From positions 1 through 33,831 of the forward strand of contig JAIXPC010000010.1 of NCBI GenBank assembly GCA_027486415.1: a stretch of DNA of 33,831 nt. The letters are read 5' to 3'. The position numbers and the translations under genes are program-made. A model generated the notes under the pieces. It saw nothing but the letters and a program-made list of their open reading frames with translations. It was not told the DNA's origin and did not search any database. The DNA is from Sphingomonadales bacterium. GTDB taxonomy: Bacteria > Pseudomonadota > Alphaproteobacteria > Sphingomonadales > Sphingomonadaceae. Below, in pieces: positions 1 through 33,831 of this stretch (its first letter is position 1; every line of letters begins with the position of its first letter).

Positions 1-3
1 GAA

Positions 4-207
4 ATGCCCAAGATGAAGACCAAGAGCGGGGTCAAGAAGCGCTTCAAGATCACCGCCACCGGCAAGGTGAAGCATGGCGTGGCCGGCAAGCGCCACCGCC
101 TGATCAGCCACAACGCCAAGTATATCCGCCAGAATCGCGGCACCGACGTGCTGGCGACCGCCGATACCGCCCGGGTGCACGCCTGGGCGCCGTACGGCCT
201 GAAGTAA
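4..207 (+). CDS. rpmI: 50S ribosomal protein L35
   Basis: This 67-residue, very basic protein begins [15 protein letters not shown] and carries the family hallmark KHRLISH-like segment ([12 protein letters not shown], about residues 30-41). Both are diagnostic of bacterial L35, a small component of the large ribosomal subunit. Length is normal for the family (about 65 residues). It lies 12 bases upstream of rplT, the usual partner in the infC-rpmI-rplT operon; infC would lie beyond the left edge. The start is four bases into the window, so its ribosome binding site is not visible. Confidence 0.98.
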
Positions 208-219
208 GGAGGCACACAG

Positions 220-585
220 ATGCGTATCAAACGTGGTGTGACCACCAAGGCCCGTCACAAGCGGATCCTGGACCAGGCCAAGGGCTATTACGGCCGTCGC
301 AAGAACACCATCCGCATTGCCAAGCAGGCGGTGGAGAAGGCCGGTCAGTACGCCTATCGCGACCGCAAGGTGAACAAGCGCAATTTCCGCGCCCTGTGGA
401 TCCAGCGCATCAACGCCGCCGTGCGCGAAGAAGGCCTGACCTATTCGCAGTTCATGAACGGCGTGAAGCTGGTTGGCCTCGAGCTCGACCGCAAGGTGAT
501 GGCCGACCTGGCCATGAACCAGCCGGAAGCGTTTACCGCCATCATCGGCCAGGTGAAGGCCGCTCTTGAGGCGAAGGCCGCGTAA
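220..585 (+). CDS. rplT: 50S ribosomal protein L20
   Basis: This is a 121-residue basic protein starting [17 protein letters not shown], with the conserved segments [17 protein letters not shown] and [14 protein letters not shown] typical of L20. L20 binds 23S rRNA early in large-subunit assembly and in several bacteria also represses its own operon. A strong Shine-Dalgarno sequence GGAGG (208-212) immediately follows the rpmI stop and is well spaced from this ATG, so the two genes are surely co-transcribed. It is followed by a GC-rich hairpin (612-645) before pheS. Confidence 0.98.
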
Positions 586-611
586 CCAAAACGCAGCCGA
601 ACAAGCAATCA

Positions 612-645
612 GGGGCGTGCGTCTTCACGGGCGCGCGCCCCTTTT
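612..645 (+). terminator. Hairpin plus short T-run between rplT and pheS (terminator or attenuator)
   Basis: The arms GGGGCGTGCG (612-621) and CGCGCGCCCC (632-641) pair along ten positions, with one T-G wobble, around a ten-base loop. TTTT (642-645) follows directly. It is a plausible intrinsic terminator that ends the ribosomal-protein transcript or reduces read-through into pheST. The T-run is short, so partial termination is more likely than complete stop. Confidence 0.6.
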
Positions 646-672
646 GCGTTTTCCATTCCAGCAGGCATTTTC

Positions 673-1755
673 ATGACCGACACCAGCCAGTTGCAGGCCG
701 ATATCCTGGCCCAGATCGATGTGGCCAGCGCACCCGATGCGCTGGAGGCGGTGCGCGTTGCCGCGATGGGCAAGCAGGGCAGCATCACCCTGCTGTTGAA
801 GACGCTGGGCGGCATGAGCCCCGAGGAGCGCGCCGTGAATGGCCCGGCCTTCAACGGCCTGCGCGAAACGGTGACGGCGGCGCTCAGTGCAAAGAAGGCC
901 GCGCTCGACGAAGCCGCGCTGAACGCCAAGCTCGCCGCCGAAACGCAGGACATGACCCTGCCCGTCGCCCTGCCCGCCACGGGCAGCGTGCACCCGGTCA
1001 GCCAGGTGATGGACGAACTGGCCGAGATCTTTGCCGACATGGGCTTTGCCGTCGCCAGCGGGCCGGAGATCGAGGACGACTGGCACAATTTCACCGCGCT
1101 CAACATTCCCGAAAGCCACCCGGCGCGGGCGATGCACGACACCTTCTATGTCGACGGCAAACCCGACGCCGAGACGAAATATGTGCTGCGGACCCACACG
1201 TCGCCGGTGCAGATCCGCACGATGATGGGCCAGAAACCGCCGATCCGCATCATCGCGCCGGGCCGCGTCTATCGCAGCGATTCCGATGCCACCCACACGC
1301 CGATGTTCCACCAGATCGAAGGCCTGGTGATCGACAAGGGCATCACGCTGGCGCACCTCAGGTGGACTTTGGAGACGTTCATCAAGGCGTTCTTCGAGGT
1401 CGATGACGTCGTGCTGCGCTTCCGCCCGTCCTACTTCCCGTTCACCGAGCCGTCGGTGGAAGTGGACGTGGGCTACTCATCGAAGACCAACAAGCCGGCC
1501 GGCGCCGGCCAGGCCGACAAGTGGCTGGAAGTGCTGGGTTCGGGCATGGTCCACCCGCGTGTGATCGCGGCCTGCGGGCTGGATCCCGATGAATGGCAGG
1601 GCTTTGCCTTCGGCACCGGGGTCGATCGCCTCGCCATGCTGAAATATGGCCTGACCGATCTGCGCGCCTTCTTTGATGGCGATATCAAGTGGCTGAAGCA
1701 CCACGGCTTCTCCGCCTTCGACCTGCCCTCCATTTCTGCCGGAGCCGTCTTGTGA
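673..1755 (+). CDS. pheS: Phenylalanine--tRNA ligase alpha subunit
   Basis: This is the catalytic alpha subunit of the (alpha-beta)2 class II synthetase that charges tRNA-Phe in the cytoplasm. The 360-residue length is normal. An N-terminal helical region (about 1-95) binds tRNA. The catalytic core follows, with [19 protein letters not shown] and the family signature [18 protein letters not shown], then the motif 2 region [20 protein letters not shown] and motif 3 near the C-terminus ([13 protein letters not shown]). The ATG is preceded by AGCAGG at a suitable distance. The TGA stop overlaps the GTG start of pheT (GTGA), which indicates translational coupling and equal subunit output. Confidence 0.98.
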
Positions 1756-4115
1756 AGTTCTCCCTGTCCTGGCTGAAGGACCATCTCGACACCAACGCCA
1801 GCGTTGGCGAGATCGCCGACGCGCTGACCCGGTGCGGGCTGGAAGTGGAAGGCATCGAGAACCCGGCGGAAAGCCTGGGCGCCTTCACCATCGCCCATGT
1901 GCTGACCGCCGAGCGCCACCCGCAGGCCGACAAGTTGCAGGTGCTCAGCGTCGATACCGGCGATGGCACCCCAGTGCAGGTGGTGTGCGGCGCGCCCAAC
2001 GCCCGCGCGGGGATGAAGGGCGTGTTCGGCGCGCCCGGCACCTATGTTCCGGGTAGCGGCATCACGCTGAAGGTGGCGGCCATCCGCGGCGTCGAATCCA
2101 AAGGCATGATGTGCTCCATGCGCGAGCTGGAGCTTTCCGACGAGCATGACGGCATCATTGCCCTGCCCGACGATGCACCGGTGGGCTCACGCTATGTCGA
2201 TTGGGCCGGCCTCAACGATCCGGTGTTCGATATCGCCATCACGCCGAACCGGCAGGAATGCCTGGGCGTGCTCGGCATCGCGCGTGACCTCGCCGCCGCC
2301 GGCATCGGCACGCTGAAGCCGCGCCGCATCGCGCCGGTCGCCGGCAGCTTCCCGATGCCGCGCCCGATCACCATCGACGATGCCGAAGGCTGCCCCGCGT
2401 TCGCCGGCCGCATCGTGCGCGGCGTCAGCAATGACCCGTCGCCGGAATGGCTGCAGCAGCGGCTGCGCGCGGTGGGCCTGCGTCCGATTTCGGCGCTCGT
2501 CGACATCACCAATTTCCTGTCGATCGACAGCGGCCGCCCGCTGCACGTCTATGACGTCGCCAAGCTGAATGGCGGCCTCACCGCGCGCCGCGCCCGCGCC
2601 GGCGAGAGCGTGCTGGCGCTGAACGGCAAGACCTACGCGCTCGACGAGACGATGACGGTCATCGCCGACGACGCCGAGGTGCACGACATCGGCGGCATCA
2701 TGGGCGGTGAGCATTCGGGTTGTTCCGAAACCACCACCGAAGTGCTGATCGAGGCTGCCTATTTCACCCCGGAACGCATCGGCGCGACCGGGCGCAAGCT
2801 GGGCATCAACTCCGACGCCCGCGCCCGCTTCGAGCGCGGGGTGGACCCGCAGTTCGTGGTGCCCGGCCTTGAACTGGCGACGCAGATGGTGCTCGACCTG
2901 TGCGGCGGCGAAGCGTCGGAAATAGTGCTGGCCGGCGCACTCCCCGACACCAGCCGCAGCATTGCCTATCGCCCGTCTCGGGTGCTGGGGCTGGCCGGCC
3001 TTGACGTGGCGGAAGACGAGCAGGCGGACATTCTCACCCGCCTCGGTTTCGGCGTGACGCGCGGGCAGACGTGGCAGGTCAGCGTCCCGTCATGGCGGCG
3101 CGACGTCGATGGCGAGGCCGATCTGGTCGAGGAAGTCGTCCGAATCCACGGCCTCGACAAGGTGCCGGCGACGCCGCTTCCCCGCGCTGACGGCGTGGCC
3201 GCGCCGACCGCGACGCCGATGCAGCGCAGCGAGCGCCGCCTGCGCCGGGCGCTGGCCGCCCGCGGGCTGGACGAAGCCATCACCTGGAGCTTCCTGCCGC
3301 CCGCCCACGCCGAAGCGTTCGGTGGTTCGGCCTTCACTGTCGCCAACCCGATCTCCGCCGACATGGCCGCGATGCGCCCCAGCCTGCTGCCGGGTCTGCT
3401 GTCGGCAGCCGCCCGCAACATGGATCGCGGGGTCGCAGCCGTGCGGCTGTTCGAACTGGGCCAGCGCTATCTGGCCGATGCCGAGCGGCCGACCGCGGCA
3501 ATCCTGCTGGCGGGCGAGCTGCGCGGGCGGGACTGGCGCACGGGCGCTGCCGTGAAACCCGACGCCTATGACGCCAAGGCCGAGGCGCTGGCGGCTCTCG
3601 CCGCGCTGGGGGCACCGGTGCAACGCCTGGCCGTGGCCGCGCCGGCGGACGGCTGGTGGCATCCGGGCCGTGCGGGCCGGCTGGTGCTGGGCAAGGTGGC
3701 GCTCGCCGATTTCGGCATCGTCCACCCCCGCATTTCGGCACAATTCGACGTGAAGGGCCCGGTGGCCGCGGTGGAGATCTACCTCGACGCGCTGCCGCCG
3801 CGCAGCCGCAAGCGCGATGCGTGGGCGCCCAATCCGCTGCTGCCGCTGTCCCGCGACTTTGCCTTCGTGGTGCCGGAAACGCTGCCGGCCGACAGCCTGT
3901 TGCGGGCCGTCGCACAGGCCGACAAGGCGCTGATCGCCGGGGTGTCGCTGTTCGATCGCTACAGTGGCCCCGGCATTGCCGAAAACATGGTCAGCCTGGC
4001 CGTCGCCGTCACCCTGCAGCCCACCGCCGCGACCCTGACCGAAGCCGAGATCGAGGCGGTGAGCGCCAAGGTGGTGGCGGCCGCAGCCAAGCTGGGCGCG
4101 ACGCTGCGCGTTTAA
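1752..4115 (+). CDS. pheT: Phenylalanine--tRNA ligase beta subunit
   Basis: This 787-residue beta subunit is needed for tRNA-Phe recognition and editing. Domains in order: an N-terminal B1 start ([13 protein letters not shown]), an EMAPII-like OB fold at about 40-150 ([20 protein letters not shown]), the B3/B4 editing module at about 205-385 ([20 protein letters not shown] just before it), the B5 domain at about 400-475, a catalytic-like core, and a C-terminal FDX-ACB anticodon-binding domain (about 695-787, beginning near [15 protein letters not shown]). I place the start at the GTG overlapping the pheS stop. The in-frame ATG at 1689 would add 21 residues that merely read through pheS in another frame. 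Its TAA overlaps the stop of the convergent lipoprotein gene. Confidence 0.97.
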
Positions 4116-4798
4116 CGGCCAGTCCGCCCCGCCGGCACGTCCTGCGCGGTCACCGGCGACAGGCGGATTTCGACACGGCGGTTCTGGCTGCGGCCGGATT
4201 CGGTGTCGTTGGTCGCCACCGGCTGGCTGGCACCATAGCCGCGCGTCGCCATGCGGGCGCGCTGCACGCCGCGCAGCTGCAGATGATCGGCGACGGCGGC
4301 AGCGCGGCGTTCCGACAGCGGCTGGTTGATCGCATCGCCGCCGGTCGCGTCGGTGTGGCCGGTCACGTCGATGAAGGTCGACTGGTACTCGGCCAGCGTT
4401 TTCGCCACCTCGTCCAGCGCCGGGCGCATATCCGGCCGCACGATGGCCTGGTTGGTGTCGAATGCGATACCCGATGGCAGCTTGATGGCGATTTCGTCGC
4501 CCTTGCGCTCCACGTCGATGCCGGTGCCGGCCGTGCGCTGGCGCAATTCACGCTCCTGCTTGTCCATGTAACCGCCAACGGCGCCGCCGGCGATGGCACC
4601 GATGCCGGCCCCGATCAGCACTTCGGCGCGGTTGTTGCGGCCACCCAGGATAGCACCCAGCAGCGCGCCGGCACCGGCGCCAGCGGCCGCTATGCCGCCG
4701 GCGCGGGAAACGCGGCGTTCGCCGGTTTCGGGGTTGGTGACACAGCCGGCCAGCGCAACGGCGCTGGCGACAAGGCCGATGGTGAAGGTGCGTTTCAT
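4112..4798 (-). CDS. OmpA-family lipoprotein with glycine-zipper domain
   Basis: This is a 228-residue outer-membrane lipoprotein. Residues 1-19 form a lipoprotein signal ending in the lipobox LAGC (lipidated Cys19). A glycine-zipper segment follows (about 34-78, rich in GAGAGALLGAI and GAGIGAIAGGAVGG), then an OmpA C-terminal peptidoglycan-binding domain (about 95-215). The diaminopimelate-binding residues of the family are visible in TGHTDATG and NRRVEI. It probably tethers the outer membrane to the cell wall, like YiaD-type proteins. The start is fixed by the signal peptide and an upstream GGAGGA; longer in-frame starts give no sensible N-terminus. Its TAA shares bases with the pheT TAA, so the genes converge with no spacer. 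Confidence 0.93.
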   Translation of the reverse strand: MKRTFTIGLVASAVALAGCVTNPETGERRVSRAGGIAAAGAGAGALLGAILGGRNNRAEVLIGAGIGAIAGGAVGGYMDKQERELRQRTAGTGIDVERKGDEIAIKLPSGIAFDTNQAIVRPDMRPALDEVAKTLAEYQSTFIDVTGHTDATGGDAINQPLSERRAAAVADHLQLRGVQRARMATRGYGASQPVATNDTESGRSQNRRVEIRLSPVTAQDVPAGRTGR

Positions 4799-4939
4799 CA
4801 GGCTTCCTCCGTTGTTTTTCCAGGCCAGCATGGCATGCGGCGCGTGGCAGCAAGATGAACGGGCTTGGCGCTGGTGCGTTCCATCCCGTATGAAGCCCAT
4901 GAGCGGGCAGTCTGGCCCCGCGTTGCCTGTCGGGAGCAT

Positions 4940-6253
4940 ATGCCCCCCTTCCCCTGGCTCGATCTCGCGATCATCGCGGGGCTGATCCTGCTCAATGGCT
5001 TTTTCGCCATGTCGGAACTGGCGATCGTGTCGGCCCGGCGCCCCCGGATGCGCGGCCTGGCAGAGCGGGGATCAAAGGGCGCGCAGACGGCGCTGGCGCT
5101 GGCCGAGGACAGTGGTCGTTTCCTGTCGGGCGTGCAGATCGGCATCACGCTGGTCGGGATCATCAACGGCGCCTATTCGGGCGCAACGCTGGCGCGGCCG
5201 GTGGGCGATCGGCTGGCGCTGTGGCTGGGCCTGCCGGCGCACCTGTCGGAGGATATCGGCTTTGCCGTGGTGATCGCGCTGGCGACCTACCTGTCGCTGA
5301 TCGTTGGCGAACTGGTGCCAAAGCAGTTTGCGCTCAGATCACCCGAGGCCATTGCCGTGCGGGTGGCGCCAATCATGGCGGTGTTTGCGCGGGTGACGAC
5401 GCCGTTCGTCTGGGTGCTCGACCGGTCGAGCCATGCCGTGTTCCGCCTGCTGGGCCAGAGCCGCGATGCCGATCAGACGGTGACCGAGGAAGAACTGCGA
5501 TCGGTCGTTGCCGAAGCGGCCACGGCCGGCGTGATCGAGGCCGAGGAAAGCGACATGATCAGCGGCATCATGCGGCTGGCCGACCGCCGCGTGCGGGCGC
5601 TGATGACGCCGCGCGGCGAGGTGGAGTGGATCGATGCCGCTGCCCCCGAAGATGTCGTGCGGGCGCGGCTCGCGGCGACGCCGCACAGCCGCTTGCTTGT
5701 CGCCCGCGGCGGGGTGGACGATATCATCGGCGTGCTGCAGGCGCGCGACGTGGTGCAGGCGTTGATCGAAGGCCGCGGCATTGACCTGGCGGCACTGGCC
5801 CGCACGGCGCCGGTGCTGCCCGACGTGATCGACGCGGTGGACGCACTCGACACGCTGCGCGCCGCCGATATCCCGATGGCGCTGGTGCATGATGAATATG
5901 GCCATTTTGAAGGCATCGTGACGCCATCGGACGTGCTGGCCGCGATCGCCGGCGCGTTCCGCAGCGATGTCGACGATGCCAATGATCCGCCGGCGGTGGA
6001 GCGCGATGATGGCAGCTGGCTGATATCGGGCGCGCTGCCGGTGGATGAGCTGGCGCACCGGCTGGGCCTGACCCTGCCCGACGAGCGCGATTACGAGACG
6101 GCTGCCGGGCTGGCGCTCGACCGGCTGCGCCACCTGCCGCAGACCGGGGAATCGTTCCGGTTGGGCACGTGGCGGTTCGAGATCGTCGACATGGACGGAC
6201 GCAAGATCGACAAGTTGCTGGCCAGCCGAGTGACCGAAGGAGCCGGAGCATGA
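4940..6253 (+). CDS. CNNM/CBS-domain membrane protein (HlyC/CorC family)
   Basis: This 437-residue inner-membrane protein of the hemolysin C/CorC/CNNM family is often linked to magnesium or cobalt efflux. The CNNM membrane domain spans about 1-190, with helices at LDLAIIAGLILLNGFFAMSE and around IGFAVVIALATYLSLIVGE, and the family motif GELVPKQFALRSPE. Two CBS repeats lie at about 205-340 (LMTPRGEVEWID and MALVHDEYGHFEGIVTPSD are typical) and a CorC_HlyC C-terminal domain at about 350-430. The ATG at 4940 follows GGGAG directly and gives an N-terminus that enters the first helix. Its stop overlaps the next gene's start (ATGA), so they are probably co-translated. Transport substrate is inferred from family only. 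Confidence 0.93.
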   Translation: MPPFPWLDLAIIAGLILLNGFFAMSELAIVSARRPRMRGLAERGSKGAQTALALAEDSGRFLSGVQIGITLVGIINGAYSGATLARPVGDRLALWLGLPAHLSEDIGFAVVIALATYLSLIVGELVPKQFALRSPEAIAVRVAPIMAVFARVTTPFVWVLDRSSHAVFRLLGQSRDADQTVTEEELRSVVAEAATAGVIEAEESDMISGIMRLADRRVRALMTPRGEVEWIDAAAPEDVVRARLAATPHSRLLVARGGVDDIIGVLQARDVVQALIEGRGIDLAALARTAPVLPDVIDAVDALDTLRAADIPMALVHDEYGHFEGIVTPSDVLAAIAGAFRSDVDDANDPPAVERDDGSWLISGALPVDELAHRLGLTLPDERDYETAAGLALDRLRHLPQTGESFRLGTWRFEIVDMDGRKIDKLLASRVTEGAGA

Positions 6254-6621
6254 AGCGACTGTTGCTGGCGATGACGCCGCTTTTGCTGGCCGCCACCCCG
6301 CCGCAGCCGACGCGCGTGGCGATGACGGCGCAGGATTATCCCGAGGCCGCGCGAGAGGCCGGCGTGGAGGGCGATGTGGCCTTTGATCTGCTGATCGACG
6401 CCAAGGGCAAGATCACGGGCTGTGAGGTGACGGCGGGGGCCGATCTGCCGGCGGGGCTGGCCACCGGCACCTGCGCTGTTGCCGTGGCGCGCTGGCGCTT
6501 TGCGCCGGCCAGGGATGATGCGGGGACAAAGGTGGCCGGGCGCACGTCGCACGCCATCGCCTGGCGCATCGCGCGCCGCTGCCCGCCGCCCGACGGCAAG
6601 AAGGTGTGCGTGTTCCTTTAG
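6250..6621 (+). CDS. Small secreted TonB C-terminal-domain protein
   Basis: This is a 123-residue protein with a short hydrophobic N-terminus (MKRLLLAMTPLLLAA) that looks like a signal peptide, followed almost at once by a TonB C-terminal-like fold: YPEAAREAGVEGDVAFDLLI, then ITGCEVTAGADL and VARWRFAPARDD. It lacks the long proline-rich spacer of canonical TonB, so it is unlikely to span the periplasm as an energy transducer. It may act as a small periplasmic partner of envelope proteins. Four cysteines are visible in the predicted mature part. The ATG overlaps the CNNM stop, which implies translational coupling. It converges on the M28 peptidase gene with a three-base gap. Confidence 0.85.
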   Translation: MKRLLLAMTPLLLAATPPQPTRVAMTAQDYPEAAREAGVEGDVAFDLLIDAKGKITGCEVTAGADLPAGLATGTCAVAVARWRFAPARDDAGTKVAGRTSHAIAWRIARRCPPPDGKKVCVFL

Positions 6622-6624
6622 GCG

Positions 6625-8352
6625 TCAGCCCTGCTTCTTTTCGGTGCCCGCATAGGGCGGGATCGAAGCGGCCGGCGCGTCGAGGTTGACCCACAGCGCC
6701 ACCATGGCCGCCAAGGCGATGGCCGCGCCGCCAGCCAGCACCACCGGGCGTTTCGGGCCATCGGGCACCAGCGGCGCTATCAGGCTGAGCACCGGGATCA
6801 GCAGCGGCACGGTGGCAAAGGGCATGGGCGCACCGATGCCAAGGAAGGCGAAATGGAACAGCTCCGCCCCCAGCGCGAGGCCGGGAATGGCGACCGCGAC
6901 GGCCGGCAGCATCTGGCCCGCGCCACTGGCACCGGGCCGCGCGGCGATGACGGCGGCGATGGCGCCGAGCAGCGCCGGCCAGGCAAACACCGGGCCGGCA
7001 CCCGGCAACAGGATCTGGGCGGCGAGCGCGGCGACGAAGCTCAACTTCACCCAAGTCAACCAGCGATCCCACAACGTGCCAGCCGGTGCCACGGTGAGGA
7101 ACAGCAGCACGGCGGCGATGGAAAGGCCGGCGACCAGCTCCAGCCGGGGCAGGGCCGCCAGCCGGTCATAATATTCGCCGCCGACACTGCCTGACAGCAG
7201 GTTCAGACCGAACATCAGCAGGCCAGCGGTGATGAGCAAGAGCAGCGCCTGACCGAACGCCAGCAGTGATCCGCCGATGCTCCATTCGCCGCGGCGCCAG
7301 AAGGCCGCCAATGTCAGCAAAAGCGCTGTCACGGCCAGCAGCACCCAGCCGGTGGCGACATCATAGACGATAACGCCGGCAAACGGCGCCGATGCGAAGA
7401 TGGCGTTGGGCGCCCGCGCCGGCAGCGTGGCCGACGTCACCAGATCGCGGGTGATGGCCAGCGCACTGTCACCCAGGTGCTGCACGGCGCCCTGATCGAG
7501 CCGGTCGGGCGTCATCAACGGGCTGTGATAGCCCCAGGCCTCCCCGATGAAGGCGAAGTTGAGGCCGGCCAGCCCGCGATCCTTGCCGGGCGTGAAATCG
7601 GTGTCGTTGGGCAGGTTTTCATAAAGGGTGACGGCCAGGCTGCTGGCCGAGGCGTCGGGCGCGACCGCGGCGAGACGACGGACGAGATCGCCGTTGCCCG
7701 GCCCGGTCTGGAACATCATCGCCCGCCCGCCGCCGCCGCGGGCTTCGAGGTTGATCAGCACGCCGATCCTGTCGGCAATGGGGTCGGCCGCAGCGCCCGG
7801 CGCCAGAATGGCGCGTGCACCGACCAGGCCAAGTTCCTCGGCGTCGGTGAGCAACAGCGCCAGATCGCGCTGCTGCGTGGCCGCAGGAATGGCGCGGGCG
7901 ATTTCCAGCGCGGCAGCGACCCCGGCGATATCGTCGGCCGCGCCCGGCGATGCCCACACCGAATCATGGTGCGCCATCAGGGCGATAGCAGGCAGCGCAC
8001 GATCCCGGCCTGGCCTCACGGCGACAAGGCTGATGGCTGGCGCCGCCGGGTTGCCGCCCCATCTGGCCAGGCGTTGTGCCGGCCGTTCCGGCAGCGGGGT
8101 GACGACGCGGCGGGTTTCAAAGCCGAGGCTGGCGAGCCGACGTTCCAGATTGGCGACTCCGGCGAGGTTGGCAGCACTGCCGGTGGGGTGCGGCTGGCTG
8201 GCGAGCAGGCGCACATCGGCCATGGCGCGGCCGGCGCTGAACTGGTCGGCCGGGGCGCTGGCCGGCAGCGGCGCAGGTGCCTGCAGGCTCCACCAGCCGA
8301 GCAGCAGGCCGCTGATCAGGGTGACAAGGAACAGCGGCCAGCGATTGGGCAA
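6625..8352 (-). CDS. Membrane-anchored M28-family metallopeptidase
   Basis: This is an M28 zinc aminopeptidase-type domain followed by a large membrane region. Counted from the TTG start (575 residues), there is an N-terminal helix (RWPLFLVTLISGLLLGWWSL). The peptidase domain (about 45-300) keeps all expected metal and catalytic residues: His129 in AHHDS, Asp140/141 in GAADDIAG, Glu172/173 in TDAEELGL, Glu203 in INLEARG and His276 in GYHSPLMTPD. About seven to eight further helices fill the C-terminal half, as in ER/vacuole-type M28 proteins. I chose TTG at 8350-8352 because it follows the upstream phosphotransferase stop by one base; ATG at 8433 or 8454 would overlap that gene by 80-100 bases. 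The start is uncertain, the family call is firm. Confidence 0.88.
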   Translation of the reverse strand: MPNRWPLFLVTLISGLLLGWWSLQAPAPLPASAPADQFSAGRAMADVRLLASQPHPTGSAANLAGVANLERRLASLGFETRRVVTPLPERPAQRLARWGGNPAAPAISLVAVRPGRDRALPAIALMAHHDSVWASPGAADDIAGVAAALEIARAIPAATQQRDLALLLTDAEELGLVGARAILAPGAAADPIADRIGVLINLEARGGGGRAMMFQTGPGNGDLVRRLAAVAPDASASSLAVTLYENLPNDTDFTPGKDRGLAGLNFAFIGEAWGYHSPLMTPDRLDQGAVQHLGDSALAITRDLVTSATLPARAPNAIFASAPFAGVIVYDVATGWVLLAVTALLLTLAAFWRRGEWSIGGSLLAFGQALLLLITAGLLMFGLNLLSGSVGGEYYDRLAALPRLELVAGLSIAAVLLFLTVAPAGTLWDRWLTWVKLSFVAALAAQILLPGAGPVFAWPALLGAIAAVIAARPGASGAGQMLPAVAVAIPGLALGAELFHFAFLGIGAPMPFATVPLLIPVLSLIAPLVPDGPKRPVVLAGGAAIALAAMVALWVNLDAPAASIPPYAGTEKKQG

Positions 8353-8353
8353 C

Positions 8354-9424
8354 TCAACGCGCCCCCAGCTTCTGGGCCTGATCCCAGGCAAGGTCGGCGA
8401 GCGCCTCAAAGCCTTCGGCGCTTTTCTTGGCATGGGCGCTGGTGGCGGTGCCACGGATCACGCGGCCCTTGATGCCGTGGATGATCCCGGCCAGCCGGAA
8501 CATGTTGTAGGCGACATAGAAATCGATGTCGGGGATGCCGTCGCGCCCGGTGCGGCGGCAATAGGCGTCGATATACTCCTGCTCCGAAGGCAGGCCCATG
8601 GATTCGAGATCGTTGCCCACCAGCCCGGTCGTCGTCGACGGTGGCATCCGGTACATCATCAGGTGATAGGAGAAATCGGCGAGCGGGTGGCCGAGCGTCG
8701 ACAGCTCCCAGTCGAGCACGGCCAGCACCTTGGGCTCGGTCGGGTGGAAGATCATGTTGTCACAGCGATAATCGCCGTGGACGATGCTGGTCTCGTCACC
8801 CGCCGGGATGTTGGCTGGCAGCCATTCGACCAGTTTGTCCATCGCCGGATAGCGGCCGGCGTCCACGTCTTCCAGATATTGCTTCGACCAGCGCCCGATC
8901 TGGCGGGCGAAATAATTGCCGGGCTTGCCGAAATCGCCAAGGCCGGCGGCGACGGGATCGATCATGTGCAGATCAGCCATCGTCTTGTTCATGGCGTCGA
9001 AATAGGCGCGGCGTTCGGCCTTGGGCACATCGGGGAAGGTCGTGTCCCAGATCACCCGGCCATCGACGCAATCCATGATGTAGAACCAGGTGCCGATGAC
9101 ATCATTGTCCTGGCACAGGCCGAACGTGCGCGCGACCGGGAAGCCCTGCGCGTAAAGCGCGGTAATCACCTTGTATTCGCGGTCGACGGCGTGGGCGCTG
9201 GGCAGCAGCTGGCCCGGCGGCTTCCGGCGCAGCACATAATTCTGGCCGGGCGTGATCAGCTTGTAGGTCGGGTTGGACTGGCCGCCCTTGAACTGCTCGA
9301 TGGTCAGCGGGCCGGCATAGCCTTCGACATTCGCCTGCATCCATTCCGCCAGCCGGCCGGCATCGATTTCCTGACCGGGGCGCACCGCGCTGGTGCCCGA
9401 AAACTGCTGCTGACGGTCGCTCAT
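8354..9424 (-). CDS. Phosphotransferase family protein (ACAD10/11 kinase-like)
   Basis: This 356-residue aminoglycoside-phosphotransferase/choline-kinase fold protein is of the ACAD10/ACAD11 kind. The N-lobe has FKGGQSNPTYKL (glycine loop) and YVLRRKPPG with the probable ATP-binding lysine. The C-lobe has the catalytic loop VHGDYRCDNMIFH and the metal-binding VLDWELSTLGHPLADFSYH. Family members are thought to phosphorylate 4-hydroxy acyl chains or similar small molecules; resistance to antibiotics is not implied. A good Shine-Dalgarno (GGGGAGAGG) precedes the ATG. It lies 39 bases downstream of purD on the same strand and one base ahead of the M28 gene, so the three may form one transcript. 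The actual substrate cannot be told. Confidence 0.9.
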   Translation of the reverse strand: MSDRQQQFSGTSAVRPGQEIDAGRLAEWMQANVEGYAGPLTIEQFKGGQSNPTYKLITPGQNYVLRRKPPGQLLPSAHAVDREYKVITALYAQGFPVARTFGLCQDNDVIGTWFYIMDCVDGRVIWDTTFPDVPKAERRAYFDAMNKTMADLHMIDPVAAGLGDFGKPGNYFARQIGRWSKQYLEDVDAGRYPAMDKLVEWLPANIPAGDETSIVHGDYRCDNMIFHPTEPKVLAVLDWELSTLGHPLADFSYHLMMYRMPPSTTTGLVGNDLESMGLPSEQEYIDAYCRRTGRDGIPDIDFYVAYNMFRLAGIIHGIKGRVIRGTATSAHAKKSAEGFEALADLAWDQAQKLGAR

Positions 9425-9463
9425 GCGCCTCTCCCCATCTGGTCGGCGGCGGTGCGCGCCGGT

Positions 9464-10720
9464 TCAGGCGGATTTGCCGATATCCCGCCGGAACTGGCCG
9501 CCGTGCCACCTGATCTTGCGAATAGCGGCATAGGCCAGCGCGCGCGCCTCGGAAATATCAGGGCCCAACGCCGTGACGTTGAGCACCCGGCCCCCGGCAG
9601 CGACCAGCCGGCCATCCTCGCTGCGGCGGGTGCCGGCGTGGAATACCCGGACGCCCAGTGCCTCGGCGGCGGAAATGCCATCAATCACCGTCCCGGCGAC
9701 AGGCGCGAAGGGATAGCCTTTGGCGGCCATCACCACGGTCACGGCGGCATCCCTGGAGAACACGGGTTCCACATCGGCGAGGCTGCCGGTCGCCGTCGCC
9801 CACATCAGCTCCACCGCATCGGATTCCAGCAGCAGCATCAGCACCTGCGCTTCGGGATCGCCCAGCCGAACGTTGTATTCGATCAGCATAGGGCCATCGG
9901 CGGTGAGCATCAGGCCGGCATAGAGAAAGCCCTGGAACGGCGTGCCTCGCGCCTGCATGGCGCGCAGGGTTGGCAGCACGATCCTATCCATTGCCTGTTG
10001 CTGCAGCGCGGGCGTGAGGCGCGGAGACGGCGAGATGGCGCCCATGCCGCCGGTGTTGGGGCCGGCATCGCCATCGCGCAGCCGCTTGTGATCCTGCGCC
10101 GATGGCAGCACGCGCACGGTTTCGCCGTCCGTCAGGATGAACAGGCTGGCTTCCGGCCCTTCCAGGCATTGTTCGACCACAACCGGCCCATCGATTTCGG
10201 CCAGTGCCGCAAGGCCTTCCTCGTTGGTTTCGGCAACTGTCACGCCCTTGCCGCCGGCAAGGCCATCGGCCTTCACCACGACGGGCAGCGGGTGGACGGC
10301 GACATAATGATGAGCGTCAGCCGCGCTGGCAAAACGGCGGAAGCGGGCGGTGGGAATGTCGTGCTCCGCGCACAGATCCTTGGTGAAGCCCTTGGACGCT
10401 TCCAGTTCGGCGGCCGCCGCCGACGGGCCGACCACCGGGATGTCGGCGGCGCGCAGGGCATCGGCAACACCGGCGACCAGCGGCGCTTCGGGGCCGACTA
10501 CCACCAGCGCGATGGCGTTGGCGCGGACGAATCCGACGACAGCGGCGGGATCGGTGATGGCAAGGCCCACGCACTGCGCCACTTCGGCGATGCCGGCGTT
10601 GCCCGGCGCGCACAGCAGGCGGCCGCAGCGCGGCGACTGGCGCAGCCGCCAGCAGATGGCATGCTCGCGGCCGCCGCCGCCCAGCACAAGAATATCAACG
10701 GATTCGGGGCACGCGGTCAT
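9464..10720 (-). CDS. purD: Phosphoribosylamine--glycine ligase (GAR synthetase)
   Basis: This ATP-grasp enzyme (418 residues) joins glycine to phosphoribosylamine in the second step of purine synthesis. The N-terminal domain starts VDILVLGGGGREHA. The ATP-grasp core carries KGFTKDLCAEHDIPTA, VVVKADGLAGGKGV, PNTGGMGAISPSP and YNVRLGDPEAQVLM, and the C-terminal lid domain ends near the stop. Length is typical (about 420). I chose the ATG at 10718-10720; another ATG four codons upstream (10732) cannot be excluded and neither has a clear Shine-Dalgarno. It is divergent from xseA, sharing a spacer of about 76 bases, an arrangement I recall as common in alphaproteobacteria. Confidence 0.97.
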   Translation of the reverse strand: MTACPESVDILVLGGGGREHAICWRLRQSPRCGRLLCAPGNAGIAEVAQCVGLAITDPAAVVGFVRANAIALVVVGPEAPLVAGVADALRAADIPVVGPSAAAAELEASKGFTKDLCAEHDIPTARFRRFASAADAHHYVAVHPLPVVVKADGLAGGKGVTVAETNEEGLAALAEIDGPVVVEQCLEGPEASLFILTDGETVRVLPSAQDHKRLRDGDAGPNTGGMGAISPSPRLTPALQQQAMDRIVLPTLRAMQARGTPFQGFLYAGLMLTADGPMLIEYNVRLGDPEAQVLMLLLESDAVELMWATATGSLADVEPVFSRDAAVTVVMAAKGYPFAPVAGTVIDGISAAEALGVRVFHAGTRRSEDGRLVAAGGRVLNVTALGPDISEARALAYAAIRKIRWHGGQFRRDIGKSA

Positions 10721-10796
10721 AGCCAAAGCCATATCATGCCAAAATGTCGCGGCAAGGCGCTTTGCCACCCTGCCGGCGCGGTTTATGGAGTGGGGT

Positions 10797-12248
10797 GTGA
10801 ACGACACCCCCAGAGATAGCCACGCCAACACCCCCGAATATTCGGTCAGCGAGATCGCCGGCGCCTTGAAGCGCACGGTGGAGGCCGCCTTTGGCCAGGT
10901 GCGCGTGCGCGGCGAGCTGTCGGGCTTTCGCCGGCAATCGAGCGGCCATTGGTATGGCTGCCTGAAGGACGAGCGCAGCCTCATCGATCTCGCCATGTGG
11001 CGCGGCCCGGCGGCGGCGCTGACCTTCCGGCCCGAAGACGGCATGGAAGTCATCATCACCGGCAAGCTGACGACCTATCCCGGCCGATCGAAATACCAGC
11101 TGATCGTCGACCGCATGGAGCCGGCGGGCGTTGGCGCGCTGCTTGCCCAGATCGAGGCGCGGCGGCTGCAACTGCAGGCGGAAGGCCTGTTCGATGCGAG
11201 CCGGAAAAAGCCGCTGCCGTGGCTGCCCGGCGTGATCGGTGTGGTGACCAGCCCGACCGGCGCGGTGATTCGCGATATCCTGCACCGGCTGGCCGACCGG
11301 TTCCCGCGGCGCGTGCTGGTGTGGCCGGTGGCGGTGCAGGGCGAAGGATCGGCGGCGCAGGTGGCCGCCGCCATCGCAGGTTTCAACGCCATCCCGCCGG
11401 GTGGGCCGATCCCGCGTCCCGATCTGATCATCGTGGCGCGCGGCGGCGGTTCGATCGAGGATCTGGCGGGCTTCAACGAGGAAAATGTCGTCCGCGCCGC
11501 GGCGGCCAGCCAGATCCCGCTGATCAGCGCGGTGGGACATGAAACCGATACGACGCTGATCGATTACGCGTCGGACTGGCGCGCCCCCACCCCCACGGCC
11601 GCTGCCGAACGCGCGGTTCCGGTGCGCGCCGAACTGGCGGCGCAGGTGGCGATGCTGGCCGGGCGGCTGGATGCCGGCGTGGTCCGCGGCTGGAAATTGC
11701 GCCGGGAACGCGCGGTGGGCCTGTCGCGCCGACTGCCCCAACCACGCAACCTGATCGGGCTGGCGGCCCAGCGTATCGACGATCTGGCCGAACGCCTGCC
11801 CAACGCGCTCAATGCCCGCGCCGCCCAGGCGACGGTGCGCGCCAACAGCGCGGCGGCCCGGCTGCGCCCGCAATTGCTGGTGGCCCGCGCGGATCGCGCC
11901 GCAGAACGGGTGGCCAATCTGGCCGCGCGGCTGGGCCCGGCGCTGGCGCGCCCGTTGAATGAAGACGCGCAGAAACTGGCGCGGGTGGGGGGCGGCCTCA
12001 GACCCTTCCTGATTGAAAGCCGGCTGAAATCCCTTGCCGCCCGGCTGGACCAGGCGGGGCGCATGCTGGGCAGCCTCGGGCCCGAACAGGTGCTGGCGCG
12101 CGGCTATGCCATCGTCACCGGGCCGGATGGCCATGTCATCGCGTCGGCCGCCGCCGCTGCGTCGCAACCCCACTTGACGATCCGCTTTGGCGATGGGCAA
12201 ACGCCAGTCATACCCAAGCCTGCAACCCCGCAGGGGAGTCTCTTCTGA
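10797..12248 (+). CDS. xseA: Exodeoxyribonuclease VII large subunit
   Basis: This is the large subunit of exonuclease VII, which degrades single-stranded DNA. The protein has 483 residues. An N-terminal OB fold (about 15-115) begins YSVSEIAGALKRTVEAAFG and includes VRVRGELSGF and the W-Y-C-L-K stretch. The catalytic domain follows with IGVVTSPTGAVIRDILHRL, ARGGGSIEDLAGFNEENVVR and SAVGHETDTTLIDYASDWRA, then a long coiled-coil region and the C-terminal LARGYAIVT segment. The GTG at 10797 is preferred because GGAG sits about six bases upstream; an ATG at 10785 is the alternative. Its TGA overlaps the ATG of the DUF2093 gene. The small subunit xseB is not in this window. Confidence 0.97.
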   Translation: MNDTPRDSHANTPEYSVSEIAGALKRTVEAAFGQVRVRGELSGFRRQSSGHWYGCLKDERSLIDLAMWRGPAAALTFRPEDGMEVIITGKLTTYPGRSKYQLIVDRMEPAGVGALLAQIEARRLQLQAEGLFDASRKKPLPWLPGVIGVVTSPTGAVIRDILHRLADRFPRRVLVWPVAVQGEGSAAQVAAAIAGFNAIPPGGPIPRPDLIIVARGGGSIEDLAGFNEENVVRAAAASQIPLISAVGHETDTTLIDYASDWRAPTPTAAAERAVPVRAELAAQVAMLAGRLDAGVVRGWKLRRERAVGLSRRLPQPRNLIGLAAQRIDDLAERLPNALNARAAQATVRANSAAARLRPQLLVARADRAAERVANLAARLGPALARPLNEDAQKLARVGGGLRPFLIESRLKSLAARLDQAGRMLGSLGPEQVLARGYAIVTGPDGHVIASAAAAASQPHLTIRFGDGQTPVIPKPATPQGSLF

Positions 12249-12472
12249 TGCTCGACCGTTTCGGCCGCTCGGCCAGATTGCTGTATGAATCGGGCAGTTA
12301 CCGCGTCATCGAGGCGGGAGACCACGTGAACTGCGCCGTGACCGGCCAACGCATTCCGCTGGCGTCGCTGCGCTACTGGAGCCACGAGCTGCAGGAACCC
12401 TATTTCAACGCCGACATTGCCACCGCCCGCTATGCCGAGATGCGCGCCAAGGGGCGTTTCGAGGGCAAATGA
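12248..12472 (+). CDS. DUF2093 domain-containing small protein
   Basis: This 74-residue protein contains the DUF2093 signature: YRVIEAGDHVNCAVTGQRI, then IPLASLRYWSHELQEPYFN. The family is small, largely alphaproteobacterial and of unknown function. Two structural features stand out, a single cysteine in the CAVTG turn and the conserved RYW motif. The start overlaps the xseA stop by one base (TGATG), and its own stop overlaps the start of the M23 peptidase gene (ATGA). The gene therefore sits in a translationally coupled three-gene chain. No signal peptide is visible, so it should be cytoplasmic. Confidence 0.92.
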   Translation: MLDRFGRSARLLYESGSYRVIEAGDHVNCAVTGQRIPLASLRYWSHELQEPYFNADIATARYAEMRAKGRFEGK

Positions 12473-13329
12473 TGCGCTTTCTGGCCTTGCCGGTGCTGGC
12501 GGCAACCGCCGCGATCACCGGTGCGGCCGCGCCGATGCCGCTGGTGATCGCCGATCCGATGACGGCGGTGCAGGGCGAACTGCTGATCAGCGCCCTGCCG
12601 GCCGGCAGCCGTGATCTGCGGCTGGATGGCCAGCCGGTGCATATGGACGCCGATGGCCAGTTCATGCTGGGCGTCGATCGCGATTTTGCCGGCACCAGGC
12701 GGCTGGAATGGGTGACGCGCGATGGCCGCAGCGCCCACCGCGACCTGGTGGTTCGGCCACGCGAATGGGTGATCGACCGGTTGCCAGCGCGGCTGATGAC
12801 GCCGGCTGATCCCAACGCGCCGCGCAATCTGGAATGGGAACGGATGCGCGAGGCCGAGGTGGCACAGGTGAAGGCAGCCCGCGCCGAAGTCTCGCCCTGG
12901 CCGTTCTGGCGCGCCACCTTCCAATGGCCGGCGACGGGGCGGATTTCGACCCATTTCGGTGCCCAGCGCGTCTATGGCGAGGTGCCGGCAAGTTATCACG
13001 GCGGCATGGACATTGCGGCGCCGCACGGCACGCCGGTGACATCCCCCATTCCGGGCGTGGTGCGGCTGGCGGCCGGGCCGTTCAGCCTGGAAGGCAATAT
13101 CGTTATCATCGACCACGGCCGCGGCCTCTATTCGGCGATGATGCACCTGTCGCGCATTGACGTGAAAGCCGGCGATATCGTCGCGCAAGGCCAGCAGATC
13201 GGCCGCATCGGCAGCACCGGGCGCTCCACCGGACCGCATTTGCACTGGGGCATGACCTGGAACGGCGTGAAGGTCGATCCCGAAGCGCTGCTGCCGCCGA
13301 TGCCGGCCAAGGCCGAGCAGGCGCGCTGA
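12469..13329 (+). CDS. M23 (LytM-type) peptidoglycan endopeptidase, secreted
   Basis: This 286-residue exported protein has an N-terminal signal peptide (MMRFLALPVLAATAAITGAAA). A beta-rich domain fills about 22-110. The C-terminal LytM domain (about 150-275) carries the zinc ligands: His and Asp in YHGGMDIAAPHGTPV, and the HxH motif in GPHLHWGMTWNG. The intervening VIIDHGRGLYSAMMHLS is typical of active M23 enzymes. It probably cuts peptide cross-links in the cell wall. Two adjacent ATGs (12469 and 12472) are possible; the first overlaps the DUF2093 stop. It converges on the next gene with a four-base gap. Confidence 0.95.
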   Translation: MMRFLALPVLAATAAITGAAAPMPLVIADPMTAVQGELLISALPAGSRDLRLDGQPVHMDADGQFMLGVDRDFAGTRRLEWVTRDGRSAHRDLVVRPREWVIDRLPARLMTPADPNAPRNLEWERMREAEVAQVKAARAEVSPWPFWRATFQWPATGRISTHFGAQRVYGEVPASYHGGMDIAAPHGTPVTSPIPGVVRLAAGPFSLEGNIVIIDHGRGLYSAMMHLSRIDVKAGDIVAQGQQIGRIGSTGRSTGPHLHWGMTWNGVKVDPEALLPPMPAKAEQAR

Positions 13330-13333
13330 CGCA

Positions 13334-13882
13334 TTACTCCACGATCCGCTTCACCCGTACCGCCGACTGGCCATCGACATTGGCCAGATAGCTGCCGATT
13401 GCGCCCTTGCGGATGCGGATCTTCATGCCCGGCCTGGGATCGTGGCGATAGGTTTCGTTGTCGGTCTGCAGCCACACGCTGCCATCATCCAGCACAAATC
13501 GCCAACCGCCCGCCCGGCTCGGGCGTGCCGCCGTGATGGTGGCTTCGATCTCGGTCAGCGCGCCGCGTTCGTCCTTCTTCTCGCCGGCGGCTGCCTCGTC
13601 CTTGTCGGCGCCGAAAAGATTGAAGCTGGGCAACGACAACCCGAACAGCCCGCGCCGCGCCTTCTTCACATCCTCCTTGTCGGCCACCAGCACGTCGCGG
13701 CTTTCGACAGCACCCGCCAATGCCGCCACCCCGGCATCCAGGCAGGCCAGCCGCGCCGTTGCATCGGCGAGAGCCCGGCAATCGAGCAGTTTCTGCACCA
13801 CCGCCGGCGGTGCCTGTTTCGGCTTCTCGGCAGCCGCGACCGGAGCGGCGCTCAGCAACAGGGCAAGCGGAATGGAGCGCAT
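13334..13882 (-). CDS. Secreted protein of unknown function with CxxL-RLxCLD motif
   Basis: This is a 182-residue protein with a signal peptide (MRSIPLALLLSAAPVAAA). After it comes the segment LLDCRALADATARLACLDAG, a C-x-x-(I/L)-RLxCxD pattern found at the start of many exported proteobacterial proteins, where the two cysteines probably form a disulfide. A charged linker (about 70-110, rich in Lys, Asp and Glu) leads to a C-terminal beta-rich region (about 115-182, WRFVLDDGSVWLQT and MKIRIRKGAIGSYLANVDG) that resembles an SH3-like or OB-like fold. I do not recognise a named family or function. The start is fixed by the signal peptide and an upstream GAGGG. It is divergent from the ester hydrolase gene. 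Confidence 0.85.
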   Translation of the reverse strand: MRSIPLALLLSAAPVAAAEKPKQAPPAVVQKLLDCRALADATARLACLDAGVAALAGAVESRDVLVADKEDVKKARRGLFGLSLPSFNLFGADKDEAAAGEKKDERGALTEIEATITAARPSRAGGWRFVLDDGSVWLQTDNETYRHDPRPGMKIRIRKGAIGSYLANVDGQSAVRVKRIVE

Positions 13883-13996
13883 GGCGAAACCCTCGTGAAT
13901 ATAATGCGCCTTTGGATACGCGATCACCCCGCCCGCGCCAACCGGCTTGCCGCCCGGCCCGCGGCGCGCCATGACTGGCGCAAACGGAGGGGAAAA

Positions 13997-15898
13997 ATGA
14001 AGACACTCGCACTCGCCCTGCTGCTGGCCACCAGCGCGGCCGCCCAGACGCCGACCATGACACCGGATATCGGCGCACCGTTCAACGCCGTGACCCCGGC
14101 GGCCGATTATGTGCGGCGCGAGGTGATGATCCCGATGCGTGACGGGGTGAAGCTGTATACCGTGGTGGTGATGAGGAAGGGCACCAAGGACGGCCCGATC
14201 CTGCTGACGCGCACCCCTTACAAGGCGGCGGGCGCGACGGCGCGCAACCCCAGCCAGTCGATCATCGAAATCCTGCCGGTCGCTGATCGCGAACTGGTCA
14301 ACGATGGCTATATCCGCGTCTATCAGGACGTGCGCGGCATCAACAAATCCGAAGGCGATTATGTGATGAACCGGCCGCTGAAGGGCCCGTTGAACGCGAC
14401 TGACAATGATCACAGCACCGATGCCTATGACACGATCGACTGGCTGGTGAAGAATGTGCCCGAAACCAACGGGCGGGTGGCGATTACCGGTTCTTCCTAC
14501 CCCGGCTTCACCGCGCTGATGGCTCTGGTCGATCCGCACCCGGCGCTGAAGGCGGCGGTGCCGATGTCGCCGATGGTCGATGGCTGGATGGGGGACGACT
14601 GGTTCCACAACGGCGCTTTCCGCCAGACCATGCTGGATTATTTCACCGGGCAGACCGGCACCAAGTCCGGTGGCGACACGGTGGCGATGGGCCGCCGCGA
14701 TTATTATGCCGAGTTCCTGAGCGCCGGTTCTGCAGGCGATTATGTGCGGAAATACGGGCTGGATGCCCTGCCCGGCGTCAGGAAGCTGATGGAGCACCCG
14801 TCCTACGATGCGTGGTGGCAGGGCCAGGCGCTCGACAGGATCCTGGGAGGCAGGCCGCTGACCGTGCCGACCATGCTAGTTGTCGGCCAGTGGGACCAGG
14901 AAGACAGCTATGGTGCACCCGCCGTCTATCGTGCGCTGGAGCCGAAGGACACCGGCAACCGGATGCTGTCCCTCGTCATCGGGCCGTGGCGGCATTCGGG
15001 GGTGAATTACGACGGCTCGTCACTGGGCGTGTTGAAGTTCGCCGGTGATACCGGCCTGCAATTCCGCACGCGCGTGATGAAGCCCTTCCTCGACAGCCAC
15101 CTGAAGACCGGCGCGCCGGCCTTTGATACCCCGCCGGTGCTGACCTATGCCGTCAATCGCGATGAATGGCAGCGCCATGATCGTTTCCCGGCGGGCGAAA
15201 CGGTGAACCTCTATCTCGACGATCGCTTCAGCCTGTCATTGAACGCGCCGGCCAAGGGCGGCCATGATGATTATGTCTCCGATCCCGCCCACCCGGTGCC
15301 GTTCGTGCCGGTGCCGGTGAACATGCGCGATCGCGCGATGTGGGGTTCGTGGCTGGTCAGCGATCAGCGCCATGCCAGCACGCGGCCCGATGTCGTCACC
15401 TATGTGTCGGCCCCGCTGAAGGCGCCGTTGCAGATCCACGGCCAGCCACAGGCCAATCTGTTTGCCAGCACGTCGGGTACCGACAGTGACTGGGTGGTCA
15501 AGCTGATCGATGTCTTCCCCGAGGAGAACAGCGAGAAGCCCGAACTGGCCGGCCTGCAGCTGGGCATCGGCATGGAAATCTTCCGTGGCCGTTACGTGAA
15601 GAGCTTCGAGCAGCCGCAGGCGCTTACCCCCGGCAAGGCGGAGCGTTATCGCTTCCTGCTGCCGGGCGTGAACCATGTCATCCCCGCCGGCCACCGCGTG
15701 ATGGTGCAGGTGCAGTCGAGCTGGTTCCCCCTTTACGACCGCAACCCGCAGACATTCGTGCCCAACATCTTCAACGCAAAACCGAGCGATTATCAAAAGG
15801 CGACGCAGGGCGTGTGGCGGGGCGGCGTGATGCCCAGCCATGTGAGCATTCCGGTGGTTGGCGGTGCCGCCGCCGCCCGCGCAGCCTTTGGCCAGTGA
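13997..15898 (+). CDS. CocE/NonD-family hydrolase, predicted alpha-amino acid ester hydrolase
   Basis: This 633-residue secreted serine hydrolase has a signal peptide at 1-16 (MKTLALALLLATSAAA), an X-Pro dipeptidyl-peptidase-type alpha/beta hydrolase domain and a C-terminal jelly-roll domain. The active-site spacing matches alpha-amino acid ester hydrolases: nucleophile Ser167 in GSSYPG, Asp300 in GQWDQED and His333 in PWRHSG. The three acids that bind the substrate amino group in that subfamily also appear present: Asp201, Glu302 and Asp303. Such enzymes act on alpha-amino acid esters and amides, including some beta-lactam side chains. A strong Shine-Dalgarno (GGAGGGG) precedes the ATG. The MAPEG gene follows closely. 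Confidence 0.93.
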   Translation: MKTLALALLLATSAAAQTPTMTPDIGAPFNAVTPAADYVRREVMIPMRDGVKLYTVVVMRKGTKDGPILLTRTPYKAAGATARNPSQSIIEILPVADRELVNDGYIRVYQDVRGINKSEGDYVMNRPLKGPLNATDNDHSTDAYDTIDWLVKNVPETNGRVAITGSSYPGFTALMALVDPHPALKAAVPMSPMVDGWMGDDWFHNGAFRQTMLDYFTGQTGTKSGGDTVAMGRRDYYAEFLSAGSAGDYVRKYGLDALPGVRKLMEHPSYDAWWQGQALDRILGGRPLTVPTMLVVGQWDQEDSYGAPAVYRALEPKDTGNRMLSLVIGPWRHSGVNYDGSSLGVLKFAGDTGLQFRTRVMKPFLDSHLKTGAPAFDTPPVLTYAVNRDEWQRHDRFPAGETVNLYLDDRFSLSLNAPAKGGHDDYVSDPAHPVPFVPVPVNMRDRAMWGSWLVSDQRHASTRPDVVTYVSAPLKAPLQIHGQPQANLFASTSGTDSDWVVKLIDVFPEENSEKPELAGLQLGIGMEIFRGRYVKSFEQPQALTPGKAERYRFLLPGVNHVIPAGHRVMVQVQSSWFPLYDRNPQTFVPNIFNAKPSDYQKATQGVWRGGVMPSHVSIPVVGGAAAARAAFGQ

Positions 15899-15909
15899 AG
15901 GGAATGATG

Positions 15910-16302
15910 ATGCTGACCGCCTATCCCCTCACGACGCTGGCGCTGGTACTGGCGTTGATCGTCTATTTCGCGCTGTCGGTGAATGTCGGCCGGGCGCGCT
16001 CCACCTGGAACGTGCCGGCCCCGCAGGCCAGCGGCCACCCGGAATTCGACAAGCGTTACCGCGTCCAGATGAACACGCTGGAGCAACTGGCGCTGCTGGT
16101 GCCCGGCGTGATCGTCGGCGCGCCGGTGCTGGGCGATCTGGTGACAGGCGGCCTCGTCCTCGTGTGGAGCCTCGGGCGCATCATCTTTGCCCGCGCCTAT
16201 TACGGCGACCCCGCCAAGCGCGGTCCGGGGTTTGGCCTCACCCTGCTCCCGAGCCTGATCCTGCTGCTGGCCGGCGCCTGGGGCGCCTTCACCAGCCTGT
16301 AA
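15910..16302 (+). CDS. MAPEG family membrane protein
   Basis: This 130-residue integral membrane protein has four predicted helices (MLTAYPLTTLALVLALIVYF, then about 57-80, 82-96 and 108-128). The first loop carries the MAPEG-like FDKRYRVQMNTLEQLALLVPG stretch in which Arg, Asn and Glu are conserved. MAPEG proteins include glutathione transferases and peroxidases of the membrane; the precise activity is not predictable here. Three consecutive in-frame ATGs occur at 15904, 15907 and 15910. The last has the best spacing from AAGGGA and is chosen. It follows the ester hydrolase gene by a few bases, so co-transcription is likely. Confidence 0.9.
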   Translation: MLTAYPLTTLALVLALIVYFALSVNVGRARSTWNVPAPQASGHPEFDKRYRVQMNTLEQLALLVPGVIVGAPVLGDLVTGGLVLVWSLGRIIFARAYYGDPAKRGPGFGLTLLPSLILLLAGAWGAFTSL

Positions 16303-16310
16303 CAACGCTT

Positions 16311-16342
16311 GGCCCGGCACTCCCTGCTGGGGGTGCCGGGCC
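16311..16342. terminator. Hairpin between convergent MAPEG and ompW genes
   Basis: A 14-bp stem, with one T-G wobble, is formed by GGCCCGGCACTCCC and GGGGGTGCCGGGCC around a four-base loop (TGCT). It lies between two convergent genes, where a shared terminator is expected. No T-run follows on either strand, so it is not a textbook intrinsic terminator and may act as a transcript-end stabiliser. Confidence 0.5.
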
Positions 16343-16398
16343 GGCGGGGTGATGCCGGCTGGATCGGGGAAAGACCGGCATCGGGGAGAGAAGGATGG

Positions 16399-17049
16399 TC
16401 AGAAGCGCCAGCCGACCCCGACGCCAATGATCAGCGGATCGATGTTGGCGCGCAGCGTGTTGACGGCGGCACCGGTCGTCAGCCGCGCATTGGTCTTCAT
16501 GTCGACATATTTCACGTCGACGTTGACGAACATCTTGTCGTTCAGGTCGAAATCGATGCCGGCCTGCAGCGCATAGCCCCAGCTGTTGGACAGGTTGACG
16601 TTGGTGGCACCAATGGCGCTGTTCAGCTGGGTCGAGGCCTTTTCGTTGTAGAACATCGTCCAGTTTACGCCAGCACCGACATAGGGATGAATCTTGCCCT
16701 CGGGCGCGAAGTGATATTGCAGCGTCAGGGTCGGCGGCAGCACCCAGGTGCAGGCCAGCCGGCCCACGGCGGCAAGGCTGCCGCCGCCATCGACACAATG
16801 CTTGGTGGTGGCCGCAATCAGCTCGACGCCGATATTGTTGGTCAGCATGTAGGTAAAGTCGATTTCCGGGGCATAGGCGTTGGTGATACGGCCGCCGCTC
16901 GTCGGGAAGGTCGGCAGCACCGGGCCGACCTTTTCCTGCGGCTGGACGGTGATGGCGCGCAGGCGCACCAGCACATCGCCCTGTTCAGCCAAGGCTGGCG
17001 TTGCGGCCAACGCGGCAAGCGAAAGAGCGGCGAAACGAGCGATCTTCAT
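16399..17049 (-). CDS. OmpW family outer-membrane protein
   Basis: This 216-residue protein has a clean signal peptide (MKIARFAALSLAALAATPALA, cleavage after about residue 21). It then has the layout of the eight-stranded OmpW barrel: DVLVRLRAITVQP at the start of the mature protein, PEIDFTYMLTNNIGVEL in the middle, LPPTLTLQYHF followed by HPYVGAGVNWTMFYNE, and a C-terminal strand ending in phenylalanine (IIGVGVGWRF). OmpW proteins form narrow hydrophobic channels and often respond to stress. One pair of cysteines (HCVDGG and LACTW) may form a disulfide in a loop. AGGGA lies eight bases ahead of the ATG. It is divergent from the SDR gene. Confidence 0.94.
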   Translation of the reverse strand: MKIARFAALSLAALAATPALAEQGDVLVRLRAITVQPQEKVGPVLPTFPTSGGRITNAYAPEIDFTYMLTNNIGVELIAATTKHCVDGGGSLAAVGRLACTWVLPPTLTLQYHFAPEGKIHPYVGAGVNWTMFYNEKASTQLNSAIGATNVNLSNSWGYALQAGIDFDLNDKMFVNVDVKYVDMKTNARLTTGAAVNTLRANIDPLIIGVGVGWRF

Positions 17050-17234
17050 GGATGCGGTCCCTGTTGTGGCGGAAATCTGCCGTGGCCACCGTGTTAGCCG
17101 GCGTCATCCGTGCGTTGCATCGGGATCAACGCGGATCGGGAAACTGCGTATCTCCCGCACGAAATGCAGGGCTGGCGGCGGTGGCGCACGCCTGCCACGC
17201 TAGCCGACAGTGAGACGGAAAAAGGGGACACGAC
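17050..17234. other. Divergent intergenic region between ompW and the SDR gene
   Basis: These 185 bases must hold the promoters of both flanking genes. I see the Shine-Dalgarno sites (AGGGA for ompW, GGGGA for the SDR) but no promoter hexamers, repeats or RNA structure that I can call with confidence. Confidence 0.5.
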
Positions 17235-18044
17235 ATGGGCACGCTGACCGGACGGGTGGCGTTCGTGACCGGGGCGGGTAGCGGCATTGGCCGCGCCTGC
17301 GCCATCGGGCTGGCTGCCGAAGGCGCGATGGTGTTCGTCACCGATATCGATGCGCCGGGCGGCCGCGAAACGGTGGCGCAGATCGAGGCGGCCGGTGGGC
17401 TGGCAACGTTTCGCGGACAGGACGTGACCGAGGAAGACCGCTGGGCCGAACTGGTGCAGCGGGTGATGGACCTTTATGGCCGGCTCGACATTCTGGTGAA
17501 CAATGCCGGCATCGGCACATCGGGCCTGATCACCGACGTGACCCTGGAGCAGTGGCTGCACCAGATGAACGTGAACGTCACCAGCTGTTTCCTGGGCATC
17601 AAGCACGCACTGCCGGCAATGCGGAGCCCCCGCCCCGATGGCCATGTCGGCGGATCGATCATCAACATATCCTCGGTCGCCGGGCTCGGCGGATCGGCGG
17701 GCATGAGCGCCTATTGCGCCAGCAAGGGTGCCGTGCGGCTGATGACCAAGGCTGTCGCCATGGAATGCGCTGCGATGCGGGACGGTATCCGCTGCAACAG
17801 CGTCCACCCCGGCATCATCGACACGCCGATCTGGCAAAAGCTGGATACCTCGGGGGCCCTGGTGTCGGCGGTGACGCCGGGCGCCAATGCGCTGGACGTG
17901 GACGTGATCGGCGCCGGCGCTCCGGTGGGTCACGCCGGCAAGCCCGAGGATATCGCAGCGGGCGTGGTGTTCCTGGCCAGCGATGCCAGCCGTTACATGA
18001 CGGGTTCGGAACTGGTGATCGACGGCGGCTGGACGGCGCACTGA
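17235..18044 (+). CDS. SDR family oxidoreductase
   Basis: This 269-residue classical short-chain dehydrogenase/reductase has the cofactor loop TGAGSGIG (about 12-19), an acidic residue after the second strand (VTDID) that favours NAD(H), the structural motif NNAG (about 91-94), and the catalytic Ser-Tyr-Lys set in NISSVAGLGGSAGMSAYCASK. The C-terminal VFLASDASRYMTGSELVIDGG is typical of the family. Members oxidise or reduce alcohols, sterols or sugars; the substrate is not evident. GGGGA lies upstream of the ATG. It converges on the PQQ dehydrogenase gene with a six-base gap. Confidence 0.94.
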   Translation: MGTLTGRVAFVTGAGSGIGRACAIGLAAEGAMVFVTDIDAPGGRETVAQIEAAGGLATFRGQDVTEEDRWAELVQRVMDLYGRLDILVNNAGIGTSGLITDVTLEQWLHQMNVNVTSCFLGIKHALPAMRSPRPDGHVGGSIINISSVAGLGGSAGMSAYCASKGAVRLMTKAVAMECAAMRDGIRCNSVHPGIIDTPIWQKLDTSGALVSAVTPGANALDVDVIGAGAPVGHAGKPEDIAAGVVFLASDASRYMTGSELVIDGGWTAH

Positions 18045-18050
18045 GCGCCG

Positions 18051-19142
18051 TCACGGCACCACGCGCAGCACTCGGCCCTTGTCCTCGTCGGTCGCCACCC
18101 ACAGCGCGCCGTCGGGGGACACCCTCACGTCGCGCACGCGGGCGGTGATCGACGGGAAGATACGCTGTTCGCCAACGATGCGGCCACCGGCGTCCACGTC
18201 CAGCCGCCGCAGCCCGCCGGCGGCCAGCGCCCCGACGATCAGATCGCCCTGCCACTGCGGCCACAGCGCGCCGCGATAGACGGACAGCCCCGATGGCGCG
18301 ATCGACGGCACCCAGATCTTCCGCGCGTCGATCATGCCCTGATAGCGTTTGAACGGCGAGATGGTGGCGCCGCTGTAATCCAGCCCGAAGGTGGCGACCG
18401 GCCAGCCATAATTGCCGCCCTTCGTGATCAGGTTGATCTCGTCACCACCGCGCGGGCCATGCTCATGTTCCCACAACCGGCCGGTGATCGGATCAACGGC
18501 AAGGCCCTGCGGGTTGCGATGGCCATAGCTCCAGATATGCGGCTGCGCGCCAGCCCGTCCCGCGAACGGATTGTCGGCCAATGGGCGACCATCGTCGGCC
18601 ATGCGGACGATCTTGCCTAGGCCAGAGCCAAGCCGCTGAGCCTGTTCGCGAAAATCGAAGCCGTCGCCGGTGGTCATCACCAGGCTGCCATCGGGCAGGA
18701 AAGCCATGCGCCCGCCGAAGTGGACGGGCGTGTTCTTGGCCGGACCGACCTCGAAGATCATCCGGTGATCCACCAGCCGGCCGCCATCCAGCCGGGCGCG
18801 CGTGATGCGGGTGAAATTGGCGCCCTTCGTGCCCACCGCATATGACAGATAGAGCAGCCGATTTTCGGCAAAGCGCGGGTGAAGGACGACGTCGAACAAC
18901 CCGCCCTGGCTGGCCACCCGCACGGCCGGAACCCCGGCGATGGCCCGCGGTGCGCCGCCCGGCGGAATATGCAGCAGCCGGCCAGCCCGTTCCGTCACCA
19001 GCACGCCGACATTGCCGGGCAGGAAGGCGACGCTCCACGGATGATCCAATCCGCTGGCCATCGTCGCCACCTGCTCGGCCCCGGCTGGCAAAGCCACCAG
19101 AGCGGTTGCAGTTATTAACAGTTTTTTGATGTTTCTTACCAT
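18051..19142 (-). CDS. PQQ-dependent aldose sugar dehydrogenase (YliI/Asd type), periplasmic
   Basis: This 363-residue protein has a signal peptide (MVRNIKKLLITATALVALPAGA) and a six-bladed beta-propeller of the soluble glucose/sorbosone dehydrogenase family. Diagnostic stretches are LDHPWSVAFLPG near the N-terminus, SQGGLFDVVLHPRFAENR, FLPDGSLVMTTGDGFD, YGHRNPQGLAVDPITGRLWEHEHGPRGGDE across several lines of the propeller, and GGNYGWPVATFG. These match YliI-type enzymes that oxidise aldoses using PQQ and calcium in the periplasm. Length is normal. PQQ synthesis genes are not in the window. The first codons are unusually AT-rich, and no clear Shine-Dalgarno is seen. Confidence 0.94.
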   Translation of the reverse strand: MVRNIKKLLITATALVALPAGAEQVATMASGLDHPWSVAFLPGNVGVLVTERAGRLLHIPPGGAPRAIAGVPAVRVASQGGLFDVVLHPRFAENRLLYLSYAVGTKGANFTRITRARLDGGRLVDHRMIFEVGPAKNTPVHFGGRMAFLPDGSLVMTTGDGFDFREQAQRLGSGLGKIVRMADDGRPLADNPFAGRAGAQPHIWSYGHRNPQGLAVDPITGRLWEHEHGPRGGDEINLITKGGNYGWPVATFGLDYSGATISPFKRYQGMIDARKIWVPSIAPSGLSVYRGALWPQWQGDLIVGALAAGGLRRLDVDAGGRIVGEQRIFPSITARVRDVRVSPDGALWVATDEDKGRVLRVVP

Positions 19143-19213
19143 TATCGACGAATCACGCCTTCCCCAGACGAATCATCATGACGTAAACCGCGATCAAAAG
19201 CAGGATATGTCGC

Positions 19214-19657
19214 ATGGCGATCATGAAGGACCTGTTGCGGAGCGCCCCGGCCTGGTCAGCCGCGGTCCTGGTTACCACGGCGATGGCCAGCATGATTCAA
19301 AGCTGGCAGGTGCAGGCCGGCCTGCGCTCGCTGGGCGTCGTCATCCCCACCAACCTGGCGCTGGAAACGGCGCTGCGTGATTTCACCGGCCTGCTGCTGC
19401 CAGTGTTCGCGGTGTTCGGCATCGCGCTGTTGCTGGCATTCCTGGCCGCAAGCTGGCTGAAACCCCGGCTGCCGCTGCTGGCCCCGGTGGCATGGCCGCT
19501 GGCCGGCGCTGGTGCCATCGCTGCGGTGCTGTTCACCATGCGCGCCCAGTTCGAAATGACGCCACTGGCCGGCGCGCGCGGCGCAGATGGCTTCCTGCTG
19601 TTCTGCCTCGCCGGTGCTATCGGCGGCTTTGTCTTTGGCTGGCTCAAGCCACGCTGA
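19214..19657 (+). CDS. Small four-helix membrane protein of unknown function
   Basis: This 147-residue protein has about four hydrophobic segments: AWSAAVLVTTAMASMIQSW, FTGLLLPVFAVFGIALLLAF, VAWPLAGAGAIAAVLFTM and FLLFCLAGAIGGFVFGWL. Charged turns sit between them. I recognise no motif that assigns a family. The ATG at 19214 is preceded by AGGA. It is divergent from the PQQ dehydrogenase and ends 76 bases before clpB, whose heat-shock-like promoter begins 20 bases after this stop, so it need not share a transcript with clpB. Confidence 0.75.
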   Translation: MAIMKDLLRSAPAWSAAVLVTTAMASMIQSWQVQAGLRSLGVVIPTNLALETALRDFTGLLLPVFAVFGIALLLAFLAASWLKPRLPLLAPVAWPLAGAGAIAAVLFTMRAQFEMTPLAGARGADGFLLFCLAGAIGGFVFGWLKPR

Positions 19658-19677
19658 GAATATCCGCAAACGCCCCA

Positions 19678-19705
19678 CTTGTGTTGCTGGAAAGCCACAC
19701 CATAT
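19678..19705 (+). promoter_or_regulatory. Candidate RpoH (sigma-32) promoter of clpB
   Basis: CTTG (19678-19681) is separated by 18 bases from CCATAT (19700-19705). This fits the alphaproteobacterial RpoH pattern of CTTG, 17-18 bases, then C-Y-T-A-T-N-T, with one or two mismatches in the second box. The strong Shine-Dalgarno AGGAGGA (19718-19724) follows, so the leader would be only about 20 bases long. Position directly ahead of a chaperone gene supports the call. Confidence 0.6.
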
Positions 19706-19733
19706 CCTCCGCAAGACAGGAGGATCGACCTTC

Positions 19734-22325
<2,592 letters not shown>

Positions 22326-23801
22326 TCAGAAGCCTGCAACCAATTGCAGCAGCCCCTGGCGGCCGCCACCGCCGCCGCCAGCATTGCTGACGCTCGCCAC
22401 CAGCCGCAGCCGGTCGCCGATCTGGCGTTCGATGCTGGCGTCCACGCCGCCATATTGCCCGGCGCGGTGACGCACGCCGACGGTCACCGCCCACGGACCG
22501 GTTTCCAGCGTGGCGCGGATAAGGCCGGCAAAGCGCGGCACCGGCAGCGGCGTCAGGTCGGCGCGGTCATGGTGGGTGGCGAGCGCGGTCAGCGCCAATT
22601 GCGCGTTTGCGCCGACCCGCCCGCGCCAGCTTGCCGAGACGTCCAGTGCTTGCACCCGCGCCGCGCCGGCTGATTGCCAGCGCCGGTCGAGCGTCAGCGC
22701 GAAGCCCGGCACGAAGGCCGGCGTGGCGATGAGGCCGAGGCTTTGACTGGTGCCGCTTGCCTGCGCGAATTGGTCGATGCCGCGCCCGGCCTGGCCACGC
22801 ACAACAATGCCGGGAAACGCCTCCCAGCGGCCACCCGCCTGCCACAAGGTTTCCGACCGGCCAGCCAGCCAGGCCTGTCGCACGCCCACGGTTGCGACCA
22901 GGTTTTCCGCTGCCGGGCGGTCCTGCACCAGCGGCACGGCGGCTTCGGCGAACAATTCGCGCGCACGCACCACCGCACCGCCCAGCCGCAAATGTCGCCA
23001 CTCCGCCCCGGCAGCAAGACTGATCGGCTCGGCCGCCGCCGGCAGGGTCAACCCGGTGGCACCGCTCACCACGGCGCGCGCCTGCGCCAGATTGCTGCTT
23101 GATGCACCATCATCTTGCCCGCCACGCGCAGCTGCCAGCCGCCACTGCCAGCGCGTGCCGCCGGATATTCCCAGCGCCGCATCATGCCAATCCGAACGGA
23201 TGCCGCCATCGCGCCGGCTGGCAAACAGCCCGCGTCCCCAGACCGCCACCTGCCCCACCGTCTGCTCAAAGCGCCCGGCCAGATGCCAGCGCGACTGCGC
23301 CGATGCCGCCAGCCCGCCCGGCCCCGGCACCGCGCCGCCCCGGGTGAAGCCGCCGCCCAGCCAGCCGCCCGCGCCGCCCAGCCGCAGGTCAACGACACCG
23401 ATGCCACGCCCGGCCTGCACACCAGCGCCGGCGAGCAGGCGGCTTTCGCCCGCCGCCATCTTGAGATCGATGCTGCCGGCAAGGCTGCCCGCCCCTTGGG
23501 CGGCACCGCTGGCCCCGGCCATCAGCCGTGCGCCATCAATCACGCCCAGCGGCAGCAGCGCCAGATCGACAATCCCGCTCGCCACCGGAGCCAGCCGCAG
23601 GCCGTCCAACATCACCAGCGAGCCCGGCAGGCCCGACACCACCAGCCCGCGCGCGGCTGGCACCAGCGCCGGCCAGTCGGCCAGTGCCTCGCCAGCCAGC
23701 ACCGCCCCGCGCCGGCGCAGCGTATCGGCCGAAAGCGCCTGTTCGGTCACCACCGCCGGGCGGGCGGCGGCATCGATGTGGCTGGCGGGCGTGAACTCCA
23801 T
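22326..23801 (-). CDS. Shortened TonB-dependent-receptor-like protein without signal peptide
   Basis: This is a 491-residue protein. The N-terminal 115 residues look like a TonB-receptor plug: VVTEQALSADTLRRRGA, then GLVVSGLPGSLVMLDGLRL and GSLAGSIDLK, which parallel [11 protein letters not shown] and [10 protein letters not shown] in the large receptor of this window. The remainder has the alternating pattern of beta-barrel strands and ends in phenylalanine (LLQLVAGF), as outer-membrane proteins do. Two things are odd: the barrel part is only about 375 residues, and no signal peptide is present. An in-frame TAG four codons upstream prevents extension. It may be a decayed receptor or a specialised reduced one. 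It is divergent from the sulfotransferase-like gene across an inverted repeat. Confidence 0.7.
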   Translation of the reverse strand: MEFTPASHIDAAARPAVVTEQALSADTLRRRGAVLAGEALADWPALVPAARGLVVSGLPGSLVMLDGLRLAPVASGIVDLALLPLGVIDGARLMAGASGAAQGAGSLAGSIDLKMAAGESRLLAGAGVQAGRGIGVVDLRLGGAGGWLGGGFTRGGAVPGPGGLAASAQSRWHLAGRFEQTVGQVAVWGRGLFASRRDGGIRSDWHDAALGISGGTRWQWRLAAARGGQDDGASSSNLAQARAVVSGATGLTLPAAAEPISLAAGAEWRHLRLGGAVVRARELFAEAAVPLVQDRPAAENLVATVGVRQAWLAGRSETLWQAGGRWEAFPGIVVRGQAGRGIDQFAQASGTSQSLGLIATPAFVPGFALTLDRRWQSAGAARVQALDVSASWRGRVGANAQLALTALATHHDRADLTPLPVPRFAGLIRATLETGPWAVTVGVRHRAGQYGGVDASIERQIGDRLRLVASVSNAGGGGGGRQGLLQLVAGF

Positions 23802-23804
23802 CGC

Positions 23805-23850
23805 CCCCTTCTACCGGCTGGACAGGCAAAGGCCAGCCGGCCAGAAGGGG
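23805..23850. repeat. Inverted repeat covering both ribosome binding sites of a divergent gene pair
   Basis: Arms CCCCTTCT + CCGGCTGG (23805-23812, 23814-23821) and CCAGCCGG + AGAAGGGG (23833-23840, 23843-23850) are perfect complements apart from a one-versus-two base bulge, around an 11-base loop. The AGAAGGGG half on each strand is the Shine-Dalgarno-like sequence of the gene on that side. It could be an operator shared by both genes or an RNA hairpin that hides each ribosome binding site. Confidence 0.7.
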
Positions 23851-23858
23851 CCATGACC

Positions 23859-24854
23859 ATGACTGCCGCCCAATTGGCTGCCGACCCCCTGTGGTTTGCC
23901 TGGCGTTTCGACGAGGCTGCCGACGCCTTCCAGTTCCGCCGGCTCAGCCGCGAGGATCATGCCCGCGCCACCTTCCTGACCGAGGAGTATCTGGGTGCAG
24001 CGCCGGTGGAGACGGCGCCGCTGGGCGCGATTGCCGTGCCGCAGCAGGCGCCCATCCACTTCATCTTCCATTCCGCCTTCTGCCTTTCATCGCTGCTGGC
24101 GCGCGCGTTCGAAGTGCCCGGCACCGCCATCGGCCTGAAGGAACCGATGCTGTTCAACGACCTTGCCGGCTGGCAGCTGCGCGGTGCGACCGGCCCGCAA
24201 CTGGGCCGGGCGATGGACGCATCATTGGCGCTGCTGGCGCGGCCGTTCGGCCCGGGCGAGGCGGTGATCGTCAAGCCCAGCAACATCGCCAACGCGCTGA
24301 TTGCCGGCAGCCTGCAGCTGCGCCCGCAGGCGCGCGCCCTGCTGCTGCACGCGCCGTTGCGCGTCTATCTGGGATCGATCACCCGGAAGGGTCTGGATGG
24401 CCGGCTGTGGGTGCGGGATCTGTTGATCAAGCAACTGCGCCAGGGGCTGCACGATTTCGGCTTCGGCCCGGATGAGTATCTGGCGCAATCCGATCTGCAG
24501 GTCGCGGCCATGGGCTGGCTGGCGCAGCACCGGCTGTTTGCACGGCTGGCGCAGCGGCTGGGAGATCGGGTGCGGACGCTCGATTCCGATCTGATCACGG
24601 CGCGGCCCGCGGAGGTGATGACGGCGCTGGCAGGGCATTTCGGCGTGACGCTGGATGTGCCGTCGGTGATCGCCGGCCCCGCCTTCACCCGGCACAGCAA
24701 GCATGGCACCGCCTTTGATGCCACTGCGCGCGCCGCCGAGCAGGCGAGCGAGGCAGCGCATGCGGACGAGATCGGCAAGGTGGCGATCTGGGCGGAGAAG
24801 GTGGCAGAGGCCAACGACATTCCGCTGGCACTGCCCAATCCCCTTATTCGCTGA
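23859..24854 (+). CDS. Sulfotransferase-like P-loop protein (degenerate)
   Basis: This 331-residue cytoplasmic protein is distantly like the sulfotransferase superfamily. HFIFHSAFCLSSLLARAFE (about 67-85) sits where the PAPS 5'-phosphate loop should be, but it lacks the usual G-x-x-R-S/T-G-T. LKEPMLFND (about 93-101) and AVIVKPSNIANAL (about 135-147) resemble conserved segments of proteins annotated simply as sulfotransferase family. Thus the fold is likely, the activity uncertain. Two ATGs are possible (23853 and 23859); the second is eight bases from AGAAGGGG and is chosen. Its last 11 bases overlap the end of the convergent TPR sulfotransferase gene. Proximity to that gene and the PAPS genes suggests a related job. 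Confidence 0.68.
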   Translation: MTAAQLAADPLWFAWRFDEAADAFQFRRLSREDHARATFLTEEYLGAAPVETAPLGAIAVPQQAPIHFIFHSAFCLSSLLARAFEVPGTAIGLKEPMLFNDLAGWQLRGATGPQLGRAMDASLALLARPFGPGEAVIVKPSNIANALIAGSLQLRPQARALLLHAPLRVYLGSITRKGLDGRLWVRDLLIKQLRQGLHDFGFGPDEYLAQSDLQVAAMGWLAQHRLFARLAQRLGDRVRTLDSDLITARPAEVMTALAGHFGVTLDVPSVIAGPAFTRHSKHGTAFDATARAAEQASEAAHADEIGKVAIWAEKVAEANDIPLALPNPLIR

Positions 24855-26286
24855 ATTCCGGATATTCGGCGCGCAGCAGCGCGGCGATCTCGCCGATATG
24901 GGCTTCGTAATGGCGCCAGCGCCCGCGTGAGCGTGCGTGCACCGGCTGGCGCACCTGCCACACTGATGCGGTGCGGATGATCTGATCACCGCTGACCTGG
25001 GCGGCGGCCGGCGTGATGCCGAGTTGCCGGGCCAGGCTGGCGACCACGCCTTCGGGATCGGCGACCAGCGCCTCGTAGCGCACGGTGATGATGTCGTCGC
25101 CAAAACACGCCTGCCAGTGATCCATCAGCCGGCGATAGGCGCGATAATAATGGATCATGTCGTCAAAATCATTAGCGTATGTCAGATTGTCGGCGAACGG
25201 CAGGAAGAACATCGACAGGAAATTGTCGATCGGATCGCGCAGGATGTGGACGATCTTGGCCGCCGGGAAGGCGCGCTTGATCAGGCCGAGATAGAGGAAA
25301 TTGTCCATGCGCTTGTCGGTGAAGGCCGGCACGTCGCCCAGTACGGTGCGGGCAAATTCGCTGTAGCCTTCACGGAAGCGCGCTGCCGCATCATTGACGA
25401 CAGCAGGCGTGATATGCTCGCCAAACTGGCTCATGAACCAGGGCGTGTAGGCCAGTTCGCCGCCCATGGTGACGCCAGCGTGGCGGCCCAGCAACGCTTC
25501 CAGCAGGGTCGATCCCGAACGGAACAGGCCGCAGATGAAGATGGGGTTGGCGGCAGCGGCCGGCACCACCGCCAGCGGTTCGGCGGGGAAGATTGCGGTG
25601 AGCGCGTTCATTTGCGCCGTCACATTGGCCTGCACATGGGCAAGCGGCGAAGTGTGCTTTTGCAAGCGGTTGGCATCCTCGGCCTGCGCGAACGCGTCGT
25701 CGTAACGGCCCATGGCGTCAAGCGCGTTGGCGGCGGCGAAGGTGAGTTCGATCAGGTCATCGCTGTTGCCAACGCTGGCGGCGGCGGCTTCAACGCGCGC
25801 CAGCCCTTCGGCCGGGCGGCCCTGGAACACGTCGATGCCGGCGATGCGGGCGTGGGCACGGCCCGAACCCGGCGCATGGCTCAGCGCCCGTTCATAAGCA
25901 GTGCGAGCGGCGGCGGAGTCGCCCACGTCTTCTTCCAGCTGCCCAAGATTCTGCCAGGCCAGCACAAAGGCGGGCTGGATGGCCAATGCAGTCTGCAGGC
26001 TGGCGCGCGCGCCCGTCACGTCGTGCAGCACTTCAGCCTTCACCGCCGCCATGTTCAGATGCGCCTGTTCGGGATCGGCCAGCCCGGCATCGATGGCGCG
26101 CTGATAAGAGGCCAGCGCGGCGTGGGGATCGAGCAGCTGGCGCTGGCACCAGCCAAGATTGAACCAGCCATCCGCATCATCGGGATGCTGCTGCAGCCAG
26201 GCTTTCAGCAGGTCGGCGGCTTCGGCCGGGCGGCGCGCAGACAGGGCGGCACCGATCTGTTCGGCGGTGATGCTGGGTTCGGTCAT
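24844..26286 (-). CDS. TPR-repeat sulfotransferase (Sulfotransfer_3, tyrosylprotein sulfotransferase-like)
   Basis: This 480-residue cytoplasmic protein has tetratricopeptide repeats at about 1-230 (for example DADGWFNLGWCQRQLLDPHAALASYQRA and a following unit ending in AYERALSHAPG). A PAPS-dependent sulfotransferase domain follows at about 245-480. The 5'-phosphosulfate loop is FICGLFRSGSTLLEALL (250-266), the probable catalytic Glu277 lies in GGELAY, and the 3'-phosphate site is ILRDPIDNFLS (Arg350, Ser358). VRYEALVADPEG and TASVWQVRQP complete the fold. TPRs probably select a protein or peptide partner. It is 40 bases downstream of cysNC on the same strand, so it should draw PAPS from its own operon. 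No strong Shine-Dalgarno is seen at this ATG. Confidence 0.93.
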   Translation of the reverse strand: MTEPSITAEQIGAALSARRPAEAADLLKAWLQQHPDDADGWFNLGWCQRQLLDPHAALASYQRAIDAGLADPEQAHLNMAAVKAEVLHDVTGARASLQTALAIQPAFVLAWQNLGQLEEDVGDSAAARTAYERALSHAPGSGRAHARIAGIDVFQGRPAEGLARVEAAAASVGNSDDLIELTFAAANALDAMGRYDDAFAQAEDANRLQKHTSPLAHVQANVTAQMNALTAIFPAEPLAVVPAAAANPIFICGLFRSGSTLLEALLGRHAGVTMGGELAYTPWFMSQFGEHITPAVVNDAAARFREGYSEFARTVLGDVPAFTDKRMDNFLYLGLIKRAFPAAKIVHILRDPIDNFLSMFFLPFADNLTYANDFDDMIHYYRAYRRLMDHWQACFGDDIITVRYEALVADPEGVVASLARQLGITPAAAQVSGDQIIRTASVWQVRQPVHARSRGRWRHYEAHIGEIAALLRAEYPEFSE

Positions 26287-26326
26287 GTGCGGCGGTGTTT
26301 CACGAGTGGAAGGAAAAGAAAAGGGT

Positions 26327-28171
26327 TCAGGGCAGGATCCGGCGCTCGCGCAGGGCGGCAATGATCCGTTCCACCGCCTCATCGATGCTGGTTTCACCGC
26401 CGGCGATGACCAGATCGGGCGCTTCGGGCGCTTCGTAGGGGCTGTCGAAGCCGGTGAAGTTGCGGATCTCGCCGGCCCTGGCCTTGGCATAAAGCCCCTT
26501 GGGATCGCGGGCCATGCACAGATCGATCGGCGTATCGACGAAGATTTCGATGAAGCGATCCGCCCCCACCCGCTCGCGCGCCAGCTGACGTTCGGCGCGG
26601 AAGGGCGAAATGAAGCTGCAGGTGGTGATCAGGCCAGCATCGGCCATCAGCCGCGCCACTTCTGCGATGCGGCGGATATTCTCCACCCGGTCGGCATCGG
26701 TGAAGCCAAGGTCGCGGTTGAGCCCGTGACGGACATTGTCGCCATCCAGCGCATAGGTATGGCAGCCCAACGTGGCGAGCCTTGCCTCCAGCGCACTGGC
26801 GATGGTGGATTTGCCCGATCCGGACAGGCCGGTGAACCACAACACTGCCGGCTGGTGGCCCTTCAGGGCGCTGCGCTGGGCCTGATCGACCGCCATCGCC
26901 TGCAGATGGACGTTGGCGGCGCGGCGCAGCGGGTGGAGGATCATGCCGGCGCCCACCGTCTGGTTGGTGAAGCGATCGACGAGGATGAAGCCGCCCGTCT
27001 GGCGGTTGTCGCCATAGGCGTCGAAGGCCAGCGGGGCAGAGGTATCGATATTGGCCAGCCCGATCTCGTTCATGGCCAGCGTGCGCGCCGGGCTGGGATC
27101 GCCGCTGGTCACGTCGATGCGATGCTTGAGCAGGGTGACGGTCGCCGTGGTGGCGAACGGGCCGGCGCGCAGGTGATAAGGCCGGCCGGGGATCATCTCG
27201 TCGCCATGAAGCCACAGCAGATTTGCGGCGAATTGCTGGGCCACGTGCGGGCGATCCGTCGGCGGCGCGAGCAGATCACCGCGCGAGACATCGATTTCAT
27301 CAGCCAGCAGCAGCGTGATGGCATCACCGGCGCGGGCTTCGGCCAGATCGGCATCGGCGGTGACGATGCGCGCGATGCGGCTGGCAATGCCGGAACGGGC
27401 GACCACGACGGGATCACCCACCGCCATGCGGCCACTCACCAGCGTGCCGGCAAAACCGCGGAAATCACCATCGGGACGGTTCACCCACTGCACCGGGAAC
27501 CGCGCTGGCAGATGCGCGGTGTCGGCAGAAATTTCGACGGTTTCCAGGTGATCCAGCAGGGTCGGGCCGTCATACCATGGCATGTCGGCGCCGCGCGCCG
27601 CGACGGTGGCGCCAGCCCTCGCCGCCATCGGAATCGCAGTGATGTCGGCAAAGCCAAGCCCTTCGGCCATGGTGCGATAATCGGCCACGATGGCACGGAA
27701 CGCCGCCTCGTCGTGGCCGACCAGGTCCATCTTGTTCACCGCCAGCACGACGTGTCGGATGCCCAGCAGGGCAAGAATGCGGGTGTGGCGGCGCGTTTGC
27801 GGCAGCAGGCCCTTGCGCGCATCGACCAGCACGATGGCGAGATCGGCGGTCGAGGCGCCGGTCGCCATGTTGCGGGTATAATGTTCGTGGCCCGGCGTGT
27901 CGGCCACGATGAACTTGCGCGCCGGCGTTTCAAAGAAGCGATAGGCGACATCGATGGTGATGCCCTGCTCGCGCTCCGCCTCCAGCCCGTCGAGCAGCAG
28001 GGCGAAATCGATATCCTCGCCGGTGGTGCCGTGCTTGCGGCTGTCGCGCGCCAGGCTGGCCAGCGTGTCTTCCATGATCAGCTGGGTGTCGTGCAGCAGG
28101 CGACCAATCAGCGTCGACTTGCCGTCGTCCACCGATCCGCAGGTGAGGAGGCGCAGAACGGCAGCGGCCAT
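26327..28171 (-). CDS. cysNC: Bifunctional sulfate adenylyltransferase subunit 1 / adenylylsulfate kinase
   Basis: This 614-residue fusion makes PAPS. The N-terminal CysN GTPase (about 1-420) has GSVDDGKST (12-20), [12 protein letters not shown] (from 91) and NKMDL. With CysD it drives sulfate adenylation using GTP. The C-terminal CysC APS kinase (about 425-614) has Walker [10 protein letters not shown] (448-456), [15 protein letters not shown], the active-site serine loop FISPFR (Ser522) and [17 protein letters not shown]. NodQ and RaxQ-type proteins share this fusion. The start ATG overlaps the cysD stop (ATGA), giving tight coupling. The TPR sulfotransferase gene follows by 40 bases; no cysH, cysI or cysJ is nearby. 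Confidence 0.96.
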
Positions 28172-29169
28172 CAGAAATACCCCTGCCGCTTCTTCTTTTC
28201 CATCGATCCGGCCTCGTCGTGATCGATCACCCGGCCCTGCCGTTCCGATGTGCGGGCAGCGGCCATTTCGGCGACGATCGCGGGCAGCGTGGTTGCTTCG
28301 GATTCCACCGCCCCCGTGAGCGGATAGCAACCCAGCGTGCGGAACCGGATGCGACGCATTTCAGGCTGCTCGCCGGAGCCAAGCGGCAGACGATCATCAT
28401 CGACCATCAGCAGAACGCCATCACGGATCACGGTGGGGCGCACATCGGCGAAATAGAGCGGCACGACCGGGATTGCCTCCTCGGCGATGTAGCGCCAGAT
28501 ATCCAGCTCGGTCCAGTTCGACAGCGGAAACACGCGCATCGATTCATTGGGGCCGAGCCGCGTGTTGTACATCGACCAGAGTTCGGGACGCTGGTTACGC
28601 GGATCCCAGCCCTGGTTGGCATCGCGGTGGGAAAAAATGCGCTCCTTGGCTCGCGACTTTTCCTCGTCGCGGCGGCCGCCTCCGATGGCGGCGTCAAAGC
28701 GGCCCTGCGACAGGGCCTGCAACAGGCCTTCGGTTCGCATCACGTCCGTGTGCAGCGCCGAACCGTGGACGAAGGGGCTCAGGTTGCGCGCCCGCCCCTC
28801 TTCATTGACATGAACCCGGATATCGATGCCGAGCGCATCGCGCAGCGCATCGCGAAATTCACCCATCGCCTGGAATTCCCACAGGCTGTCGATGTGCAGC
28901 AACGGGAACGGCGGTCGCGCGGGCCAGAAGGCCTTCAGCGCGAGGTGCAGCATCACCGTCGAATCCTTGCCGATGGAATAGAGCATGACCGGGTTGCGGA
29001 AGTCGGCGGCCACTTCGCGCAGGATGTGGATGGATTCCGCCTCCAGCCTGGCGAGGTGCGGAGACAGCGGTGTGGTGCGGGGGTGCCGCATCGCCGCAGG
29101 ATTGGGCCGGCCATCCGGCAGGCGGAACCGCCGCGCATAATCGGCAATGGCGGGCGGCAAATCATGCAT
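28171..29169 (-). CDS. cysD: Sulfate adenylyltransferase subunit 2
   Basis: This 332-residue ATP-pyrophosphatase-fold subunit activates sulfate to APS together with CysN. Visible features are [16 protein letters not shown], the PP-loop [17 protein letters not shown] (SIGKDS at 65-70), [15 protein letters not shown], the strongly conserved [36 protein letters not shown], and the CysD C-terminal tail [15 protein letters not shown]. The ATG at 29169 gives about 30 residues more than usual and has no clear Shine-Dalgarno; ATG at 29091 would give 306 residues, nearer the family norm, so the start is uncertain. It lies just 26 bases after a strong terminator of the upstream receptor gene, and overlaps cysNC. 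Confidence 0.95.
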
Positions 29170-29195
29170 GGAATGTTCTTTAATCAGTTCGGCGC

Positions 29196-29230
29196 AAAGA
29201 AAAAGGGGCGGGCCGTTTGGGCCCGCCCCT
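29196..29230 (-). terminator. Strong intrinsic terminator of the large TonB-dependent receptor gene
   Basis: Perfect 11-bp arms AGGGGCGGGCC (29204-29214) and GGCCCGCCCCT (29220-29230) flank a five-base loop. On the minus strand the stem is followed by TTTTTCTTT. It sits 25 bases after the receptor stop codon and directly before cysD on the same strand. Confidence 0.92.
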
Positions 29231-29254
29231 CGTTCCTTTGGTGTCGCTATCCGA

Positions 29255-32194
29255 TCAGAAGCGAACGCCCAGGGTGACCGTGTAACGGCGACCCAGCGCG
29301 TCGTACGACGACGGATAGGTGTTGCCGCTGTTCTGGCCCGTGGTGCCCAGGGTCGAACCCACGATCGGCGGCTGCTTGTCGAACAGGTTGGCAACCAGGA
29401 AGTCCAGGTTGACATTGTCCATGACCTTGAAGCCGGCCGACAGATCGAACAGGCTGTAGGCGCTGATGCGGTTGAAGTCATAGGTCTGACCAACCAGCGG
29501 GCCGAAGCCGGCGATCGCACCCGAGAAGGCACGGCGCGTGTTCTGCAGACGCCATTCATAGTTCACGGCGGTCATGAAGCGCCACAGGGCCGACACGTTG
29601 AACGAACCGAAGTCCAGCGTGGAGCGGAAGTTGTGCTGCCACTTCGGCTGGATCGAGCCGCAGTTCACCGAGTACTGACCGACGCACTCACGGTTCACCG
29701 CCGACGGGGTGGCCTGGAAGTAGTTGTCGATCGTGTAGGTGCCGTTCAGGTTCAGGTTCAGCTTCGCGAAGCCGACATCCGTCGAGTAGGCGGCGGTGAG
29801 GTCGATACCGCTGGTATCGATGCGGCCCAGGTTCGACAGCGGGGTCGGCAGACCGGCGACGTTGCCCGACGGACCCGACAGACGGCCGTTGACCGGGTTG
29901 CGACGGATGCCGGTGCAGGCCGCGCTGGTGGCCGAAGCCGCCGTGATGCTGCTGAAGCAGGCGTTGATCACGTCAGCCGGGGTCGGCGACGAAACGGCGC
30001 CGTTCACCTTCACGTTGAAGTAGTCAACGGTGATGCTCAGACCCGGGGCGAATGCCGGGGTCAGCACCGCGCCGACGGTGAAGGTGTCAGCCACTTCCGG
30101 ACGCAGGTTCGGGTTGCCACCGCCGGTGGCGTTGGCCTGGCCAGCAGCCGGATCCTGGATCGAGCCAGCGGCGATCATGGCAGCCGTCGCACCCTGCGCG
30201 ATGCAGACCGCGCTCAGGTTGGCGTTGCCCTGGGCCTTGGTGCCCGAGCACGGGTCAACCGACAGGCTGGTCAGACCGGTGACCAGCGGCGCGAACAGTT
30301 CACCGATGTTCGGCGCACGCACGGCGCGCTGATAGCCACCGCGCAGCTTGAGACCGTCAACCGGCGCCCAGGTGGTGCCGACCTTCCAGGTGGTGGCGTT
30401 GAACGACGGGTTGCCCGGCGCGTTCACTTCGTAACGCGACTGACGGATACCGGCTTCGACCGACAGCGACTTGAAGAACGGCTTGTCTTCGACAACCGGC
30501 ACGTTCACTTCGGCGAAGCCTTCGACGACGTTGTAGCCGCCACGGAACGGCAGGATGGCGCCGCCGCCGCCGCCCAGTTCGCCCGGAACCTGGCTCAGCA
30601 CGTCCGGCACGCGGTTGAAGGTGTAGTTGCGATACTCACCGCCGACCGCGAAGTTGATCGGGGTGGCCGCGAACGGCGAGGTAACGCCCAGATCGCCGTT
30701 GACGAGGCCGCGAACCTGGCCGAGGCCGGTGTCGACGGTCACGCCCGAGGTGCCCTGGATGAAGTTCACCATGGCCGGGGTGATCGAGCCCGGGCCGCCG
30801 AACAGGTTCAGCGGAACGCAACCCTGCGCGGTGTTGCGGCACGCCGTGGTGCTGTCAGCCAGCAGGGCCTGCGAAACGCGCGAACGCAGCGTGTAGCCGC
30901 TCTGCGTCTGGACCTGGTTCGACTGGCCGTAAGCGGCGTGGACGTCGAAATTGATCGAGTCGGTGATCGCGCCGCGCACGCCGACCTTGTAGTCGAACAT
31001 GGTGGTGACGAACTTGCTGACGCGCGGACCAACTTCAACAGTACGGCGATACACGGCCGGGATGTTGAAGGTGGCGGTCGAACCCGCCGAGCAGTCCAGC
31101 GTCGGGTTGGCGGCGCAGATGGTGGCGCGCTGACCGGCCGAGATGAACGGGTTGTTGATGTTGACGTTCAGCGACTCACCGAAGATGCCCGACGGGGCGA
31201 TGATCGTGGTCACGCTGTTCTTCGAGAAGATCCCGCGGCCATAGATTTCGATGTTGTCGGCCACTTCATACTTCGCTTGGGCGAAGATGTTGAAACGCTC
31301 GAACGGGGTCTGGAAGATGTTGAACGGCGCGAAGTTGAAGCCGTCCTGGTTGGCGGTCACGAAGCCCGAACCCGTGGCGTTGTTCTGCAGCGCCAGCGGC
31401 TGGGTGGCCGTGAAGTAGAAGCTCGACGGGGTGTCAGTCGGCGAACCGCCGGCCGCGCGGCCGTTGAACGAGTTGATCTGGAACAGCGAGAAGTCGCGGT
31501 CACCCTGATAGACCGGATCGGTCTTCTGGTAGCCGAGGCTGATCACGGCGTTACCCTTGCCGTCGGCAAAGTCACCGCCCATGGTGACGTCGGCACGGAA
31601 GGCGTTGCCATCGCCGCGCTCGGTCAGGCCGTACGACACACGGGCGTCAAGGCCCGAGAAGTTCTGCTTGGTGACGAAGTTCACCACGCCCGACACGGCG
31701 TCGGCACCGTAGGTGGTCGAAGCACCGCCGGTCAGGATGTCAACGCGGCCGACCAGGGCCAGCGGCACGTTGTTCAAGTCGAAGATGCCGCCCGAACCCG
31801 ACGGAACGATGCGGTCGCCATCGAGCAGCGCCAGGTTGCGCTGGGCGCCGAGGCCGCGCAGGTTGACGAACGCCGCACCGCCGTTGCCGTTGTTCACGGC
31901 CGAACCGATGCTCGGGACGACGCCCGGCAGGTCGCGCAGCAGCTGTTCGGCGTTGTTGATCTGACGGGTGGCGATTTCCTTTTCGCCGACCACGTTGACC
32001 GGGCTGGACAGAACCAGGTTCGGGTTCTTCAGCAGGGTGCCGGTGACGACGATGGTGCCTTCTTCATCGGCAGCAGCGTCGGCGGCGGCAGTGGCCTGCT
32101 GGGCGAGAGCCGGCTGGCTGGCCAGCAGGGCGACGGCCACGAGGGCCGAGCTGCCGATCAGCGCGCGCCGCTTGAGGGAGGTGTTGGTGCTCAC
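29255..32194 (-). CDS. TonB-dependent outer-membrane receptor (OAR-like, cysteine-paired)
   Basis: This 979-residue receptor has a signal peptide at 1-31 (cleavage after QPALA), a TonB box GTIVVTG (46-52) and a plug domain (about 60-180) with [33 protein letters not shown] and [14 protein letters not shown]. The large 22-stranded barrel contains [11 protein letters not shown] and [16 protein letters not shown] and ends in VTLGVRF. Ten cysteines occur only as five close pairs (360/368, 452/459, 649/664, 746/760, 837/845), probably disulfides in outer loops. The GTG at 32194 is preceded by AGAAGAAGGA at good spacing and places the signal peptide correctly; upstream ATGs do not. The ligand is unknown. 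A strong terminator follows. The TPR hydroxylase gene lies upstream on the same strand. Confidence 0.95.
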
Positions 32195-32437
32195 GTGTGC
32201 ATCCTTCTTCTGCGAAAATATTGTGCTGCTGACAGCGCCGGCGAGAAGACGTCCCCATCCCCTTGATCCCCCGGGCACCGCCTGCCTGACCGAAGCCCGA
32301 CAGCGCACGCCAAGCCCTTTTTAGGGGCCTGCAGTGCTCATTGTTGGAAGGGCGACTGCAAGTCAAACGCGCGCGTTGCCAGACGGTGAATCGCGGCCTG
32401 AGTGTTGCAAGGAAACAACAATATGGTCACACCATGA
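32195..32437 (-). other. 243-base leader between the hydroxylase gene and the receptor gene
   Basis: This is the longest gene-free stretch and should hold the receptor promoter. On the minus strand TTGACT (complement of 32361-32366) is a reasonable -35 box, but no matching -10 box is convincing. A 13-base palindrome (32423-32435) lies near the hydroxylase stop. A weak GCCC/GGGC hairpin with an A-rich loop is present near 32317-32332. I see no small gene with a ribosome binding site here. Confidence 0.4.
32423..32435. repeat. Perfect short palindrome ATGGT-CAC-ACCAT
   Basis: Arms ATGGT and ACCAT with a three-base spacer begin three bases past the hydroxylase stop codon and lie about 230 bases ahead of the receptor start. 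It is too short and lacks a T-run to be a good terminator. It could be half of an operator or chance. Confidence 0.35.
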
Positions 32438-33625
32438 TCAGGCGGCGGAAAAGCCCGTCAGGCCCTGGCCATGCGCATCGAGCGCCCGCACCCACTGCCG
32501 GATCAATTCGCGTTCGGCGGTGCCGATGAAGGGGTTCCACGCGTCGACGATCAGGACAGCGCGCAGCTGATCGGTGGGATTGATCGCCTCGTGCTCGATC
32601 GTGTCGTCAAAGGCGAAGGCCTCCCCCTCGATCCATGGCCGGGTTTCGTTGCCGACCCGGAACGTGCAGCCATCGGGCACGATCAGCGGCAGGTGGATGA
32701 TGCTGCGGATGTTGGTGGCACCGGTGTGGGGCGGAATGCGGGTGTTGGGTTTCAGCAGCGAAAAGAACGCCACCGGCCCGCGGCCGGGCAGATCGAGCAG
32801 GGGCAACTGGCTGAGTAGGGCGGCGGTTTGCGGGCAATGCTTGGCCATGGCCGGGTTGGGCACGCCATGTTCGATGAAGAAGCAAGCCGCCCAGGCATCA
32901 CTGTGGTTGAGTTCGGCCCACTGGTTGACGGGCGCGCCGGCCGGATAGCGGACATAAGGGGCAAAACCGCCGCCACCGGCCGCGAGCAGGGATTGCAGCT
33001 CGGCACGGATGACGGGCGTTGCCGCCTCCAGCTGCGGCAGCCATGGAAAGTGGGCGCGGTCGAAATACTGGATCGCGGGGAGATAGGGATAGTTGAGCAC
33101 CAGGGGCTGGTGGACATAGGTTCGGCGCCGGCCGAGCTGGATGTCGATGGCGTGTCGGAACCGTTCAGCCTCATCGCTTGGCGCGGCAGAGATCGCGCTA
33201 TCCAGCGTGGCGGCAAGATGATCGGCCAGGCTGGCCGTGTCGGCCGCGACCAGGGCGCGCGCTTCCGCCAATCCGGCCTGAAAGCCCGGTCCCCCACCGG
33301 TTTCTCCGGCAGGCACGGCCGCAATCAGGCGTTTGAAGTCGCTGAGGGCTGCTGCGTGCTGCCCTTCCGCTCGCGCCAGGCGCCCGCGCGCCAGCAGCGC
33401 GTGCGGCATGTAGGGATCGCGATCGAGGGCGGCGTTGAGCGCGGCCAGCTGGGCCGGACCATCGCCAGCAAGGGCGTGAGCGTTGGCGAGATTGTAGTGC
33501 AGGATCGCAGCCGTCGGATCGGCAGCGACGGCGGCAGTGAACGCGGCGATTGCCTTTGCAGCATCCCCCTGGCGCAGCGCCATCATGCCGGCTTGGTTCA
33601 GCGCAACGGGATCTTGGGCGGTCAT
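32438..33625 (-). CDS. TPR protein with aspartyl/asparaginyl beta-hydroxylase domain
   Basis: This 395-residue cytoplasmic protein has TPR-like helices at about 1-150 (ALNQAGMMALRQGDAAKAIAAF, ILHYNLANAHALAGDGPAQ) and an ASPH-type 2-oxoglutarate/iron oxygenase domain at about 195-375. Predicted iron ligands are His300 (IPPHTG) and His345 (TIEHEA), with Arg355 (LRAVLIVDAWNP) for 2-oxoglutarate. The 45- and 10-residue spacings are almost those of human ASPH (His679, His725, Arg735), and Gly302 replaces the usual acidic ligand just as there. TPR plus oxygenase is also the ASPH layout. It probably hydroxylates Asp or Asn in a protein. It precedes the TonB receptor gene on the same strand; no signal peptide is present. 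Confidence 0.9.
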   Translation of the reverse strand: MTAQDPVALNQAGMMALRQGDAAKAIAAFTAAVAADPTAAILHYNLANAHALAGDGPAQLAALNAALDRDPYMPHALLARGRLARAEGQHAAALSDFKRLIAAVPAGETGGGPGFQAGLAEARALVAADTASLADHLAATLDSAISAAPSDEAERFRHAIDIQLGRRRTYVHQPLVLNYPYLPAIQYFDRAHFPWLPQLEAATPVIRAELQSLLAAGGGGFAPYVRYPAGAPVNQWAELNHSDAWAACFFIEHGVPNPAMAKHCPQTAALLSQLPLLDLPGRGPVAFFSLLKPNTRIPPHTGATNIRSIIHLPLIVPDGCTFRVGNETRPWIEGEAFAFDDTIEHEAINPTDQLRAVLIVDAWNPFIGTAERELIRQWVRALDAHGQGLTGFSAA

Positions 33626-33760
33626 GCATCATCCATGGCGAAAGCGTGTGTTTGCCTGATAGCCCACACAATGACGGGCTGCATCAGGAATTGACCGGGT
33701 GCCTGGTTGCCCCCCTGGGTGTTGGGCGTATGTGGGGTGGTTATGGTTTGGTCTGACGGC
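33626..33760. other. Intergenic region ahead of the hydroxylase gene
   Basis: These 135 bases separate the hydroxylase start from the tRNA terminator and should hold the hydroxylase promoter. I see no convincing promoter boxes, and only weak GTGTG/CACAC inverted pieces near 33635-33660. Confidence 0.4.
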
Positions 33761-33795
33761 AAAAAGCCCCCGCTGTGGAGGGCGGGGGCTTTTTT
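33761..33795 (-). terminator. Strong hairpin terminator downstream of the tRNA gene
   Basis: The 13-bp perfect arms AAAAAGCCCCCGC (33761-33773) and GCGGGGGCTTTTT (33782-33794) enclose an eight-base loop. A/T runs flank both sides, so it can end transcripts in both directions. It lies six bases past the 3' end of the minus-strand tRNA, whose terminator it most likely is. Confidence 0.9.
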
Positions 33796-33798
33796 GGG

Positions 33799-33831
<33 letters not shown>

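Follow-up and report, generated by a model that had tools for sequence, protein, structure and literature searches.

A recurrent unit, found in many bacteria and in Sphingomonadales often next to clpB, joins a TonB receptor with a hydroxylase of the TPR-AspH type and with one or two sulfotransferases of the PAPS type. Its genes have changed together and were apparently also transferred together, and similar sets occur next to other TonB receptors. We propose, at a probability of about 0.48, that it is a receptor-linked protein-modification cassette in which TPR-guided enzymes modify the receptor, a substrate and a chemistry that we infer from the genes described below.

Genes of the block

A sequence-only reading of the window, a stretch of 33,831 nucleotides from a Sphingomonadales genome, had placed seven genes in one block (22326-33625), and all seven are indeed there, as judged by profile matches or, for one of them, by fold. 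The gene clpB (19737-22325, forward strand; identified with Pfam) provides context and lies outside the cassette. The TonB receptor is encoded on the reverse strand by an open reading frame at 29255-32308 (29255-32194 from a likely GTG start at 32194). Both its plug (E = 1.1e-20) and its barrel (E = 1.1e-33) exceed the model cut-offs, which makes it a TonB-dependent receptor. A signal-peptide-like stretch follows the GTG and a TonB-box-like VVTGT is present, both judged by eye, and ten cysteines are kept in at least 98% of 82 related receptors. The reduced receptor-like protein (22326-23801, reverse strand) consists of a plug and a partial barrel, of which only the plug passes its cut-off (E = 1.7e-5); it has no signal peptide evident by eye and occurs in 4 of 80 named loci (L080, L081, L084, and L087).

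The gene at 32438-33625 (reverse strand) encodes a 395-aa protein of TPR and aspartyl/asparaginyl beta-hydroxylase domains. It matches PF05118 over the cut-off (E = 3.1e-39), and H300, R307, H311, H345, and R355, which we take to bind Fe and 2-oxoglutarate, are invariant in an alignment of 21 relatives, placing it in the AspH-type family. Human AspH is the closest solved relative of its oxygenase domain (E = 1e-23 over the catalytic domain), and the product is predicted to hydroxylate Asp or Asn in proteins. A second AspH-type gene in the same genome lacks a neighboring receptor. Among NCBIfam models, the hydroxylase scores best against OlsC (85.9 of 450 bits) and LpxO (49.6 of 500), far under the cut-offs. 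Both of these enzymes hydroxylate acyl chains, and glycans are substrates of other sulfotransferases; the matches would favor a surface polymer or lipid as the substrate. We consider this very unlikely, however, given that AspH is a protein hydroxylase, that no polymer or lipid synthesis genes were recognized in the block, and that the receptor is the commonest partner.

The TPR-sulfotransferase (24844-26286, reverse strand) is the only PF13469 match in its genome (E = 4.8e-35, over the cut-off) and carries RSGST and RDP...S, presumably the 5' and 3' PAPS-binding motifs. It matches TPST1 weakly in sequence (E = 0.003), and its motifs, like those of the hydroxylase, look intact. The second sulfotransferase-fold protein, ST2 (23853-24854, forward strand), has no Pfam match at 0.1 and no NCBIfam match at 0.01. 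Its AlphaFold model (pLDDT 94) has as its nearest solved folds the curacin sulfotransferase and the human and tick tyrosylprotein sulfotransferases, TPST1/2 among them, with an E of about 1e-4 and a moderate TM of 0.41-0.55, and an hhalign probability of 77 also backs the fold. The canonical PAPS loop is absent, with an HSAFC-type loop in place of RSGTT, so that ST2 differs from TPST1/2 in this sequence; R33, F41, H73, S79, E97, P98, K141, N147, W222, and K283 are invariant in 23 relatives. The protein had been labeled degenerate and sulfotransferase-like, but from its model and fold neighbors it is better called a separate conserved family of the sulfotransferase fold and a putative sulfotransferase.

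Between the TPR-sulfotransferase and receptor genes, cysNC (26327-28171, reverse strand; NF004035, E = 7e-289) encodes the large subunit of sulfate adenylyltransferase with APS kinase, and cysD (28171-29169, reverse strand; NF009214, over the cut-off) encodes the small subunit. They are, respectively, the only strong APS kinase match and the only PF01507 match in their genome. Both occur in just 3 of 55 fully flanked loci, which rules them out as members of the conserved unit; PAPS synthesis, which had been counted as part of the system, is thus a local addition to the cassette. CysH was not found in the genome (its assembly is given as 97.5% complete), and sulfite reductase is present. Among 24 genomes of the genus, PF01507 matches number at least two in 19 and one in 5, this genome included. 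cysD-cysNC may conceivably serve sulfation alone, an idea prompted by the missing CysH match. Directly past the receptor gene is a terminator-like hairpin (29203-29231, reverse strand; 12 pairs, 10 of them G-C), the longest stem among 8 sites where 7.5 were expected by chance, and therefore cysD-cysNC-TPR-sulfotransferase may be a transcription unit separate from the receptor gene. A promoter scan was uninformative (0 found, 1.0 expected).

Conservation, probable exchange, and recurrence

Among the 55 fully flanked ST2 loci, a TonB receptor lies within 10 kb in 50, and in 49 of these it is of the window's type (at least 41% identical). The hydroxylase is also found within 10 kb in 50 loci, and both are found in 45. 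Co-localization is thus conserved across related genomes. clpB is beside 35 of the 55 loci, a frequent neighbor that marks the chromosomal site.

Compared with Novosphingobium aerophilum, the receptor is 83% identical, the hydroxylase 82%, ST2 77%, and the TPR-sulfotransferase 71%, whereas the housekeeping neighbors are only 45-55% identical (xseA, 50; M23 peptidase, 45; purD, 55). Conversely, ClpB is 95% identical to that of the congener Sandarakinorhabdus limnophila, but the values for the receptor (53%), ST2 (59%), and hydroxylase (69%) are much lower. Because cassette identity to N. aerophilum so exceeds that of the housekeeping genes, exchange of the receptor, hydroxylase, ST2, and TPR-sulfotransferase as a unit would best explain these values. 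Receptor and hydroxylase distances also correlate beyond ClpB (partial rho = 0.60, P = 0.001) in a run of 36 loci that used ranks for raw distances and dropped receptors of <500 bits (L147, L129, L043, L102, L078, and L122) or <850 aa (L119, L129, L078, and L122), along with other length and score filters. With these changes the ranking shifted: in the unfiltered run of 39 loci, the pairs of a small secreted protein with ST2 (0.47) and with the hydroxylase (0.48) were highest, and receptor pairs were low (0.10-0.24).

The association recurs elsewhere. A TPR-sulfotransferase gene lies within 1.1 kb of a receptor gene at 9 of 20 other Pseudomonadota loci, while only 1 of 20 control regions contained a receptor at any position (Fisher P = 0.008); the other 11 loci have no receptor nearby. 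On plasmids, a receptor was within three genes of the match in 10 of 17 places viewed, from 49 records with a match. In Pseudoalteromonas, the receptor and sulfotransferase genes are adjacent and lack a hydroxylase in the places viewed. A row of genes in Asticcacaulis encodes a receptor, a sulfotransferase, a hydroxylase, a TPR-sulfotransferase, and a hydroxylase-sulfotransferase fusion, and two more such fusions were found among 385 genomes of the class. TPR-sulfotransferase matches at 1e-20 occur in 88 of 200 Pseudomonadota genomes.

The genes could instead be neighbors by inertia, sharing an insertion-tolerant site but no joint function, and the site is variable, with extra receptors and other genes. 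This is extremely unlikely in light of the apparent joint exchange, the recurrence and fusion elsewhere, and the distance correlation beyond ClpB. Conservation, the survey with its controls (9/20 versus 1/20), and pN/pS values of 0.17-0.54 for five block genes in the pairs compared indicate that the block is more than chance, and a link among its parts that had been drawn from proximity only now has conserved co-localization, apparent joint exchange, and recurrence behind it.

Candidate substrates

The receptor remains the most economical candidate substrate, as had been suggested. However, in five fully flanked loci (L089, L097, L098, L126, and L137), ST2, the hydroxylase, and the small secreted protein are present but a receptor is missing from the surrounding 10 kb, and the receptor may therefore not be the only substrate. 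No residue convincingly tracks the hydroxylase among the related receptors compared. At D439 (FDY), all 62 receptors with a hydroxylase in the locus have Asp, as do 8 of 15 without one, leaving out five short loci of unknown hydroxylase status. The receptor tree has just two changes at this position, against nine for the hydroxylase gene (sign test, P = 0.5), and D439 was dropped from modification-site evidence to a lead. Nor is there an enrichment of eukaryotic-type acidic-tyrosine sites (linked receptors, 3 of 20; others, 2 of 12), a further difference from TPST1/2.

The absence of a gene for a small secreted substrate, claimed earlier, holds for the window but not for its relatives, since the small secreted protein family is present in 63 of 80 named related loci. 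In a search for conserved small open reading frames, it ranked first among new cassette genes. A signal peptide is followed by a beta-hairpin, which contains C41, C57, and a GS turn, and then by a helix. Its predicted model has a structured core, for which the PDB offers nothing closer than E = 3, and eight members gave no Pfam or NCBIfam match over the cut-off (best stray E values, 2e-4 and 1e-3). Its VTGS was considered as a TonB-box mimic and rejected, as the final profile gave only weak receptor matches (E = 1.9 or worse).

This protein, rather than the receptor, could be what the enzymes modify, and its modified form would then serve the receptor as a partner or ligand that is secreted or periplasmic. 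We consider this unlikely. In most loci, including all five receptor-less ones, it is encoded near ST2, and all 92 open reading frames first assigned to the family are oriented opposite to ST2. Its distances correlate beyond ClpB with those of the hydroxylase (0.45) and the receptor (0.49), it pairs best with the enzymes in the unfiltered run, its core appears structured, and it accompanies a receptor beside clpB where neither enzyme was found (L191, L194, and L200, the last with a more distant receptor). On the other hand, it was not found in the window, in its genome (best E = 0.06), or in the nearest cassettes (L073 to L075), which keep the enzymes and receptor; it is thus dispensable to the cassette. 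N. aerophilum has the full cassette but not this protein, and S. limnophila has the protein as well. It was also undetected in the 20 surveyed TPR-sulfotransferase loci and in L218, L231, L241, L204, and L235. Copies elsewhere mostly lack the enzymes (one weak hydroxylase-profile match occurs in L190), and no Asp, Asn, or Tyr is invariant among 39 members.

TonB receptors import ligands, and the enzymes might tailor a peptide or small molecule, RiPP- or siderophore-like, which leaves the cell and returns through the receptor. Table 2 of PMC10040529 gives the same two enzyme types, sulfotransferases and an aspartyl beta-hydroxylase, consecutive cluster numbers together with PqqD, asparagine synthase, and a lasso-peptide B2 protein; from these numbers we infer that the genes are neighbors in what looks like a lasso-peptide row. 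However, the cassette differs in showing no RiPP maturases: neither the Pfam matches of the seven proteins nor the genes that recur in related loci include a lasso-peptide precursor or a B1/B2 or C maturase, and no short tyrosine-containing precursor, ABC exporter, or other RiPP maturase or exporter was recognized in the block or those recurrent genes. Ligand tailoring is also disfavored by the small-open-reading-frame search, which led to the secreted protein, and by the TPR arms, which would favor protein substrates, and we regard it as quite unlikely.

Proposed mechanism and known systems

If the receptor is the substrate, the hydroxylase and sulfotransferases, in which no signal peptide is evident by eye, would act in the cytoplasm and grip the still unfolded receptor precursor with their TPR arms. 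Asp or Asn would gain a hydroxyl from the hydroxylase, and the sulfotransferase(s) would attach sulfate, with PAPS supplied in this genome by cysD-cysNC inside the cassette. Export and assembly of the modified receptor would follow, and the new groups could adapt its loops or plug to a ligand or help to keep out phages or bacteriocins. The two reactions may even be serial, the AspH-type oxygenase making beta-hydroxy-Asp/Asn and a sulfotransferase O-sulfating that hydroxyl (+95.95 Da on one residue). We consider this rather doubtful, although hydroxylase-sulfotransferase fusions are what it would lead one to expect. Such a sulfated side chain, which other exported proteins might also carry, is one that we know no description of on TonB receptors.

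Animal AspH, an endoplasmic reticulum membrane enzyme acting on EGF domains, shares the related catalytic domain and the order of TPR and oxygenase domains, whereas the cassette hydroxylase is bacterial, soluble by eye, and paired with sulfotransferases. In Aah/AIDA-I and TibC/TibA, cytoplasmic heptosyltransferases are linked to autotransporters, so that a dedicated enzyme is encoded beside the outer membrane protein that it modifies before export. The cassette likewise has an enzyme gene adjoining an outer membrane protein gene, as seen at the level of genes, but those systems glycosylate rather than hydroxylate or sulfate, and their targets are not TonB receptors. The RaxX-RaxST system of Xanthomonas is not known to include a hydroxylase, a TPR arm, or a TonB receptor, and its peptide substrate leaves the cell through a dedicated exporter. 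It is alike in that a bacterial sulfotransferase acts on a ribosomal product of a neighboring gene, here a tyrosine-sulfated peptide (PMC6637879). A full-text search, with no preprints and few subscription journals, found no description of a TonB-receptor-linked sulfation or hydroxylation system.

TonB receptors are the main Gram-negative entry gates for scarce nutrients, phages, and bacteriocins and, to our knowledge, are usually treated as unmodified. The cassette hints that such receptors, or their partners, may be chemically decorated by the bacteria that make them. If so, hydroxylation and sulfation of receptors or of a secreted partner would put these gates under a further level of control and would give a function to the common TPR-sulfotransferases and to bacterial AspH-type proteins.

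Gene block and its enzymes

The whole contig (33831 bases; genome, 2.7 Mb) is the window, and the gene block that the sequence-only reading had placed at 22326 to 33625 is confirmed there, on stronger evidence than that reading could have drawn on. The minus strand encodes a TPR Asp/Asn hydroxylase of the AspH type (33625-32438), a TonB receptor (about 32194 to 29255), cysD (29169-28171), cysNC (28171-26327), and a TPR-sulfotransferase (26286-24844); these are followed by a second sulfotransferase-fold protein, ST2 (23853-24854, plus strand), a reduced receptor (23801-22326, minus strand), and clpB. The receptor and cysD are separated by a long hairpin whose tail is rich in T (29231-29203), so the genes from cysD to the TPR-sulfotransferase may form their own unit. 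The reduced receptor has no evident signal peptide, and its pN/pS among copies of four congeners is 0.17-0.33.

The cassette enzymes look functional. Human AspH aligns with the hydroxylase domain across the catalytic region (E, 1e-23; profile E, about 1e-42), and H300, R307, H311, H345, and R355 are invariant in 21 relatives. The TPR-sulfotransferase, which is the genome's only PF13469 match (4.8e-35), contains RSGST and RDP...S motifs and weakly resembles tyrosylprotein sulfotransferase 1 in sequence (E, 0.003). Neither Pfam nor NCBIfam gave a match to ST2 at the limits applied. Sulfotransferases rank first among PDB matches to the predicted ST2 structure (pLDDT 94); of the top eleven, ten are chains of tyrosylprotein sulfotransferases and the other is a curacin enzyme (E, 1e-4 to 6e-4; TM, 0.40-0.55). 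At the profile level, ST2 can be aligned with the TPR-sulfotransferase (hhalign E, 2e-5; probability, 77). E97 and K141, invariant in ST2 relatives, are at positions that we presume may be equivalent to the TPST catalytic Glu and Lys. The ST2 family is mostly sphingomonad, with matches in 79 of the 199 genomes searched in the family and in 14 of 289 in the class, just three of them strong. Diverged second or tandem copies (28 to 33% identical to the window's) lie near a cassette or alone (L050:9716-11644, L034, L059, L061, and L062). The genome also has a second AspH-type gene (G000:C8:232085-232573, L279; frame of ~580 aa), with no receptor or sulfotransferase match in the surrounding 20 kb.

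With regard to PAPS supply, cysD is the only PF01507 match (28312-28995) and cysNC the single strong APS kinase match of the genome, in which sulfite reductase is present and CysH was not found. At least two PF01507 matches occur in 19 of 24 genus genomes and one in five, including this genome; thus, CysH may be truly absent or may fall in a gap of the assembly. The cysD-cysNC pair can feed PAPS to the cassette and is probably the general source as well.

Conservation and probable exchange of the cassette

ST2 loci were compared in a 40-place set and in an 80-locus set (the best 80 of 290), 55 of the latter having full 10-kb flanks. Among these 55, the receptor and the hydroxylase are each found in 50 (together in 45), a small secreted protein is found in 45, and the TPR-sulfotransferase is found in 20; separate tblastn counts concur for the receptor and both TPR enzymes. 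All but one of the 50 receptors (49) are at least 41% identical to that of the window, L147 having a distant receptor only. In the same loci, clpB lies within 10 kb of ST2 in 35, cysD and cysNC in 3, and the reduced receptor in 2. On the other side, genes for xseA, purD, and an M23 peptidase (identities checked on the window copies) recur in 15 to 16 of 41 clustered regions, counting the window. The more distant ST2 copies of the 40-place set (L046 to L052) lack both the hydroxylase and a close receptor. In the receptor tree, 82 related receptors separate from five more distant ones, and other receptors occupy the site in L043, L147, and L200. TPR proteins with a PF13759-type 2OG oxygenase domain adjoin these receptors at L073:8084-9874, L069:10533-12071, L192:8066-9679, L231:2357-4249, and L235:7216-9042 (Pfam-checked for L073 and L231; profile matches for the others).

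Identity between the window and N. aerophilum (L074) is 83% for the receptor, 82% for the hydroxylase, 77% for ST2, and 71% for the TPR-sulfotransferase, and for the neighbors it is 50% (xseA), 45% (M23 peptidase), and 55% (purD). Compared with S. limnophila (L087), where the TPR-sulfotransferase was not found, clpB is 95% identical, and the receptor, ST2, and hydroxylase are 53, 59, and 69% identical. The window receptor groups with those of L073 to L075 (SH-aLRT, 100), in which an extra TPR-2OG oxygenase protein adjoins ST2 (PF13759 in L073; profile matches in all three). The simplest reading of the sequences is that the four genes were transferred together, leaving out cysD-cysNC and the small secreted protein, which were not found in these three loci. 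In 36 loci, the receptor, hydroxylase, ST2, and small protein show correlated pairwise distances beyond what clpB accounts for (partial rho, 0.27-0.60; P, 0.001-0.003), with a ranking that differed in an earlier unfiltered run; joint transfer on its own would also give this correlation.

A small secreted protein near ST2

When 99 loci were searched for small conserved ORFs near ST2, a family emerged whose members are about 80 to 110 aa from the likely start, share the pattern C-x6-G-S-x7-C-x-T/S-x3-W, and have what by eye is a signal peptide. It occurs in 63 of the 80 loci (best 80 of 290; for example, L087:9661-9924 and L105:8254-8508), and eight members scanned against Pfam and NCBIfam gave nothing over the cut-off. 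In the model, residues 39-46 and 52-59 form a hairpin and residues 60-82 a helix, with a pLDDT of 88-97 for the block of residues 31 to 80. In 45 genomes tested, the protein was present in all 24 with receptor-type ST2, being close to ST2 in 19 by comparison of positions, and in 11 of 21 others. Beside clpB without ST2, it is found with a receptor alone (L191, L194, and L200), with a PF13759-type TPR oxygenase (L192), or with the hydroxylase (L184), and by eye the remaining copies sit among housekeeping genes; the enzymes may thus have joined later, after an older pairing of receptor and small protein. Four copies distant from ST2 in other sphingomonads (L186, L188, L193, and L198) lie between glyA/nrdR-like genes and rpsD (by eye). 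The protein was not found in the window genome (best E, 0.06); thus, the enzymes and receptor can manage without it.

Recurrence beside other receptors and candidate substrates

TPR-sulfotransferases are common, with matches at 1e-20 in 88 of the 200 Pseudomonadota genomes searched. In 20 of their loci, each from a different genome among those with a match, a receptor lies within 1.1 kb in nine (eight within 300 bases) versus 1 of 20 control regions holding one (Fisher P, 0.008); 11 loci had no receptor, and two also had an AspH-type hydroxylase. Among 17 places viewed from 49 plasmid records with a match, a TonB receptor lies within three genes in 10 (six from Pseudoalteromonas), an autotransporter in 3, and neither in 4; a receptor and hydroxylase are also close together on one Polymorphobacter plasmid. 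Autotransporter genes near the TPR-sulfotransferase in L211 (Enterobacter sp. 638 plasmid), L221 (Pacificitalea), and L209 (Azospirillum) hint that this enzyme type also serves other outer-membrane proteins. A family 8 glycosyltransferase gene sits between the two in L211.

In Asticcacaulis sp. DW145, a receptor, a Sulfotransfer_2 protein, an AspH-type hydroxylase, and a TPR-sulfotransferase are followed by a hydroxylase-sulfotransferase fusion (L218:6138-7925), a single chain of 596 aa with PF05118 (1.6e-14) and PF13469 (2.4e-28). Searching 385 class genomes revealed two more full-length fusions, one with no receptor within the fetched 20 kb (L287:8728-10641) and one with a TPR-sulfotransferase and a beta-helix protein of 1477 aa beside it (L288:9430-11355). 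Because such fusions exist, a bolder version of the mechanism is suggested, in which one residue is hydroxylated and then sulfated.

Most likely, the TPR enzymes would capture the precursor of the receptor while it is still cytoplasmic and carry out the modification ahead of export. The sequence-only reading had favored the receptor itself as substrate; five fully flanked loci (best 80 of 290) with ST2, hydroxylase, and small protein and no receptor nearby argue against a receptor-only view. In Table 2 of PMC10040529, sulfotransferase and aspartyl beta-hydroxylase types are listed together, which suggests that both can serve a peptide. No receptor residue was linked with statistical force to hydroxylase presence, and acidic-tyrosine enrichment was not seen in linked receptors. 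D439 (FDY, numbered from the ORF start at 32308) is Asp in 62 of 62 locus receptors with the hydroxylase; without it, 7 of 15 have Asn or Gln, with two changes only on the tree.

Overall, the proposed function finds partial support: the parts proposed to act together do belong together, being conserved, apparently exchanged as a unit (the four core genes), and recurrent; the receptor as sole substrate and the rarely present PAPS genes as parts fared less well. Dedicated cytoplasmic modifiers of a neighboring exported protein have precedent, and the cassette appears to be of the same kind; if the receptor is the substrate, the pairing of chemistry and target would be a new combination.
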